From Burkholderia sp. BCC0506 (GTDB lineage: Bacteria; Pseudomonadota; Gammaproteobacteria; Burkholderiales; Burkholderiaceae): a stretch of DNA of 64,000 bases. The translations under genes were made by a program, and so were the position numbers. The stretch is taken from assembly GCF_902833145.1 (NCBI RefSeq), contig NZ_CADFEN010000005.1:62001-126000 (forward strand), read 5' to 3'. Under the pieces are notes generated by a model. It made no database searches. It saw only the letters and a list, made by a program, of their open reading frames with translations, and was not told where the DNA came from. How positions within the stretch are numbered: the stretch's first letter is position 1; every line of letters starts with the position of its first letter. Of this stretch, positions 1 to 64,000 are shown in pieces.

Positions 1-825
1 GCCATGTCCTGCCTGCTCGGTCTCGGCGTAAAGCGCGTGGCAAATGTCGAGCAGCGGCGACGCGATGCCGATGCCGCGCGCGGCTTCGGCGACGAGACGC
101 GCATTCTTCAGCACGTCGGTGATCGCGGCCTGCACCGAGAAGTCTTCCGCGACGAGCTTGCCGAGCTTCACGCGCGACACGTCGCTGGCCATCGGGCCGG
201 CGTTCAGCACATCGGCGAAGCGGGCGAGCTCGATACCGTGACGTTGCGCGAAATGCGTGGCTTCGGCGAGACCGGTGACCATCGTGATCAGGAACAGGTT
301 GACGGCGAGCTTCATCGTCAGCGCCGACGGCACGTCGCCGCACACGAAGCTGTCGCGGCACAGCGGCTTCACGAGCGTGCGCACGGCATCGACGTCGTCC
401 GGTGCGCCGGCCAGCATCACGACGAGCTGACCGGCTTCGGCCGGCTTGCGCGAGCCCGATACCGGCGCCTCGACGTAGCGGCCGGACGCGGCGGCGATTT
501 CGTCGGCGAGCGCGCGCGAGTATTCGGGCGCATTCGTGCCCATGTTGACGATCGTGTGTCCGCCGACCCGGGCGGCAAAGGCGGCCGTGCCGCGTGCGAG
601 CACGGCATCGATGGCCGCGTCGTTCGCGAGCATCAGGATCACGGTGCGGCAGGACGCGAATACGTCGTCGATGCCCTCGGCCACCCGTGCGCCGGCGGCG
701 CGCAGCGCGTCGTCGCTGCCGTGCGAACGGCTCCACACGACGAGCGGCGTGCCGGCCCGCGCGAGATTGAGCGCCATCGGCGTGCCCATCACGCCGAGGC
801 CGATGAATCCGACTGCGGTTTGCAT
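1..825 (-). CDS. NAD(P)-dependent beta-hydroxyacid dehydrogenase (3-hydroxyisobutyrate dehydrogenase-like), partial
   Basis: The reading frame starts with ATG at 825 and stays open to the window edge, so the C-terminus is missing (275 codons present). The N-terminus has the Rossmann dinucleotide motif GFIGLGVMG (about residues 6-14). An APVSGSRKPAEAG segment near the middle is the substrate-binding signature of the 3-hydroxyisobutyrate/tartronate-semialdehyde reductase family, and KLAVNLFLI carries the catalytic lysine expected there. It lies 105 bp downstream of the DUF971 gene on the same strand, so it may be the last gene of the unit that begins at 8204 or may be separately expressed. The substrate cannot be told from sequence; family members reduce or oxidise small beta-hydroxy acids. 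Confidence 0.85.
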   Translation of the reverse strand, partial: MQTAVGFIGLGVMGTPMALNLARAGTPLVVWSRSHGSDDALRAAGARVAEGIDDVFASCRTVILMLANDAAIDAVLARGTAAFAARVGGHTIVNMGTNAPEYSRALADEIAAASGRYVEAPVSGSRKPAEAGQLVVMLAGAPDDVDAVRTLVKPLCRDSFVCGDVPSALTMKLAVNLFLITMVTGLAEATHFAQRHGIELARFADVLNAGPMASDVSRVKLGKLVAEDFSVQAAITDVLKNARLVAEAARGIGIASPLLDICHALYAETEQAGHG

Positions 826-930
826 GGTACGGCTCCCACGGTGGGTGAGACGATCGTGGGCGTCAGTATCGCAGCGTTTTCATACGCCCGCCATCCGGCC
901 CGCGCGACCGCGGAAGCCGCGTCGTCGTCG

Positions 931-1209
931 CTACGCGAGGTCCGCCAGGTACGGCCACGGATAAATGCCGCGGGCATGGCCGTCGCCGAACAGGAAGCGG
1001 ACACCGTAGCCGAGCGCTTCCACGCCGTCGAGCGTCAGGTCGGGCCGCGCGTCGACGTGGCCGCCGTCGAGCCGGATCTTTCGGCATTCCGCGCACGGGC
1101 AACCGCCGCGCAATTGCACGTAGTCGATACGTTGCGACGCGCCGTCGGACCAGCGCAGCGTCAGTGTGCGCGCCGGGTGATCGAGTGCGATTTCGGTCGG
1201 CGCGATCAT
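931..1209 (-). CDS. DUF971 (gamma-butyrobetaine hydroxylase N-terminal-like) small protein
   Basis: A 92-residue protein consisting only of a DUF971 domain. A C37-x-C39-x2-C42 cluster within GGCPCAEC is the zinc-binding pattern of this domain. DUF971 is known as the N-terminal domain of gamma-butyrobetaine hydroxylase and as a C-terminal domain in some Mrp/HCF101-type Fe-S carrier proteins. No hydroxylase domain follows here. The ATG at 1209 overlaps the stop of the HEAT-repeat gene by 4 bp, so the two are probably translationally coupled. Placed with an AprAB-like iron-sulfur flavoenzyme, a role in assembling or docking that enzyme is an inference only. Confidence 0.85.
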   Translation of the reverse strand: MIAPTEIALDHPARTLTLRWSDGASQRIDYVQLRGGCPCAECRKIRLDGGHVDARPDLTLDGVEALGYGVRFLFGDGHARGIYPWPYLADLA

Positions 1210-2219
1210 CGCGATGCCTCGTCGATCTGTCCGATCGCGATCCGCACGGCCTTGCGGACGTCGGGGTCGCGATCGTCGAGTGCGTCGTGCAGCGCGGGCA
1301 GCGTTGCGCGGTCGCGCAGTTCGCCGAGCGCAAGCGCGGCTTCCTTGCGCAGGTTGCTGATCGTATGCGAGAGCAGCGCGACGACGGCCGGCGCCGCAGC
1401 CGCATCGCGCAATTGCCCGAGTGCGCGCGCGGCGCGCAGGCGCACCTGCCAGTAGTCGTCGTCGAGCGCGGCGACGAGCGGCTCGCGTGCGGTCGCGATG
1501 CGCAGCTTGCCGAGCGTGGTCGCCGCTTCCTCGCGCACTTGCCATTCGGCGTCACGCAGCGCCGCGAGCAACGCGGTGACGACGGTGGCGTCGCCCGCCG
1601 CCGCAAACCCGATCGCGCCGACCGCGGCGCGCCGCACGTCCGCGTCGGTGTCCGCGGTCGCGACGCGGGCGAGCGGCGGCAGCGCGCGGTCGTCCTTCAG
1701 CCAGCCGAGCACGACGACCGCCTCCGCGCGCACGGCCGCGGCGCTCGCGTCGAGCGCGCGCAGCGCGGGCGCGAACGCGTCGGGGTCGCGCAACTCGCGC
1801 AAGCCGCGCAGCACGGCGCCGCGCACGAACGGCTCGGACCGGTCGGCCCATCGGCACAGCACGGCGCCCGATGCGGCGTCCTTCAGTTCGGACAGGCTCT
1901 GCGCGGCGGTCGTGCGCACGCCGTCGTCCGGGTCGAGCAGCGCGCGGCACAGCGCGTCGACGACATCGGGCTGCTCCCACGCGCCGAGCACGTGCGCGGC
2001 CTCGCTGCGCACGTCGGCCGACGGGTCGTCGCGTAGCGCCGCGATGAACGACGGCACGAGTTCGGGCGCCTCGAGATCGGCGAGTTCGAGCAGCGCGATG
2101 CGGCGCACCGACGCATCGGCTGCGGCGAGGCGCGCGACGAGCGCGGCACGATGGGGGTGTTCGGCGTGTTCGGCGGCCGGCACGCCGGGCAGCGGAATAG
2201 CGGAGGAAGAAGCGGTCAT
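1206..2219 (-). CDS. HEAT-repeat (PBS-lyase-type) protein
   Basis: A 337-residue protein built almost entirely of about nine or ten helical repeats of about 30 residues with the pattern D-x-D-x-x-V-R-x-x-A-x-x-x-L-G (for example DPSADVRSEAAHVLG and DAEWQVREEAATTLG). It has no signal peptide or membrane segment, so it should be cytoplasmic. Repeats of this kind act as protein-binding scaffolds or, in the phycobilisome lyase group, help attach cofactors. It starts 39 bp after the ABC ATPase gene and its stop overlaps the DUF971 start. The context suggests an accessory or maturation partner for the transporter/flavoprotein unit, but function is not known. Confidence 0.85.
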   Translation of the reverse strand: MTASSSAIPLPGVPAAEHAEHPHRAALVARLAAADASVRRIALLELADLEAPELVPSFIAALRDDPSADVRSEAAHVLGAWEQPDVVDALCRALLDPDDGVRTTAAQSLSELKDAASGAVLCRWADRSEPFVRGAVLRGLRELRDPDAFAPALRALDASAAAVRAEAVVVLGWLKDDRALPPLARVATADTDADVRRAAVGAIGFAAAGDATVVTALLAALRDAEWQVREEAATTLGKLRIATAREPLVAALDDDYWQVRLRAARALGQLRDAAAAPAVVALLSHTISNLRKEAALALGELRDRATLPALHDALDDRDPDVRKAVRIAIGQIDEASR

Positions 2220-2258
2220 GGGAAAAAGTCGGTGCGGTGAATGGGCGGGCGCGTGCGC

Positions 2259-3047
2259 TCAGGCGGCGTCGCGCAACAGCGCGAGGCAGCGGCGCTTGAT
2301 GTCGACGAACGCGGGCTCGATTGTGCTGTCGTCGGTACGGGGCCGCGCGAGCGGCACGCGAAGGTCGGCGACGATGCGCGCGGGCCGCGGCGACAGCATC
2401 AGGATGCGGTCGCCGAGAAACAGCGCTTCCTCGATGTCGTGCGTGACGAACAGCACGGTCGTGCCGATGCGCGACCAGATGTCGAGCAGCAGCGTCTGCA
2501 TCATCCGGCGCGTTTGCGCGTCGAGCGCGCCGAACGGCTCGTCCATCAGCAGCACGCGCGGCCGGTTGATCAGCACGCGGGCGATCTCGACGCGCTGCTG
2601 CATGCCGCCGGAAAGCTGCGCGGGGTAGTGCGCACCGAAACCGCCGAGCCCGACGAGTTCGAGCAGTTCGGCCGCTTCTCGGCGGCGCTCGTGCGCGGGC
2701 ACGCCTTTCATCTTCAACCCGAACGCGACGTTGTCGATCACGCGCTTCCACGGAAACAGCGTGTGCTGCTGGAATACGAGCCCGCGATCGGGATGCGGGC
2801 GGTCGACCGGTTCGCCATCGACGACGATTTCGCCGCGCGTGGCCGCGACGTGCCCGGCGAGCGCGCCGAGCAGCGTCGATTTTCCGCAGCCGGACGGGCC
2901 GAGCACGCAGACGAATTCGCCGGGCGCGATGTCGACGTCGAGCGCATCGAGCGCCGCGACGCGCGCATGCGGCGGGCCCAGTTCGATCGTCAATGCGCGC
3001 ACGCCGACGCGACCGGCAGCGGGCGATGCGATGTCCGCGGTGCTCAT
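2259..3047 (-). CDS. ABC transporter ATP-binding protein, NitT/TauT/SsuB type
   Basis: A 262-residue ATPase of the nitrate/sulfonate/taurine importer class. Walker A is GPSGCGKST (50-58), the signature is LSGGMQQR (from 145), Walker B is RVLLMDEP (164-171) with a D-loop following, and the switch histidine is in VTHDIEEA (H203). It powers uptake through the membrane protein encoded just upstream. Its ATG at 3047 overlaps the permease stop by 4 bp, which supports this start over longer in-frame extensions. The ligand of the importer is unknown; family members carry sulfonates, nitrate/cyanate, thiamine precursors and other small anions or heterocycles. Confidence 0.93.
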   Translation of the reverse strand: MSTADIASPAAGRVGVRALTIELGPPHARVAALDALDVDIAPGEFVCVLGPSGCGKSTLLGALAGHVAATRGEIVVDGEPVDRPHPDRGLVFQQHTLFPWKRVIDNVAFGLKMKGVPAHERRREAAELLELVGLGGFGAHYPAQLSGGMQQRVEIARVLINRPRVLLMDEPFGALDAQTRRMMQTLLLDIWSRIGTTVLFVTHDIEEALFLGDRILMLSPRPARIVADLRVPLARPRTDDSTIEPAFVDIKRRCLALLRDAA

Positions 3048-3919
3048 CGCCGCCCTCCGCGCGGTGCGTACCACGGCGTGAGCGCCGCGCCGATGCGCTT
3101 GACGAGCAGGCTGCTGCCCATCCCGAGCAGGCCGATCAGCGCCATGCCGACCACGATGTCCGGGTAGTTCTGCAACGTATAGGATTCCCACGTGAAATAG
3201 CCGATCCCGTACTGGCCCGCGATCATCTCGGCCGTGACGAGGCAGAACCACGCGGTGCCCATCCCGATCGACAGGCCCGTGAAGATCGACGGCGCGGCGC
3301 CGGGCAGGATCACCTCCGCATAGAGCGCGAGGCCGCGCGTGCCGAGGCTGCGCGCGGTCGCGACGAGCCGCGGGTCGACCGCTTCGGCGCCGTGCACGGT
3401 GTTGAGCAGGATCGGAAACAGCGCGCCGACGAACGTGATGAACATCATGCTCAGCTCGGACGACGGAAACATCAGGATCGCGAGCGGAATCCACGCGACG
3501 GCCGGAATCGGCCGCAGCATCTCGAGCGGCGGCAGCAGCGTGTCTTCGAGCGCGCGATAGCGGCCGATCGCGAGGCCCAGGCCGATGCCGGCGAGCGCCG
3601 CCGCGACGAAGCCGGCCAGCACGCGCGTGAGGCTCGCGAACAGGTGCATCGGCAGCTTCGGCGATTGCAGGAACGAGGCCAGCGCGGGCCCGACGTCGGC
3701 CGGCGCGGGCACGTTCGCGAACGTGACGATGCCGAACGACAGCCGCCAGTGGACGGCCGCTTGCCACAGCGCGATGCACGAGACGAGCGATGCGATCCGC
3801 CACGCGCGGCGGCGCATCGGTGTCGGGCGGTGGCGTGCGGCGGGATGCGGCGAAAGGGCGCCGTCGGTGCGCGGTGCGTCGGTGGGGCGGCGTTTGACGA
3901 GGTCGAGGGTGGCGGCCAT
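3044..3919 (-). CDS. ABC transporter permease, NitT/TauT/SsuC type
   Basis: A 291-residue inner-membrane protein with about six transmembrane helices and the typical BPD_transp_1 cytoplasmic loop (EVILPGAAPSIFTGLSIGMG, the EAA-type motif that docks on the ATPase). A preceding stretch GLGLAIGRYRALEDTLLPPLEMLRPIPAVAW is the characteristic SsuC/TauC-like block. The start at 3919 (MAATLDLV) was chosen because the longer frame begins with an unlikely Arg/Pro-rich extension, although no strong ribosome-binding site is visible. It ends overlapping the ATPase start and begins 46 bp after the binding-protein gene. Confidence 0.9.
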   Translation of the reverse strand: MAATLDLVKRRPTDAPRTDGALSPHPAARHRPTPMRRRAWRIASLVSCIALWQAAVHWRLSFGIVTFANVPAPADVGPALASFLQSPKLPMHLFASLTRVLAGFVAAALAGIGLGLAIGRYRALEDTLLPPLEMLRPIPAVAWIPLAILMFPSSELSMMFITFVGALFPILLNTVHGAEAVDPRLVATARSLGTRGLALYAEVILPGAAPSIFTGLSIGMGTAWFCLVTAEMIAGQYGIGYFTWESYTLQNYPDIVVGMALIGLLGMGSSLLVKRIGAALTPWYAPRGGRR

Positions 3920-3965
3920 GCGGGAGTCCGGTGTCGACGAATGGAAAGAGGCGGGCGTGCGACGT

Positions 3966-5390
3966 TCAGCGTGCGGCGAGCGCCGGCGCGGTGACGGTCT
4001 TCGCGGCCGCATAGTCGACCACCGCGCCCGATACCTGCTGCGCGTACGCGTCGGCGCCCGACCTCAGCAGGAACGCGGTCAGCGCGCCGTGCGCGTCCTT
4101 CACGTACCACGCCTGGTCGGCGAACAGCTTCAGGCCGCTCGCATGGTCGTGCACGAATACCGCGCGCACCTTCGCGGCGGGCCCGAGCTGGCCGAGTGCC
4201 GCAAAGGCGGCCGCGGGGCTCGCATAGTGGCGCACGGCTGCGTCGCCGGCGAGCCAGACCTGCGCGACGTCGTTGAAATCGCGGATCGGCTTGCCGGTCG
4301 CCGCATCGTTCGCGACGAGCGGTTGCTTGCCGTAGTGTTTCAGCGCCGCGTCGTAGTCGAGCCCCGACGCCTTGAACGCCGCGCGGATATAGCGATCGTC
4401 GACGAACGTCGCGGGGTCGGGCGCGGTGTCGGTCTTCTTCAGCAGCTTCAGCGTGTCGATGGCCGTCGCGACCGCTTGCCGGTATTCGGGCTTCCAGGTC
4501 AGGTCGCGGGTCTGGATGCCGAGCGGCCCGTGATACAGGTAGTCGACCGGCGCCTCGATGCCGGTGACCTTCTCGATCAGCAGGCTGTACTTTTCCGGGT
4601 TCTGCGCGAGCAGGCGGTTCGCTTCGATCGCGGCGCGCAGGTAGGCGACCACGATTTCCGGATAGCGCTGCGCATAGTCCGCGTCGACGAGCGCGCCGTG
4701 GAAGGTCGGCGCGTGGGTCTGCGCGCCGTCGTAGATCTTGCGCGCGATGCCGCGGTACGGGAACAGGTCGGCGAACGGCACGAAGTCCGCATGCGCGTCG
4801 ATCCTGTTCGCCTTCAGCGCGCTGCCGGCCACTTCCGGCGCCTGCGTGACGATGTTCACGTCGGTGTCGGGGTTCCAGCCCTGGGCCTTGATCGCGCGCA
4901 GCAGCATGCCGTGCGCGGTCGACGCGAACGGTACCGAGATCGTCTTGCCCTTCAGGTCGGCCAGCCCGCGCACCGTCGAATTCGACGGGACGACGATCCC
5001 GTTGCCGCTGCCGTCGATACTGCCGTCGAGCACGGTGATGAACACGCTGCGGCGGCCGGCCTTGCGGAACGCGGCGCCGTTCAGCGCACCGGGGAAATCG
5101 GCCATCGCGCCGAAGTCGAGCTTGCCGGCGACCATCTCGTTGGTCAGCGGCGCGCCGGACGTGAAATCCTTCCACTGGACGTCGTACTTCACGTCCTGGT
5201 ACTCGCCGGTGTGCGGCAGGTATTTGTCGAGCAGATGCAGTTCGCGGATCAGCAGGCCGCCGGTCGCGCAGTTGATCGTCGTGTCCTGCGTGCCGATCGC
5301 GACGCGGATCGTCTCCGCATGCGCGAAACCGGCGGCCGCGACCGCGAGCGACGCGGCGAGCAGGCGGAACATCCGTAGCGTGGTGTTCAT
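3966..5390 (-). CDS. ABC substrate-binding protein with C-terminal NosL-like domain
   Basis: A 474-residue periplasmic protein. Residues 1-25 form a Sec signal peptide ending AHA. Residues 26 to about 350 are an NMT1/TauA-type binding protein (ETIRVAIGTQDTTINCATGG, then LKGKTISVPFASTAHGMLLRA). Residues from about 373 to 465 do not belong to that fold. They read like NosL, the copper-binding accessory protein of nitrous oxide reductase: a VWLAG strand, a YASP segment, AVFVHDHASG (413-416 VHDH), DQAWYVKDAHGALTAF and a final GAVVDYAAA. The NosL Cys-Gly-Met copper motif is absent. It sits between the permease and ferredoxin genes. The importer assignment is firm; the NosL likeness is by eye and needs a profile search. 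Confidence 0.85.
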   Translation of the reverse strand: MNTTLRMFRLLAASLAVAAAGFAHAETIRVAIGTQDTTINCATGGLLIRELHLLDKYLPHTGEYQDVKYDVQWKDFTSGAPLTNEMVAGKLDFGAMADFPGALNGAAFRKAGRRSVFITVLDGSIDGSGNGIVVPSNSTVRGLADLKGKTISVPFASTAHGMLLRAIKAQGWNPDTDVNIVTQAPEVAGSALKANRIDAHADFVPFADLFPYRGIARKIYDGAQTHAPTFHGALVDADYAQRYPEIVVAYLRAAIEANRLLAQNPEKYSLLIEKVTGIEAPVDYLYHGPLGIQTRDLTWKPEYRQAVATAIDTLKLLKKTDTAPDPATFVDDRYIRAAFKASGLDYDAALKHYGKQPLVANDAATGKPIRDFNDVAQVWLAGDAAVRHYASPAAAFAALGQLGPAAKVRAVFVHDHASGLKLFADQAWYVKDAHGALTAFLLRSGADAYAQQVSGAVVDYAAAKTVTAPALAAR

Positions 5391-5440
5391 GTGTCGTGAG
5401 TCCGGTAGTGGGAAAGCGGGGCGCGGGTTGGCGCGCCGTG

Positions 5441-5686
5441 TCAGCGCAGCAGGTAAGGGATGTCGACCTTGACCGCGCCGGTGGGGCAGTCGCGCTCGCA
5501 CGGCATGCAGTACCAGCATTCGTCGAACTGCATGTAAGCCTTGCCCTTGGTGACGTCGATCGCGAGCAGGTCGAGCGGGCACACGTCGACGCACACGGTG
5601 CAGCCCTTGTCGGCGATGCACAGCGACTCGTCGATCGTCACGGGCGCGCTGCTGCGCTGGAAGATGTCGTGCGGGGTATGGGGCAT
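5441..5686 (-). CDS. 2x[4Fe-4S] ferredoxin, AprB-like
   Basis: An 81-residue protein with two cysteine quartets: C23-x5-C29-x2-C32-x3-C36-P and C57-x2-C60-x2-C63-x3-C67-P. Both are [4Fe-4S] binding patterns, and the layout with a longer first spacing resembles the beta subunit of adenylylsulfate reductase, though without that subunit's long C-terminal tail. It begins 11 bp after the stop of the flavoprotein gene, so it is very probably the electron-transfer subunit of that enzyme. No signal peptide is present; the complex would be cytoplasmic. Confidence 0.92.
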   Translation of the reverse strand: MPHTPHDIFQRSSAPVTIDESLCIADKGCTVCVDVCPLDLLAIDVTKGKAYMQFDECWYCMPCERDCPTGAVKVDIPYLLR

Positions 5687-5697
5687 GGCAGGGGTCC

Positions 5698-7437
5698 TCA
5701 AAGGGCGGCCGCGAGCGCGGCCGGTTCGCGGATGCGCAACTGCGCGTAGGCGCCGCGTTCGTCGTCGGCGAGCGGCACGACGTACGGTTCGACCGGTCGC
5801 TTCTCGCTGCGCATCGCGCCTGCCGCGTCCTTGCGCAGCCACGTATGGCAGAACCATTCGGCGTCGTTGCGATGCGGAAAGTCGACGCGATGGTGGTACA
5901 GCCCCCAGCGGCTCTCGGTGCGGAACAGCGACGCGCGCGCGGCCATTTCGGCGCAGTCGCGGATCGCGCGCACTTCGGCCGCCCGCATCAGCTCGTGCGG
6001 GTTGTCGGCCTTGATTTCTTCGATATCCTCAGTAATTCCGTCAAAACGTTGCAGCCCGATTTCCATCTTGCGCGTCACCTTCGGCGGTTGCAGGTAGTCG
6101 TTCACCATCCGGCGCAGCTTGTACTCGACCTGCGCCGGCGCGAGGCCGCGCTCGCGCAGCAGCGGCGCGAACACGCGGGTGCGCTCGGTATCCACCTGTT
6201 CGTCGTCCACCGGCGCGTGGTCGCGGCCGGCCACGTAGTCGGCCGCGTTCTGCCCGGCGAACCAGCCGTACGTGAACGCGCCGAGCATGTAGTTGTGCGG
6301 AACGGCCGCCATGTCGCCGGCTGCGTACAGCCCCGGCACGGTCGTCTCCGCGCGTGCGTTCACGTACACGCCCGATGCGCTGTGGCCGCTGCACAAGCCG
6401 ATCTCGGAGATGTGCATCTCGACCATCTGGCTGCGGTAGTCGGTGCCGCGCCCCGCATGGAAGCGGCCGCGGCTCGGCCGTTCGTTCGTATGCAGGATCT
6501 GCTCGATGGTCTGGATCGTTTCTTCCGCGAGATGGTCGAGCTTCAGGAACACGGGACCGTTGCCGCTTTGCAGTTCCTGGTAGAACTCCCACATCATCTG
6601 GCCGCTCCAGTAGTCGCATTCGATGAAGCGTTCGCCCTTGCCGTTCGCGGTGAAGCCGCCCAGCGGTCCCGTCACGTACGCGCACGCCGGGCCGTTGTAG
6701 TCCTTGATCAGCGGGTTGATCTGGAAGCATTCGAGGTTCGCGAGCGCGGCGCCCGCGTGATAGGCCATCGCGTAGCCGTCGCCCGCATTGGTCGGGTTCT
6801 CGTACGTGCCCATCAGGTAGCCCGATGCCGGCAGACCGAGCCGGCCGGCCGCGCCGCAGCAGAGGATCACGGCCTTCGCGCGGATCACGTGGAAGTCGGC
6901 CGTGCGGCAGTCGAAGCCGAGCACGCCGCTCGCGCGGCCCTGCGCGTCGGTCAGCACGCGCGTCGCGACGATGCGGTTCGTGATCGCGATGCGCGCACGC
7001 TTCAGTTGCCGGTACAGCACCTTCTTGATGTCGTGTCCTTCCGGCATCGGCAGCACGTACGAGCCCATGTGGTGGACCTTCTTCACCGCGTAATCGCCGG
7101 TGCCGTCCTTCTCGAACTTGACGCCCCAGCGGTCGAGCTGCTCGATCGTCGTGAAGCTGTGCGTCGCGTACGCGTACACGGCTTCCTGGTCGACGATCCC
7201 GTCGTTGGCGATCGTGATCTCGCGCGTGTACTGCTCGGGCGTCGCGTGACCGGGGATCACCGCGTTGTTCAGGCCGTCCATTCCCATCGAGATCGCGCCG
7301 CTGCGTTTCACGTTGGCCTTCTCGAGCAGCAGCACGCGCAGGGACGGATCGCGCTCCTTCGCCTTGATGGCCGCCATCGGGCCGGCCGTACCGCCGCCGA
7401 CCACGACGATGTCGTATTCGTGCACATGGGTGTTCAT
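5698..7437 (-). CDS. FAD-dependent oxidoreductase, fumarate reductase/AprA-like subunit
   Basis: A 579-residue flavoprotein of the succinate dehydrogenase/fumarate reductase/AprA superfamily. The FAD-binding Rossmann motif DIVVVGGGTAG lies at residues 9-19, an LLLEKANVKRSGAISMGMDG block follows (as in AprA), and the second FAD region GLYAAGDMAAVPHNYMLGAFTYG lies near residue 370-400. A C-terminal helical domain holds RTESRWGLYHHRVDFP. The protein is shorter than genuine dissimilatory AprA. Its ATG at 7437 overlaps the stop of the GntR gene by 4 bp. With the ferredoxin it should form a soluble two-subunit redox enzyme; the substrate is unknown and could be a sulfur or nitrogen compound brought in by the adjacent importer (inference). 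Confidence 0.9.
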   Translation of the reverse strand: MNTHVHEYDIVVVGGGTAGPMAAIKAKERDPSLRVLLLEKANVKRSGAISMGMDGLNNAVIPGHATPEQYTREITIANDGIVDQEAVYAYATHSFTTIEQLDRWGVKFEKDGTGDYAVKKVHHMGSYVLPMPEGHDIKKVLYRQLKRARIAITNRIVATRVLTDAQGRASGVLGFDCRTADFHVIRAKAVILCCGAAGRLGLPASGYLMGTYENPTNAGDGYAMAYHAGAALANLECFQINPLIKDYNGPACAYVTGPLGGFTANGKGERFIECDYWSGQMMWEFYQELQSGNGPVFLKLDHLAEETIQTIEQILHTNERPSRGRFHAGRGTDYRSQMVEMHISEIGLCSGHSASGVYVNARAETTVPGLYAAGDMAAVPHNYMLGAFTYGWFAGQNAADYVAGRDHAPVDDEQVDTERTRVFAPLLRERGLAPAQVEYKLRRMVNDYLQPPKVTRKMEIGLQRFDGITEDIEEIKADNPHELMRAAEVRAIRDCAEMAARASLFRTESRWGLYHHRVDFPHRNDAEWFCHTWLRKDAAGAMRSEKRPVEPYVVPLADDERGAYAQLRIREPAALAAAL

Positions 7438-8204
7438 CGCGGGTTCCTTGCAGGTTTGCGCGCCTTCTGCCGGTCGACGCGCAACCGGTACTGGAAGGCG
7501 TCGCCGCGGAAATACAGGTATTCGTAGTCGATCGGCGCACCCGACGCGTCGTGCGTGAGGCGCTCGATACGCAGCACGGGGCTGCTTTCCTCGACGTGCA
7601 GCGCGTCGACGATTTCGTCGTCCGCGAGGATCGCGTCGATCGACACGTCGGCATGGCCGAGCGGGATGCCGCAGTCGTTCTCCAGGATCAGGAAGATGTC
7701 GCGGGTCGCGAGATCGGCGCCCGCGAGGCGCTTGCCGAGCGCTTCCGGCACCCAGGTCTGTTCGAGCGACACGGGTTCGCGGTTCAGCAGCCGCACACGA
7801 TGGATCTCGACGAGCGGCGCGCCTTCGGGCACGTTCAGCTTCGTCGCGAGATGGCGGTCGGCCTTCACGGTGCGCAGGCTGCGCAACTGGTTGACGATCT
7901 CGTAGCCCATCGACGACATCGCCTCGGCGAACCCCTGCAACGACGTCACGTTCTGGAACGCCTTCGGCTTCGACACGAACGTGCCCTTGCCGTGCAGCTT
8001 GAACAGCAGGCCCTCCTTCTGCAGGTCGCCGAGCGCCTGGCGCACCGTGATGCGGCTCACGTCGAACATCGCGCAGAGTTCGTGCTCGGACGGCATCCGG
8101 CTGTGCGGCGCATAGGTGCCGTCGAGAATGCGCGCGCGCAGCATGTCCTTGATCTGCACGTAGAGCGGGGCCGCGGACAGCGGCACGACGTTGGGTGGGG
8201 GCAT
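7434..8204 (-). CDS. GntR family regulator, HutC/FarR (UTRA) subfamily
   Basis: A 256-residue repressor-type regulator. The N-terminal winged helix-turn-helix (about 12-78) contains the GntR signature MPSEHELCAMFDVSRITVRQAL and a GKGTFV wing. Residues about 98-245 form a UTRA ligand-binding domain (VEIHRVRLLNREPVSLEQTW, PVLRIERLTHDASGAPIDYEYLYFRGD). It is the first gene of the unit and overlaps the flavoprotein start, so it probably controls its own operon through the palindrome 8-21 bp upstream of its start. The effector is likely the imported substrate or a product of the flavoenzyme. Confidence 0.92.
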   Translation of the reverse strand: MPPPNVVPLSAAPLYVQIKDMLRARILDGTYAPHSRMPSEHELCAMFDVSRITVRQALGDLQKEGLLFKLHGKGTFVSKPKAFQNVTSLQGFAEAMSSMGYEIVNQLRSLRTVKADRHLATKLNVPEGAPLVEIHRVRLLNREPVSLEQTWVPEALGKRLAGADLATRDIFLILENDCGIPLGHADVSIDAILADDEIVDALHVEESSPVLRIERLTHDASGAPIDYEYLYFRGDAFQYRLRVDRQKARKPARNPR

Positions 8205-8211
8205 GGGTCAA

Positions 8212-8225
8212 CTTGTTATGACAAG
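8212..8225 (-). promoter_or_regulatory. Putative GntR operator (inverted repeat)
   Basis: The 14-bp site CTTGTTATGACAAG has perfect 5-bp arms CTTGT/ACAAG around a 4-bp centre. It lies just upstream of the gntR start, downstream of the predicted -10 box, near the expected transcription start. HutC/UTRA-type GntR proteins bind short palindromes of this size. The position suits autorepression. Confidence 0.6.
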
Positions 8226-8233
8226 ATGGAGCG

Positions 8234-8262
8234 AGTGTAGCCAGCGCGATGGCGGGCCCCAA
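8234..8262 (-). promoter_or_regulatory. Putative promoter of the gntR-flavoprotein-ABC unit
   Basis: On the minus strand TTGGGG (8262-8257) and TACACT (8239-8234) are separated by 17 bp, a sigma70-like arrangement. The predicted start falls next to the 8212-8225 palindrome. The remaining intergenic stretch to 8511 shows no other clear signal, and the promoter of the divergent MFS gene was not identified. Confidence 0.45.
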
Positions 8263-8511
8263 CCAACTATTTCTGATTTCGAATTTCCCGTTCCGGCAAA
8301 GCGGGGCGACAGGGTGACGGGCGGCCGGGCGGGCGCGTGATCCGGCCCTTGCGAGCCGCGCGGGATCGTCGACAATCAAAACCGCGGTCTCATGCGTCGC
8401 GCATGTCGATTTCCCGATGCGTCGCCCGTCGTGTCGATATCGACCGGGCAGCGCCGCGCCATCCGGCCGGCACCGGTTTCCCGAATGGCGCAACGAACGA
8501 GGAGAGGCCAC

Positions 8512-9747
8512 ATGACACGCCACATGTCGAATTCCCGATACCGCTGGGTGATCGTCGCCGCGGGCGGCCTGATGGGCTGCGTCGCGATCGGCGCGATGTT
8601 CTCGTTACCGGTCTTCCTGCGGTCCATCGCGCGCGAGACGGGCTGGTCGATGACCGGCATTTCCGCCGCGATGACGCTCGGCTTCATCGCGATGGCCTTC
8701 GCAAGCATGGCGTGGGGCAGCCTGTCGGACCGCGTCGGCACGCGGCCGGTCGTCGTCGCGGGCGCCGTGCTGCTGTCGGCGAGCCTGGCGCTGGCGAGCC
8801 GCGCCCCGTCGCTGCTCGTGTTCCAGCTGACCTTCGGCCTCGCCGTCGGCAGCGCGACCGCCGCGATATTCGCGCCGATGATGGCGTGCGTGACCGGCTG
8901 GTTCGACACGCACCGCAGCCTGGCGGTGTCGCTGGTGTCGGCCGGCATGGGGATGGCGCCGATGACGATGGCGCCGCTGGCCGCCTGGCTCGTATCAGTG
9001 CGCGACTGGCGCACGTCGATGCTGCTGATTGCCGCACTGGCGGCCGTCGTGATGATTCCCGTGTCGCTGCTGGTGCGGCGGCCGCCCGCGCTTGACGCTG
9101 CGCCGGCGCACGCAGTGCCCGCGCCTGCGCCCGCCGGCGCGCCCGCCGCGATGTCGGTCGCCGATGCGTTGCGCTCGCCGCAGTTCATCGTGCTCGTGCT
9201 GACCAATTTCTTCTGCTGCGCGACGCATTCGGGCCCGATCTTCCATACGGTCAGCTACGCGGTGACCTGCGGGATTCCGCTGATCGTCGCGGTGTCGATC
9301 TACAGCGTCGAAGGGCTCGCGGGCATGGGCGGCCGGATCGCGTTCGGGATACTCGGCGACCGTCTCGGCGCGAAACGCATGCTGGTGGCGGGGCTGCTCG
9401 CACAGGCGCTCGGCGCGCTCGGCTACTACTTCGTGCGCACGCTCGACGGCTTCTACGCGGTCGCGACGTTGTTCGGCTTCATCTACGCGGGCGTGATGCC
9501 GCTGTATTCGGTGCTCGCGCGCGAGAATTTTCCGCTGCGGATGATGGGCACCGTGATCGGCGGCTGCGCGATGGCCGGCAGCCTCGGAATGGCCGCGGGC
9601 CCGGTCGCCGGCGGCCTGATCGTCGATGCATTCGGCAGCTACGGCTGGCTGTACGTCGGATCGTTCGCGATCGGGATCGGCGCGTTCCTGATCGCGACGC
9701 TGTTCCGTCCGTTCGCGAAAGCGCGCCCGGAAACGGTGGCGGCGTAG
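8512..9747 (+). CDS. MFS transporter
   Basis: A 411-residue polytopic membrane protein with about twelve helices. The loop 2-3 motif GSLSDRVGTRPVV and its C-terminal counterpart FGILGDRLGAKRMLVAG are the major-facilitator signatures. The start at 8512 is set by a GAGGAGAGG ribosome-binding site 5-12 bp upstream; longer in-frame starts would place the first helix far from the N-terminus. It is transcribed divergently from the GntR-led unit, 307 bp away, so it may serve the same substrate or its product, but nothing in the sequence identifies the cargo. It resembles the monocarboxylate/oxalate-type MFS group in general form. Confidence 0.88.
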   Translation: MTRHMSNSRYRWVIVAAGGLMGCVAIGAMFSLPVFLRSIARETGWSMTGISAAMTLGFIAMAFASMAWGSLSDRVGTRPVVVAGAVLLSASLALASRAPSLLVFQLTFGLAVGSATAAIFAPMMACVTGWFDTHRSLAVSLVSAGMGMAPMTMAPLAAWLVSVRDWRTSMLLIAALAAVVMIPVSLLVRRPPALDAAPAHAVPAPAPAGAPAAMSVADALRSPQFIVLVLTNFFCCATHSGPIFHTVSYAVTCGIPLIVAVSIYSVEGLAGMGGRIAFGILGDRLGAKRMLVAGLLAQALGALGYYFVRTLDGFYAVATLFGFIYAGVMPLYSVLARENFPLRMMGTVIGGCAMAGSLGMAAGPVAGGLIVDAFGSYGWLYVGSFAIGIGAFLIATLFRPFAKARPETVAA

Positions 9748-9893
9748 TCGGGCAGGGGGGCGGCGTTTTCGCCGGTTCGGGCGGGGTGGCGCCCGCCTGG
9801 GCGCGGATAAAGAAGGTCCGGACATCGTCTCCGTTTTGGGGCCTCGGCCGGCGCTTTGCCTGCTGCGGCGCAGCAGAGCGGCAACCGACGGCG

Positions 9894-9915
9894 ATCGCCG
9901 CGCATGCGCGGCGAT
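9894..9915. repeat. Perfect 22-bp palindrome
   Basis: Arms ATCGCCGCGC (9894-9903) and GCGCGGCGAT (9906-9915) pair perfectly around AT. It lies between the MFS gene and the DUF1992 promoter and has no T-run, so it is not a standard terminator. A smaller hairpin (CTGCTGC/GCAGCAG) lies about 30 bp upstream. Confidence 0.6.
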
Positions 9916-9957
9916 TCGGCCCCTAAAAACGCAATATCGAGCATGTATTCGAAGGGC

Positions 9958-9986
9958 CTGTCATACCGGCGTCACCCTGCTAGAAT
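9958..9986 (+). promoter_or_regulatory. Putative promoter of the DUF1992-tadA unit
   Basis: CTGTCA (9958-9963) and TAGAAT (9981-9986, preceded by TGC) are spaced 17 bp apart, a good sigma70-like match with an extended -10. Transcription would start near 9993, about 23 bp before the DUF1992 ATG. Confidence 0.6.
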
Positions 9987-10015
9987 TCGGCCTGCCGCAT
10001 TGTTCCGATTGACTG

Positions 10016-11010
<995 letters not shown>

Positions 11011-11111
11011 GTGCCTTCCGGCGCGCCCGTCGTACCGGCCGTGCACCGTTGTCGTGAACCGGACACGGTTCGGACCCTCTAAGCAGGTTTGACGATCCCG
11101 ATACTTTCGCC

Positions 11112-12050
11112 ATGTCCTTCCAGCCCGCCGCGTCCTACACCATCCGCCTGCTGGCGCCGTCCGGCTATCCGCACGACCCCGACGCGATCAACCGCGCGCT
11201 CGAGCGCCTGAGCACCGCGCAGCAGCGCATCGAGAACATCGAGGCGACGCAGCGGCGCTTCCAGCGTTTCGGCGGCACCGACGGCGAGCGGGCGGGCGAC
11301 CTGAACCGCCTCGCCGATCCCGAGCGGCCGCTGCCGGACATCGCGCTCGCGGTGCGCGGCGGCTACGGCGCCGCGCGCATCCTGCACGGGCTCGACTATC
11401 GCGGGCTCGAGCGCCGGCTGCGCGACCAGCCGATCGCGCTCGTCGGCCACAGCGACTTCACGGCGATCCAGCTGGCGCTGTACGCGAAGGCGCGCATCAA
11501 GACGTTCGGCGGCCCGATGCTGTCGGCCGATTTCGGCGCCGAAACGCCGAGCGACTTCACGATGCAGCATTTCTGGCAGACGCTGACGCAGCCGAGCACG
11601 ACCATCGTCGCCGACGCGCCGCAGGCGCAGACGGTGAACGTGACCGGCACGCTGTGGGGCGGCAACCTGGCGATCCTCACGTCGCTGGTCGGCACGCCGT
11701 ACATGCCCGACATCGAGGGCGGCATCCTGTTCATCGAAGACGTCAACGAGCAACCGTTCCGGATCGAGCGGATGATCTATCAACTGCACCTGTCGGGGCT
11801 GCTCGCGCGCCAGCAGGCGCTCGTGCTCGGCCAGTTCACCGGCGCGCGGCCGTTCGAGTACGACAACGGCTACGACATGCAGGCGATGATCGACCAGGTG
11901 CGCGCGGTGATCGGGATTCCGGTCGTCACGGGGCTCCAGTTCGGCCATGTGCCCGACCTGCTGACGTTGCCGTTCGGTGCGCAGGCGCAACTGGTCGCGA
12001 ATGCGCACGGGTTCCGGCTCACGTTGTCCGACTATCCGCATCTCGGCTGA
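11112..12050 (+). CDS. ldcA: LD-carboxypeptidase (S66 family)
   Basis: A 312-residue serine peptidase that removes the terminal D-Ala from murein tetrapeptides during cytoplasmic cell-wall recycling. VRGGYGAARIL and the nucleophile motif VGHSD (Ser114) are visible, followed by GTLWGGNLAIL, FIEDVNEQPFRIERM (catalytic Glu) and a final FGHVPD (catalytic His). No signal peptide is present, in agreement with a cytoplasmic role. A strong intrinsic terminator follows at 12070. Confidence 0.93.
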   Translation: MSFQPAASYTIRLLAPSGYPHDPDAINRALERLSTAQQRIENIEATQRRFQRFGGTDGERAGDLNRLADPERPLPDIALAVRGGYGAARILHGLDYRGLERRLRDQPIALVGHSDFTAIQLALYAKARIKTFGGPMLSADFGAETPSDFTMQHFWQTLTQPSTTIVADAPQAQTVNVTGTLWGGNLAILTSLVGTPYMPDIEGGILFIEDVNEQPFRIERMIYQLHLSGLLARQQALVLGQFTGARPFEYDNGYDMQAMIDQVRAVIGIPVVTGLQFGHVPDLLTLPFGAQAQLVANAHGFRLTLSDYPHLG

Positions 12051-12069
12051 TGCCGGTGCGAATCGATCG

Positions 12070-12096
12070 AAAGGCGGGTTTCCCGCCTTTTTCTTT
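12070..12096 (+). terminator. Rho-independent terminator of ldcA
   Basis: A perfect 9-bp stem AAAGGCGGG/CCCGCCTTT with a TTT loop, followed by TTCTTT. It ends the ldcA transcript and separates it from the purine-catabolism island. Between here and 12311 I see nothing else. Confidence 0.85.
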
Positions 12097-12311
12097 ATGT
12101 AATCACGCAACTAACGGTCCATATTTCTCGTCGATGCCCGTTCGATTTCCGCCCGGTTGTGCACCATTTTTGTCAACAAAACGACCGGGCGGGCATAAGG
12201 CGAGAAGGGCCGCGATCGTACCCGTCAGGCTTGTCGTGCATGGGTTTTGTGCGCATTGCACCGAATGTGGACGCGCCGTTGCACGCCGATTGTGCGAAAT
12301 CCTGCAAAAGA

Positions 12312-12323
12312 ATTGTTGACAAT
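12312..12323 (+). promoter_or_regulatory. Putative operator of the FCD-type GntR regulator
   Basis: ATTGT (12312-12316) and ACAAT (12319-12323) form a perfect inverted repeat around TG. FadR/FCD GntR regulators commonly bind NTTGTNNACAAN-like palindromes. A possible promoter TTGACA (12316-12321)-16 bp-TAGGAT (12338-12343) overlaps it, so binding would block the -35 region. The implied leader is very short, making the promoter call weaker than the operator call. Confidence 0.55.
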
Positions 12324-12358
12324 CTTTATGTCCGCCCTAGGATGAGGACCATCACACG

Positions 12359-13063
12359 ATGCAGATCATGAACGAGCCCGATTCTCCTCCGTCCGGCGCA
12401 GCCGGTCCCGAAGCGATCGCCGAACGGATCCGCACCGCGATCCTCGAGCATCGGCTCGCGCCCGGCGCGAAGCTGACGGAGGCGCAGCTCTGCGAGGTGT
12501 TCGGCGTGAAGCGCGGGACGATCCGCCAGGCGCTCGCGCAGCTCGCGACCGACAAGCTGGTCGACCTCGAGCCGAATCGCGGCGCATTCGTCGCGAGCCC
12601 GACGCTGCAGGACGTGCACGAAGTGTTCGAGATGCGGCGGATCATCGAGCTGGCCGTGGTCGAGCGGCTCGCGACCGGCCCCGGCGCCAGGCGGCTGAAG
12701 GGCGTCGCGGCGCTGATCGACAAGGAACGCAAGGCGTTCGAGCGGCACGACTTCGCGGCATGGATCCGGCTGTCGGGCGAATTCCATACGGCGCTTGCGA
12801 CGCTGATGGGCAATGCGACGCTCAGCGAGTGCCTCGAAGGGCTCGTCGCACGTTCGACGCTGATGTCGGCGCTGTACGAATCGCACGGCCGCAGCCCGTG
12901 CTCGTGCGACGACCACGACGAGATCCTCGCGGCGCTGGAGGCGGGTGATTCGAAGCAGGCGGTGACGCTGATGGCGCGCCACCTGCAGCATGTCGAACTG
13001 AAGATGCTGGACCGGCCCGCGCAAGGGCAGGTCGATTTGCGCGAAGTGTTCGGCGGCGCCTGA
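12359..13063 (+). CDS. GntR family regulator, FCD subfamily
   Basis: A 234-residue regulator. The winged helix (about 16-80) contains GAKLTEAQLCEVFGVKRGTIRQAL; the C-terminal all-helical FCD effector domain has FEMRRIIELAVVERLA, the metal-ligand region GEFHTAL and DDHDEILAALEAGD. It heads the plus-strand allantoin genes and is therefore the likely pathway regulator, responding to a purine-ring breakdown product (inference). Start at 12359 lies behind a GAGGACC site; an ATG at 12368 is an alternative. Confidence 0.88.
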   Translation: MQIMNEPDSPPSGAAGPEAIAERIRTAILEHRLAPGAKLTEAQLCEVFGVKRGTIRQALAQLATDKLVDLEPNRGAFVASPTLQDVHEVFEMRRIIELAVVERLATGPGARRLKGVAALIDKERKAFERHDFAAWIRLSGEFHTALATLMGNATLSECLEGLVARSTLMSALYESHGRSPCSCDDHDEILAALEAGDSKQAVTLMARHLQHVELKMLDRPAQGQVDLREVFGGA

Positions 13064-13212
13064 GCGGCGACGCGAACCCGGCCGCGCGCCACACGACGAG
13101 CGCAATGCAGGCCTGCGGCATTTGCCGCGGGCCGCGGGTCCGACTCCGGGCGATGATCCGGAGCGATATCGATGACGGTGGAGCGGCCTTCCGGCCGCGT
13201 CAAGGAGAAGTC

Positions 13213-14709
13213 ATGGCTCAGTTCAGTGTGGCGCACGACAGCGCCTATCCGGCGGAAGAAGGTGGCGAGGGCGGTGGTCCGGCACTGCCGGATGGTTATA
13301 GCGAACGTCTGTACAACGAAGATTTGGCACCCCTGAAAAATCAGACATGGGGCTCGTACAACATCTTCGCGTTCTGGATGTCGGACGTGCACAGCGTCGG
13401 CGGCTACGTGTTCGCGGGCAGCCTGTTCGCGCTCGGGCTGACGAGCTGGCAGGTGCTGATCGCGCTGATCGTCGGCATTGGCCTCGTGAACGGATTGTGC
13501 AACCTGATCGCGCGGCCGAGCCAGCAGATCGGCGTGCCGTATCCGGTCGCGTGCCGCGCGACGTTCGGCGTGCTCGGCGCGAACGTGCCGGCCGTGATCC
13601 GCGGGCTGATCGCGATCGCGTGGTACGGCATTCAGACCTATCTCGCGTCGAGCGCGCTCGTGATCGTCGTGCTGAAATTCTTCCCGCAATGGCTGCCGTA
13701 TGCGGACGTGCATCGCTACGGCTTCCTCGGGCTGTCGGCGCTCGGCTGGGCCGGCTTCATGCTGCTGTGGGTGCTCCAGGCGTTCGTGTTCTGGAACGGG
13801 ATGGAGACGATCAAGAAGTTCATCGACTTCGCGGGCCCGGCCGTCTACGTCGTGATGTTCATCCTCGCCGGCTACATGGTGTGGCGCGCGGGCTGGCGCA
13901 ACATCGGCATCAACCTCGGCGGCGTCAAGTATCACGGCGCCGAAGTGATTCCCGTGATGATCACGGCCGTGTCGCTCGTCGTGTCGTATTTCTCCGGGCC
14001 GATGCTGAACTTCGGCGATTTCTCGCGCTACTGCCGCACGTTCGGCGACGTGAAGCGCGGCAATTTCTGGGGGCTGCCGGTCAACTTCCTCGCGTTCTCG
14101 CTCGTCACCGTGATCACGACCGCCGCGACGCTGCCCGTGTTCGGCCAACTGATCACCGACCCGGTCGAAACGGTCGGCCGCATCGACCATCCGACCGCGG
14201 TGATCCTCGGCGCGCTGACGTTTACGATCGCGACGATCGGCATCAACATCGTCGCGAACTTCGTGTCGCCCGCGTTCGATTTCTCGAACGTCGCGCCGCG
14301 GCTGATCAGCTGGCGCGCGGGCGGCATGCTCGCGGCCGTCGCGTCGATCTTCATCACGCCGTGGAACCTGTTCAACAACCCGGCCGTGATCCACTACACG
14401 CTCGACGTGCTCGGCGCGTTCATCGGCCCGCTGTACGGCGTGCTGATCGCCGACTTCTACCTCGTCAAGCGCGGCCGCCTCGTGCGCGACGACCTGTACA
14501 CGATGTCGGAAAGCGGCAGCTACTGGTACACCGGCGGCGTGAACCGCCGCGCGCTCGTCGCGCTGCTGCCGGCCGCGGTGATCGCGGTGGTCTGCGTGAT
14601 GGTGCCGGGCTGGCAGGCGCTCGCGAACTTCTCGTGGTTCATCGGCGCAGGGCTCGGCTTCGTGTTCTACCGGCTGCTTGCGGGCGCGAAGGCGAACGCG
14701 AAGGCGTAA
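13213..14709 (+). CDS. NCS1 family nucleobase/allantoin/hydantoin permease
   Basis: A 498-residue membrane transporter with about twelve helices. The NCS1 family blocks are clear: LAPLKNQTWGSYNIFAFWMSDVHS in the first helices, ARPSQQIGVPYPVACRATFGVLGANVPA, GPMLNFGDFSRYC, and IGINIVANFVSPAFDFSN. The start is set by AGGAGA 5-10 bp before the ATG at 13213. The following racemase gene is 10 bp away. Given its neighbours it most likely imports allantoin, uracil or another purine-derived ring compound. Confidence 0.92.
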   Translation: MAQFSVAHDSAYPAEEGGEGGGPALPDGYSERLYNEDLAPLKNQTWGSYNIFAFWMSDVHSVGGYVFAGSLFALGLTSWQVLIALIVGIGLVNGLCNLIARPSQQIGVPYPVACRATFGVLGANVPAVIRGLIAIAWYGIQTYLASSALVIVVLKFFPQWLPYADVHRYGFLGLSALGWAGFMLLWVLQAFVFWNGMETIKKFIDFAGPAVYVVMFILAGYMVWRAGWRNIGINLGGVKYHGAEVIPVMITAVSLVVSYFSGPMLNFGDFSRYCRTFGDVKRGNFWGLPVNFLAFSLVTVITTAATLPVFGQLITDPVETVGRIDHPTAVILGALTFTIATIGINIVANFVSPAFDFSNVAPRLISWRAGGMLAAVASIFITPWNLFNNPAVIHYTLDVLGAFIGPLYGVLIADFYLVKRGRLVRDDLYTMSESGSYWYTGGVNRRALVALLPAAVIAVVCVMVPGWQALANFSWFIGAGLGFVFYRLLAGAKANAKA

Positions 14710-14719
14710 GGAGCGTGCG

Positions 14720-15511
14720 ATGAAGATCCGACTGATCAATCCGAATACGACGCAGCGGATGACCGACGCGATGGGCCGCTGCGCGCGCGAGGTCGCGGCC
14801 GCCGGCACGGAGATCGTGGCCGTGAGCCCGTCGATGGGGCCGCCGTCGATCGAAGGGTATTACGACGAGGCGCTCGCGACGCCGGGGCTGCTTGCCGAGA
14901 TCGCGCAGGGCGAGCGCGACGGCTGCGATGCGTACGTGATCGCGTGTTTCGGCGATCCGGGCCTGTACGCCGCGCGCGAGCTCGCGCGCGGGCCGGTGAT
15001 CGGCATCGCCGAGGCCGCGATGCATGCGGCGAGCGTGCTCGCGCCGGGCTTCTCGGTCGTCACGACGCTCGCGCGCACCTGCGGGATGGCGTGGCACCTC
15101 GCGGAGCGCTACGGGATGAAGCGGTTCTGCCGCAACGTGCGCGCGACCGACGTCGCGGTGCTCGAACTCGACCGGCCCGGCTCGGCCGCGCGCCGGATCA
15201 TCGTCGACGAATGCCGGCGCGCGCTCGACGAGGACGGCGCCGACGCGATCGTGCTCGGCTGCGCGGGGATGGCCGAATTCGCGCACGAGATCGAACAGCA
15301 GATCGGCGCGCCGGTGGTCGAGGGCGTCACGGCGGCCGTGAAGTGGGCCGAGGCGCTCGTCGCGTTGCGCCTCGCGACCGCGAAGCGCGGCGACTACGCG
15401 CGGCCACTGCCGAAGCGCTACGACGGCGCGTTCGCCCGCTTCAGCCCGCCGGACGGGGAGGCGGCGGAACCGGCGCCGAATTTGCCGCAACCGCACATAC
15501 ACACCGTCTGA
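14720..15511 (+). CDS. Asp/Glu/hydantoin racemase family protein, probable allantoin racemase
   Basis: A 263-residue member of the aspartate/glutamate/hydantoin racemase superfamily. The N-terminal RLINPNTTQRMTD block, a first catalytic-cysteine segment IACFGDPG and a second VLGCAGMAEF are the HyuE/HpxA-type signatures. HpxA interconverts S- and R-allantoin, and here the gene lies directly between a ring permease and allantoinase, so allantoin is the best substrate guess; hydantoin racemase is the alternative. The start at 14720 is preceded by AAGGAG. Confidence 0.85.
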   Translation: MKIRLINPNTTQRMTDAMGRCAREVAAAGTEIVAVSPSMGPPSIEGYYDEALATPGLLAEIAQGERDGCDAYVIACFGDPGLYAARELARGPVIGIAEAAMHAASVLAPGFSVVTTLARTCGMAWHLAERYGMKRFCRNVRATDVAVLELDRPGSAARRIIVDECRRALDEDGADAIVLGCAGMAEFAHEIEQQIGAPVVEGVTAAVKWAEALVALRLATAKRGDYARPLPKRYDGAFARFSPPDGEAAEPAPNLPQPHIHTV

Positions 15512-15672
15512 CACGCACTATCTGCGCCGCTGTATGGGCGCGTATGAACGTTTTCGCTACACTGGGCCGTCATCGCACCGGCTTGTGCGGCCGGCCTCCG
15601 GGCACCGCGCAGCCGATGCGAACCCATTATTTCAGCCCGCTCATTCAGCCTGTTTTCGTTGCACTTCGAACC

Positions 15673-16626
15673 ATGCCACTCGATCCCAACTATCCTCGCG
15701 ACCTGATCGGCTACGGCCGCCATCCCGTTCAGGCGAACTGGCCGGGACGCGCCCGCGTCGCCGTGCAATTCGTGCTGAACTACGAGGAGGGCGGCGAGAA
15801 CTGCGTGCTGCACGGCGATCCGGGCTCCGAGCAGTTCCTGTCCGAAATCGTCGGCGCGGCCGCGTATCCGGACCGCCACATGAGCATGGAGTCGATCTAC
15901 GAATACGGGTCGCGGGCCGGTGTGTGGCGCATCCTGCGCGAATTCGAGAAGCGCGGCCTGCCGCTGACGGTATTCGGCGTCGGCATGGCGATCGAACGAC
16001 ATCCGGAGCTCGCGCGCGCGTTCGTCGAGCTCGGCCACGAGATCGCGTGCCACGGCTGGCGCTGGATCCACTACCAGAGCATGACGCCGGAGCTCGAAGC
16101 CGAGCACATGCGCCTCGGGATGGAAGCGATCGAGCGCGTGACGGGCGAGCGTCCGCTCGGCTGGTACACCGGCCGCGACAGCCCCAATACGCACCGCCTC
16201 GTCGCCGAATACGGCGGCTTCCTGTACGACTCCGACAACTACGGCGACGACCTGCCGTTCTGGATGGACGTCGAGGTGTCGGGCGGCCGCACGACGCCGC
16301 AACTGATCGTGCCGTACACGCTCGACACGAACGACATGCGTTTCGCGACGCCGCAGGGCTTCAACACCGGCGACCACTTCTTCCAGTACCTGCGCGACGC
16401 GTTCGACGTGCTGTACGCGGAGGGCGACGAAGCGCCGAAGATGCTGTCGATCGGCATGCACTGCCGGCTGCTCGGCCGGCCCGGCCGGTTCCGCGGGCTG
16501 CAGCGGTTCCTCGATCACATCGAGCAGCACGATCGCGTTTGGGTGACGCGCCGTGTCGATATCGCGCGGCACTGGCGCGAACATCATCCGTATCAGCCCA
16601 ATCATCGAAACGAAGGGAAAGCATGA
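15673..16626 (+). CDS. puuE: Allantoinase PuuE (polysaccharide-deacetylase fold)
   Basis: Hydrolyses allantoin to allantoate without the dinuclear metal site of classic allantoinases. The 317-residue protein shows the family N-terminus [19 protein letters not shown], then [24 protein letters not shown] and [13 protein letters not shown]. The start [10 protein letters not shown] at 15673 matches the usual PuuE N-terminus; in-frame ATGs upstream would add a low-similarity tail. No good ribosome-binding site is visible. Its stop overlaps the uraD start by 4 bp. Confidence 0.93.
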
Positions 16627-17144
16627 AGGCGATGCGTTACACGTTGGAGCAACTGAACACGATGGCGCCGAGCGGATTCGTCGCGGCGCTGTCGGGGATC
16701 TTCGAACATTCGCCGTGGGTGGCCGAGGTCGCCGCGGGCAAGCGGCCGTTCGCGAGCATCGACGCGTTGCACGAGACGATGTCGGATGCGGTGGAGACGG
16801 CCGGCGAGGCGCGCCAGCTCGCCCTGATCAACGCCCACCCGGAACTGGCCGGCAAGGCCGCCGTGCGCGGCGAGCTGACGGCCGAGTCGACGCGCGAGCA
16901 GAGCGGCGCGGGCCTCGACCAGTGCACGCAGGAAGAATTCGACAAGCTGCTCACGCTGAACCGCACGTATCGCGAGAAGTTCGGCTTTCCGTTCATCCTC
17001 GCGGTGCGCGGCTACGACCGCCACGGCATCATCGCGAACTTCGAGTCGCGCGTGAACCATTCGCGCGCCGAGGAGCTGCGCACGAGCCTCGACCAGATCT
17101 ACCGGATCGCGCGCTTTCGCCTCGACGACCTGATCGACGCCTGA
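16623..17144 (+). CDS. uraD: 2-oxo-4-hydroxy-4-carboxy-5-ureidoimidazoline (OHCU) decarboxylase
   Basis: A 173-residue enzyme that decarboxylates OHCU to S-allantoin. The catalytic histidine is in NAHPELAGK (H72), and the substrate-binding [11 protein letters not shown] and RxxxE-type NHSRAEEL segments are present. The ATG overlaps the puuE stop (ATGA), indicating coupled translation. It acts between HIU hydrolase (20865-21218) and allantoinase. Confidence 0.94.
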
Positions 17145-17219
17145 CGCCGCCGCCTGACACCGCAATACGGCCTGCTGCGTCGCAGCGGCCCGATCGCCTC
17201 ACTGAAACAAGGAAACATC

Positions 17220-18233
17220 ATGGCTGTTCCGCTTCTCGATCCGAACGCACCCGATTTCACGCGGCGCTACGTGAATCTTGCCGACCCGCGTCTCGGTGCG
17301 CAGGCGCTCGAGGCCAGCGACGAATTCTTCGCGCCGAAGGACCGGATGCTGAACCCCGAGCCGGCCGTCTTCATTCCCGGCAAATACGACGACCACGGCA
17401 AGTGGATGGACGGCTGGGAAACGCGCCGCAAGCGCACGACCGGCTACGACTGGTGCATCGTCAAGCTCGCGCGCCCGGGCGTGCTGAAGGGTTTCGACAT
17501 CGACACGAGCCACTTCACCGGCAACTTCCCGCCGGCCGCGTCGATCGAGGCCGCGTTCGTGGCCGACGGCGCGCCGACGCACGCGACCGAGTGGGTCGAG
17601 GTCGTGCCGTCGACGACGCTGCAGGGCAACAGCCACCATTACGTCGAAGCGAGCGATGCCCGCGCGTTCACGCACCTGCGCGTGAACATCTACCCGGACG
17701 GCGGCATCGCGCGCCTGCGCGTGTACGGCCAGCCGCAACTCGACTGGGCCGGCGCGAGCGCGACCGAGCAGTTCGACCTCGCGGCGATGGAAAACGGCGG
17801 TTACGTCGTGGCGGCGAACAACCAGCACTTCGGCGTCGCGTCGAACCTGCTGCTGCCGGGCCGCGGCGTGAACATGGGCGACGGCTGGGAAACCCGCCGC
17901 CGCCGCGAACCGGGCAACGACTGGGCGATCATCGCGCTCGCGCAGCCGGGCGTGATCCGCAGGATCGAAGTCGATACCGCGTTCTTCAAGGGCAACTATC
18001 CGGATCGCTGCTCGATCCAGGCCGCCTATGTGTCGGGCGGCACCGACAGCTCGCTGATCACGCAGTCGATGTTCTGGCCGGTGCTGCTCGGCGAACAGAA
18101 GCTGCAGATGGACAAGCAGCACGACTTCGAACGGGAGATCGCGTCGCTCGGCCCCGTCACGCACGTGCGACTGAACATCATTCCGGACGGCGGCGTGTCG
18201 CGCCTGCGTTTGTGGGGGACGCTCGACAAATGA
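17220..18233 (+). CDS. alc: Allantoicase
   Basis: A 337-residue enzyme that splits allantoate into ureidoglycolate and urea. Two tandem allantoicase domains can be seen: each has a [22 protein letters not shown] block, a [22 protein letters not shown] block and an [11 protein letters not shown]-type strand. The ATG at 17220 follows AAGGAAACATC. Its stop overlaps the allA start. Confidence 0.95.
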
Positions 18234-18742
18234 AGACGCTCGCCATCGAACCGCTGACCAGGGAAGCCTTCGCGCCGTTCGGCGACGTGATCGAAACGGA
18301 AGGGGCGAAGCAGATCCCGATCAATCTCGGCACGACGATCCGCTTTCACGATCTCGCGAAAGTCGACGTGACCGACGAAGGCGGCCGCCCGCTCGTCAAC
18401 CTGTTCCGCGGCCAGCCGCGCACGCTGCCGTTCGAAGTGAAGATGCTCGAGCGCCATCCGCTCGGCAGCCAGGCATTCGTGCCGCTGAACGACCAGCCGT
18501 ATCTCGTCGTCGTGGCACCGGCGGGCGATCTCGATCCGGCGAAGATCCGCGCGTTCGTGACCAGCGGCTGGCAGGGCGTCAACTACGCGAAGGGCGTGTG
18601 GCATCACCCGCTGATCGCGCTGGGCGGCGTCAGCGACTTCATCGTCGTCGATCGCGGCGGCGATGGCCTGAACCTGAACGAGCAGGATCTGCAGGAGTCG
18701 CTGTGGCTCACCGAGGATGCACTGGATGCGGTGACGGCCTGA
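18230..18742 (+). CDS. allA: Ureidoglycolate lyase
   Basis: A 170-residue enzyme releasing urea and glyoxylate from ureidoglycolate, the last step of this pathway. The family patterns [39 protein letters not shown] and [11 protein letters not shown] are all visible. The ATG overlaps the alc stop. A strong terminator follows 24 bp after its stop, closing the operon. Confidence 0.94.
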
Positions 18743-18766
18743 GTCCGGCTGATCGCCCGTCCGTCG

Positions 18767-18793
18767 AAACCCGCGCGATTCGCGCGGGTTTTT
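18767..18793 (+). terminator. Rho-independent terminator after allA
   Basis: A perfect 11-bp stem AAACCCGCGCG/CGCGCGGGTTT with an ATT loop, followed by TT. Confidence 0.9.
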
Positions 18794-19106
18794 CATGTGC
18801 GCTCGCTTGCGCGCGCATCGAGGCGACGCGGCCTTGCGGGTATCGCGCGAACCATGACCGCCGCACCGCCGGTTCGTGACCGGCGCATGCTGCGCCATCG
18901 CACGCAGCGCCCGCGCACGTGAACCTGATCGCCGTTGCATGCCGTCGCAAACGGCGGCGCGGTGCCGGAGTGCGCCCACGGACGATCCGCCCATCGTCGT
19001 GTTGCACGGCTGGCTCGCGGACGAAGTCGCGATGGTGCGCGTGTAGTGCGTGCTATCGTGCCTGCATCGTCACCATCCAACGCCCGGTTCCGGGCGTGAT
19101 CTTGCA
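18794..19106. other. Intergenic stretch between allA and the ACT-domain gene
   Basis: About 310 bp with no gene I can support. A short frame at 18981-19046 reads DDPPIVVLHGWLADEVAMVRV then stop, reminiscent of the beta-strand and oxyanion turn of an alpha/beta hydrolase, but is too short to call a pseudogene. Confidence 0.4.
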
Positions 19107-19517
19107 ATGAGCCAGCCTGAAAACGATCTCGCGGTCCTGCTGCGTACGATGCAGCCCGAACTGCATCCGGGCGCGGTCGCGTTCATCGCGCTGTCGCACG
19201 ATGCCGACGTATCGTTATCCGAAGCGATCGCGACGTTTCGCGAAGCGGAAGGGCTGACGGTCGTGGTCGATGTGGAGACGGCCGCGCGTCGCAACTGGCC
19301 CGTGCTGTTCCGCGCCGCGTGGATTACGCTGACCGTGCATTCCGACCTCGCGGCCATCGGCCTCACGGCCGCATTCGCGCGGGCACTCGGTGCGGCGGGC
19401 ATCAGCTGCAACGTGATGGCCGCCGCGTACCACGATCACATCTTCGTGCCGTTCGACGACGGCCCGCGCGCACGCGATGTACTTGTCGCACTGCAGCGCG
19501 ACGCGATGCGCGACTGA
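19107..19517 (+). CDS. ACT-domain protein
   Basis: A 136-residue cytoplasmic protein with two small ACT-like halves; the C-terminal half shows WITLTVHSDLAAIGLTAAFARALGAAGISCNVMAAAYHDHIFVPF, the pattern of stand-alone ACT_7/CASTOR-like proteins. Such domains bind amino acids. It starts with the ATG at 19107 (MSQPEND) and has no obvious operon partner; it faces puuD tail to tail with a terminator between. Confidence 0.8.
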   Translation: MSQPENDLAVLLRTMQPELHPGAVAFIALSHDADVSLSEAIATFREAEGLTVVVDVETAARRNWPVLFRAAWITLTVHSDLAAIGLTAAFARALGAAGISCNVMAAAYHDHIFVPFDDGPRARDVLVALQRDAMRD

Positions 19518-19542
19518 CGCGCAAAGGGCGTTTGGAGCAGGC

Positions 19543-19570
19543 AAAAAAAACGGGCCCGTCACCGGGCCCG
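19543..19570 (-). terminator. Rho-independent terminator of uraH-puuD
   Basis: Read on the minus strand: CGGGCCCG stem, GTGA loop, CGGGCCCG, then eight T. It lies 47 bp past the puuD stop. Confidence 0.9.
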
Positions 19571-19617
19571 CGAACGGAGAGGGTGGCGCCGGCGAATGAC
19601 GCCCGGCGCCCGACGGC

Positions 19618-20811
19618 TTACTTGACCGCGCCGCCCTCGAACCACGCGGCGAGCTTCATGCGCTCGTCGTCGGTCATGTGCGTGACGTTGCCGATCGGCA
19701 TCGCCTTCAGGCGCACGGCCTGTTCGTAGATCCGCTGCGCGTTCTTCGACACTTCGTCCGGCGTGTCGAACATCACGCCCGCGGGCGCGCTGCCCATCAG
19801 CGTCGGCTTGGCCGAGTGGCACTCGACGCAGCGCTGCTGCAGGATCGGCATGATGTCGTGGATCGCGATCTTCGGTGCGTTGGCCGCCTGCGCTTCCGGG
19901 GCGACCGGCTTCGGCATCGTCCACACGAGCGCGCCCGACAGCAGCGCGACGCCGCCGATCGGCAGGTACCACAGCTGCTTGCCGCGGTGACGCATCACGA
20001 AGAACTGACGAATCAGCGCGCCGGCCAGCATGATCAGCACGAGCACGACCCAGTTGAACTTGTTCGTGTACGTCATCGCATAGTGGTTCGACAGCATCGC
20101 GAACACGACCGGCAGCGTGAAGTACGTGTTGTGCACCGAGCGCTGCTTGCCGCGCTTGCCGTAGATCGGGTTCGGCTCCTCGCCCTTGAGCATCTTGTCG
20201 ACCATCTTGCGCTGGCCGGGAATGATCACGAAGAACACGTTCGCCGACATGATCGTCGCGAGCATCGCGCCGACGATCAGGTAGGCGGCACGGCCCGAGA
20301 AGATGTGGCATGCGAGGTACGCGGCGATCACGACGTAGATGCCGACGCAGATGCCGAGCACGCGGTCGTTGGTGCCGAGGATGCGGCACAGCGAGTCGTA
20401 GACGATCCAGCCGGCCGCGAGGAAGCCGAGTGCGGACGCGACGGCGACGACCGGGCCCATGTCGAGCACGTTCTTGTCGATCAGGTACGTGTTCGGTGCG
20501 AGCAGGTACAGCACGAAGAACAGCGTGAAGCCCGACAGCCAGGTCGTGTACGACGGCCACTTCGACCAGTGCAGGTCATCCGGCATTTCCGGCGGGGCGA
20601 CCGTGTACTTCTGCATGTTGTAGAAACCGCCGCCGTGGACGTGCCACAGCTCGCCGAACACGCCGCGCTTGCGCTGGTTCGCGTCGGTCGGCGGTTTCAG
20701 GCTGTTGTCGAGCGCGACGAAATAGAACGACTCGCCGATCCACGCAATGGCGACGATGACGTGCAGCCATCGCAGCGCGAGGTTCAGCCAGTCGGTGATG
20801 AAGCCTTCCAT
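19618..20811 (-). CDS. puuD: Membrane urate hydroxylase PuuD with C-terminal cytochrome c domain
   Basis: A 397-residue inner-membrane enzyme that oxidises urate to 5-hydroxyisourate. Residues 1 to about 300 contain around eight membrane helices with histidines in LRWLHVIVAIAWIGESFYF, LWHVHGGGFYN and YLACHIFSGRA. The C-terminal domain carries a c-type haem motif CVECH (328-332) and a later methionine in AMPIGN, so electrons should pass to the respiratory chain instead of making H2O2 as soluble uricase does. Start is supported by GGAGGAG just upstream of the ATG at 20811. It follows uraH by 53 bp. Confidence 0.95.
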   Translation of the reverse strand: MEGFITDWLNLALRWLHVIVAIAWIGESFYFVALDNSLKPPTDANQRKRGVFGELWHVHGGGFYNMQKYTVAPPEMPDDLHWSKWPSYTTWLSGFTLFFVLYLLAPNTYLIDKNVLDMGPVVAVASALGFLAAGWIVYDSLCRILGTNDRVLGICVGIYVVIAAYLACHIFSGRAAYLIVGAMLATIMSANVFFVIIPGQRKMVDKMLKGEEPNPIYGKRGKQRSVHNTYFTLPVVFAMLSNHYAMTYTNKFNWVVLVLIMLAGALIRQFFVMRHRGKQLWYLPIGGVALLSGALVWTMPKPVAPEAQAANAPKIAIHDIMPILQQRCVECHSAKPTLMGSAPAGVMFDTPDEVSKNAQRIYEQAVRLKAMPIGNVTHMTDDERMKLAAWFEGGAVK

Positions 20812-20864
20812 GAAACTCCTCCGGACTCAGATCGTTTGTCTTGATGCAGGCGCTGATTCGTCTG

Positions 20865-21218
20865 TCAGCTGCCGCGATAGGTGCTGTACGACCACGGCGA
20901 CACGAGCAGCGGCACGTGGTAGTGCGCGCCGGTGTCGGCGATGCCGAAACGCAGGACGACGCGGTCGACGAAGCGGGGTTCGGGCACCTTCACGCCGAGC
21001 GACGCGAAGTAGTCGCCGGCATGGAACACGAGTTCGTATTCGCCGGCGGCGAGCGCGGCGCCTTCGAGCAGCGGTGCGTCGCAGCGGCCGTCGCTATTGG
21101 TCAGCACGGTCTTGATCGCGCGGCGCGATTCGCCGTCCAGCGCGTAGAGGTCCACCTTGATGGCCGCGCCGGGCCGGCCGTGCGCCGTATCGAGTACGTG
21201 GGTAGTGAGCTTTCCCAT
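20865..21218 (-). CDS. uraH: 5-hydroxyisourate hydrolase (transthyretin-like)
   Basis: A 117-residue enzyme that opens 5-hydroxyisourate to OHCU. It has the N-terminal LTTHVLDTAHGRPGAAI (catalytic His), an internal Arg in the GRCDAPLL strand, and ends with YRGS, the diagnostic C-terminal tetrapeptide that separates HIU hydrolases from transthyretin. An AAGGACA site precedes the ATG. It is co-transcribed with puuD and diverges from the 8-oxoguanine deaminase gene. Confidence 0.95.
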   Translation of the reverse strand: MGKLTTHVLDTAHGRPGAAIKVDLYALDGESRRAIKTVLTNSDGRCDAPLLEGAALAAGEYELVFHAGDYFASLGVKVPEPRFVDRVVLRFGIADTGAHYHVPLLVSPWSYSTYRGS

Positions 21219-21748
21219 TCGTTGTGTCCTTGTGTGAATGCGAGGTTCGGCGGCGACTCGATCCCTGACTGTGCGGCGGATCGAGGCTCCACGTCACGTG
21301 GCTACATACCCGTCGGCGAGAGTGAAGCGAGCGCCGTGCAGGCATTGTAAAAAGGTTCCCTGCGCAAATACGGGCGCGATATCGAAGATAATGCGCCGCG
21401 CATGAGCGGCTGTCGACGGCCCGCCGGATACGGCTTTGCGCGCGGAGTTCGGGCATCCGTCGGGGTACCCGTGGGGGCGCCCGTCGCGGCGTCGGGCGGC
21501 GTACCATACCGAATCCCTGAGGGACGGTATTCCGGATCGCGCATTGTGCGCGGCGCGCGCTTGGGCGATCCTCCCGCCGTGCGCGTCGGCCCGTGGCCGC
21601 GCGTACCCCGAAGACGGCGAGCACGCCGGGTAACCGGGCCAGGGCGTTCGAACGGACGCGGGCACCGGGGCGTGCCGCGATCGAGCGTTCGAACGGCTGT
21701 GTGACCGCCTCCAGGGCCACCCTGGGGGCAGACCGACGCGGAGAACGC
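21219..21748. other. Divergent intergenic region uraH / 8-oxoguanine deaminase
   Basis: A 530-bp spacer, the longest in the purine island. It should hold both divergent promoters. I could not pick convincing -35/-10 pairs or an obvious palindrome. No protein-like frame in it shows family resemblance. Confidence 0.5.
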
Positions 21749-23161
21749 ATGAATCTCGAGCAGCACGCCGGCGCACGCGCGCCGAATCCGACCTCATCCC
21801 GCCCGACGACCCTGCTGGTCAAGCACGCCGACGTGCTCGTGACCATGGACGACACGCGCCGCGAGCTGCGCGACGCGGGGCTCTACATCGAAGACAACCG
21901 GATCGTCGCGGTCGGCCCGAGCGCCGAGCTGCCCGACACGGCCGACGAAGTGCTCGACCTGCGCGGCCACCTCGTGATCCCGGGGCTCGTGAACACGCAC
22001 CACCACATGTACCAGAGCCTCACGCGCGCGGTGCCGGCCGCGCAGAACGCCGAACTGTTCGGCTGGCTCACGAACCTGTACCGGATCTGGGCGCACCTGA
22101 CGCCCGAGATGATCGAGGTATCGACGCTCACCGCGATGGCCGAGCTGCTGCAGTCGGGCTGCACGACGTCGAGCGATCATCTGTACATCTACCCGAACGG
22201 CAGCCGGCTCGACGACAGCATCGATGCCGCGCAGCGGATCGGCATGCGGTTTCACGCGAGCCGCGGCGCGATGAGCGTCGGCCAGCGCGACGGCGGGCTG
22301 CCGCCCGATTCGGTCGTCGAGCGCGAACCCGACATCCTGCGCGACGCCCAGCGCCTGATCGAGACCTATCACGACGAAGGCCGCTACGCGATGCTGCGCG
22401 TGGTGGTCGCGCCGTGCTCGCCGTTCTCGGTGAGCCGCGAGCTGATGCGCGACGCGGCCGTGCTCGCGCGCGAATACGGCGTGTCGCTGCACACGCACCT
22501 CGCGGAGAACGTCAACGACATCGCGTACAGCCGCGAGAAGTTCGGGATGACGCCCGCCGAATACGCGGAAGATCTCGGCTGGATCGGCCACGACGTGTGG
22601 CACGCGCACTGCGTGCAGCTCGACGATGCGGGCATCGGCCTGTTCGCGCGTACCGGCACGGGCGTCGCGCACTGCCCGTGCTCGAACATGCGGTTGGCAT
22701 CCGGCATCGCGCCGGTGAAGAAGATGCGGCTCGCGGGCGTGCCGGTCGGCCTCGGCGTGGACGGCTCTGCGTCGAACGACGGCGCGCAGATGGTCGCCGA
22801 GGTACGTCAGGCGCTGCTGCTGCAGCGGGTCGGCTTCGGGCCCGACGCGATGACCGCGCGCGAAGCGCTCGAGATCGCGACGCTCGGCGGCGCGAAGGTG
22901 CTGAACCGCGACGATATCGGCGCGCTCAAGCCCGGCATGGCCGCGGATTTCGCCGCGTTCGACCTGCGTCAGCCGCTGTTCGCGGGCGCGCTGCACGATC
23001 CGGTCGCGGCGCTCGTGTTCTGCGCGCCGTCGCAGACGGCGTATACGGTGGTGAACGGGAAGGTGGTGGTGCGGGAAGGGCGGCTCGCGACGCTCGATCT
23101 GCCGCCCGTGATCGAGCGTCACAACGCGCTGGCGCACGCCCTCGTCGAGGCATCGCGCTGA
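21749..23161 (+). CDS. 8-oxoguanine deaminase (amidohydrolase superfamily)
   Basis: A 470-residue metal hydrolase. The HxH motif VNTHHHMYQSLTRAVP, the HTHLAENVND histidine, WHAHCVQLDD and the metal-binding aspartate in GLGVDGSASNDGA are those of the 8-oxoguanine deaminase branch (EC 3.5.4.32), which produces urate directly. The start at 21749 (GAGAACGC upstream) leaves about 22 residues before the first strand. It is next to urate oxidation genes, which fits. Related cytosine/guanine deaminases are the alternative, but the neighbourhood and DGSASNDG block favour this call. Confidence 0.87.
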   Translation: MNLEQHAGARAPNPTSSRPTTLLVKHADVLVTMDDTRRELRDAGLYIEDNRIVAVGPSAELPDTADEVLDLRGHLVIPGLVNTHHHMYQSLTRAVPAAQNAELFGWLTNLYRIWAHLTPEMIEVSTLTAMAELLQSGCTTSSDHLYIYPNGSRLDDSIDAAQRIGMRFHASRGAMSVGQRDGGLPPDSVVEREPDILRDAQRLIETYHDEGRYAMLRVVVAPCSPFSVSRELMRDAAVLAREYGVSLHTHLAENVNDIAYSREKFGMTPAEYAEDLGWIGHDVWHAHCVQLDDAGIGLFARTGTGVAHCPCSNMRLASGIAPVKKMRLAGVPVGLGVDGSASNDGAQMVAEVRQALLLQRVGFGPDAMTAREALEIATLGGAKVLNRDDIGALKPGMAADFAAFDLRQPLFAGALHDPVAALVFCAPSQTAYTVVNGKVVVREGRLATLDLPPVIERHNALAHALVEASR

Positions 23162-23223
23162 AGCAGGGCCGGCCGGCGCTGCGCCGCGCCGTGACGGCGC
23201 ACGCGGCGCAGGCCGTCATGCCG

Positions 23224-24153
23224 TTACGCCTCGATCAGCGTGCGGGTGGCTTCGGCGACGAGGCTGCGCAGCCAGCGCACTTCGTCGGAGTAATGGCAGC
23301 GCTCGTGCCACAGCTGGTAGTACTGCATCGGCGGGAAGTCGAGCGGCGCCGGCACGACCGACAGCGGCAGGAACTTCGCGTAGTGATCGGCGAACAGGCG
23401 CGTCGTCGTGAAGATCAGGTCCGACTTCACGAGCACGTACGGCGCGAGGTTGAAGTACGGCAGCGTGACGACCACGTGACGCTTGAGGCGTTCGCGCGCG
23501 AGGTGCACGTCGATCGCGCCGCGCTGGCCGACCGAGTACGGCGTCGGCGCGAGGTGCGGCGCGTTCAGGTACTGGTCGAGCGTCAGCCCGCCGCGCTTCG
23601 CGAACGGGTGCGTGTTGCTCATCAGGCAGACGATTTCGTCGACGAACAGGTTCGACAGGTGCAGTTGCTCGGGCGGCTCGGGCCAGTTGCCGACAACGAT
23701 GCCGAGCTTGCCGTCTTCCAGCGCGAGCTCGTAGTCGAACGCGGGGCCGAGCGAGTGGAATTCGAGCGTCGCGTTCGGCGCCGCCTGGCGAAAGCGCTCG
23801 ACGACGGTCGGCACGAACAGCACGTTCAGGTAGTCGGGGCAGCCGATCCGGTAGCAGCGGATCGACGTGGCCGGGTCGAAATTGTGCTGCTGGAACTTGA
23901 TGCGCTCGATTTCACGCAGCGCGTTCTGCACGGGCTCGAGCAGGCGCAGCCCGTATTCGGTCGGCACCATGCCGGATTTGCCGCGCACCAGCAGCGGATC
24001 GCCGGTGATGTCGCGCAGGCGCCGCAGCGCGGCGCTGATCGCCGGTTGCGACTGGTTCAGTTTGACGGCCGCGCGCGTGACGCTGCGCTCCATCAACAAG
24101 GTGTGCAAGACGCGCAAGAGGTACGTGTCGATCGCCTCGCGTTGCTGACTCAT
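23224..24153 (-). CDS. LysR family transcriptional regulator
   Basis: A 309-residue regulator. The N-terminal helix-turn-helix is LLMERSVTRAAVKLNQSQPAISAALRRLRD (about 18-50); the remainder is a periplasmic-binding-protein-like effector domain. GGAGATAAC precedes the ATG at 24153. It converges on the 8-oxoguanine deaminase gene and is the last gene of the purine island, so it may regulate part of it, though no divergent target is adjacent. The AT-richer stretch just upstream (24180-24235) is the likely promoter. Confidence 0.9.
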   Translation of the reverse strand: MSQQREAIDTYLLRVLHTLLMERSVTRAAVKLNQSQPAISAALRRLRDITGDPLLVRGKSGMVPTEYGLRLLEPVQNALREIERIKFQQHNFDPATSIRCYRIGCPDYLNVLFVPTVVERFRQAAPNATLEFHSLGPAFDYELALEDGKLGIVVGNWPEPPEQLHLSNLFVDEIVCLMSNTHPFAKRGGLTLDQYLNAPHLAPTPYSVGQRGAIDVHLARERLKRHVVVTLPYFNLAPYVLVKSDLIFTTTRLFADHYAKFLPLSVVPAPLDFPPMQYYQLWHERCHYSDEVRWLRSLVAEATRTLIEA

Positions 24154-24364
24154 GTTATCTCCGGTTTATATGGCAGGGCTGATCGAGGGGGTGATGGGGT
24201 ATATCGTTTTTAATATGAACGAAAATCAGCGTCAAGAGATGGTTACCCGCAAGCACCCGCCGGCCGGGCTGCGGCAAGGGGCCTGAACGGGGTGGGGCGC
24301 GCGGCGCCGCGCGGGTCCGTATTGCGCGGATCCGGTCGCGGCGCGGCGGGTGACGGCGGGCGCG

Positions 24365-24574
24365 TCAGTCGTCGAGGCGCATGCCGACCTTCAGCGTGAC
24401 CTGCCAGTGCACGACCTGGTCGCCTTCGATGTGGCCGCGCGTGTCGGTCACCTGGAACCAGTGCAGATTGTGCAGCGTCTTGCCGGCTTTCGAGATCGCG
24501 TTGCGAATCGCGTCGTCGCTCGATTGGCGCGACGAACCGGTCAGCTCGATCATCTTGTACACGTGGTCGCTCAT
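24365..24574 (-). CDS. Dodecin (flavin-sequestering protein)
   Basis: A 69-residue protein that forms dodecameric shells storing FMN/riboflavin-type flavins. Family features are [27 protein letters not shown], the flavin-stacking tryptophan in [11 protein letters not shown] and the [15 protein letters not shown]-terminus. The start at 24574 is fixed by GGGAGG upstream. It is divergent from the dehydrogenase gene at 24709. Confidence 0.95.
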
Positions 24575-24708
24575 GATGCCTCCCTGGGATGTCGGTCTGT
24601 ATCGCCGAGGCAAGCCGCGGTCCCGCAACGGTGCCGTGCATGCCCGGCTTCTTGAGTGATAGGTATGATGGGCGGCAAGTGCAACCCATATCGGAGACGG
24701 GGAACAAC

Positions 24709-25602
24709 GTGGAAGTCGGATTTTGCGGACCGGGATTGATGGGCGCGCCGATGATTCGGCATTTGCTGGCGGCCGGGCATCGCGTCAGCGTGTGGAATCG
24801 CTCGCGCGACAAGGCCGAAGCGCTGGTGAAGGACGGCGCGCAGGTGGTCGGCACGCCGCGCGAGCTGGCCGAGCGCGTCGATACGGTATGCGTGTGCGTG
24901 CTCGACGGCCGCGCGGTCGGCGATGTCGTGTTCGGCGAGCACGGGCTGCTTTCCGGTGACGCGAGCGCACGACGCGTGCGGCGCATCGTCGATCATTCGA
25001 GCATTCCGCCCGCCACCACGCGGGAGTACGCGGCGCGCGCGGCCGCGCTCGGGGTCGGCTGGGTCGATGCGCCGGTGTCCGGCGGCGTGCCGGGCGCGCA
25101 GGCCGGCACGCTCGCGGTGATGGCCGGTGGCCGCGCGGCCGATCTCGACGCGGTGCGCCCGCTGATCGATACGTACGCGTCGCGTATCACGCACATGGGC
25201 GACGCGGGCGCGGGCCAGACGGCGAAGCTGTGCAACCAGGCGATCGTGACCGCGACGGTCACCGCGATCGCCGAGGCGGTCGGTCTCGCGCAGGCGAGCG
25301 GTATCGACGCCGCGCGCCTGGCCGAGGCGCTGGCCGGTGGCTGGGCCGACTCGGTGCTGCTGCAGACGTTCGTGCCGCGCATGACGTCGGGCGCTCACCC
25401 GCCGATCGGTGCGCTCGGTACGTTCCAGAAGGACGTCGATGCCATCGCCGACGCCGCGCGCGACACGGGCGCGGTGATGCCCGTGTCGGCCACCGTGCAG
25501 CAGGTGTTGAGGCTCGGCGCCGCACAGGGGCTGGCGAGCGCCGATTTCGCCGCGTTCATCGACATCGTGCGGCCGAACAACGGCCGTCAGCAGGCGTCGT
25601 GA
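24709..25602 (+). CDS. NAD(P)-dependent beta-hydroxyacid dehydrogenase
   Basis: A 297-residue 3-hydroxyisobutyrate dehydrogenase-family enzyme. It begins with [15 protein letters not shown], a dinucleotide site, followed by [22 protein letters not shown] and the catalytic lysine region [28 protein letters not shown] is the usual C-terminal block. The start is a GTG at 24709 preceded by GGAGACGGGGAA; an upstream frame of 40 codons lacks family resemblance. Its substrate is unknown. It is a distinct paralogue of the enzyme at 1-825. Confidence 0.88.
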
Positions 25603-25669
25603 CGGGCAAGTTGGGTGTATGAATGCAGATGGGCCGCCCGGAGGCGGCCCATCGAATGACCGGGGCGGA

Positions 25670-26116
25670 TCAGCCGAGCGAGCGGGGTGTCGTGTCGCCG
25701 GCGTTCTGGCGGCCGAGGCCGCCGCGCAGGCTCGCTTTCGTGCCTGCACCAAACTCGGGCAGGATGCGCGCGCGCGCACGGCTTGCGAAGACGAGGAAGC
25801 CGAAGCCGTTCGCTTCGTACCAGTACCCGCCGTTCTCGAGGCCGTCGAGCGGCTGCTCGAGCGCGTTGGCGATCGATTCGATGCAGCGCTTGCGCAACTC
25901 CGCGATGGCCGGATAGGGCGGCTGCGCGCCGCGCACGCTGCACAGGAGCACGTCGAGACCGGGAAGCACGTGCGCATAGAGGACGGGCTCGTCCTGCGCG
26001 CGGGCGCGGGCAATCTTGGTGTCGAGCTGGGCAAACGGTTTCGAGTGGCGCAAGACCGCGAGGAACGATTCCTGGCCATCCTGCGGCGCACGCCGACGTT
26101 TTTTCGGGAAGGACAT
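25670..26116 (-). CDS. Conserved-looking hypothetical protein
   Basis: A 148-residue protein I do not recognise. It starts with a basic MSFPKKRRRAP stretch, has a central LYAHVLPGLDVLLCSVRGAQPPYPAIAELRKRCIESIANALEQPL region and an Arg/Gly-rich tail. A GAGGCG site precedes the ATG at 26116. No signal peptide or membrane helix is evident. It converges with the dehydrogenase gene. Codon pattern is like its neighbours, so a real gene is likely. Confidence 0.6.
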   Translation of the reverse strand: MSFPKKRRRAPQDGQESFLAVLRHSKPFAQLDTKIARARAQDEPVLYAHVLPGLDVLLCSVRGAQPPYPAIAELRKRCIESIANALEQPLDGLENGGYWYEANGFGFLVFASRARARILPEFGAGTKASLRGGLGRQNAGDTTPRSLG

Positions 26117-26402
26117 AAACACTCGCCTCAAAAACAATTGCAAGAAATGCGGCACTTTCATGCGACCCACTCCCGGCTATGTACGCCGCATGTCGATCCT
26201 TTATAGCACACGAAAATGCTGCATTCGTGCAGTACGACGATCAATGTCTCCCGTCGACCTGCTCGCCATGATCGACACAGCCAGCGTCTTGGCGCCCGTA
26301 CTGTCGTTTAGTCTCCATCATAGACCTGCTTTTCCCGCGCGTGCATTCGCTCGTCACAAAAAAGTGAGATGGGCCGCATGCGGCGGTGCATCGTATGCGC
26401 AA
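26117..26402. other. Intergenic stretch upstream of the hypothetical gene
   Basis: Nearly 290 bp, locally AT-richer than its surroundings. It should contain the promoter for the 26116 gene. No RNA gene or repeat is recognised. Confidence 0.4.
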
Positions 26403-26427
26403 TAAAAAGGCCCGCACGGGGCGGGCC
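26403..26427 (-). terminator. Rho-independent terminator of mscL
   Basis: On the minus strand GGCCCGC, a 5-base loop, GCGGGCC and then TTTTTATT, 23 bp past the mscL stop. Confidence 0.85.
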
Positions 26428-26449
26428 TGGCTGGCGGAACGCGTGGCGA

Positions 26450-26881
26450 TCAGCGCTGCTTGAGCGAATCGCGGATCTCGCGCAGCAGCACGGTGTCTTC
26501 CGGCGTCGCGGCCGGCGCGGCTTCTTCCGGCTTGCGCAGCTTGTTGATGAATTTCACCATCAGGAAAATGATGAACGCGAGGATAACGAAATTGATCGCT
26601 ACCGTGATGAACGAGCCGTAGCCGAATGCGGCGACGCCCGCGGCCTGCAGGTCCTTGAACGAATCGGGATTACCCTTGAACGTCGGGGGGATGGCGCCGA
26701 GCAGAACGAACTTGTTCGAGAAATCCAGACCGCCGGTCAGCACGCCGATGACCGGCATGATGAGGTCCTTCACGATCGAGTCGACGATCTTCGAGAACGC
26801 GCCGCCGATGATCACGCCGACGGCGAGATCCATCACGTTGCCCTTGACGGCGAACTCCTTGAATTCCTTGATGATGCTCAT
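26450..26881 (-). CDS. mscL: Large-conductance mechanosensitive channel
   Basis: A 143-residue inner-membrane channel opening on hypo-osmotic shock. The N-terminal amphipathic helix [33 protein letters not shown], the periplasmic loop and the second helix [25 protein letters not shown] are typical, and the C-terminal bundle LLREIRDSL is complete. GGAGAAAG precedes the ATG. Confidence 0.97.
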
Positions 26882-27118
26882 GAGCGGCTTTCTCCTGGTT
26901 GGGGCGAGAGGAGGCGTGCCGCGACGCGCGGAATGGCTTAGCGTCGAATGAGGGTCGGTGGCACGCCGATGGCCGCATGATAACGAACGTGCCCCATTGC
27001 CGGTAGTCCATCTTGAAATGATTGACAAATCCGCGCGTCGGCGCGGCCGGTCATGCAGCAGGGCGTGGCGTGGGAAGCCGGGCGGCGACATGCACGTCGA
27101 CGCCCGGTGTGCGGGGGC

Positions 27119-28297
27119 TCAGGTGTTGTCGTCGGTCCAGCCGTCGTCGTTGCTGCCGAGGTCCATCCCGCCGCCGCCGTTGCCGTCGCTCCAGCTGGAA
27201 TCGTCGCCGCGGCCGAGATCGAAGCCCGGGTCGGCTTCCTGCCGGTGGCGCTCGCCGTCGACGATCACGTCGCGTTCGACCACGCGCTCGCGGCCGCCCG
27301 ACATCGCTTCGCCGAGCAGCACGCCGGTCAGGAGCCCGCCCATCCCGCCGCCGAAACCGCCGCCTTGCTGGATCACGACGGGCGGCTGCTGTTGCGGATA
27401 GGGCTGTTGCGGCGGGTAGGGCTGTTGCTGATAGGGCTGGCCCTGGGCGCCCGTCACGCGGTCGGCTTCCTGCGCGTACACGGAACCGCTGCCGTTCGCC
27501 GGCGCCGCGGGCTGCGCGACCGGGTCGGGGCGGCCTTCGACGCGCGCCTTCACGCTGGCGTGACGCTGTTCGAGCTCGTCGACGCGATACGGCGGCACCG
27601 GATTCTTGCCGTTCGACAGCGTCTCGACGAGCGTGCGCGCGTCGTTCTCGATCGCTTCGAGTTCGCCGGTCAGCGCCGCGGCGCCGGGCGCCGTCGACAG
27701 TTTCGCGTCGAGTTTCAGCGGCCGGATGTCGTTCAGCACGTCGGTCGCGCGCTTGAGCTGCGTGCGGCGTTCGTCGTCGGCGCGGCTGTTGTCGGCCGTG
27801 CGCGCGCGCCGCAGCGTCCAGCGCAGCACCAGCGCGATCACGGCGACGATCAGCCCGAGGCCGATCCACATGCCGGTCGACGGGCCGTGTTTTTCGGCCG
27901 GCGCGACGGCGGGGGCGAGCCCCGGCTGCAGCGTGCCGGCCTGCGTGACCGGCGGCGTGTTGCCGCTCACGCGCGCGGCGTCGGCGCGAATGCGCGATTC
28001 CGTCTGCGCGAAGCGCGACGCATCGGTGAAGCGCAGTTGCGGGTCGAGCGATTTCGCGCGCTGCAGTTGCGCGAGCGCGTCGGACGCGCGGCCTTCGCGG
28101 TCCAGCACCTGCGCATAGAGGTAGCGCGCGTGCGCGTTGTTCGGATGGGCGTCGATGACTTGCGACAACTGCGTGTCGGCTTGCTGCCAGTTGCGCTGCG
28201 CGATCGATTGCTCGACCTGCTGCAGCGACGGGACCGCAAACGCGGCGGACGACAGCAACATCAGCGACAGGCCGAGTGCGGCGAGAGATTTCTTCAT
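27119..28297 (-). CDS. Membrane-anchored TPR protein with Gln/Pro- and Gly-rich tail
   Basis: A 392-residue envelope protein. A signal peptide (about 1-22, ending AFA) is followed by TPR-type helices (about 25-95; NNAHARYLYAQVLDREGRASDALAQLQRAKSLDP), a single membrane helix (GMWIGLGLIVAVIALVLRW, near 143-160), a charged helical stretch, a low-complexity QQPYP repeat region near 280-300, a glycine-rich GGGFGGGMGGLLTGVLLGEAMSGG and an acidic tail. The TPRs should face the periplasm. It lies 88 bp downstream of the PspA-like gene on the same strand. Function unknown; the pairing suggests envelope stress or scaffold work. Confidence 0.82.
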   Translation of the reverse strand: MKKSLAALGLSLMLLSSAAFAVPSLQQVEQSIAQRNWQQADTQLSQVIDAHPNNAHARYLYAQVLDREGRASDALAQLQRAKSLDPQLRFTDASRFAQTESRIRADAARVSGNTPPVTQAGTLQPGLAPAVAPAEKHGPSTGMWIGLGLIVAVIALVLRWTLRRARTADNSRADDERRTQLKRATDVLNDIRPLKLDAKLSTAPGAAALTGELEAIENDARTLVETLSNGKNPVPPYRVDELEQRHASVKARVEGRPDPVAQPAAPANGSGSVYAQEADRVTGAQGQPYQQQPYPPQQPYPQQQPPVVIQQGGGFGGGMGGLLTGVLLGEAMSGGRERVVERDVIVDGERHRQEADPGFDLGRGDDSSWSDGNGGGGMDLGSNDDGWTDDNT

Positions 28298-28385
28298 GGT
28301 CGAACCGGGCGCGCGCGCCCGTCTCCTGACGATCGGTTCGCGCCGCGCGCCCGGGCCGGGGCGCGGCGCGGTTGCCCGCGATGGG

Positions 28386-29066
28386 TTACTGCGCGGGCGT
28401 ATCGAGCTGCTTCTTCAGCGCGGCGAGGCGATCTTCCACCGACGGGCCCTTGTTCAGCGCGGCGAGCTTGTCGTCGAGCGCCTTGCCGCTCGACGTGTCG
28501 GCCGAATTCAGGCGCGCGTCCGAGCGGGCGTTCTGCAGCGCGACCTTGTCCTCGAGCTTCTGGAAATCCTCGGACAGGTTCTTGCCGCCGATACCGCCCA
28601 GCGCGCTGGCGGCCACATCCTTCGCCTGCGCGATTTCCTGCTTCGCCTGCAGGATGTTCGAGCGTGCGTTCAGATCGTTGCGGCGCTGGCGCATGTCGGC
28701 GATCTGCCCCTTCAGCTTCTCGACCGACGGCTCGAGCGTCGTCAGTTCGGCCGCGAGCGCATCGCGCTCGGCTTCCGCGTTCGCCTGCGCGGCGAGCGCC
28801 TCGCGGGCGAGCGCTTCGTCGCCGCCCTGCAGCGCGCGCTTCGCACCGTCCTCGTACTTCCTGACCTTGTCGTCGGCCGCATCGCGCTTGCTGCGCTGGG
28901 TCGCGACCTGTGCCTCGATCTCGATCAGCGAATTCTCGGCACGGCCGATGCTGTCGTCGAGCTCCCGCACGATCTGCCGTGCGTCGCGCGACGGATCCTG
29001 TACCGAATCGGCCGCATCGTTCAGCAGGCCTTTGATCGTGCGCGAAATAGAGTCGAAAAGCGACAT
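28386..29066 (-). CDS. PspA/IM30 family protein
   Basis: A 226-residue, almost wholly helical protein. MSLFDSISRTIKGLLNDAADSVQDPSRDARQIVRELDDSIGRAENSLIEIEAQVA has the amphipathic start and coiled-coil pattern of PspA/Vipp1 proteins, which polymerise on damaged inner membrane. CGGAGGATTTC precedes the ATG. No pspF, pspB or pspC genes are beside it; the partner is the TPR gene downstream. Confidence 0.88.
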   Translation of the reverse strand: MSLFDSISRTIKGLLNDAADSVQDPSRDARQIVRELDDSIGRAENSLIEIEAQVATQRSKRDAADDKVRKYEDGAKRALQGGDEALAREALAAQANAEAERDALAAELTTLEPSVEKLKGQIADMRQRRNDLNARSNILQAKQEIAQAKDVAASALGGIGGKNLSEDFQKLEDKVALQNARSDARLNSADTSSGKALDDKLAALNKGPSVEDRLAALKKQLDTPAQ

Positions 29067-29319
29067 GAAATCCTCCGTGGTTGAAAGGCGCCGCGTAACC
29101 GCGGCAATGCCCGCCGCGAGCCGGTTGCGGCCCGCGTGAGCCGGCGGATATTACACCACCGGTTCACTTAAATACGGCTTAAACGCGCGAGTTCAAGCGG
29201 CTCGCGCATCGGGAGATCGAACCTTTCGCCGCTGAAAGAAATTCGCCCGCGCGCGCCGTATCGCATGACCATCATAGGCCGAGGATGCCGACAATACGTT
29301 CCGTCGATTACGGCATTGC

Positions 29320-29341
29320 GCGAATTTTTACAAAAAATCGC
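29320..29341. repeat. AT-rich imperfect palindrome upstream of the PBP gene
   Basis: Arms GCGAATTTTT (29320-29329) and AAAAAATCGC (29332-29341) pair with one mismatch around AC. It lies in the 443-bp divergent spacer 29067-29509 between the PspA-like and PBP genes and could be an operator. Nothing else clear is seen in that spacer. Confidence 0.45.
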
Positions 29342-29509
29342 GAAGGCACCCGGTCGATTTCATTAAAATGCGCTGTCACGTCGCGGGAACGGATCGCCGC
29401 GCGACGGGGTCTGTCGACGTGACAGCCGCATCTCGATGCACCCGCTCTGATTCATCCGCTTGCATTTCCGCATGCGTCCGAGGGCGCCACGTACGCCCGC
29501 CATTCCGAC

Positions 29510-32026
29510 ATGCCAATTATCAAACGACCGCCTTCTTCTTCCGACAGGAACGAACCCCACTACACGCTGCGCCGTTCGCCGTCCGGAGCCTATTACCCCG
29601 ATGACGACGATCGCGACGACGGCCGCCGCACGCACGAGCGCAGTGGCGGCGGCGGGCGCCGCACGTTCGGCTCGCGCGTCGCGCTGTGGTTCGTCGGCCT
29701 GTTCGCGACCCTGGCGGTCGTCGGCGCGCTGATCGTCGGCTACGCGCTGGTCGTGATGGCGCCGCAACTGCCGTCGCTCGATGCGCTGACCAACTACCAG
29801 CCGAAGGTGCCGCTGCGCGTGTTCACCGCCGACCACGTGCTGATCGGCGAGTTCGGCGAGGAGCGCCGCAGCCTCGTGCGCTTCCAGGACATTCCCGACG
29901 TGATGAAGAAGGCCGTGCTCGCGATCGAGGACTACCGCTTCTACGAGCACGGCGGCGTCGATTTCGTCGGCATCCTGCGCGCGGGCGTAGCCGACCTGAT
30001 GCACGGCGGCGCGCGCCAGGGCGCGAGCACGATCACGATGCAGGTCGCGCGCAACTTCTTCCTGTCGAGCGAGAAGACCTACACGCGCAAGATCTACGAG
30101 ATGCTGCTCGCGTACAAGATCGAGAAGGCCCTGACGAAGGACCAGATCCTCGAGCTGTACATGAACCAGATCTATCTCGGCCAGCGCTCGTACGGCTTCG
30201 CAGCCGCGGCGCGCGTGTACTTCGGCAAGGACCTGAAGGACATCACGCTCGCCGAAGCGGCGATGCTCGCGGGGCTGCCGAAGGCGCCGTCCGCGTATAA
30301 CCCCGTCGTCAATCCGAAGCGCGCGAAGGTGCGCCAGGAATACATCCTGAAGCGCATGCTCGACATCGGCTACATCACGCAGCCGCAGTACGACGAAGCG
30401 ATCAAGGAAGAGATTCACGTGCGCACGCCGGGCAACCAGTACGCGGTGCACGGCGAGTACGTCGCCGAGATGGTGCGGCAGATGATGTACGAGCAGTACA
30501 AGGACGAAACCTACACGCGCGGGCTGACCGTCACGACGACGATCAACTCGGCCGACCAGGAAGCCGCCTACCAGGCCGTGCGTCGCGGCATTCTCGACTA
30601 CGAGCGCCGTCACGGCTATCGCGGCCCCGAAGCGTCGATCAACCTGCCCGCGGCCGGCGACGAGCGCGACGAGGCGATCGACGACGCGCTCGCCGATCAC
30701 CCGGACAACGGCGACCTGCAATCGGCCGTCGTGCTGTCGGCGTCGCCGAACGCGGTCGAGGTGCAGTTCGTCGGCGGCGCGACCACGACGATCGGCCCGG
30801 CCGGCCTGCGCTTCGTGTCGGCCGCGCTCGGGCCCCGCGCGAACAACGCGCTGCGCATCAAGCCGGGCTCGGTCGTGCGCGTGCTGAAGGACGGCAAGAC
30901 GGGCTGGCAGGTCGTGCAGCTGCCGCAGGTCGAAGGCGCGCTCGTCGCGATCGCGCCGCAGGACGGCGCGATCCGCTCGCTCGTCGGCGGCTTCGACTTC
31001 AACAAGAGCAAGTTCAACCACGTGACGCAGGCGTGGCGCCAGCCGGGCTCGTCGTTCAAGCCGTTCATCTATTCGGCGTCGCTCGACAAGGGGATGGGGC
31101 CGGCGACGATCATCAACGACGCGCCGCTGTATTTCCCGCCGAGCGTGCCGGGCGGCACCGCGTGGGAGCCGAAGGACGACGACCAGCCGGACGGCCCGAT
31201 GTCGATGCGCACCGGCCTGCAGCGTTCGAAGAACCTCGTGTCGATCCGGATCCTCGCATCGATCGGCACGCAGTATGCACAGCAATACGTGACGCAGCGC
31301 TTCGGCTTCGATCCGGCGAAGACGCCGCCTTACCTGCCGATGGCGCTCGGCGCGGGCCTCGTGACGCCGCTGCAGCTCGCGACCGGCTACGCGGTGTTCG
31401 CGAACGGCGGCTACAAGGTCGACCCGTACCTGATCGCCGAAGTCGACGACGCGCGCGGCCAGCCGCTGCAGAAGTCGCAGCCGGTGGTCGCGGGCGGCAC
31501 GGCGCCGCGCACGATCGAAGGCCGCAACGCGTACGTGATGAACAGCCTGCTGCATTCGGTCGCGACGGCCGGCACGGGCGCGGGCACCAACGCGCTGGGC
31601 CGCAACGACCTGCAGGGCAAGACGGGTACCACCAACGATGCGAAGGACGGCTGGTTCGCCGGCTACCAGCAGTCGCTCGTCGCGGTCGCGTGGATGGGCT
31701 TCGACCAGCCGAAGAGCCTCGGCAGCCGCGAATTCGGCGCGCAGCTCGCGTTGCCGATCTGGGTGAACTACATGCGCACCGCGCTGAACGGCGTGCCCGA
31801 GCAGCAGATGCCGATGCCGGACGGCCTGACCACGATCGACGGCGAGCTGTACTACGCCGATCGCACGCCGGGCAACGGCTTCGTCGCGAACGTCGACATC
31901 AACCCGGCCGAGAACGCGATCAGCGCGAACGACGCGCTCGGTTCGGCCGGCGCGGCCGGGCTCGCGCCGCCGCCCGTCACGCCGCAGGAGAAGCAGCAGA
32001 TCATGGACATGTTCGAGAACAAGTAA
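29510..32026 (+). CDS. mrcA: Class A penicillin-binding protein (PBP1A family)
   Basis: An 838-residue bifunctional peptidoglycan synthase. A cytoplasmic Asp/Arg-rich tail (1-55) precedes one membrane anchor (57-83). The glycosyltransferase domain has the catalytic glutamate E140 in IEDYRFYEHGG and QGASTITMQVARNFFL. The transpeptidase domain has the S514-S-F-K motif, an SKN triad member (RSKNLVS) and KTGTT (from K704). The Burkholderia PBP1A usually lies beside pilMNOPQ, so this is probably an additional PBP1A-type copy. It ends at a strong terminator into which an intron has inserted. Confidence 0.93.
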   Translation: MPIIKRPPSSSDRNEPHYTLRRSPSGAYYPDDDDRDDGRRTHERSGGGGRRTFGSRVALWFVGLFATLAVVGALIVGYALVVMAPQLPSLDALTNYQPKVPLRVFTADHVLIGEFGEERRSLVRFQDIPDVMKKAVLAIEDYRFYEHGGVDFVGILRAGVADLMHGGARQGASTITMQVARNFFLSSEKTYTRKIYEMLLAYKIEKALTKDQILELYMNQIYLGQRSYGFAAAARVYFGKDLKDITLAEAAMLAGLPKAPSAYNPVVNPKRAKVRQEYILKRMLDIGYITQPQYDEAIKEEIHVRTPGNQYAVHGEYVAEMVRQMMYEQYKDETYTRGLTVTTTINSADQEAAYQAVRRGILDYERRHGYRGPEASINLPAAGDERDEAIDDALADHPDNGDLQSAVVLSASPNAVEVQFVGGATTTIGPAGLRFVSAALGPRANNALRIKPGSVVRVLKDGKTGWQVVQLPQVEGALVAIAPQDGAIRSLVGGFDFNKSKFNHVTQAWRQPGSSFKPFIYSASLDKGMGPATIINDAPLYFPPSVPGGTAWEPKDDDQPDGPMSMRTGLQRSKNLVSIRILASIGTQYAQQYVTQRFGFDPAKTPPYLPMALGAGLVTPLQLATGYAVFANGGYKVDPYLIAEVDDARGQPLQKSQPVVAGGTAPRTIEGRNAYVMNSLLHSVATAGTGAGTNALGRNDLQGKTGTTNDAKDGWFAGYQQSLVAVAWMGFDQPKSLGSREFGAQLALPIWVNYMRTALNGVPEQQMPMPDGLTTIDGELYYADRTPGNGFVANVDINPAENAISANDALGSAGAAGLAPPPVTPQEKQQIMDMFENK

Positions 32027-32052
32027 GCGGTACGCTGTTCTTCAGCCATGCG

Positions 32053-32079
32053 ACGGGCGCCTTCGGGCGCCCGTTTTTT
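32053..32079 (+). terminator. Rho-independent terminator of the PBP gene
   Basis: A perfect 9-bp stem ACGGGCGCC/GGCGCCCGT closed by a TTCG tetraloop and followed by a run of T ending exactly where the group II intron begins. Confidence 0.92.
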
Positions 32080-33919
32080 GTGCGCCCAGCATGGGCGCAC
32101 TCCTGCGGGTGTAAGTCCCGCCGTAAGTTGGTCACAACGAACGAAGTGAAGCGCAACTGCATGAGGGTGACCGAGTGTGGGAAGGAAGCGTGGAGCGTAA
32201 ATCGCGAGCCGATGGACAAGAACCGTATAGAAGGCATTGCTGAGCAGGGCGAGCGGGCAAAAGACCGCGAAGCTCTTGTGACCAAGGCGAGGCAATGTAA
32301 ATACGGCGGTTGTGCGGTGAAGGAGTGCGTTCTTACCTGGGGAGACCTTGCTTTACGTCTGAAAGGGCGACGGTGACGAGCCGGAGCAAGGGGTCAGCAG
32401 AGGCCATAGTAGCCGCCAGCTAGGGGCGAAGGGCCGAACGAGTAGGAGAGTGATCGGTCATGTCGTTCGAACGGGCAGGGCATCAGAAGTTCGGGAAACC
32501 GGAGCGAATCGCGGAGTGGCGAGGTGAAGCTTCGTCGGATGCGGGGCGCGATGAAGCACGTGCGGCACGGCGAGAATCCGAAAGCTCAGGACGGGAGGAC
32601 CTGCTAGTGCAGGCCCTCTCGACCACGAACATGGTGTTGGCATGGAAACGTGTCAAAGCCAATCGTGGCAGTGCAGGGGTTGATGGACGGACGATCTCCG
32701 AAACGGCGAAATACCTGAAGACGCACTGGCCGCAGATTCGGAAGGAAATACGAGACGGAAGCTACCGGCCTCAGGCCGTGCGGCGCGTTGAGATTCCGAA
32801 ACCCGACGGTGGAGTGCGAGAACTGGGGATTCCGACGGTGACGGATCGGCTGATTCAGCAAGCCCTTCTGCAAGTCCTGCAACCGTTGATTGATCCAAGC
32901 TTCTCCGAACACAGCTACGGCTTCCGGCCGGGCCGGCGAGCGCGTGACGCGGTGCTGATGGCACAAAGTCATGTGCGGGACGGCTACGACGTAGTCGTCG
33001 ACGTGGATCTGGAAAAGTTCTTCGATCGAGTCAATCACGACGTTCTGATGGAACGGCTATCAAGGCGAATCGACGATAAAGCCGTTCTTCGGTTGATCCG
33101 TCGATACCTCACGGCTGGGGTCATGGACGGCGGAATCACCAAAGAGAGAGTTGAGGGAACGCCGCAAGGTGGTCCGCTATCGCCCCTCTTGGCGAACGTG
33201 TTGCTGGACGAGGTGGATCGAGAATTGGAGCGGCGCGGGCACCGGTTCGTGCGCTACGCCGACGACTGCAATGTTTACGTACGCAGTCGGCGCGCGGGTG
33301 AACGTGTACTTGACGGGCTACGCTGCCTCTACTCTTCTCTACGCTTGAAGGTCAACGAGTCCAAAACGGCGGTTGCACCTGCGACGGGTCGAAAGTTCTT
33401 GGGATACGAGTTGTGGCGTCACCCAAGTGGCCAAGTCAAATGTGCGGTTTCGTTTAAGGCGCAGGACGCCTTCAAGCAGCGTATCCGGGAGATTACGCGT
33501 CGGTCGGGCGGCAGCAGTATGTCGACCGTGGTGGAACGACTACGGCAATACGTGCCCGGGTGGAAGGCGTACTTCCAACTGGCACAAACACCGAAGGTGT
33601 TCCGCCGACTGGACGAGTGGATCAGACACCGGCTGCGTGCACTGCAGCTCAAGCACTGGCGTCGGGGCACGACGGTCTATCGAGAACTACTAGCGCTGGG
33701 CGCGTCGGAATCGGCTGCGCGGAAGGCCGCTGGTCATAGCCGCCGGTGGTGGCACACCAGCGGGCGGGCGCTGCACCTCGTGCTCTCCACTGGTTACTTC
33801 GACCGCCTCGGCGTACCCCGACTCTCATAGCCTCAACTACTCGAACCGCCCGGTGCGGACCCGCACGCCGGGTGGTGTGGGAGGGGAACGGTCAGGCTTC
33901 TGACCGCCCCTATCCCGAT
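32080..33919 (+). mobile_element. Class C (bacterial C) group II intron, apparently complete
   Basis: The 5' end GTGCGCCCAGCATGGGCG follows directly on the terminator T-run. About 380 nt of structured domains I-IV precede the maturase gene (32460-33830). Domain V begins near 33843 with GAACCGCCCGG, containing a CGC catalytic triad, as in class C. Domain VI (33879-33916) pairs GGGAGGGG with CCCC-TAT-CCC and has the outer helix CGGTCAG/CTGACCG, with a bulged A at 33912 about 7 nt from the 3' end at GAT (33919). Class C introns characteristically insert behind intrinsic terminators. The ends are set by eye and could be off by a base or two. Base composition is visibly less GC-rich than the flanks. 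Confidence 0.88.
32460..33830 (+). CDS. ltrA: Group II intron reverse transcriptase/maturase
   Basis: A 456-residue intron-encoded protein. Reverse-transcriptase blocks run from NRGSAGVDGRTI through RELGIPTVTDRLIQQALLQVL, SEHSYGFRPGRRARDAV, DVDLEKFFDRVNHDVLM and GTPQGGPLSPLLANVLLDEVD to the active-site RYADDCNVYV. A maturase (X) domain follows (VVERLRQYVPGWKAYFQLAQTPKVFRRLDEWIRHRLR), ending GVPRLS. There is no DNA-binding/HNH endonuclease domain, as expected for class C. AGGAGAG precedes the ATG. The frame is intact, so the intron may still be mobile. Confidence 0.96.
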   Translation: MSFERAGHQKFGKPERIAEWRGEASSDAGRDEARAARRESESSGREDLLVQALSTTNMVLAWKRVKANRGSAGVDGRTISETAKYLKTHWPQIRKEIRDGSYRPQAVRRVEIPKPDGGVRELGIPTVTDRLIQQALLQVLQPLIDPSFSEHSYGFRPGRRARDAVLMAQSHVRDGYDVVVDVDLEKFFDRVNHDVLMERLSRRIDDKAVLRLIRRYLTAGVMDGGITKERVEGTPQGGPLSPLLANVLLDEVDRELERRGHRFVRYADDCNVYVRSRRAGERVLDGLRCLYSSLRLKVNESKTAVAPATGRKFLGYELWRHPSGQVKCAVSFKAQDAFKQRIREITRRSGGSSMSTVVERLRQYVPGWKAYFQLAQTPKVFRRLDEWIRHRLRALQLKHWRRGTTVYRELLALGASESAARKAAGHSRRWWHTSGRALHLVLSTGYFDRLGVPRLS

Positions 33920-33949
33920 TGCGCGCGACCGGCGGCGGAAGACGGCGGA

Positions 33950-34441
33950 TCAGAACGACGCGCAGGTCGGCACGACGGTCATGCCGACCGATTGCTGGTG
34001 GAATCGCTGCACGTACGCTTGCCGGATCGCGGCGAGGCGTGTGCGCGTGTCGGGCGTATCGTCGGCAATGATACGGATCACGAAACTGTCTTCGCGCGTG
34101 ATCGCGCCGGTCGAGCGGTCGCGCCACTGGCCGTGCGTGTCCCAGTAGGTAAGGCCGTCGGGAAAGCGTGGCGTGACCGTATCGGCGAGGAATGCCGCGC
34201 GTTCGGCATCGGTGACGGGGCCGCGCCCGGCGATGTCGCGCCCGAACAGCAGGTCGGCCTGCAGCATCCGGCTCTCGCCCGGCTGCGTGCAGGTCGCAGG
34301 TTCCGCGGTGGAGGGGGGCGATGGCGGCGCCGCGCAACCGGCGAGCAGCGCGAGCGCCATCGCGCAGGCGGCCAGCCGCCGTATCTGCCCATTTCGTGAC
34401 GATCGACCTTCGCGCGCGCAAAACGCTGCGCGCTCAACCAC
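33950..34441 (-). CDS. DUF3574 lipoprotein
   Basis: A predicted lipoprotein with lipobox LLAGC. The mature part contains the DUF3574 pattern LQADLLFGRDIAGRGPVTDAERAAFLADTVTPRFPDGLTYWDTHGQWRD and ends in VPTCASF. The start is uncertain: a GTG at 34441 gives a 163-residue precursor with a long basic leader, and an ATG at 34483 lengthens it further; neither has a clear ribosome-binding site. Its stop is about 30 bp beyond the 3' end of the group II intron, so the intron just missed the gene. Function unknown. Confidence 0.8.
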   Translation of the reverse strand: MVERAAFCAREGRSSRNGQIRRLAACAMALALLAGCAAPPSPPSTAEPATCTQPGESRMLQADLLFGRDIAGRGPVTDAERAAFLADTVTPRFPDGLTYWDTHGQWRDRSTGAITREDSFVIRIIADDTPDTRTRLAAIRQAYVQRFHQQSVGMTVVPTCASF

Positions 34442-34529
34442 TTGCGCGCTTGTCCGGCGGGTTATCAACAGGGCTGTCAACATAATCTGGGGATAACCCT
34501 AGGTTGGACTGCGTACGCGCGATACGCGA

Positions 34530-35549
34530 TCAGTGCTGCAGTTGCGCGTGCGCGAGATGCATGCCGAGCGTGGCCGGGTCGGTATTCGTGCCCGACAGCA
34601 GCACGCCGACGCGCTTGCCCTGCAGCGTTTCGCGCAGCGGGCCGAGCAGCGCGGCGAGCGCGGCCGCGCAGGCCGGCTCGACCGACAGTTTCAGGTGCGA
34701 GAACAGGAACAGCATCGCGGCGCGCAACGCGTCGTCGGAGACGGTGACGATCCGGTCGAGGTGGCGCCGGCACAACTGGTAGCTGTATTCCTCGGTATGC
34801 GGCGCCATCAGCGAATCGGCGATCGTCTGCATCGCGCTCATCGTGATCGTGTGATTGGCCGCGAAGCTGCGGCTCATCGCGTCGGCGCCTTCCGGCTCGA
34901 CGCCGTACACGTGCACGCGCGGATTCGCGAGCCGCAGCGCGGTCGCCATGCCGGCCGCGAGGCCGCCGCCGCCGATCGGCACGATCACCGCGTCGAGGTC
35001 GGGCGTCTGCGTCGCCCATTCGTAGCCGAGCGTCGCGGTGCCGAGGATCGTGTGATAACCGTTGAACGGATGAATGAAGAAGCGGCCTTCCTCGGCCTCG
35101 ATGCGCCGCACGAGGTCGAACGCCTGCGACGCGCTGCCGGCCAGCACGACTTCCGCGCGATACTGCTTGCACTGCGCGATGCGTGTCGGGCTCGCGGTAT
35201 GGAACATCACGACCTTCGCGCTGCTGCCGAGCCGCATCGCCGCATACGCGACGGCCGCCGCATGATTGCCGGCGGACACGCAGGTGACGCCGGCGTTCTT
35301 GCGGGCTTCGTCGAGCGCGAGCAGGTGCGTGAACGCGCCGCGCGCCTTGAAGCTGCCGCTCGCCTGCAGCAGTTCGAACTTGAAGTTGACGTGCGTGCCT
35401 TCCAGGGAAGGCAGGTCGGCGCGCTCGAACACGGGCGTGCGCGCGACCCACGGCGACAACGCAAAATGCTGCGCGGCGATTTCGTCGAGCGTCGGAATCG
35501 GCTCGCCGTCGATCGTCGTATGGGCCGTGCCCTGTTGTTCAGTCGACAT
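34530..35549 (-). CDS. PLP-dependent threonine/serine dehydratase family enzyme
   Basis: A 339-residue fold-type II PLP enzyme. The cofactor lysine lies in SGSFKARGAF, the asparagine of SAGNHAAAVAYAA caps the PLP ring, and the phosphate-binding loop is VPIGGGGLAAGM. There is no C-terminal ACT regulatory domain, so it resembles catabolic threonine dehydratase or serine racemase-type enzymes more than biosynthetic IlvA. The start at 35549 (MSTEQQG) leaves a normal N-terminus. It lies 60 bp downstream of argE on the same strand. Confidence 0.88.
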   Translation of the reverse strand: MSTEQQGTAHTTIDGEPIPTLDEIAAQHFALSPWVARTPVFERADLPSLEGTHVNFKFELLQASGSFKARGAFTHLLALDEARKNAGVTCVSAGNHAAAVAYAAMRLGSSAKVVMFHTASPTRIAQCKQYRAEVVLAGSASQAFDLVRRIEAEEGRFFIHPFNGYHTILGTATLGYEWATQTPDLDAVIVPIGGGGLAAGMATALRLANPRVHVYGVEPEGADAMSRSFAANHTITMSAMQTIADSLMAPHTEEYSYQLCRRHLDRIVTVSDDALRAAMLFLFSHLKLSVEPACAAALAALLGPLRETLQGKRVGVLLSGTNTDPATLGMHLAHAQLQH

Positions 35550-35609
35550 GACGTGGCGGGTGGCGGAGTGGGCCGACCCGCACACGCGGGCCGGCGTGGC
35601 GGGAGGCAG

Positions 35610-36830
35610 TCAGTGCGCGTCGACCGACATGCTGCGGATGAACTTGCGCAGGAACTGCTCGCAGCCGGCGAGCTGCGCGAGCTCGACATATTCGTTCGGC
35701 TTGTGTGCCTGCTCGATGTTGCCGGGCCCGCACACGACGCTCGGGATGCCCGCGCGGGCGAACAGCCCGGCTTCGGTGCCGTACGCGACCTTGCGCTTGT
35801 CCTGGTCGGCCGTCAGCGCGCGCACGAGCTGCGTGATCGCCGCCTGCTCGGTCGCGTCGAGGCCGGGCGCCGCGGCGATCTTCGAGAACTCGATCGCGGC
35901 GTTCGGATGCTCGCGCAGCATCTGCGGCAGCAGCGTTTCCTGCGCGTAAGCCTCGATGCGCGTGAAGATCTGCTCGGGGTCGAGCGTCGGCAGGTTGCGG
36001 AATTCGAAGTCGAAGCGGCACTCGGCCGGCACCGTATTGATCGCGTTGCCGCCTTGGATCGTGCTCGTCTGCGCGGTCGTGAACGGCACGTCGTACAGTT
36101 CGTCGAACGGGCCTTCGGCACGGAAGCGCTCGGCGATGTCGCGAATGTGGCAGATGAGGCGCGCCGCATACTCGATCGCGTTGAGCCCCTTCGGCGTCAG
36201 CGACGAATGCGCGGCGTGGCCGCGCACGCAGCAGCGGTATGCGTTGATGCCCTTGTGCGCGATGATCGGCCGCATGCTGGTCGGCTCGCCGACGATGCAG
36301 CCGGACGGCTGCACGCCGCGCTTCACGAGATCGGCGATCATCAGCGGCGCGCCCGCGCAGCCGATTTCCTCGTCGTAGGACAGCGCGAAATGGACGGGCT
36401 TCGCGAGCTTCGTCGCCTGCATCTCGGGCAGCAGCGCGAGCGCCGCGCCGATGAAGCCCTTCATGTCGCAGGTGCCGCGGCCGTACAGGCGGCCGTCGCG
36501 GATTTCCGGCGCGAACGGATCGCTGTCCCACTGCTGGCCGTCGACCGGCACGACGTCGGTGTGGCCCGACAGCACGATGCCGCCGTTCGTCGAACCGTCG
36601 TGCGCGGGCACGGTGGCGAACAGGTTCGCCCAGCCGTCGCGCGGATCGTGCGTGATCGTCGACGCGATGCCCTTCGCGGCGAGCGCGTCGCGCACCGTTT
36701 CGATCAGGCCGAGGTTCGGCACGCGGCTCGTCGTGTCCATCGACACGAGTTGCTTGACCCAGGGCAGGCTGACGAGCGATGCATCGCCTTCGGTTGCGGC
36801 GGACGGCGCCGTCGCGTCGAGAGTGGACAT
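35610..36830 (-). CDS. argE: Acetylornithine deacetylase
   Basis: A 406-residue M20 family metallohydrolase that removes the acetyl group of N-acetylornithine in arginine synthesis. Metal-binding motifs VLSGHTDVVPVDG, YGRGTCDMKGF and LSYDEEIGC (catalytic Glu) and VGEPTSM are present; the dimerisation domain follows, and GPGNIEQAHKPNEYV provides the last metal-ligand histidine. Other M20 deacylases cannot be excluded but the length and motifs fit ArgE. It is 104 bp downstream of mfd. Confidence 0.88.
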   Translation of the reverse strand: MSTLDATAPSAATEGDASLVSLPWVKQLVSMDTTSRVPNLGLIETVRDALAAKGIASTITHDPRDGWANLFATVPAHDGSTNGGIVLSGHTDVVPVDGQQWDSDPFAPEIRDGRLYGRGTCDMKGFIGAALALLPEMQATKLAKPVHFALSYDEEIGCAGAPLMIADLVKRGVQPSGCIVGEPTSMRPIIAHKGINAYRCCVRGHAAHSSLTPKGLNAIEYAARLICHIRDIAERFRAEGPFDELYDVPFTTAQTSTIQGGNAINTVPAECRFDFEFRNLPTLDPEQIFTRIEAYAQETLLPQMLREHPNAAIEFSKIAAAPGLDATEQAAITQLVRALTADQDKRKVAYGTEAGLFARAGIPSVVCGPGNIEQAHKPNEYVELAQLAGCEQFLRKFIRSMSVDAH

Positions 36831-36934
36831 GGCAAAACTCCGTCGGGTGAATGGGAAATCATACTCAAAAACGCGCCCGGCCGCCTTCGTCGGGCGCGAT
36901 GCGGTGCAGCAACGTCGCGCCCGTCGGGATTGCG

Positions 36935-39900
36935 TCACCGGGCCGCGACGGCCGCTCCCTGTTTCGGGCCGAGCGCGCGCAGCGTTTCCTTGATCGTCGA
37001 CACGCGGATCGCGAGGTCGGGCGAGCGCGTCTCGATGCGCAGCTTGTCCTGGCCCGCGAGCTTGATGTGGCGATGCTTCTGCACCATCTCGATGATCCGC
37101 ATCGGGTCGATCGGCGGATTCGGCTCGAACTGCAGCCCGATCGCGGCCTCGCTCGCATCGATCTTCACGATGCCGAGCGGCTTCGCGGCGATCCGCAGCC
37201 GGTGCGTCTCGACGAGCGCGTGCGCCTGCGGCGGCAGCTTGCCGAAGCGGTCGATCAGTTCCTCCTGGATGCCGTCGATCGCGTCGCCGTGTTCGCAGTT
37301 CGCGAGCCGCTTGTACAGCGACAGCCGCTCCTGCACGTCCGCGCAGTAGTCGGCCGGCAGGATCGCGGGCGCATGCAGGTTGATTTCGGTCGTCGCGGCG
37401 AGCGGGGCGGTGAGGTCGGGCTCCTTGCCGTTCTTCAGCGCCTTCACCGCGTCGTTCAGCATGTCCGTATAGAGCTGGAAGCCGATCTCGTGGATTTCGC
37501 CCGACTGCTTGTCGCCGAGCACTTCGCCGGTGCCGCGGATCTCGAGGTCGTGCATCGCGAGATAGAAGCCCGAGCCCAGTTCCTCCATCTGCTGGATCGC
37601 TTCCAGCCGGCGCTGCGCCTGCTTGGTCAGCGACTGCGGATCGTGGACCAGCAGGTACGCATACGCCTGGTGGTGCGAACGGCCGACGCGGCCGCGCAAC
37701 TGATGAAGCTGCGCGAGGCCGAACTTGTCCGCGCGGTGCATGATGATCGTGTTCGCGCTCGGCACGTCGATGCCGGTCTCGATGATGGTCGTGCACAGCA
37801 GCACGTTCGCGCGCTGCGCGACGAAATCGCGCATCACGCGTTCGAGTTCGCGCTCGTGCATCTGGCCGTGCGCGATCACGATGCGCGCCTCGGGCACGAG
37901 CGCCTCGAGCATCGCCTTGCGGTTCTCGATCGTCTCGACCTCGTTGTGCAGGAAGTACACCTGGCCGCCGCGCTTGAGTTCGCGCAGCATCGCCTCGCGG
38001 ATCACGCTTTCCTCTTCGCGGCGCACGAAGGTCTTGATCGCGAGCCGCTTCTGCGGCGCGGTCGCGATCACCGAGAAATCGCGCAACCCTTCGAGCGCCA
38101 TCCCGAGCGTGCGCGGGATCGGCGTCGCGGTGAGCGTCAGCACGTCGACTTCCGCGCGCAGCGCCTTCAGCGCTTCCTTCTGGCGCACGCCGAAGCGGTG
38201 TTCCTCGTCGATGATCACGAGGCCGAGCCGCTTGAACTGCACGTCCGACGACAGCAGCTTGTGCGTGCCGATCACGATGTCGACGCTGCCTTCGTTGATC
38301 TGCGCGATCGCCGCGTTCACTTCCTTCGCGGTCTTGAAGCGCGACAGCTCGACGATGCGCACCGGCCAGTCCGCGAAGCGGTCGGCGAAGGTCTGCGTGT
38401 GCTGCTCGGCGAGCAGCGTGGTCGGCGACAGCAGCGCGACCTGCTTGCCGCCCATCACCGCGATGAACGCGGCGCGCAGCGCGACCTCGGTCTTGCCGAA
38501 GCCGACGTCGCCGCACACGAGGCGGTCCATCGGCTTGCCGCTCGTCATGTCGCCGATCACGGCCGCGATCGCCGCGGCCTGGTCGGGCGTTTCCTCGAAG
38601 CCGAAGCTTTCCGCGAATTTCACGTAGTCGCGCGGGTCCAGCGCGAACGCGTGGCCCTCGCGGGCCGCGCGGCGCGCGTACAGGTTCAGCAGCTCGGCGG
38701 CCGTGTCGCGAATCTGCTGGGCGGCCTTGCGCTTCGCGCGCTCCCACTGGCCGGAGCCGAGCGCGTGCAGCGGCGCGCTGTCGGGATCGGCGCCGCTGTA
38801 GCGCGAGATCACGTGCAGTTGCGCGACGGGCACGTAGAGCTTGCTGTCGCCCGAGTATTCGAGATGCAGGAATTCGGTCTCGCCTTCGCCGAGATCCATC
38901 GACACGAGGCCCATGTAGCGGCCGATGCCGTGCTGCGCGTGGACGACCGGGTCGCCGACCTTCAGCTCCGACAGGTCGCGCACCATCGCGTCGACGTTGC
39001 TCGCCTGCTCCTGCCGGCGGCGGCCCGCGCGGCGGCCGAGCGCGCCGTACAGCTCGGTTTCGGTGACGACCGCGTAGCCTTCGCCCGGCACCGCGAAACC
39101 GTTCGCGAGCGGTGCGACGCCGAGCGCGAAGCGCGCGTCGCTCGCGAGCCAGCTCGCGAAATCGTCGTTCGACGCGGGGCGCAGGTGATGTTCGGCGAGC
39201 AGTTGCAGGATCGTCTCGCGGCGGCCGGCCGATTCGACGGTCAGCAGCACGCGCTTGCCCGACGATTCGACGAACGTGCGCAGCGACGCGAGCGGATCGT
39301 CCGCGTGGCGGTCGACGGTGAGCTCGGGCAGGGCGGTCGCCCACCCGCCGGCCGGCTGCGCGGGCAGCACGACGCGCGCGAACGGCTTCGCGAACGCGAA
39401 GAAATCCTCGTCGGACAGGAACAGCCGCTGCGGCTCGAGGATCGGCCGCTCGCGATCGTGCGCGAGGAACGCGTGACGCTGCTTCGTGTCGGCGGTGAAG
39501 CGGCGGATCGACGCGTCGAGGTCGCCGGTGAACACGAGGTGCGCGTCCTGCGGCAGATAGTGGAACAGCGTGGCCGTCTCGTCGAAGAACAGCGGCAGAT
39601 AGTACTCGATGCCTGCCGACGGCACGCCGTTGCCGATGTCCTTGTAGATCGGCGCGCGGCTCGGGTCGCCTTCGAAGGTTTCGCGCCAGCGGCTGCGGAA
39701 GGCCGTGCGCGCGGCTTCGTCGAACGGGAACTCGCGGCCGGGCAGCAGGCGCACGTCGCGCACCGGGTAGAGGCTGCGCTGCGTGTCGGGATCGAACGCG
39801 CGGATCGAATCGACCTGGTCGTCGAACAGGTCGATCCGGTACGGCAGCGGCGAGCCCATCGGGTACAGGTCGATCAGCGAGCCGCGCACGCAGTATTCGC

Positions 39901-40405
39901 CGGGCCGCACGACCTGGCTCACGTGCTCGTAGCCGGCCAGCGTGAGCTGCGATTTCAGCTTCGCCTCGTCGAGCCGTTCGCCTTGCGCGAACGCGAACGT
40001 GTACGCGGCCATGAACGACGCGGGCGGCATCCGGTACAGCGCGGTGGTGGCGGGCACGAGCAGGATGTCGCAGCGGCCCTCGCCGAGGTCGTGCAGCGTC
40101 GCCAGCCGCTCGGACACGAGGTCCTGGTGCGGCGAGAACGTGTCGTACGGCAGCGTTTCCCAGTCGGGCAGCAGGCGCACGCGCGCGTCGGGCGAGAAGT
40201 AGCGGATTTCCTGCGACAGCCGCTGCGCGTCGACCGCGTTCGCGCAGATCACGGCGAGGAGCGGCACGTCCTGGCGGTTGTCGGCGAGATAACGGGCGAT
40301 GGCGAGCGCGTCGGCGGAGCCGTGCGCGCCGTCGAAGACGAAGCGCTGGCCGGGCTTGACGCGGGCAACGGGTGAGGCGGACGGGGTGGAAGCGTTATCT
40401 GGCAT
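36935..40405 (-). CDS. mfd: Transcription-repair coupling factor
   Basis: A 1156-residue translocase that pushes stalled RNA polymerase off DNA and recruits UvrA. In order: a UvrB-homology region (1-350) starting GQRFVFDGAHGSADALAIARYLA, an RNA-polymerase-interacting CarD-like domain (near KVGDPVVHAQHGIGRYMGL), and a RecG-like helicase pair with Walker A VCGDVGFGKTE, the IIDEEHRFG box and RGRVGRSHHQAYAYLL, then the C-terminal D7 domain. The ATG at 40405 (MPDNAST) is preferred; a GTG at 40429 would add eight residues. It is divergent from ispD. Confidence 0.96.
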   Translation of the reverse strand: MPDNASTPSASPVARVKPGQRFVFDGAHGSADALAIARYLADNRQDVPLLAVICANAVDAQRLSQEIRYFSPDARVRLLPDWETLPYDTFSPHQDLVSERLATLHDLGEGRCDILLVPATTALYRMPPASFMAAYTFAFAQGERLDEAKLKSQLTLAGYEHVSQVVRPGEYCVRGSLIDLYPMGSPLPYRIDLFDDQVDSIRAFDPDTQRSLYPVRDVRLLPGREFPFDEAARTAFRSRWRETFEGDPSRAPIYKDIGNGVPSAGIEYYLPLFFDETATLFHYLPQDAHLVFTGDLDASIRRFTADTKQRHAFLAHDRERPILEPQRLFLSDEDFFAFAKPFARVVLPAQPAGGWATALPELTVDRHADDPLASLRTFVESSGKRVLLTVESAGRRETILQLLAEHHLRPASNDDFASWLASDARFALGVAPLANGFAVPGEGYAVVTETELYGALGRRAGRRRQEQASNVDAMVRDLSELKVGDPVVHAQHGIGRYMGLVSMDLGEGETEFLHLEYSGDSKLYVPVAQLHVISRYSGADPDSAPLHALGSGQWERAKRKAAQQIRDTAAELLNLYARRAAREGHAFALDPRDYVKFAESFGFEETPDQAAAIAAVIGDMTSGKPMDRLVCGDVGFGKTEVALRAAFIAVMGGKQVALLSPTTLLAEQHTQTFADRFADWPVRIVELSRFKTAKEVNAAIAQINEGSVDIVIGTHKLLSSDVQFKRLGLVIIDEEHRFGVRQKEALKALRAEVDVLTLTATPIPRTLGMALEGLRDFSVIATAPQKRLAIKTFVRREEESVIREAMLRELKRGGQVYFLHNEVETIENRKAMLEALVPEARIVIAHGQMHERELERVMRDFVAQRANVLLCTTIIETGIDVPSANTIIMHRADKFGLAQLHQLRGRVGRSHHQAYAYLLVHDPQSLTKQAQRRLEAIQQMEELGSGFYLAMHDLEIRGTGEVLGDKQSGEIHEIGFQLYTDMLNDAVKALKNGKEPDLTAPLAATTEINLHAPAILPADYCADVQERLSLYKRLANCEHGDAIDGIQEELIDRFGKLPPQAHALVETHRLRIAAKPLGIVKIDASEAAIGLQFEPNPPIDPMRIIEMVQKHRHIKLAGQDKLRIETRSPDLAIRVSTIKETLRALGPKQGAAVAAR

Positions 40406-40512
40406 AGGGACGACAGGGGTGGCGTGCACGGGCGCAGCGCGGTGCGCCGGTCGAGACGAAAGACCTATTATAAAATCCGCTTCTCGATTTCACCTTTCCG
40501 GCGTTTCCCTTC

Positions 40513-41223
40513 GTGACTCCCCGACTTTTCGCCCTGATTCCCTGTGCCGGCACGGGCAGCCGTTCCGGCTCGGCCGTGCCGAAGCAATACCGCACGCTGG
40601 CCGGCCGTGCACTGCTGCACTACACGCTCGCCGCGTTCGACGCGTGCAGCGAATTCGCGCAGACGCTCGTCGTGCTCGCGCCCGACGATTCCCACTTCGA
40701 CGCGCGCCGCTTCGCGGGCCTGCGCTTCGCGGTGCGCCGCTGCGGCGGCGGCTCGCGGCAGGCGTCGGTGCTGAACGGGCTGCTGGAGCTGGCCGAATTC
40801 GGCGCGAGCGACCACGACTGGGTGCTCGTGCACGATGCCGCGCGCCCGGGCATCACGCCGGCGCTGATCCGCACGCTGGTCGCGACGCTGAAGGACGATC
40901 CGGTCGGCGGCATCGTCGCGCTGCCGGTTGCCGATACGCTCAAGCGCGTGCCGGCCGGCGGCGACGCGATCGCGCGCACGGAGTCGCGCGATGCACTGTG
41001 GCAGGCGCAGACGCCGCAGATGTTCCGCATCGGCATGCTGCGCGACGCGATCCTGCGCGCGCAGCGCGAAGGGCACGACCTGACCGACGAAGCGAGCGCG
41101 ATCGAGTGGGCCGGCCACACGCCGCGCGTCGTGCAGGGCAGCCTGCGCAACTTCAAGGTCACGTACCCGGAAGATTTCGCGCTCGCGGAGGCGATCCTCG
41201 CGCGCGCCGCGGACGCTTCCTGA
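40513..41223 (+). CDS. ispD: 2-C-methyl-D-erythritol 4-phosphate cytidylyltransferase
   Basis: A 236-residue enzyme of the MEP isoprenoid pathway that joins CTP to methylerythritol phosphate. The CTP-binding [21 protein letters not shown], the HDAARP block and a late TDEASAIEW segment are diagnostic. The start is a GTG at 40513. ispF follows 28 bp later, the usual pairing. A TATTATAAAAT stretch at 40466-40476 probably contributes to the promoter. Confidence 0.95.
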
Positions 41224-41251
41224 CTTTCACCCCATCTCAATCGGAACACGC

Positions 41252-41737
41252 ATGGATTTCAGAATCGGACAAGGCTACGACGTGCACCAGCTCGTCGAAG
41301 GGCGCCCCCTCATCATCGGCGGCGTGACGATTCCGTACGAGCGCGGCCTGCTCGGCCACTCGGACGCGGACGTGCTGCTGCACGCGATCACCGACGCGCT
41401 GTTCGGCGCGGCGGCGCTCGGCGACATCGGCCGCCATTTCTCCGACACCGACGCGGCGTTCAAGGGCGCGGACAGCCGCGTGCTGCTGCGCGAGTGCGTC
41501 GCCCGCGTGAACGCGGCCGGCTTCACGATCCAGAACGTCGACAGTACCGTGATCGCGCAGGCGCCGAAGCTCGCGCCGCATATCGACGGGATGCGCGCGA
41601 ACATCGCGGCCGATGTCGGGCTGCCGCTCGATCGTGTGAACGTGAAGGCGAAGACCAACGAGAAGCTCGGCTATCTCGGCCGCGGCGAGGGGATCGAGGC
41701 GCAGGCCGCCGCGCTGCTGGTGAAGCGGGGCGGCTGA
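41252..41737 (+). CDS. ispF: 2-C-methyl-D-erythritol 2,4-cyclodiphosphate synthase
   Basis: A 161-residue trimeric enzyme making the cyclodiphosphate intermediate of the MEP pathway. Metal ligands are in GYDVHQL (D10, H12) and [12 protein letters not shown]; the C-terminus has [27 protein letters not shown]. It forms an operon with ispD and ends at a bidirectional terminator. Confidence 0.97.
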
Positions 41738-41789
41738 CGTCCGGCCGCGGCGGCGTGCGGTTCGCGCCGCGCGCTCATCGCCGACATGA

Positions 41790-41817
41790 AAAATGCCACG
41801 CGAATGCGTGGCATTTT
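41790..41817. terminator. Bidirectional terminator between ispF and ahpD
   Basis: A perfect 12-bp stem AAAATGCCACGC/GCGTGGCATTTT with a GAAT loop. The A/T ends give a T-run on both strands, serving both convergent genes. Confidence 0.88.
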
Positions 41818-41858
41818 CGTTTGCGGCAGGCGCGGCTCACGGCCGCGCGGCCGGCCGC

Positions 41859-42386
41859 TTATGCGCCTTCGGCGGCGATCACCTGCGCGGCGGCGTTGAT
41901 CACCGATGCGATGCGGCCGACGTCGCGCAGTTGCGTGACGGTCATCCCTTGCTCGTTCTTCAGCAGCGCATAGTGCGACTTCACGCAGAAGTGGCACTTG
42001 CCGACGATCGACGCGGCGAGCGCGTACATCTCGAACTTGCGCTTGTCGACGCCGCCGTGCGTCGCATACGCACCCATCCGCAATTCGGCGCGCTGCGTCT
42101 TCAGGTCGGCGTCGTCGGCCATCTCGACATACGGATACCAGGTGTTGTTCATCCCCATCAGCGCGGCCGCCGTCAGCACGGCGTTCGTCTCTTCGGGCGA
42201 CAGGACGCCGGCTTCGCGGATCGTCTTGACGAGCACCGTGCTCTTCGCCGCGATGGCCGCCGCCAGCGCCACGCCGACTGCGTCGGTGCCTTCGAGCGAC
42301 GAGCGCGAGATCGTGCCGTCGAGGTTCAGGCGAATGTCCTTCGCGTAATCGGGAATACGTGCCTTAATCGAATCGAGGAATTCCAT
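41859..42386 (-). CDS. ahpD: Alkyl hydroperoxide reductase AhpD
   Basis: A 175-residue CMD-family thiol protein that can reduce AhpC. The redox-active pair is C131-H-F-C134 with H138 nearby (GKCHFCVKSHY). MEFLDSIKARIPDYAKDIRLNLDG is the typical N-terminus. It follows ahpC on the same strand, but a terminator-like hairpin lies between them. Confidence 0.95.
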   Translation of the reverse strand: MEFLDSIKARIPDYAKDIRLNLDGTISRSSLEGTDAVGVALAAAIAAKSTVLVKTIREAGVLSPEETNAVLTAAALMGMNNTWYPYVEMADDADLKTQRAELRMGAYATHGGVDKRKFEMYALAASIVGKCHFCVKSHYALLKNEQGMTVTQLRDVGRIASVINAAAQVIAAEGA

Positions 42387-42411
42387 TGATATCTCCTATG
42401 GGTTGGCCGTT

Positions 42412-42447
42412 AAAAAAGCCCGCAGGCAGGACGTGCGCCGCGGGCTT
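42412..42447 (-). terminator. Terminator-like hairpin between ahpC and ahpD
   Basis: On the minus strand AAGCCCGC and GCGGGCTT pair around a 16-base loop, followed by TTTT. It starts 16 bp past the ahpC stop and would reduce read-through into ahpD. Confidence 0.65.
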
Positions 42448-42462
42448 CGTGCATCGATGCGC

Positions 42463-43011
42463 TTACAGCGTTGCGCCGCCGACTGCACGGTTGCACGGGC
42501 ACAGTTCGTCCGTTTGCAGGCCGTCCAGAATGCGCAGGACTTCTTCCGGGCTGCGGCCGACGTTCAGGTTGTTCACCGACACGTGCTGGATCGTGTTGTC
42601 CGGATCGACGATGAACGTTGCACGCAGGGCCACGCCGGCTTCCTTGTCGCGCACGCCGAGCTGGTCGATCAGTTCGCCCTTGACGTCGCCGAACGAGTAG
42701 TGGTTCAGCTTGTCGAGGTCCTTGTGCTCACGGCGCCATGCGAGCTTGACGAATTCGTTGTCCGAGCTGCCGCCGAGCAGCACGGCGTCGCGCTCTTCGA
42801 ACTGCTTCGCGAGCTTCGCGAACTCGACGATTTCCGTCGGGCACACGAACGTGAAATCCTTCGGATAGAAGTAGATGATCTTCCACTTGCCCGGGAACGA
42901 CGCTTCGGTGACGGTCTCGAACGCCGACTGGCCGTTTTCCTCGTGATTGTTGAAGCCCGGCTTCGCGGCTACGACGGTGAAAGCTTCGAGTTTATCGCCC
43001 ACGGTTTTCAT
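42463..43011 (-). CDS. ahpC: Peroxiredoxin AhpC
   Basis: A 182-residue typical 2-Cys peroxiredoxin reducing hydrogen and organic peroxides. The peroxidatic cysteine is C57 in DFTFVCPTE; the C-terminal ELCPCNR holds C171 and C173, the resolving side. It resembles the actinobacterial/beta-proteobacterial AhpC that works with AhpD, not AhpF, matching its neighbour. Confidence 0.96.
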   Translation of the reverse strand: MKTVGDKLEAFTVVAAKPGFNNHEENGQSAFETVTEASFPGKWKIIYFYPKDFTFVCPTEIVEFAKLAKQFEERDAVLLGGSSDNEFVKLAWRREHKDLDKLNHYSFGDVKGELIDQLGVRDKEAGVALRATFIVDPDNTIQHVSVNNLNVGRSPEEVLRILDGLQTDELCPCNRAVGGATL

Positions 43012-43093
43012 GCGGATACTCCTGTGTGAGTTGGGAAGAAGACTGAGTCAAGCTACCTCGGTGCTGCAACGATGATGTGACAGCATGGGCAAA

Positions 43094-43122
43094 ACTATAA
43101 CACTATTAGTAAGTCACTTCAA
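43094..43122 (-). promoter_or_regulatory. ahpC: ahpC promoter
   Basis: On the minus strand TTGAAG (43122-43117) and TATAGT (43099-43094) are 17 bp apart, a strong sigma70-like promoter in an unusually AT-rich patch. Several ATAG/CTAT tetramers overlap it, as in OxyR sites, but not in the full four-element spacing, so OxyR control is only suspected. The implied leader is about 75 nt. Confidence 0.7.
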
Positions 43123-43200
43123 TAGATTTTGACTAACGACGCTCATAGCTTTTGTCAACCGCGCCGATAGTGTGACGCGCAAGATCCGTGCGTGCGCGTG

Positions 43201-44562
43201 TCACGCGGTCGCACGCACCTTGCCGGCGCCGGGGAATTCGAGCGTGACTTCGAGGCCGGCTTCCGGCTGGCGGTTGCGCAGGCGCAGCGCGCCGCGGTAG
43301 CGGCCGACGAGGCGCAGCACGATCGCCATCCCGAGGCCCGTGCCGTCCGCCTTGGTGCGCGCGGTGTCGACACGGTAGAACGGCCGCATCACGAGCGGCA
43401 ATTGATCCTCGGGGATGCCGGGGCCTTCGTCGCTCACCGACAGCTCGACGCGCTGGTGCGACACGCGCGTCTCGAGCGTGATGCGCGAGATGCCGTCCTG
43501 CTTGCTCTGGCCGTACTTGCGCGCGTTCTCGACGAGGTTGCCGATCACGCGGCGCATGTCGGTCTCGTCGGCTTCGATGATCGCGCTCGGCGCGAGCCGC
43601 GTGCGAATCTCGACACCGTCCTCGCCGGACACGCGCGCGGCGACTTCCTGCGCGATCGACGACAGGTCGACCGGCTCGGGTTTGCGCTGCGACGGGCGTG
43701 CGTAGTCGATGAATGCCGCGATGATGCGATCCATCTGCTCGATGTCGTCGACCATCGCGTCCTTGGTCGCCTGATCGGACGGGCTCATCTCGGTTTCGAG
43801 CCGCAGCCGCGCGAGCGGCGTGCGCAGGTCGTGCGAAATGCCCGCGAGCATCAGCGCGCGATCGGCCTCGAGCTGTTCGAGGTCGCGCACCATCTGGTTG
43901 AAGCTGCGGTTGGTCTCGGCCGCGACGCCCATTCCGCGCTCGGGCAGCGGCTCGGGCGCCTGGCCCGACCCGACCTGGCGCGCGGCGAGCGCGAGCCGCG
44001 AGAACGGCCGGTTCACGAGGCTCGTGATGAACGCGGAGCCGAACAGCGACAGCGCGAGCGCGAACAGCCCCCAGCCGGCCCACTGCAGGCCCGTGACGTT
44101 GTCGAGCTGGTCGCGGTCGAGCGCGACCCAGTAATCGTCGTCGTCGATCTTGAAGCTGATCCACACGCCGGGGATGTCGTTGACCGACTGCGCGATCACG
44201 GTATCGTCGCCGAGGCGGCTGCGGATGTCGTGTTCGATCAGGCGGTTCAGCGATTCGTCGGGCTGCAGCTTGAACTTGTCGGTTTTCTCGCGCGGATAGA
44301 CGCGCACGCCCTCGTTGCTTTCGAGGTCCTGCAGCAGCGCGCGCCGCAAGTCGGGATCGGAATAGAGCAGGGCGGTGCGCGTGAGCTTCACGACCGCGAC
44401 GAGCTGGAGCGCGACGCGCTGCGCGCGCGGCTCGCGCTCGATCACGCGAAAGCTCTGGAACCACGCGGCGAGACTGACCGAGATCAGCAGCGCGATCAGC
44501 AGGAAGGTGCGCCAGAACAGCCCGCCGAACGCGAGCTGCAGAAGGCGCCGGTCGATACGCAT
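43201..44562 (-). CDS. envZ: Sensor histidine kinase, EnvZ/RisS type
   Basis: A 453-residue inner-membrane kinase. Two membrane helices (about 16-36 and 161-183) flank a periplasmic sensor region; a HAMP domain follows (NRPFSRLALAARQVGSG). The phospho-acceptor is H244 in AGISHDLRTPLARLRLE; the ATP-binding domain has NLVENARKYG, SDEGPGIPEDQL and GTGLGMAIVLRLV. It lies 41 bp downstream of the response-regulator gene and is its cognate kinase. Orthologues in this group are called EnvZ or RisS. Confidence 0.92.
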   Translation of the reverse strand: MRIDRRLLQLAFGGLFWRTFLLIALLISVSLAAWFQSFRVIEREPRAQRVALQLVAVVKLTRTALLYSDPDLRRALLQDLESNEGVRVYPREKTDKFKLQPDESLNRLIEHDIRSRLGDDTVIAQSVNDIPGVWISFKIDDDDYWVALDRDQLDNVTGLQWAGWGLFALALSLFGSAFITSLVNRPFSRLALAARQVGSGQAPEPLPERGMGVAAETNRSFNQMVRDLEQLEADRALMLAGISHDLRTPLARLRLETEMSPSDQATKDAMVDDIEQMDRIIAAFIDYARPSQRKPEPVDLSSIAQEVAARVSGEDGVEIRTRLAPSAIIEADETDMRRVIGNLVENARKYGQSKQDGISRITLETRVSHQRVELSVSDEGPGIPEDQLPLVMRPFYRVDTARTKADGTGLGMAIVLRLVGRYRGALRLRNRQPEAGLEVTLEFPGAGKVRATA

Positions 44563-44603
44563 GGGACGGGCCGTGGGCGGGGCGAAACCGGGAAGGAAAA
44601 AGC

Positions 44604-45338
44604 TCAGGCGGCGCCGTCCGGGATGAACACGTAGCCGAGGCCCCAGACGGTCTGGATGAAGCGCGGGCTGCCCGGATCCGGTTCGATCAGTTTGCGCAGG
44701 CGCGAGATCTGCACGTCGAGGCTGCGGTCGAACACTTCGTATTCGCGGCCGCGCGCGAGCTCCATCAGCTTCTCGCGCGACAGCGGCTGGCGCGGATGGC
44801 GCGCGAACACTTTCAGCACCGAGAATTCGCCGGTCGTCAGCGGGATTTCCTGGCCGGACTTCGTCAGCGTGCGCGTGGCGAGATTCAGCGAGAATTCGCC
44901 GAACTCGAACACCTCGGTGGTTTCCGACGGGGCGCCCGGCAGCTCGGCCGGCGCCTGGCGGCGCAGCACCGCATGAATGCGCGCGACCAGTTCGCGCGGG
45001 TTGAACGGCTTCGGCAGGTAATCGTCGGCGCCCATCTCGAGCCCGACGATGCGATCGACGTCCTCGCCCTTCGCGGTGAGCATGATGATCGGCGTGCGGT
45101 CGTTGCTGCCGCGCAGCCGGCGGCAGATCGACAGGCCGTCCTCGCCGGGCAGCATCAGGTCGAGCACGAGCAGGTCGAACCGCTCGCGGACCCAGAGCTT
45201 GTTCATCGCGGTCGCGTTTTCCGCGACGTAGACGTTGAAACCCTGCTCGCCGAGATAGCGGCGCAGCAGGTCGCGCAGGCGAGGGTCGTCGTCGACGACG
45301 AGAATCTTGGAGGGGTTTTTCGTTTCCATGATCGGCAT
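44604..45338 (-). CDS. ompR: Response regulator, OmpR/RisA type
   Basis: A 244-residue regulator. The receiver domain has the acidic pocket VVDDDPRLRD, the phosphorylated aspartate D60 in LLVLDLMLPGEDG, and KPFNPREL; the C-terminal winged helix has PLTTGEFSVLKVFARHPRQPLSREKLMELA and FIQTVWGLGYVF. The first ATG at 45338 is taken; METKNPS at 45329 is an equally plausible start. It is the first gene of the two-component operon. Confidence 0.93.
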   Translation of the reverse strand: MPIMETKNPSKILVVDDDPRLRDLLRRYLGEQGFNVYVAENATAMNKLWVRERFDLLVLDLMLPGEDGLSICRRLRGSNDRTPIIMLTAKGEDVDRIVGLEMGADDYLPKPFNPRELVARIHAVLRRQAPAELPGAPSETTEVFEFGEFSLNLATRTLTKSGQEIPLTTGEFSVLKVFARHPRQPLSREKLMELARGREYEVFDRSLDVQISRLRKLIEPDPGSPRFIQTVWGLGYVFIPDGAA

Positions 45339-45596
45339 CTTATCGCGAATGGGAATTGACGCACGGCCGCGTATTTTCGTGCGTTACAGTCGGTTACAAA
45401 ATTTACCCGTAGTGTCGCGCCGAGTAAAGGCAGGCTATAGAGATTCCTTTACTCGAAGCCGAAATTCGGTAGATACTCCCCTGCACTCCATCTTTCATCT
45501 TTGCACACCCGAATTCCGCAGGGTTTTTCAAGTACCAGAGGTAGCCGGTTGCCGCGTGACGAAGGGAACAAATCGACCAAAGAAGCGAGGACGGTC

Positions 45597-45875
45597 ATGC
45601 GATCTGCCCGGATTGCACTGATGCTGACGATCGCGCTTGCCGGTCCATATGCGTCGAACTTCGCGTATGCGCAGCGCCCCGACCCGGGCGCATCGTCGCG
45701 CAAGCTGCCGCGCGGCAAAGCGCCGCAGTCCGATCGTGCCGCCGACATGACGGTCCGTTCCGCCGTGCCTCCCGATCTCGAACAGCGCCGCCGCGACGGG
45801 CACATGACGCCCGAGGAGCGCCACCTGCTGCGCCAGCACATCGAAGACGCCGTTCGCGAGCTGTACAAGCGCTGA
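45597..45875 (+). CDS. Small secreted hypothetical protein
   Basis: A 92-residue protein with a signal peptide (MRSARIALMLTIALAGPYASNFAYA, cleavage after about 25). The mature part is charged and ends in PEERHLLRQHIEDAVRELYKR, a helical tail seen in several small Burkholderia periplasmic proteins. A GAGGACGG site precedes the ATG. Diverges from ompR with a 258-bp spacer. Function unknown. Confidence 0.75.
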   Translation: MRSARIALMLTIALAGPYASNFAYAQRPDPGASSRKLPRGKAPQSDRAADMTVRSAVPPDLEQRRRDGHMTPEERHLLRQHIEDAVRELYKR

Positions 45876-46003
45876 CACGTGCCGTCGTTCGTCTTGCGCG
45901 GAAATCTCCGCGCGGAAAAAATTCGTAGCACTTTTGCGGTCAACTTTCGGCTGCCGAATGCCGTTGTACGGGCATCCGCACCGCCGGTGCGTTCCCGGAG
46001 TCC

Positions 46004-47512
46004 ATGACGATGAAAGCGAACGCTGCCGCACCGGCGCCGTCTCCTGCGATGCAGGCGACGCTCGATGCCGACGACGCGCTGTTTTTCCTGAGTCGCACCG
46101 GTTTCTCTCCCGCGCCCGCCGAGGTCGCGCGCATCGTCGGCATGACGCGCGCGCAGGTCGTCGCCGACACGCTCGGCAATGCGCGACGCGAACCCGTCAC
46201 GACGTGGCCCGACTGGCTCGCCGAGCCGCCGCCGACGCGCGCGCAGCGCCAGGCGCTGACGCCCGACATGCGCCGCGACGAGCAGGCCGAGCGCAATCGC
46301 CGCTACGATGCGTTGCGTGCGGCGTGGGTCAACGAGATGGTCGCGACGCCGTCGCCGCTCACCGAGCGCATGACGCTGTTCTGGCACGGGCATTTCACGT
46401 CCGGGCAGGACAAGGTGCCTTACCCGCAGACGATGGCCGCGCAGAACGCGCTGTTTCGCCGCGAGGCGCTCGGCAACTTCGGCGCGCTGCTGCACGCGGT
46501 CGCGAAGGATCCGGCGATGCTTCAGTATCTCGACGGCGCGAGCAACCGCAAGGGGCGGCCGAACGAAAATTTCGCGCGCGAGGTGATGGAGTTGTTCACG
46601 CTCGGCGAAGGGCACTACACGCAATACGACGTGACCGAAGCCGCGCGCGCGATGACCGGCTGGACGGTCGATCCCGACACGCTGCGCTTCGTGGTGCGAC
46701 CCGACTGGCACGATGCCGGCGACAAGACGATCCTCGGCGAAACCGGGCCGTTCGACGGCGACGGTTTTCTCGACATCCTGCTGAAGCGGCCGGGCACCGC
46801 GCGTTTCATCGCAGGCAAGCTGTGGCGCGAGTTCGTGTCCGATACGCCGGAGCCGGGCGCGCTCGATGCGGTGGCCGACCGGTTTCGTTCGAGCGGCTAC
46901 GACATTCGCGCGGCGCTCGCCGCGCTGTGGTCGACCGACGCGTTCTGGGATCCGCGCAACCGCGGCGTGCTGGTCAAGTCGCCGGTGGAATTCGTCGTCG
47001 GGTCGGTGCGGCTGTTCGACGTGGCGTACGGCGATCCGCAGATGCTCGCGAACACCGTGCGCACGCTCGGGCAGAACCTGTTCTACCCGCCGAACGTGAA
47101 GGGCTGGCCGGGCGGCGCGCTGTGGATCAACAGCACCACGCTGCTGTCGCGCAAGCAGTTCGTCGAGCAATTGTTCCGCGCGACCGAGACGGCCGGCATG
47201 CGCGCGCCGGCCCGTGCGAGCACGCCGCCCCCGAACGCGCGTGCGCACGCGATGCCGGTGGCCGACGCGGCGTCCGCCGCCGGCATGCGCGGCACGCCCG
47301 CGAAGCCGGCGCGCGGCGGCCTGCGTTTCGACCTCGAACGCTGGCTGGCCCAGTATCGTGCCCGGCCGCAGGCGACGGCGGGATTGTCGACCGAGCTGCA
47401 GTTGCAGCACGCGGTGCTGCAGCTTTCGCCGGTCGCGGCGATCGACACGGATTCGACCGGCAGCGCGTATCTCGAGGCGCTGCTGATGGATCCGGCCTAT
47501 CAACTGAAATGA
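46004..47512 (+). CDS. DUF1800 family protein
   Basis: A 502-residue protein with the DUF1800 blocks ALFFLSRTGFSPAPAEVA near the start, LTERMTLFWHGHFTSGQDKV, GRPNENFAREVMELFTLGEGHYTQYDVTEAARAMTGW, and NLFYPPNVKGWPGG. No clear signal peptide is seen. It precedes a DUF1501 gene by 67 bp. These two families are commonly found as a pair, but the shared role is not established. The variable Ala/Pro-rich insert near residue 400 is unremarkable. Confidence 0.85.
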   Translation: MTMKANAAAPAPSPAMQATLDADDALFFLSRTGFSPAPAEVARIVGMTRAQVVADTLGNARREPVTTWPDWLAEPPPTRAQRQALTPDMRRDEQAERNRRYDALRAAWVNEMVATPSPLTERMTLFWHGHFTSGQDKVPYPQTMAAQNALFRREALGNFGALLHAVAKDPAMLQYLDGASNRKGRPNENFAREVMELFTLGEGHYTQYDVTEAARAMTGWTVDPDTLRFVVRPDWHDAGDKTILGETGPFDGDGFLDILLKRPGTARFIAGKLWREFVSDTPEPGALDAVADRFRSSGYDIRAALAALWSTDAFWDPRNRGVLVKSPVEFVVGSVRLFDVAYGDPQMLANTVRTLGQNLFYPPNVKGWPGGALWINSTTLLSRKQFVEQLFRATETAGMRAPARASTPPPNARAHAMPVADAASAAGMRGTPAKPARGGLRFDLERWLAQYRARPQATAGLSTELQLQHAVLQLSPVAAIDTDSTGSAYLEALLMDPAYQLK

Positions 47513-47579
47513 TGCGAACGACGATGAAGCGGGCAGCTGCCGCGGCCACGGCGCCGGGCGGCGAACCAAAGGATGTGCG

Positions 47580-48800
47580 ATGAACCGACGTGATTTTCTG
47601 ACGCTGACGGGCGCGGCGGCCGCGGCCGGCGTGTCGATGTGGCAGGCGCCGGCGACGGCGGCTGCCGCGACGCAGGCCGCGCGAAAGCCGGCGGCCGGGT
47701 ATGCGAACGTGCTGATCCTCGTTGAGCTCAAGGGCGGCAACGACGGCCTCAACACGGTGGTGCCCTATGCCGATCCGCTGTACTACTCGTTCCGGCGCAG
47801 CATCGGCATCAAGCGCGACCAGGTGCTGCAGCTCGACGCGCAGACGGGGCTGCACCCGGCGCTCGCGCCGCTGATGCCGCTGTGGCGCGACGGACAGGTC
47901 GCGGTCGTGCAGGGTGTCGGCTATCCGCAGCCGAACCTGTCGCATTTCCGCTCGATCGAGATCTGGGACACCGCGTCGCGCTCGGACCAGTACCTGCACG
48001 AAGGCTGGCTCACGCGCACGTTCGCGCAGGCGCCTGTGCCGCCCGGTTTCGCCGCGGACGGCGTCGTGCTCGGCAGCGCCGAGATGGGGCCGCTGTCGAA
48101 CGGCGCGCGCGCGATCGCGCTCGTCAATCCCGCGCAGTTCATCCGTGCGGCCCGGCTCGCCGAGCCGTCGTCGCTGCGCGAGCAGAACCCGGCGCTCGCG
48201 CACATCATCGACGTCGAGAACGACATCGTGAAGGCGGCCGACCGGCTGCGCCCGCGCGGCGGGATGCGCGAATTCAGGACGGCCTTTCCGGCCGGTGCGT
48301 TCGGCACGTCGGTCAAGACCGCGATGCAGGTGCTGGCCGCGTGCGAAGCGTCGGGGCCCGGCGCGCAGGACGGGGTCGCGGTGCTGCGCCTGACGCTCAA
48401 CGGCTTCGACACGCACCAGAATCAGCCGGGGCAGCACGCGGCGCTGCTCAAGCAGTTCGCGGAAGGCATGAGCGCAATGCGCGCGGCGTTGATCGAACTC
48501 GGGCGCTGGAACGAGACGCTCGTGATGACGTATGCGGAATTCGGGCGGCGCGTGCGCGAGAACCAGAGCAACGGCACCGACCATGGCACGGCCGCGCCGC
48601 ATTTCGTGATGGGCGGCCGTGTGGCGGGCGGGCTGTACGGTGCGCCGCCGGCGCTCGGACGGCTCGACGGCAACGGCAACCTGCCGGTGGCCGTCGATTT
48701 CCGCCAGCTTTACGCGACCGTGCTTGGGTCCTGGTGGGGGCTCGATGCGACGCGCGTGCTGCAGCAGCGTTTCGACACGCTGCCGCTGCTCAGGGCGTGA
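47580..48800 (+). CDS. DUF1501 family protein with Tat signal
   Basis: A 406-residue exported protein. The N-terminus MNRRDFLTLTGAAAAAGVSMW is a twin-arginine signal (RRDFL). The mature domain shows the sulfatase-like DUF1501 pattern VLILVELKGGNDGLNTVVPY, YPQPNLSHFRSIEIWDTAS, LTLNGFDTHQNQPGQHAALL and TYAEFGRRVRENQSNGTDHGTAAPHFVMG, with metal-ligand-like Asp/His residues. It is paired with the DUF1800 gene upstream. Tat export implies folding, perhaps metal loading, in the cytoplasm (inference). Confidence 0.88.
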   Translation: MNRRDFLTLTGAAAAAGVSMWQAPATAAAATQAARKPAAGYANVLILVELKGGNDGLNTVVPYADPLYYSFRRSIGIKRDQVLQLDAQTGLHPALAPLMPLWRDGQVAVVQGVGYPQPNLSHFRSIEIWDTASRSDQYLHEGWLTRTFAQAPVPPGFAADGVVLGSAEMGPLSNGARAIALVNPAQFIRAARLAEPSSLREQNPALAHIIDVENDIVKAADRLRPRGGMREFRTAFPAGAFGTSVKTAMQVLAACEASGPGAQDGVAVLRLTLNGFDTHQNQPGQHAALLKQFAEGMSAMRAALIELGRWNETLVMTYAEFGRRVRENQSNGTDHGTAAPHFVMGGRVAGGLYGAPPALGRLDGNGNLPVAVDFRQLYATVLGSWWGLDATRVLQQRFDTLPLLRA

Positions 48801-48810
48801 TGCGCGCCGC

Positions 48811-49644
48811 TCAGCGGCGGCGCGCGGCGCGCCACGCGATCCACAGCTTGCGGATCGGCGTCAGCGCGATGCGCTGGTGCAGCACCTGGTAGCCGTCGCG
48901 CGCGATTTCGTCGAGCAGCGCGCCGGCCAGCGCGATCTGCGCGCGCAGCGTGCGCTGCGCGCGGCGCTCGGCGGCTGGAATCGCCGCATCGGCCGCGGTC
49001 AGCGCGTCGCGCGCGCGGGCTGTCTGGAATTGCAGCAATTCGGTGAAGGCCGGGCTGTAGCGGCGGTTCAGCAGGTCGGCCGCGGTGACGTTGTAGCGTT
49101 GCAGTTCGTCGATCGGCAGATAGATGCGGCCGTGGCGCGCGTCGTTGCCGAGTTCCTGCACGAATTGCGCGAGCATCAGCGCGCGGCCGACGTCCGCGGC
49201 CCACGGCTGCGGGTCGGCCGGATGCGCCGAACTGGCGCGTGCGACCAGCGACGCGAACGTGCCGCCGACCTGCGCGATATAACGTTGCAGGTTCGGCAAG
49301 TCGAGGTAGCGCGCCTGCTCGAGATCCATCCCGTAACCGTTGACGAGCGCGCGCAGTGCGTCGGCCTCGGCGGCGATCGCCGGGTGATGCTGCGCGAGTG
49401 CTTTCGTGACGGGGTGCGACGGCTGCCCGTCGGCCAGCGCTGCGAGTTCCTTGTGCCACCATGCGAGCTTCGTATGCCCGACGGTCGGATCGCTGGTTTC
49501 CTTGACGGTTTCCTCGAGTTCGCGGCGCAGTGCGAACAGCGCGGTCAGGCGCGGCTGCGTGGCGAGCGGCGCCTGGCGCAGCGCGTAGTAGACGCTGGAG
49601 CCTGCGGGGGCGGCCTTTTGCTGACAGTAGTCGTCGAAGTTCAC
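48811..49644 (-). CDS. hpnD: Squalene/phytoene synthase family protein, HpnD-like
   Basis: A 277-residue prenyl synthase thought to join two farnesyl diphosphates into presqualene diphosphate for hopanoid lipids. The family segments FALRRELEETVKE, LAWWHKEL and the second Asp-rich motif QELGNDARHGRIYLP are present; the first Asp-rich motif is less canonical. It begins with a GTG at 49644 (VNFDDYCQQ); longer in-frame starts lack family likeness. No hpnC or hpnE neighbour is in view. Its end lies only 10 bp from the convergent DUF1501 stop. Confidence 0.82.
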   Translation of the reverse strand: MNFDDYCQQKAAPAGSSVYYALRQAPLATQPRLTALFALRRELEETVKETSDPTVGHTKLAWWHKELAALADGQPSHPVTKALAQHHPAIAAEADALRALVNGYGMDLEQARYLDLPNLQRYIAQVGGTFASLVARASSAHPADPQPWAADVGRALMLAQFVQELGNDARHGRIYLPIDELQRYNVTAADLLNRRYSPAFTELLQFQTARARDALTAADAAIPAAERRAQRTLRAQIALAGALLDEIARDGYQVLHQRIALTPIRKLWIAWRAARRR

Positions 49645-49747
49645 GGGCGAAATCGTGTGGGGCGGGTTCGGGGGACACGCGGCGGCGCGTTGCCGAAACG
49701 TCGAGCGCGGCATTCTAGCACCGCCGCACGACGGGTGCCGGCAGGGC

Positions 49748-49776
49748 GAGACAAGGCCGCACGGATCGGGTAGAAT
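49748..49776 (+). promoter_or_regulatory. Putative tRNA-Leu promoter
   Basis: GAGACA (49748-49753) and TAGAAT (49771-49776) are 17 bp apart. Transcription would start near 49783, directly at the foldable leader. Confidence 0.5.
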
Positions 49777-49783
49777 CTCGCGC

Positions 49784-49870
49784 TCGCCTGATCGGGCGTG
49801 CCGGTTTTCGGGCCGGCGTGAAGTCCCGGGCGCGTGGAGCACGCATCTTGCGTCCCGCGCGATCAGGCGA
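49784..49870 (+). ncRNA. Putative structured leader upstream of tRNA-Leu
   Basis: A perfect 11-bp outer stem pairs TCGCCTGATCG (49784-49794) with CGATCAGGCGA (49860-49870). Inside are two hairpins: GCCGG/CCGGC (49800-49804 with 49813-49817) and GCGTG/CACGC around GAG (49832-49836 with 49840-49844). Together they form a three-way-junction-like fold of 87 nt ending 9 nt before the tRNA. It is not any RNA family I recognise. It might be a processing leader or an independent small RNA. Confidence 0.45.
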
Positions 49871-49879
49871 CGGAAATGC

Positions 49880-49966
49880 GCGTGAGTGGCGAAATTGGTA
49901 GACGCACCAGGTTTAGGTCCTGACGCCCGCAAGGGTGTGCCGGTTCGAGTCCGGCCTCACGCACCA
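49880..49966 (+). tRNA. tRNA-Leu (anticodon UAG)
   Basis: A class II tRNA of 87 nt with encoded CCA. The acceptor arm is GCGTGAG/CTCACGC, the anticodon loop TTTAGGT reads UAG, a long variable arm (CGCCCGCAAGGGTG region) marks leucine, and GGTTCGAGTCC forms the T arm. Confidence 0.95.
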
Positions 49967-50000
49967 GAAGTCGGACGTGTCCCCGTCGGGGGCGTCCGCG

Positions 50001-50040
50001 AAAAAGCGCTGCCGGTCGGCCGACCGCAGCGCTTTTTTAT
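50001..50040 (+). terminator. Rho-independent terminator of tRNA-Leu
   Basis: A long hairpin with AAAAAGCGCTGC pairing GCAGCGCTTTTTT around a self-complementary GGTCGGCCGACC core. Confidence 0.88.
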
Positions 50041-50159
50041 TGACTATATCGACGCCGGTTTCCTCGCCAGGCACTCGCACCTCGCCCGAAAACCCGCCCG
50101 CGTGTAATATCGTGCGCGTTTTTCAGGCAAGAAACACGACGATACCGAGGGGCCGCTCG

Positions 50160-50468
50160 ATGAAACACACCGCACGCATCCCGCTTTCCGTTCTGGCGCT
50201 GATGCTGGCCGCGTTCACCCCGGCCTGTGATGCGCTTGCACGCGGATCGCGCAGCGCGCCGCTTCGGTTGAAACGAGCGCGATACGAAGCGCCGTGCGTC
50301 GCCAGACCGGGGCGCTTCGTCGTTTCCGGCGCGCCTATTCCCAGAAGCTGCGGATCGCGACGGCCACGATCACCGGCACCGAGAACACCAGCGGAATCGC
50401 GAAATACTGCGCTTCGCGATCGACGACCCAGCTATAGATCACCCACGCCGCACCGATCGCGAACGTGA
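50160..50468 (+). CDS. Doubtful small secreted protein
   Basis: A 102-codon frame starting MKHTARIPLSVLALMLAAFTPACDALA, a convincing signal peptide, 120 bp after the tRNA terminator. The C-terminal part becomes an Arg/Ser/Pro-rich shadow and overlaps the minus-strand gene at 50335-50565 by 134 bp. Either a short real protein with a drifting tail or chance. Confidence 0.3.
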   Translation: MKHTARIPLSVLALMLAAFTPACDALARGSRSAPLRLKRARYEAPCVARPGRFVVSGAPIPRSCGSRRPRSPAPRTPAESRNTALRDRRPSYRSPTPHRSRT

Positions 50469-50565
50469 TGAGGCCGACCGTCACGGCGGCGATGTTCAGG
50501 GCCAGCTTCGACGGCTGGCGGCGCGTTTTGGCGTTGTCGTTGTGTTCGCGCGGGGACGATTTCAT
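50335..50565 (-). CDS. Small two-helix membrane protein
   Basis: A 76-residue protein with a charged N-terminus (MKSSPREHNDNAKTRRQPSK) and two membrane helices, LALNIAAVTVGLITFAIGAAWVIYSW and YFAIPLVFSVPVIVAVAIRSF. No family is recognised. The reading frame and composition look genuine. It lies downstream of the deacetylase gene on the same strand, 110 bp away. Confidence 0.6.
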   Translation of the reverse strand: MKSSPREHNDNAKTRRQPSKLALNIAAVTVGLITFAIGAAWVIYSWVVDREAQYFAIPLVFSVPVIVAVAIRSFWE

Positions 50566-50675
50566 CGGAAGAGTGCGGCCTCGTGCCGAAACAGGATAAA
50601 GGCACAGGAAACCCCATCCGCACGGATCGCGCAAGGGCCGGCGCGGGCCGGCCCCGTCACATTCGTTCCCGCACG

Positions 50676-51785
50676 TTACAACCCGAACGCGGCGGCCAGT
50701 TCGTCGAGCAGTTCGCGCTGGAACCGGACGAACCGCTCGCCCGGCTGCTGCGCGATCGCCAGGTCGAGCATCGGATCGGCGACCTCGGTGCGGATGCCGG
50801 CCAGTTCCTCGACGATCGCAAGCCCGCAGAACGGCACGTACGCCTCCGAGTAGCCGCCTTCGTGAACGATCACGAGCCTCCCGCCGCAATGGCGTTGCGC
50901 GGCGTCCTTCATCGCGCGCGTCATGAACCGGTAGCTGTCGCTGTGCAACTGCATGCGCGCGAGCGGATCGACCGCGCTCGCGTCGAGGCCGCTCGCGACG
51001 ACGATCAACTCGGGGCGGAAACGCGCGAGCGCCGGCAGCACGATCCGCTCGAACGCATACCGGTAGGCATCGTCGCCGCTGCCCGCGAGCAGCGGCACGT
51101 TCAGGTTCGCGCCGATGCCCGCGCCCGCGCCGCGATCGTCGGCGCCGCTGTAGCCGGGCGGAAAGCAGCGATCCTGGTGCAGCGAGATCGTCAGCGTATC
51201 CGGATCGTCGTAGTAGATCGACTGCGTGCCGTTGCCGTGATGCACGTCCCAGTCGATCACCGCGACGCGCTCGATGCCGTGCTTCGCGCGCGCGGCCTCG
51301 ATCGCCACCGGGATGTTCGCGAGCATGCAGAAGCCCATCGGGCGGTCGCGCAGGCAGTGATGGCCGGGCGGTCGCGACAGCGAGAACGCATTCGCCGCGC
51401 GCTCGCCGACGACCGCATCGACCGCCGCGATCGCGAGGCCGGCCGACAGCGCGGCGATGTCGTAGCTGCCCTTGCCGAATGGCGCGAGATCGCCGAGGTC
51501 GCCGCCGTTCGCGTCGCTGAGCGCACGGAACGCGTCGAGATAGTGCGCGGGATGAATGCGCAGCAGGTCGGCGGTCGTCGCGGGCTCGGCGCCGCGCAGG
51601 TCGAGCTGGGCGGCCAGGCCCGACGCCTGCACGAGCGACAGGAAGCGGCGCTTCGAATCGGGCGATTCCGCATAGCCCGCGCTCGACGGCGGCTGGACCC
51701 AGCCGCCGACCGGGAAGAACAGCGCGTGCGTGCCGCCGGTATGCCAGAAAGTACGTTCGTCGGTGAAGAAGGCAGTGCGATTCAT
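50676..51785 (-). CDS. Class II histone deacetylase-like amidohydrolase
   Basis: A 369-residue zinc hydrolase of the bacterial HDAH/acetylpolyamine amidohydrolase group. Visible motifs are LSRPPGHHC, the zinc site VIDWDVHHGNGTQ (Asp, His), SGLDASAVDPLARM (second zinc Asp) and the catalytic tyrosine in VHEGGYSEAYVPFCGLAI. Bacteria lack histones, so likely substrates are acetylated polyamines or similar small amides. It starts 14 bp after the MFS gene, which follows the porin gene by 21 bp, forming a three-gene unit. Confidence 0.92.
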   Translation of the reverse strand: MNRTAFFTDERTFWHTGGTHALFFPVGGWVQPPSSAGYAESPDSKRRFLSLVQASGLAAQLDLRGAEPATTADLLRIHPAHYLDAFRALSDANGGDLGDLAPFGKGSYDIAALSAGLAIAAVDAVVGERAANAFSLSRPPGHHCLRDRPMGFCMLANIPVAIEAARAKHGIERVAVIDWDVHHGNGTQSIYYDDPDTLTISLHQDRCFPPGYSGADDRGAGAGIGANLNVPLLAGSGDDAYRYAFERIVLPALARFRPELIVVASGLDASAVDPLARMQLHSDSYRFMTRAMKDAAQRHCGGRLVIVHEGGYSEAYVPFCGLAIVEELAGIRTEVADPMLDLAIAQQPGERFVRFQRELLDELAAAFGL

Positions 51786-51799
51786 GGATGCGTGACCTG

Positions 51800-53002
51800 T
51801 CACGGTTGGGAGGAAACGGAAGAACGGCGATCGATGTGGCGCAGCGCGGCGAACGACACGACAGCGACGGACGTCGCGACCACGAACAGCGCGCGCATCG
51901 TGCCGCCCGCATCGAGCATCAGGCCGGCCAGCAGCGGGCCGGCGGCAAGCCCCGCGCCGATCACGAAATTGAGCGTCGCGACGAGGCGGCCCGACGTGTC
52001 GATCTGCGCGACGGTCGCGAGGATGAACGGCAGCACGAACGTCCATGCGAACTTGAACGCGAAGATCGCCGCGCTGTAGCCGCCCGTGTGGCGCATCGCG
52101 GCGAGCGCGACGAGCGATGCCGCGAGCAGCGCGTAGCCGGCCGCCAGCATCGTGCGCCGTGCGAGCCGGCCGCCCGCGCACGACGCGAGCGCCGCGCCGG
52201 CGATCCCCATCACGCTCGCGATCGCGAGCACGTTGCCGGTCGACTGCGGATCGAGCCCGGCCTCGGCCGCCGCGCGGCTCGCGAATGTCCACACGCTGCC
52301 GATCGCGAGATAGAACGTCAGCACGGCGCCGATGGCGAGCACGACGAAGCTACGCGGCGTTCGCGGCGCGTCGCCGCGCGCGCCGTGTGCGGATGCCGCC
52401 CGCGCGCCGAGCGACGACGGAAAGCCGCGCGACAGCGGTGCCGCGAGCAGCGCGAGCACGGCGAGCGCGACGTACAGCGCGCGCAGCCCGAACGCGGCGA
52501 ACACGTGCGGCAGCACGAACAGGCCGATCGCGCCCGCGATCAACTGGCCGACGACCCACAGGCCGTATACGCGGTCGCTGTTGCGGCTCGTCGCCGCGCT
52601 CGTCATGCAGAGCACCATCAACGAGCCGCCGCCGAGCGCGGTGACCGCGCGCAGCGCGAGCAGCGCGGCGAAGCCCGGCATCCACAGCGCGGTCAGCAGG
52701 TTGCCCGCGCCGAACAGCGCGATCGCGCATGCCGCCACGCGGCGCGCGTCGACGCGACCGAGCCACAGGTACGACGGCACGGTCGCGAGGCTGAATGCGC
52801 CGAGCTCGACGAAGAAGTAGGTGCCGATCTGCGACGCGGACAAGCCGAGCTGCGTCGCGAGCTGACCGGCGACGGCGGGCGCCACGAGCAGCAACAGCGG
52901 CGTGATGGCCGCGAACACGACGAGCGCGACGAGCGTCGAGCGCGCGAACGTCGACGCGCGGCCGTCGGGCGAGAGGGCGGCATCCGGGGACAGGGTTTTC
53001 AT
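51800..53002 (-). CDS. MFS transporter
   Basis: A 400-residue, twelve-helix transporter (TLVALVVFAAITPLLLLVAPAVAGQLATQLGLSASQIGTYFFVELGAF; WLGRVDARRVAACAI as loop motif). It lies between the porin and deacetylase genes with very short gaps, so it probably imports the substrate the deacetylase acts on. Cargo cannot be inferred from sequence alone. Confidence 0.88.
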   Translation of the reverse strand: MKTLSPDAALSPDGRASTFARSTLVALVVFAAITPLLLLVAPAVAGQLATQLGLSASQIGTYFFVELGAFSLATVPSYLWLGRVDARRVAACAIALFGAGNLLTALWMPGFAALLALRAVTALGGGSLMVLCMTSAATSRNSDRVYGLWVVGQLIAGAIGLFVLPHVFAAFGLRALYVALAVLALLAAPLSRGFPSSLGARAASAHGARGDAPRTPRSFVVLAIGAVLTFYLAIGSVWTFASRAAAEAGLDPQSTGNVLAIASVMGIAGAALASCAGGRLARRTMLAAGYALLAASLVALAAMRHTGGYSAAIFAFKFAWTFVLPFILATVAQIDTSGRLVATLNFVIGAGLAAGPLLAGLMLDAGGTMRALFVVATSVAVVSFAALRHIDRRSSVSSQP

Positions 53003-53023
53003 GGCGGGATCTCGTCGAGGGAA

Positions 53024-54070
53024 TCAGAACAGGTGGTACATGCCCACCATCGCGCCGAACTGCGATGCGCCGGCGAGCGGTGTCGGGTCGTATTCGTAGA
53101 CGGTTTGCGAGCTCTGGCCGCTGTTGCGCGCATAGCCGAGGTTCACGTAGGCGACGGTGCGTTTGGACAGCGCATAGGTGGTGCTCGCGATGAAGAGCGT
53201 CGGGTGGCCGATCGCCGGTGTGCGCGAATCGGTGTGGTAGACGCCCGCGTTCAGGCCGATACCGTTCGACGCCAGGTAGCGGGCGCCGCCCCACACGATC
53301 GTGCGCGCCGCGTCGAGGTCGCCGGTCAGGCGTTCGGCGCCTGCGTAGACGGTGAGCGGCAGCGTCGCGAACGCATAGCGTGCGGCGAGCGTGCCGAGTT
53401 CGCGGCGCCGCGCGGACGCGTCGTCGGCCGCCGATGCGTCGCCGTGCGCCTGGTGCAGCACCGCGCTGACCGACAGGCCGTTGCTCGTGTACTGGCCACC
53501 GAGTTCGAGCACGCGTCCCGCGCGCGTGTTGCCGGCGACGCCGGAAGTCGCGGCGAGCGCCTCGACGTCGAAGCCGGCGAACGTCGGCGACTGGTATTTC
53601 ACCGAGTGGTCGATGAAGTTCGCGTTCATCGGCACGAGCACGCCCTGGCCGCTGTACGACCCGTACCAGAGCGGGTCGTAGAACAGCGTCTTGTCGAACA
53701 GCACGCTGAACTGGCGGCCGAGCGTGACGGTGCCGACCGGCCCCGCGATGCCCACGTATGCGCCGCGGAAGAATGCGTAGCCGGGCACGGTCGCGGTGCC
53801 GTCGTTGAGGTTGAGGCCCTGTTCGAGCTTGAACAGCGCACGCCAGCCGCCGCCGAGATCCTCGTGGCCCTTGATGCCGAACTGCGAAGGCAGGATGCCG
53901 TAGTTCTGCAACCGCACGGCCGAACGATGCCCGTCGGCGTGCGTCAGGTATTGCACGCCGGCGTCGAGCGCGCCGTACAGCGTGAGGGCGGACTGCGCGT
54001 GCGCGGCGGCGCCGCACGCGGCAAGTGTCGCGGCGGCCGCGGCCGTGCGGATGAAGCGGGGTGTCGTCAC
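53024..54070 (-). CDS. Gram-negative porin (Porin_4/OmpC-like)
   Basis: A 348-residue outer-membrane channel. The signal peptide ends AHA before QSALTLYGALDAGVQYL, the standard N-terminal strand of Burkholderia porins; FKLEQGLNLNDG, RQFSVLFDKTLFYDP and the terminal phenylalanine (YHLF) are also typical. The GTG at 54070 (VTTPRFI) is chosen because GGAGAG lies just upstream; the longer frame lacks porin likeness. First gene of the porin-MFS-deacetylase unit. Confidence 0.9.
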   Translation of the reverse strand: MTTPRFIRTAAAAATLAACGAAAHAQSALTLYGALDAGVQYLTHADGHRSAVRLQNYGILPSQFGIKGHEDLGGGWRALFKLEQGLNLNDGTATVPGYAFFRGAYVGIAGPVGTVTLGRQFSVLFDKTLFYDPLWYGSYSGQGVLVPMNANFIDHSVKYQSPTFAGFDVEALAATSGVAGNTRAGRVLELGGQYTSNGLSVSAVLHQAHGDASAADDASARRRELGTLAARYAFATLPLTVYAGAERLTGDLDAARTIVWGGARYLASNGIGLNAGVYHTDSRTPAIGHPTLFIASTTYALSKRTVAYVNLGYARNSGQSSQTVYEYDPTPLAGASQFGAMVGMYHLF

Positions 54071-54315
54071 GTGGGGCTCTCCATACCGTGCTGCATCGGT
54101 TTGTCGTTGGTGTTGTCGCGACGCAGTGTCCGCAGCGGGAAAACCGTCGAACAGTCGTCCAGATGAACGGTGCGGAAAACCCGCGGTGCACGGTGAGAAC
54201 GCCGTGCGACGCCGACGTGCGCCGTGCTGCGCGGCAGCAACGTGCGGCGTACCGTTCAAATGGATGGGGCGGGCGCCCGTTCCGGCACCGTGGCCCGCCA
54301 AAAAAGCCGCTCGCT

Positions 54316-54321
54316 ATAATC
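54316..54321 (+). promoter_or_regulatory. Likely -10 box of the LuxR-type regulator
   Basis: A perfect TATAAT lies 52 bp upstream of the regulator GTG. No good -35 partner is visible at 16-18 bp. The 302-bp divergent spacer 54071-54372 otherwise shows only weak repeats (GAACGGT near 54158 and ACCGTTC near 54251). Confidence 0.5.
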
Positions 54322-54372
54322 GGCCGGTGTCGTTGCGAACATCGGCAGCCCGAGCGGGCAGGGGAGCGTAAG

Positions 54373-55515
54373 GTGAGGATCACGACGGATATCGGGCAGG
54401 ATCTCGACGCGCTGCGCGACGTGCCGGCCGCCATCGTGCTCGACGAATTCGCGTGGCCGCCGCTGCCGTCCAGGCGCGACGATTTCGACGGCGTCGCGCG
54501 CGGCGACGCAGCGCAGCGCGAACTCGGGCTGATGCTGCTCGACCTGTACGCGGTGGCCGCGCAGTCCGGCATCGGCGAATTCGAATGCCGGTTCTTCTCG
54601 CTGCTGCAGGCGCTCGTTCCGTTCGATGCCGCGTGGACGGGTGTCGCGACCCATCTGCCGACCGGCCCGGTGATGCACAACAGCTTCCTGTACCGCTTGC
54701 CGCATGCGTTCTTCCCCGACTGGAAGCGCGTGCGCGATTGCGATCCGCTCGCGCATCGCACGCTGCACGGCGCGCGCGGCCGCGCGGTGCGGCTGACGGT
54801 CGTCGAACCGGGGCTCGATGCGCGGTTTCGCGACTGGTGCGTGAAGTACGGGCTCGCGCAACTGATGTGCGTGTGCACGCTCGATCGCCGTTTCGGCCTG
54901 ACGACGTTCATGTCGATCTACCGCCAGGGCCTGAATCGACCGTTCAGCGACGACGACGCACGACGTTTCGAGGAAGTGATTCCCCACCTGGCCGCCGCGC
55001 TGACGATCAATCGCGCCGCGCAACTCACGCGCGAACGCGCCGACACGGTCGCGCCGGCCGCGCGTGCGCTGTGCGACAGCTTCGGCGTGCTGCATCATGC
55101 CGATCACGGTTTCGACGACGTGCTGCGCACCGAATGGCCGGACTGGGCCGGCGCGCGCGTGCCGGCGCCGCTCGTCGCGCATCTGCGGCGCCAGCCGGGC
55201 CAGCCGTTCGTCGGCGACGCGCTGCGCATCCAGTGCGTGCCGATCGCGGGGCTGTTCCAGATCGAGGCGCGCCCGCGCTCGCTGCTCGACCGGCTGAGCC
55301 CGCGCGAGCTCGCGGCGATCCGCTATTACGGCGCCGGACGTTCGCACAAGGAGGTCGCGCAGCAGATGGCGATCTCGCCGACGACCGTGCGTCACTACCT
55401 GCGCTGCGCGTACCGCAAGCTCGGCATGCACGACAAGAGCCAGATCGCCGGCGTGCTGGGCGCGACGGGCGGCGCAACCGACGACGCGGAGGAGGCGGGC
55501 GGCATGCCGCGCTGA
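54373..55515 (+). CDS. LuxR family transcriptional regulator
   Basis: A 380-residue regulator. The C-terminal HTH (about 313-370) reads LSPRELAAIRYYGAGRSHKEVAQQMAISPTTVRHYLRCAYRKLGMHDKSQIAGVL, a GerE-type domain. The N-terminal 300 residues form a GAF-like sensor region with no receiver-domain aspartate and no recognised acyl-homoserine-lactone domain. The start is a GTG at 54373 behind GGGAGCG. Divergent from the porin-MFS-deacetylase unit and so a candidate for its control. Confidence 0.85.
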   Translation: MRITTDIGQDLDALRDVPAAIVLDEFAWPPLPSRRDDFDGVARGDAAQRELGLMLLDLYAVAAQSGIGEFECRFFSLLQALVPFDAAWTGVATHLPTGPVMHNSFLYRLPHAFFPDWKRVRDCDPLAHRTLHGARGRAVRLTVVEPGLDARFRDWCVKYGLAQLMCVCTLDRRFGLTTFMSIYRQGLNRPFSDDDARRFEEVIPHLAAALTINRAAQLTRERADTVAPAARALCDSFGVLHHADHGFDDVLRTEWPDWAGARVPAPLVAHLRRQPGQPFVGDALRIQCVPIAGLFQIEARPRSLLDRLSPRELAAIRYYGAGRSHKEVAQQMAISPTTVRHYLRCAYRKLGMHDKSQIAGVLGATGGATDDAEEAGGMPR

Positions 55516-55561
55516 GGCGCATGGACGAACGGGTGCCACGCGGCGCGCACTGCGATGGTCG

Positions 55562-55595
55562 AATGGTTGTGTCCGCAACCATTGAGCGTTATGCT
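55562..55595 (+). promoter_or_regulatory. Promoter with overlapping inverted repeat
   Basis: AATGGTTG (55562-55569) and CAACCATT (55576-55583) form a perfect 8-bp inverted repeat with 6-bp spacer. TTGTGT (55567-55572) and TATGCT (55590-55595), 17 bp apart, make a promoter overlapped by it. A repressor or activator of the reductase gene may bind here. Confidence 0.55.
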
Positions 55596-55624
55596 CGTCA
55601 ACTCCCAGGAGACGGAATCCCATC

Positions 55625-56623
55625 ATGAACGACACGAATTCAGGGTCGGTGCGCGCGGCGGTGGTCGGGGTCGGCGCGATCGGCGGATTGCTCGCGGCCG
55701 CGTTGTCGAGAGCCGGCATGACCGTGAGCGCATACGCACGCGGCGCGACGCTCGATGCGCTGAATACGCACGGCGTGCGCGTGATCGACGAGGCGGGCGC
55801 AACCTCGTCGGTGCCGGTGCGGGCAAGCGACGATGCGGCCGCACTCGGTGTGCAGGACTACGTGGTGATCGCGCTGAAGGCGCAGGCGCTGCCGGCGCTG
55901 GCCGCGCGCCTCGCGCCGCTGGTCGGGCCGGATACCGTGATCGTCGCGGCGATGAACGGGCTGCCGTGGTGGTTCACGCACGGGCTCGAAGGGCCGATCG
56001 ACGGCGTGCCGCTCGATGCGGTCGACCCGGGCGGCGCGGTGTCGGCCGCGTTGCCGCCCGCGCAGGCGATCGGCTGCGTCGTGCACCTGTCGTCGAGTAC
56101 CGACGCGCCGGGCGTCGTGCGTCGCGGGCGCGGCAACCGGCTGATCGTCGGCACGCCCGATCCGCGGCTCGACGTCGCCACGGCGCGGTTCGCCGCGGCG
56201 CTTGCGGCCGGCGGTTTCGACGTCGAGTCGACGCCCGCGATCCGGACCGAGATCTGGACGAAGCTGTGGGGCAACATGAACATGAATCCGCTGAGCGCGC
56301 TGACCGGGTCGACGGCCGAGCAGTTGCTCGACGATCCGTTCACGCAGGATCTCGCGTTGCGGATGATGGAAGAGGCGGCCGCGATCGGCGCGAAGCTCGG
56401 ACTATCCACGGGCATGAGCGGCCCCGAGCGGATCGCGGTCACGCGCAAGCTCGGGGCGTTCAAGACGTCGATGCTGCAGGATTTCGAAGCGGGGCGCCCG
56501 CTCGAGGTCGGGCCGATTCTCGGTGTGTTTCCGGAACTCGGCCGCAAACTCGGTGTGCCGACCCCGTACTGCGACGCGGTGCTCGGTTTGTTGCGTCAGC
56601 GCGCCGCGAACAGCGGGTTGTAG
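55625..56623 (+). CDS. Ketopantoate reductase family oxidoreductase
   Basis: A 332-residue NADPH-dependent enzyme of the PanE/ApbA family. It has the GVGAIGGLLAAALSRAGMTV nucleotide site, VIALKAQALPALAARL, KLWGNMNMNPLSALTG with the catalytic lysine region, and LEVGPILGVFPELGRKLGVPTP at the C-terminus. Many paralogues act on substrates other than ketopantoate, and no pantothenate gene is nearby, so no symbol is given. GGAGACGG precedes the ATG. Confidence 0.87.
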   Translation: MNDTNSGSVRAAVVGVGAIGGLLAAALSRAGMTVSAYARGATLDALNTHGVRVIDEAGATSSVPVRASDDAAALGVQDYVVIALKAQALPALAARLAPLVGPDTVIVAAMNGLPWWFTHGLEGPIDGVPLDAVDPGGAVSAALPPAQAIGCVVHLSSSTDAPGVVRRGRGNRLIVGTPDPRLDVATARFAAALAAGGFDVESTPAIRTEIWTKLWGNMNMNPLSALTGSTAEQLLDDPFTQDLALRMMEEAAAIGAKLGLSTGMSGPERIAVTRKLGAFKTSMLQDFEAGRPLEVGPILGVFPELGRKLGVPTPYCDAVLGLLRQRAANSGL

Positions 56624-56650
56624 CGCTTGTGCGGCCGCATGATGCAAACG

Positions 56651-56687
56651 GGCCGCCCGGATCGCGCGCGACGCGACCCGGGCGGCC
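56651..56687. terminator. Long hairpin between convergent genes
   Basis: A 10-bp stem GGCCGCCCGG/CCGGGCGGCC with an inner TCGCG/CGCGA pairing. T-runs are weak on both strands, so termination may be inefficient or factor-assisted. Confidence 0.45.
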
Positions 56688-56756
56688 TGTCTGATTCGTC
56701 GGATCAATGCAGCCTGCCGCCCTTGCCATCCGGCGAAGCCGGGGCCGGCGCGCGGC

Positions 56757-57206
56757 TCAGTCGTCGCGCTCCGTTGCGTGCGCGACGACCTTGTCGAGCA
56801 GCCGCTCGAACGTCTGCCGTTCGCTGTCGGACAGGCACGCGAGCAAGCCGTCGTTCCACTTGCGCACGATCGGCATGATCTTGCGATGCAGCGCGCGGCC
56901 GTCTGCGGTCAGTGCGATCAGCACGATCCGGCCGTCCTCGTCGCTCGCGCTGCGCTCGAGCAGCCCCTGGCGCAGCAGCGCTTCGGCCGCGCGGCTCGCC
57001 TGGCTCTTGTCGAGATTGGTGTGGCGCGCGAGGTCCATGATCGAGAACGGGCCGAACGCGCCGACGGCGGCGATCACGCGCGCCTCGGGCAGCGAGATGT
57101 CGAGCTTGTGCCGGTACACCTCGCCGATCCCGCGGTCGGAGCGCTTCGTAAGCGCATGGAGGCGATAGGTCAGAAACTGATCGAGCCCGGCTTGACGGCC
57201 TTTCAT
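56757..57206 (-). CDS. MarR family regulator
   Basis: A 149-residue regulator with the MarR winged helix: ISLPEARVIAAVGAFGPFSIMDLARHTNLDKSQASRAAEALLRQGLLERSASDEDGR (recognition helix and wing). The start at 57206 (MKGRQAGLDQ) follows AGGATTCG. It lies 62 bp downstream of the glycerate kinase gene on the same strand and may control it. Confidence 0.88.
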   Translation of the reverse strand: MKGRQAGLDQFLTYRLHALTKRSDRGIGEVYRHKLDISLPEARVIAAVGAFGPFSIMDLARHTNLDKSQASRAAEALLRQGLLERSASDEDGRIVLIALTADGRALHRKIMPIVRKWNDGLLACLSDSERQTFERLLDKVVAHATERDD

Positions 57207-57268
57207 GTCGAATCCTGAAGAAAAAGGGCGGGCCCGATTGTTCCTGTATCGCGCGCTCGGGTCAACGG

Positions 57269-58414
57269 TCAGTGTGCACCGTACTTCAGGCGTGTCAACT
57301 GTTCCGCTTCGTTCGCGAGCAGATTGGCCGCATCGCGGATCGCGACGTCGAGCGTGATCGGCCCGGGCGCCGGCGAAAAACAGCCGGAGAAATGCTCGGA
57401 CAGGCGCGGCAGCGCGGCCGGGTCGACCGCGCCGGACAGCAGCGACGCGCTCACGCCGGCGGCCCGCGCGTGCCGGCACGCGACGAACGGCGCCTTGCCG
57501 TGCAGCGTCTGCACGTCGGAGCGGCCTTCGCCGGTGATCAGCCAGTCGGCGCCGGCCAGGGCGGCGTCGAGCCCGACCTGGCGCGCGACCACCTCGGCAC
57601 CGGCCTCGAACCGTGCACCGAGCATGTGCAGCGCGAAACCGAGGCCGCCCGCGGCGCCCGCGCCCGGCAGGTCGCGGCCGTGACGGTCGAGCGCGGCTTC
57701 GAGCAGGTCGGCGAATCGGGCGAGGGCGGCATCGAGGGTCGCAACCTGCGCGGCCGTCACGCCTTTTTGCGGACCGAACACGGCGGTGGCGCCATGCGCG
57801 CCCGTCAGCGGGTTGTCGACGTCGGACATGCCGACGAATTCCGTTTCCTTCAGGCGCGGATCGAGCGCCGACACGTCGATGCGCGCGATGTCGGCGAGCC
57901 GCGACGGCACGGGCTCGAGCGGCTGGCCGTCGGCGTCGAAGCACTGCAGGCCGAGGCCCGCGAGCAGCCCGGCGCCCGCGTCGTTGGTGCTGCTGCCGCC
58001 GAGCGCGACGAAGAAGCGGCGCACGCCCTCGTCGAGCAGCGTGCGGATCGCCTCGCCCATCCCGCGCGTGCTGCGCGCGTCGACCGGCACGCTCATGCCG
58101 ACCGGGTCGGTAATCCCGACGATCTCGGCCGTCTCGACGATCGCGGTACGCGCATCGATCACGCCGACCGCCGCGTCTCGCGGTGCGAGCGACGCGCCGG
58201 CCACCCGCAGCGTGCGCCGCGTGCCGCCGCCCGCCAGCATCGCGTCGAGCGTGCCTTCGCCGCCGTCGGCCATCGGGCAGCAGCGCACGACGGCGTCGGG
58301 CCGCGCGCGGCGAATGCCGGTGGCGATCGCGTCCGCGACCTGCTCGGCGGAAAGCGAGCCTTTGAACGAATCGGGCGCGATGACGACGACAGGCGCGGAC
58401 GGGTGGTGCGGCAT
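57269..58414 (-). CDS. Glycerate kinase
   Basis: A 381-residue GckA/GarK-type kinase making 2- or 3-phosphoglycerate from glycerate. PVVVIAPDSFKGSLSAEQVADAIATGIRRA, ADGGEGTLDAM, FFVALGGSSTNDAGAGLL, and DWLITGEGRSDVQTLHGKAP are diagnostic. The start at 58414 is supported by GGAGACACC. Glyoxylate from allantoin breakdown could feed it through tartronate semialdehyde, but that link is speculative. Confidence 0.92.
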   Translation of the reverse strand: MPHHPSAPVVVIAPDSFKGSLSAEQVADAIATGIRRARPDAVVRCCPMADGGEGTLDAMLAGGGTRRTLRVAGASLAPRDAAVGVIDARTAIVETAEIVGITDPVGMSVPVDARSTRGMGEAIRTLLDEGVRRFFVALGGSSTNDAGAGLLAGLGLQCFDADGQPLEPVPSRLADIARIDVSALDPRLKETEFVGMSDVDNPLTGAHGATAVFGPQKGVTAAQVATLDAALARFADLLEAALDRHGRDLPGAGAAGGLGFALHMLGARFEAGAEVVARQVGLDAALAGADWLITGEGRSDVQTLHGKAPFVACRHARAAGVSASLLSGAVDPAALPRLSEHFSGCFSPAPGPITLDVAIRDAANLLANEAEQLTRLKYGAH

Positions 58415-58626
58415 GGTGTCTCCGGAGGGTGTGATTGGTGTGAAGAATGCATGGTTGGCCACGGGGGTGGCTCACACGCTATCGGAGCTTACAGGATGGC
58501 GGGCGCGGGGTGGATACGTGGCTCGGCATAGCGGCGATCCGTGTGCATGGCCGTGCAACGGGCCGTCGATGGGGCGGGGACACACGCGTGTCGTGCCGAT
58601 CTGGCGGTACGAGGAAAATTGTTTGC

Positions 58627-58632
58627 TAGAAT
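58627..58632 (+). promoter_or_regulatory. tig: Likely tig promoter -10
   Basis: TAGAAT preceded by TGC (extended -10) lies 172 bp before the tig ATG. The -35 position is poor. The rest of the 390-bp spacer 58415-58804 holds the glycerate kinase promoter region and a long tig leader without recognisable features. Confidence 0.45.
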
Positions 58633-58804
58633 AGTCGATTCTTCCGGCCAAAGCCGTGCTCCGAGCCGCTTGCGCTAGCCATCCGGCGCGTGCAGGGATG
58701 GCGTGGCGCCCCGGCGCGGCGTGTGAGTGTGCGCACCTCACGCTGCAGGCAGGCACGGCAAGGAAAACCCGATTCGCTCGAATAATTTTAGGACGATTGA
58801 AGCC

Positions 58805-60151
58805 ATGGCTAACGTTGTTGAGAACCTCGGCAAGCTTGAACGCCGTGTGACGATTTCCCTGCCGAAAGACACCGTGCAGAAGGAAATCGATGCCCGCATC
58901 CAGAAACTCGCGAAGAACGTGCGCATGCCGGGTTTCCGCCCGGGCAAGGTGCCGCTGAAGATGGTCGCGCAACAGTACGCGGGTCAGGTCGAGGCGGAAG
59001 TGCTGAGCGACAAGATCGGCCAGGAATTCTTCACGATCAGCCGCGCGGAAAACCTGCGCGTCGCCGGCCAGCCGAGCTTCGAGCCGAAGCAGGAACAGGC
59101 TGAAGACGCATACGCGTTCGACGCGACGTTCGAGGTCTACCCGGAAGTGAAGATCGGCGATCTGGCGACGGCTGAAGTCGAGCGCTCGACGACGACGATC
59201 GGCGACGCCGAAATCGACCGCACGCTGGACATCCTGCGCAAGCAGCGCGTGCACTACCACGCACGCGGCGAAGCCGGCGAGCACGGCGACGGCGGCGCGG
59301 ACACCGCAGCGAAGAACGGCGACCGCGTGACGGTCGACTTCGTCGGCAAGATCGACGACGTCGCGTTCCAGGGCGGCACGGCCGAAGATTTCCCGTTCGT
59401 GCTCGGCGAAGGCCGCATGCTGCCGGAATTCGAAACGGCGGCGCTCGGCCTGAAGGTCGGCGAACAGCGTACGTTCGACCTCAAGTTCCCGGATGACTAC
59501 CACGGCAAGGACGTCGCCGGCAAGACGGCGCAGTTCACGGTCACGATGAAGAAGATCGAGTGGCCGCACCTGCCGGAAATCGACGCGGAATTCGCGAAGT
59601 CGCTCGGCATCGAAGACGGCGACCTCACGAAGATGCGTGCCGAGATCAAGGAAAACCTCGAGCGCGAAGCGAAGCGTCGCACGCAGTCGATCGTCAAGAA
59701 CCAGGTGATGGACGCGCTGCTGAAGATTTCCGAGCTCGACGTGCCGAAGGCGCTGATCGAGCAGGACCAGCAGCGTCTCGTCGAAATGGCGCGCCAGGAT
59801 CTGGCGCAGCGCGGCGTGCCGAACGCGAAGGATGCACCGATCCCGGCCGAGATGTTCGCCGAGCAGGCAGAGCGTCGCGTGAAGCTGGGCCTCGTGCTGG
59901 CCGAGCTGGTGAAGGCGAACGGCCTCGAAGCGAAGCCGGAGCAGATCCGCGCGGAAGTCGACGAGTTCGCGAAGAGCTACGAAGACCCGAAGGAAGTGGT
60001 CCGCTGGTATTATTCCAACCAGCAGCGCCTCGCCGAGATGGAAGCGTTCGTCGTTGAGAGCAACGTCGTCGACTTCGTGCTGGGCAAGGCAAAGGTGACG
60101 GACAAGGAAGTGAGCTTCGAGGCACTCGCGAGCGCATCGGCGCAAGCGTAA
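58805..60151 (+). CDS. tig: Trigger factor
   Basis: A 448-residue ribosome-associated chaperone. The ribosome-binding domain has the signature [12 protein letters not shown] (residues near 40-50), followed by an FKBP-type prolyl isomerase domain ([32 protein letters not shown]) and the helical chaperone arms. Start [15 protein letters not shown] at 58805. First gene of tig-clpP-clpX-lon. Confidence 0.97.
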
Positions 60152-60163
60152 GTGTCGCTCTAG

Positions 60164-60205
60164 CGGCGTGCCGGCTGTCGGAGCGACGGCCCGCACGCCG
60201 TTTTT
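60164..60205 (+). terminator. Rho-independent terminator after tig
   Basis: CGGCGTGC (60164-60171) pairs GCACGCCG (60193-60200), followed by TTTTT. Confidence 0.8.
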
Positions 60206-60291
60206 ACGTCAAGCGCACGGTTGCCATTAATATGGCGATTGAGCGGGCGGCTTCCTTCCGTTCAATTTTCCATTCGAACAAGGTTCATTGA

Positions 60292-60945
60292 ATGATCACT
60301 CGCGCTGAATTGCTGGACATGCTTGCTTCGAACGCGCCGCAGGGTTTCGAGGCGCAAGCGCTGGGGCTGGTGCCGATCGTCGTCGAAACGAGCGGCCGCG
60401 GCGAGCGTTCGTACGACATCTATTCGCGTCTCCTGAAGGAGCGCCTGGTGTTCATGGTCGGCGAAGTGAACGACCAGACCGCCAACCTCGTGGTCGCGCA
60501 ATTGCTGTTCCTCGAGAGCGAGAATCCCGACAAGGACATCAGCCTCTACATCAACAGCCCGGGCGGCTCGGTGTCGGCCGGGATGGCGATCTACGACACG
60601 ATGCAGTTCATCAAGCCGGACGTGTCGACCCTGTGCATGGGCCTCGCGGCCAGCATGGGTGCGTTCCTGCTCGCGTCGGGTGCGAAGGGCAAGCGCTTCG
60701 CGCTGCCGAATTCGCGCGTGATGATTCACCAGCCGCTGGGCGGCGCGCGCGGCCAGGCCTCCGACATCGAGATCCAGGCGCGCGAGATCCTCTACCTGAA
60801 GGAACGGTTGAACAACCTGCTCGCGCAGCATACGGGCCAGGACGTCGAGCGCATCGCGCGCGACACCGACCGTGATAACTTCATGTCGAGCGAGGACGCG
60901 AAGGCGTACGGGCTGATCGATCAGGTGCTGCTGAAGCGCCCGTGA
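60292..60945 (+). CDS. clpP: ATP-dependent Clp protease proteolytic subunit
   Basis: A 217-residue serine peptidase that degrades unfolded substrates delivered by ClpX or ClpA. The triad is S121 ([11 protein letters not shown]), H146 (VMIHQPLGG) and D195 (DTDRDNFM). The propeptide and core are of normal length. It lies between tig and clpX, each with its own spacer. Confidence 0.97.
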
Positions 60946-61108
60946 GCTTAAACGGGGTGCCGCCCCGATTCGCCCGGCGCCCCGCCACGTCCCGAGTGCC
61001 CTGAGCATCTGCGGCAAGCGCATCCAGCCGGCTCCGGTCGCGCCCTAGGCGCGGCGTTCGGAGCAATCGGCGTATCATGTCATTTACCTGTCCGGAGGCT
61101 CTACATTC

Positions 61109-62380
<1,272 letters not shown>

Positions 62381-62404
62381 CCGGCTTGCCGACGATGTTC
62401 AGCG

Positions 62405-62441
62405 AAAAAGGCCGTTCATGAGTCCGTGGGCGGCTTTTTTT
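62405..62441 (+). terminator. Rho-independent terminator after clpX
   Basis: AAAAAGGCCG pairs CGGCTTTTTT with a 16-base loop, followed by a further T. Confidence 0.75.
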
Positions 62442-62515
62442 CGTTTATCTTGTGGGTAACTCTGACTCGACACGCGGTGGTTACTTTCTTACCGAATATT
62501 TCCCGCACTTGAAGG

Positions 62516-62543
62516 CTTGCAATTCGTTGTGGCGGCCTCAATT
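62516..62543 (+). promoter_or_regulatory. lon: Possible heat-shock (sigma32) promoter of lon
   Basis: CTTGCAA (62516-62522), 13 bp, then CCTCAATT (62536-62543), partly matching CTTGAAA/CCCCATNT. It would start transcription about 28 bp before the lon ATG. A nearby CTTGAAG at 62509 is spaced too far away. Confidence 0.4.
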
Positions 62544-62577
62544 ACCGAACAATTGATTCCACTCATGGGGAAATGAA

Positions 62578-64000
62578 ATGTCAGGCACCCAACTTCTCCC
62601 GCCGGAACGCATCACGCTCCCGCTGCTGCCGCTGCGGGACGTCGTCGTTTTCCCGCACATGGTCATTCCGCTCTTCGTGGGCCGGCCGAAATCGATCAAG
62701 GCCCTCGAAGCAGCGATGGAAGGCGGCAAGCACATCATGCTCGTCGCCCAGAAAACCGCGGCCAAGGACGAACCGACCGAAAAGGACATGTACGAGGTCG
62801 GTTGTATCGCCAACATCCTGCAGATGCTGAAGCTGCCGGACGGCACCGTGAAGGTGCTCGTCGAGGGCCTGCAGCGCGCGAAGGCGTTGTCGATCGAAGA
62901 GCAGGAGACGCAATTCTCCTGCGAAGTGATGCCGCTCGAGCCCGATCACGCAGACAGCGCCGAAACCGAAGCGCTGCGTCGCGCGATCGTGTCGCAGTTC
63001 GACCAGTACGTGAAGCTGAACAAGAAGATCCCGCCGGAGATCCTCACGTCGCTGTCGGGCATCGACGAAGCGGGCCGCCTCGCCGACATGATCGCCGAGC
63101 GCCTGCCGCTGAAGCTCGACCAGAAGCAGCACATCCTCGAGATGTTCCCGGTCATCGAGCGCCTCGAGCACCTGCTCGCGCAACTCGAAGCCGAGATCGA
63201 CATCCTGCAGGTCGAAAAGCGCATCCGCGGGCGCGTGAAGCGCCAGATGGAAAAGAGCCAGCGCGAGTACTACCTGAACGAGCAGGTCAAGGCGATCCAG
63301 AAGGAACTCGGCGAAGGCGAGGAAGGCGCGGATCTCGAGGAACTCGAGAAGCGCATCAACGCCGCGCGCATGCCGAAGGAAGCCAAGAAGAAGGCCGACG
63401 CCGAACTGAAGAAGCTGAAGCTGATGTCGCCGATGTCGGCGGAAGCGACCGTCGTGCGCAACTACATCGACACGCTGATCGGCCTGCCGTGGCGCAAGAA
63501 GAGCAAGGTCAACAACGATCTGTCGAACGCCGAGCAGGTGCTCGACGAGGATCACTTCGGCCTCGAGAAGGTCAAGGAACGGATCCTCGAGTACCTCGCG
63601 GTGCAACAGCGCGTGGACAAGGTCAAGGCGCCGATCCTGTGCCTCGTCGGGCCTCCGGGCGTCGGCAAGACCTCGCTCGGCCAGTCGATCGCCCGTGCGA
63701 CGAACCGCAAGTTCGTCCGGATGGCGCTCGGCGGCGTGCGTGACGAAGCCGAGATCCGCGGTCACCGCCGGACGTATATCGGTTCGATGCCGGGCAAGAT
63801 CCTGCAAAGTCTCGCGAAGGTCGGCGTGCGCAATCCGCTCTTCCTGCTCGACGAAGTCGACAAGATGGGCATGGATTTCCGCGGCGATCCGTCGTCGGCG
63901 CTGCTCGAAGTGCTCGATCCGGAACAGAACCACACGTTCGCCGACCACTACATCGAAGTCGACTTCGATCTGTCGGACGTGATGTTCGTCGCGACGTCGA
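62578..64000 (+). CDS. lon: ATP-dependent protease Lon, 5' part
   Basis: The frame begins [39 protein letters not shown] at 62578 and is still open at the window edge (474 codons). Present are the N-terminal substrate-binding LON domain (1-210), the coiled linker ([22 protein letters not shown]) and the AAA+ ATPase with Walker A GPPGVGKT (358-365), [13 protein letters not shown] and the Walker [12 protein letters not shown]. The serine-lysine protease domain lies beyond the window. It degrades damaged and regulatory proteins. Confidence 0.97.

Follow-up and report, generated by a model that had tools for sequence, protein, structure and literature searches.

A recurrent eight-gene system with an AprA-like flavoprotein and a NitT/TauT-type importer in Burkholderia sp. 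BCC0506: a possible route for scavenging a sulfonate-like compound

Analysis of a 64,000-nucleotide stretch of Burkholderia sp. BCC0506 (contig NZ_CADFEN010000005.1, hereafter the window) showed eight genes that form a recurrent system, consisting of a regulator, an AprA-like flavoprotein, an AprB-like ferredoxin, the three parts of an ABC importer, a HEAT-repeat protein and a DUF971 protein. Even chances are given to the reading that the system is an operator-controlled importer with a ferredoxin-driven AprA-type reductase that would cleave a sulfonate-like compound and release sulfite, both substrate and reaction being predictions.

All eight ORFs are on the minus strand, and an ORF check of the window verified their coordinates and three 4-bp overlaps, as given in the preliminary description. 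Domains were assigned by Pfam and NCBIfam profiles (GntR plus UTRA, FAD_binding_2 plus Succ_DH_flav_C, 4Fe-4S dicluster and others). The first gene of the operon (7434..8204) encodes a GntR/UTRA regulator of the HutC type (PF00392, 77.1 bits; PF07702, 133 bits) and overlaps by 4 bp the gene of the AprA-like FAD flavoprotein (5698..7437; 579 aa), the putative catalytic subunit. The AprB-like 2x[4Fe-4S] ferredoxin subunit (5441..5686; 81 aa, eight Cys; PF12838, 34.6 bits) follows after 11 bp, the periplasmic substrate-binding protein (SBP) related to TauA/SsuA (3966..5390; 474 aa; NMT1_2) after 50 bp, and the importer permease (3044..3919; PF00528, BPD_transp_1, 74.7 bits) after 46 bp. The permease gene overlaps that of the ATPase (2259..3047; PF00005, ABC_tran, 112.4 bits) by 4 bp, while 39 bp separate the latter from the gene of the HEAT-repeat protein (1206..2219; PF13646, HEAT_2, 208.7 bits in five stretches), which in turn overlaps by 4 bp that of a DUF971/GBBH-like_N protein with a CxCxxC motif (931..1209; PF06155, 68.9 bits vs 22.8). 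In the Burkholderia cepacia complex, a possible ninth co-directional gene, for a beta-hydroxyacid dehydrogenase (1..825, minus strand, start codon at 825; L215:11941-12825), extends past the left end of the window. Its best NCBIfam match was 2-hydroxy-3-oxopropionate reductase (152.5 bits, below the cut-off of 340.75), and in 11 other loci it lies 104-145 bp beyond the DUF971 match, with a wider gap in a 12th.

Neighbourhoods were compared in Pseudomonadota, Cyanobacteria and Actinomycetota, 116 in total, of which 79 were those of the closest relatives; in every one (116/116) the eight-Cys ferredoxin was near the flavoprotein. The flavoprotein scored above cut-off in 21 of 398 Pseudomonadota genomes and the SBP (E<=1e-60) was found in 20, all of them among the 21 and from the same ten genera; in one genome (G028) the two genes were 2.9 Mb apart on the contig. 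In PLSDB, 53 records matched the flavoprotein, 48 of them covering at least 80% of it and some being chromosome-sized, and the cluster was found on chromosomes as well as on plasmid records. Recurrence of the gene set in three phyla is more than chance would give, and a chance cluster was ruled out by the co-occurrence across genomes and neighbourhoods. The genes had been taken beforehand for a coherent system, with a neighbourhood check of whether they rarely occur together; the check, run over the 116 neighbourhoods and 398 genomes, found no such rarity and upheld the system.

The flavoprotein was a full member of PRK08275 (NF006131), with 1153.7 bits against a cut-off of 587. It scored below the curated cut-offs of AprA (TIGR02061, 183.1 of 641.75 bits), the PAPS reductase type (PRK06854, 287.5 of 557 bits) and SDH/FRD (TIGR01812, 165 of 567.3 bits), and its closest solved chain was the alpha subunit of MtPAPSR (8a8o, 209 bits). 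The best NCBIfam match of the ferredoxin was aprB (TIGR02060), yet with only 38.3 of 135.65 bits. Arg265 of A. fulgidus AprA, the sulfo-group residue, and Trp234 corresponded to Leu243 and Tyr212 in 44/44 family rows, while Arg and Trp stood at these positions in 8/8 AprA rows and in MtPAPSR. The sulfo-group site of AprA is thus not preserved. Glu213, invariant in the flavoprotein family and new relative to AprA, lies near the lost Arg position in sequence. Dissimilatory and assimilatory APS/PAPS reductases were ruled out by the curated scores and the replacement of Arg265 by Leu, in line with the earlier placing of an AprA/AprB-like flavoenzyme outside dissimilatory sulfate metabolism. Side by side in the host genome are two PF01507 genes, presumed to be cysH and cysD, and the flavoenzyme should therefore be dispensable for sulfate reduction.

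The annotated records examined call the flavoprotein fumarate reductase/succinate dehydrogenase, a product name that is not supported. The alignment showed SDH/NadB-like motifs, with QINP replacing QFHP, plus GERF, and the RDxV and HGANR catalytic segments of E. coli SdhA/FrdA were absent from six family rows, as read off the alignment; SDH/FRD was ruled out by the TIGR01812 score and the missing segments. These motifs, together with the loss of the sulfo-binding Arg of AprA, would suit an enzyme that reduces another bond (enoate, ketone) or oxidises, a sulfonate being imported and its sulfur freed by neighbouring monooxygenases or TauD, but the catalytic Arg segments of SDH/FRD are lacking for such a role. 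A 55-row tree placed all eight AprA rows and MtPAPSR behind one 100/100 branch and had SdhA/NadB and AprA joining the flavoprotein family at two different points. The family was of single origin in 8% of 200 bootstrap trees, and the two outgroup branches had a length of 10, so the root is not placeable and the assignment of the flavoprotein rests on scores and residues. The AlphaFold model of the flavoprotein (mean pLDDT 49.9, 14 close sequences) was too poor for pocket inspection.

The motif CW-x-C-x2-C-x3-C was present in the ferredoxins of 116/116 relatives, and in the window the eight-Cys ferredoxin adjoins the flavoprotein, giving the two-subunit architecture of FAD plus 2[4Fe-4S]; the two proteins probably form a complex. 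The HEAT protein of the window matched PRK13800, a flavoprotein-HEAT fusion family, at positions 591-894 (E 1e-23). A tie of HEAT to the enzyme, suggested beforehand, was supported by a HEAT protein near the flavoprotein in 114/116 neighbourhoods and by its fusion to the flavoprotein in the other two, both Actinomycetota loci, and a role as structural partner of the flavoprotein appears plausible. DUF971 was near the flavoprotein in 103/116 relatives, with CxCxxC retained in 93/103, and Mrp/NBP35 was near three others (106/116 together); in three cyanobacterial plasmids Mrp/NBP35 comes after HEAT with no DUF971 nearby. The link of DUF971 to Fe-S maturation made earlier gained support from its position and from Mrp/NBP35 in its place, and DUF971 is proposed as a helper of Fe-S maturation or docking.

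The profiles supported a NitT/TauT-type importer, as first described, with all three components alike below the curated scores of TauABC/SsuABC. The SBP gave 114 bits with SsuA_fam (cut-off 163.5), the permease matched ntrB, SaoP, SsuC and TauC best, all below cut-off (TauC 115.6 of 342, ntrB 145.1), and the ATPase gave 251.9 of 357 bits with TauB and 219.2 bits with ntrCD, both below cut-off. Four solved relatives of the SBP were found, of which the two best bind taurine and sulfonate (TauA, 6ssy, 62.5 bits) and one bears the name nitrate transport protein. Gln35 and Gly79 of the SBP were invariant (18/18), which corresponds to the sulfonate-coordinating Gln/Gly feature: Gly79 aligns with TauA Gly61, and Gln35 with the Gln of SsuA GYQ, itself paired with TauA Gln30, although one multiple alignment instead put Gln35 on TauA residue 19. 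The amine-binding Glu106 and Asp205 of TauA were replaced by Asn130 and His231 in 18/18 (sulfonate and amine roles of the TauA residues from the binding-site account in PMC6906117). In two cyanobacterial clusters there was a LysR regulator, one domain of which resembles the SBP and retains Gln35, Gly79 and Asn130. The SBP is a distant TauA/SsuA relative, and in the best reading its ligand would be sulfonate-like and not taurine.

A small nitrogen compound (nitro, N-oxide or cyanate-like), reduced by the flavoenzyme as a nitrogen source, is quite unlikely. The good scores of permease and ATPase with nitrate importers, the solved SBP relative named for nitrate, ammonium transporter/GlnK genes near the Aquabacterium cluster, and the presence of amidases and GNATs with a small number of clusters agree with it, but the taurine- and sulfonate-binding relatives and the retained sulfonate Gln point away from it, as do sulfite/sulfate-type exporters in several lineages, found with queries that left out nitrogen genes as a class. 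Of the sulfur- or nitrogen-containing substrate envisaged in the preliminary description, sulfur is therefore favoured and nitrogen less so, on account of some neighbours and the SBP site.

The importer is present in the window but is not an obligatory part of the system, since the SBP was absent within 9 kb in 50/83 Burkholderiaceae loci and, of 17 such genomes tested, 16 had no SBP of this kind anywhere at E<=1e-40. That many Burkholderiaceae retain the enzyme without the importer is a point against scavenging.

Twenty neighbour queries were run on 20 genome neighbourhoods and, as controls, on 40 stretches of those genomes. FNR was found in 9/20 neighbourhoods and FdxA in 4/20, against 0/40 controls each, and in A. 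caldus FdxA was accompanied by a GltD-like flavoprotein (606.6 bits, below the cut-off of 1072). The redox conversion proposed beforehand can thus be narrowed to favour reduction, because of the FdxA and ferredoxin-reductase neighbours. YeiH occurred in 6/20 neighbourhoods against 0/40 controls, five of the six loci being from one genus, and also in two cyanobacterial plasmids; TauE/SafE adjoined the cluster in Aquabacterium, Pseudanabaena and Leptolyngbya (Pfam-backed in two of the three). Sulfur neighbours were patchy and partly tracked kinship, and no cepacia-complex locus (L144, and L011-L028 over 20 kb) was matched by any of the 20 queries, which leaves the lineage of the window without such a sulfur neighbour. 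SrpI encapsulin was present in 8/68 Burkholderiaceae loci; S. elongatus showed no growth defect on knock-out of SrpI and its cargo (PMC8049743), which makes SrpI weak as a functional pointer.

Genes for NtaA/DmoA, SfnB and TauE were found in 0/20 genome neighbourhoods and in 1/40 controls each; one of these control stretches (L188), with NtaA/DmoA, TauD and SfnB-like genes, shares its contig with the cluster of that genome, which is some 22 kb away. Release of sulfur by neighbouring oxygenases, with the flavoenzyme acting on another bond, is unlikely overall: NtaA/DmoA-type monooxygenases (8-9/68 Burkholderiaceae loci), SfnB-like proteins and TauD adjoin in some lineages, but most neighbourhoods examined were without them, and importer and enzyme co-occur in genomes whose cluster has no oxygenase neighbour. 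Detoxification, in which the flavoenzyme would remove a toxic sulfur species (sulfite, reactive thiosulfonate) and not feed growth, is very improbable. The TauE/SafE and YeiH-type exporters, a chromate exporter alongside the Acinetobacter copy and the presence in A. caldus are compatible with it, but an SBP-type importer accompanies the enzyme in 20/21 Pseudomonadota genomes, where a pure detoxifier would be odd.

A 14-bp operator-like palindrome, CTTGTCATAACAAG (8212..8225), is directly before the gntR start codon and was the one match to CTTGTN4ACAAG in the whole window (chance expectation 0.01), while CTTGTYATRACAAG was found at this single site in the 7.29 Mb genome. In 72/91 loci, which are related, the 300 bp upstream of gntR contained the core TTGTN4ACAA, against an expectation of 0.012 per 300 bp. 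No sigma-70-like site was seen in a promoter scan of 8150-8450. Of terminator-like sites in 700-8200, the minus strand had none and the plus strand two, a lower number than shuffled sequences gave. Repression by the GntR/UTRA protein is suggested: it would bind the one operator, a short way before its own start codon, and be let go by substrate or product.

In the favoured model, the operon would be a self-regulated scavenging unit. The SBP would capture a small sulfonate-like oxyanion, not taurine, and the ABC importer would bring it into the cell. A cytosolic AprAB-type complex of the flavoprotein with the small 2[4Fe-4S] subunit would receive electrons from NAD(P)H by way of ferredoxin reductase and ferredoxin; these would cross the two clusters and reduce FAD, and the flavin in this state would break a C-S, N-S or O-S bond in the imported substrate. 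Sulfite would most likely be left over and passed to an ordinary sulfite reductase; both this product and the direction of the reaction are predicted. The HEAT protein would be the structural partner of the flavoprotein, and DUF971 (Mrp/NBP35 in cyanobacteria) may help to load or maintain the Fe-S clusters. The habitat of A. caldus is rich in inorganic sulfur, so scavenging should be needless there, which counts against this model. The known assimilatory sulfonate routes SsuD and TauD use O2, and a new enzyme class, a ferredoxin-driven, O2-independent desulfonase that uses the AprAB scaffold and has HEAT as partner, is a tentative proposal with somewhat below even chances. If reductive desulfonation is true, an oxygen-independent route of sulfur acquisition would be added, the conserved HEAT/DUF971 pair would gain a role, and aerobes, cyanobacteria and actinomycetes would obtain sulfur reductively from a sulfonate-type compound. 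Should the substrate turn out different, the strict pairing of importer and enzyme would still give a handle on it that can be tested directly.

Among the open-access matches listed, the only account of the system was a 2025 paper on 'Fervidacidithiobacillus caldus' plasmids (PMC12375680). The legend of its Figure 6 names 'ferredoxin/APS reductase/GntR' and a NitT/TauT-type sulfonate transporter, and the genes, on plasmids including pTcM1, were predicted to serve organosulfonate assimilation. That account covers one species in a few sentences and the legend and labels the gene APS reductase; the parts examined make no mention of HEAT-repeat proteins, DUF971/Mrp or a multi-phylum spread, the word 'heat' there belonging to heatmaps and the name of an author.

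The evidence points to the flavoprotein as the centre of a distinct scavenging system and not as a fumarate reductase. Like dissimilatory AprAB, it has a small 2[4Fe-4S] subunit, in which a Trp adjoins the Fe-S cysteines, conserved N57, H352 and H381, and a similar C-terminal LFRxE(S/T)RWxxYxxRxD. Unlike AprAB, it is 28% and 26% identical to the two AprA rows measured, carries Leu243 for Arg265 and Tyr212 for Trp234, has a short beta subunit and is encoded in an operon without a sulfate adenylyltransferase. MtPAPSR of Methanothermococcus has the AprAB scaffold in assimilatory use (PMC10322725); it is 29% identical over the residues compared and keeps the Arg that the flavoprotein has lost. PRK13800 is the same kind of protein as the PRK08275 flavoprotein, fused to HEAT. 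TauABCD and SsuABCDE share the importer type and the sulfonate Gln and Gly of the SBP, but here the residues for the amine of the ligand are replaced and the enzyme is an Fe-S flavoprotein instead of an oxygenase.

Open reading frame calling in the window recovered, on the minus strand, all eight genes of the preliminary description and the overlaps recorded there, and its domain assignments (GntR regulator, PRK08275/NF006131 flavoprotein, ferredoxin, substrate-binding protein (SBP), permease, ATPase, HEAT and DUF971 proteins) were upheld by Pfam and NCBIfam. A scan of the minus strand from 700 to 8200 showed no terminator-like site. Over its best segment, the flavoprotein shared 99% identity with a B. 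cenocepacia record; identity to the window copy was 94-97% for those of other records taken as cepacia complex. The DUF971 gene is followed in the cepacia complex by a ninth gene, a beta-hydroxyacid dehydrogenase. A divergent MFS transporter gene lies at 8392-9747 (plus strand), with the L-lactate MFS transporter and the oxalate/formate antiport family as best NCBIfam matches, both below cut-off. Two further PF06155 (DUF971) genes were present in the host genome (G000, on C7 and C10), and given these the operon copy may be a dedicated paralogue.

The preliminary description raised the question of whether the flavoprotein, ferredoxin, HEAT and DUF971 genes co-occur across species, and they do. 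The loci compared were 116 flavoprotein-holding stretches longer than 12 kb, namely 79 closest relatives (from the best 80 of 589, L020 falling short of that length), 20 genome stretches, 16 regions from plasmids and one from Nonomuraea. Within 9 kb of the flavoprotein gene, the ferredoxin was found in 116 of 116 loci, HEAT in 114, DUF971 in 103, gntR in 91 and the SBP in 62, and these loci are far from independent since 83 are Burkholderiaceae (one titled Burkholderiales only). Mrp/NBP35 was present in 3 others, and 10 had neither DUF971 nor Mrp within reach, at least two of them ending at a contig edge (L069, L073). Tsukamurella and Nonomuraea lack a separate HEAT gene; a single reading frame (893 aa and 940 aa, respectively) encodes both flavoprotein and HEAT there, and its PRK13800 score is 1568.1 bits in the former and 1586.5 bits in the latter (cut-off 1196).

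The gene set is a conserved system, its order shuffled among lineages and its membership kept. The order gntR-flavoprotein-ferredoxin-ABC-HEAT-DUF971 was shown by Burkholderia and Acinetobacter, the order DUF971-flavoprotein-ferredoxin-HEAT with a separate ABC set and a Crp/Fnr regulator by rhizobia and Methylobacterium, and the order flavoprotein-ferredoxin-HEAT-Mrp with ABC genes and a LysR regulator by two cyanobacteria. Plasmid records with a flavoprotein homologue numbered 53, with at least 80% of the protein covered in 48. On a Nostoc plasmid (L115, 9707-12888), genes for two HAD hydrolases, a methyltransferase, a GNAT and a VOC protein lie between the flavoprotein and ferredoxin genes and are possibly a hint to the substrate.

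Among 398 Pseudomonadota genomes, NF006131 exceeded its cut-off in 21 and the SBP profile reached E<=1e-60 in 20, all 20 being flavoprotein genomes as well. Both sets covered the identical ten genera, and the hypergeometric probability of the overlap was about 8e-33 (uncorrected for kinship). In G028, the two genes lie 2.9 Mb apart on the same contig. No SBP was found within 9 kb of the flavoprotein in 50 of the 83 Burkholderiaceae loci, nor genome-wide at E<=1e-40 in 16 of the 17 tested genomes of such loci, so the enzyme can persist without the SBP. A cepacia-complex locus without ABC genes (L011) has a weak SBP match (78 bits) at 11887-12282 (plus strand) between the ferredoxin and HEAT genes; from its place at the expected ABC position, it is perhaps a remnant of loss. 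The SBP reading of G012 (C1:11986-13341) contains one TGA stop, reflecting either a disrupted gene or an error in sequencing.

The operator-like sequence CTTGTCATAACAAG lies upstream of gntR at 8212-8225 of the window. Of the 91 loci with a placeable gntR start, 72 had the core TTGTN4ACAA in the 300 bp preceding gntR (expected 0.012 per 300 bp), the loci being related and the motif having been picked after viewing the window. It was missing in 19, including all six Ralstonia (L085-L090), all three Cupriavidus (L079, L082, L120) and most remoter loci. The sequence CTTGTYATRACAAG has a single site in the entire 7.29 Mb genome, and the GntR regulator therefore seems to serve this operon alone.

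As controls for 20 genome neighbourhoods (18-19 kb each), 40 stretches of 19 kb were chosen at other places in these genomes. FNR was found in 9 neighbourhoods and 0 controls, YeiH in 6 and 0, and FdxA in 4 and 0; as a single genus supplies five of the six YeiH loci and every one of the nine FNR loci comes from outside the window's class, independent events are fewer than these counts. TauD was found in 2 and 1, rhodanese in 1 and 0, and amidase in 1 and 0, while TauE, NtaA/DmoA and SfnB-like genes each occurred in 0/20 neighbourhoods and 1/40 controls, and SrpI in neither. The control L188, with NtaA/DmoA, TauD and SfnB-like genes, lies about 22 kb from the cluster on the same contig. Near the cluster, two cyanobacteria have YeiH and TauE/SafE, Aquabacterium has TauE/SafE, Methylobacterium has FdxA and FNR, and A. 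caldus has FdxA with a GltD-like oxidoreductase. Agreement on sulfur and electron-donor neighbours is seen across separate lineages.

In 68 Burkholderiaceae loci longer than 20 kb, the SrpI encapsulin was found in 8, its cysteine desulfurase in 7 and NtaA/DmoA-type monooxygenases in 8-9, these loci overlapping heavily. SrpI (type 2A encapsulin), cysteine desulfurase, hexapeptide transferase and rhodanese genes were seen near the operon in L046, L084, L038, L039, L041, L042, L045 and L035 (<20 kb), and SrpI alone in L077; all such SrpI loci are Burkholderiaceae other than the cepacia complex. A passage of PMC8049743 describes SrpI as induced under sulfur starvation and its knock-out as without growth defect. 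Twenty neighbour queries gave zero matches in cepacia-complex loci. Away from the operon, the host genome contained SrpI, four NtaA/DmoA-family genes above cut-off and a pair of adjacent PF01507 genes that are presumably cysH and cysD.

The nearest solved chain to the flavoprotein was the alpha subunit (209 bits) of MtPAPSR, a Methanothermococcus enzyme on the scaffold of dissimilatory APS reductase (AprAB), with AprA second. Identity as AprA, PRK06854 or SDH/FRD was rejected, the curated scores being missed by wide margins. When 44 rows of the family were aligned with MtPAPSR, two paralogues from the host and eight AprA rows, the AprA-like Asn57, His352 and His381 were retained, but the Arg and Trp of AprA/MtPAPSR were replaced by Leu243 and Tyr212, respectively, in 44/44 rows. 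This Arg corresponds to Arg265, the sulfo-group Arg of A. fulgidus AprA. The position of AprA Glu141 was variable, with His in 26 rows, Glu in 8, Lys in 5, Asp in 4 and Ala in 1. Read off another alignment that also included FrdA and SdhA of E. coli, the SDH/FRD catalytic segments were absent from the six family rows shown, which have distinctive motifs in common, among them TYEN, QINPL, DYWSGQM, ERP(S/T)RG and PHNYM. Because AprA-like residues are kept, the Arg, Trp and SDH/FRD segments lost and own motifs present, the enzyme is read as a redox engine of the AprA type whose pocket differs, and counts as neither an APS nor a fumarate reductase. The small subunit carried CWxCx2Cx3C in 116/116 loci; one eight-Cys spacing pattern fits 111, and in the remaining five, also with eight Cys, the first gap is shorter.

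Four solved relatives of the SBP fell below E 1e-8, namely TauA, two sulfonate-binding proteins and one named nitrate transport protein. In the TauA passages of PMC6906117, Gln30 and the backbone of Gly61, Gly79 and Thr132 contact the sulfonate, and Glu106, Thr132 and Asp205 contact the amine. The operon SBPs resemble TauA in their Gln35 and Gly79 (the latter aligned to TauA Gly61), invariant in 18/18 proteins from three phyla (the Gln35 match resting on the SsuA alignment, one multiple alignment setting TauA differently there), but differ at the Glu106 and Asp205 positions, which are Asn130 and His231 in 18/18. The substrate is probably sulfonate-like. The cyanobacterial LysR regulators (L114:5676-7676 and L123:7379-9415, both minus strand; 666 and 678 aa) carry a C-terminal domain related to the operon SBP, with Gln35, Gly79 and Asn130 retained in both and His231 in one only; this domain might be a ligand sensor.

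In the proposed mechanism, the GntR repressor would be freed by the substrate, and the SBP-ABC pair would import a sulfonate-like oxyanion. NAD(P)H would supply electrons, relayed to FAD by ferredoxin and the 2[4Fe-4S] subunit, for a reductive bond cleavage with sulfite as the predicted product. The HEAT protein would be a physical partner of the flavoprotein, given the gene fusion, and DUF971 an Fe-S helper, as Mrp/NBP35 (PF10609 + PF01883) stands in its place in cyanobacteria. HCF101 combines the DUF971 and Mrp/NBP35 domains. For AprA-type chemistry, an FAD-N5 attack on sulfur is described in PMC10322725. The mechanism is weakest at the sulfo-group chemistry, with the Arg lost, and in the case of A. 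caldus. The habitat of A. caldus has plentiful sulfur.

Among the open-access literature matches listed, no description of the system was found apart from a 2025 A. caldus plasmid paper, a passage of which names a 'ferredoxin/APS reductase/GntR' module with a sulfonate transporter and predicts organosulfonate assimilation (PMC12375680). Added here are the occurrence as a system across phyla, the strict pairing of importer and enzyme, the fusion with HEAT and the DUF971/Mrp exchange, together with the operator-like site, the electron-donor neighbours and the evidence against an APS reductase identity.
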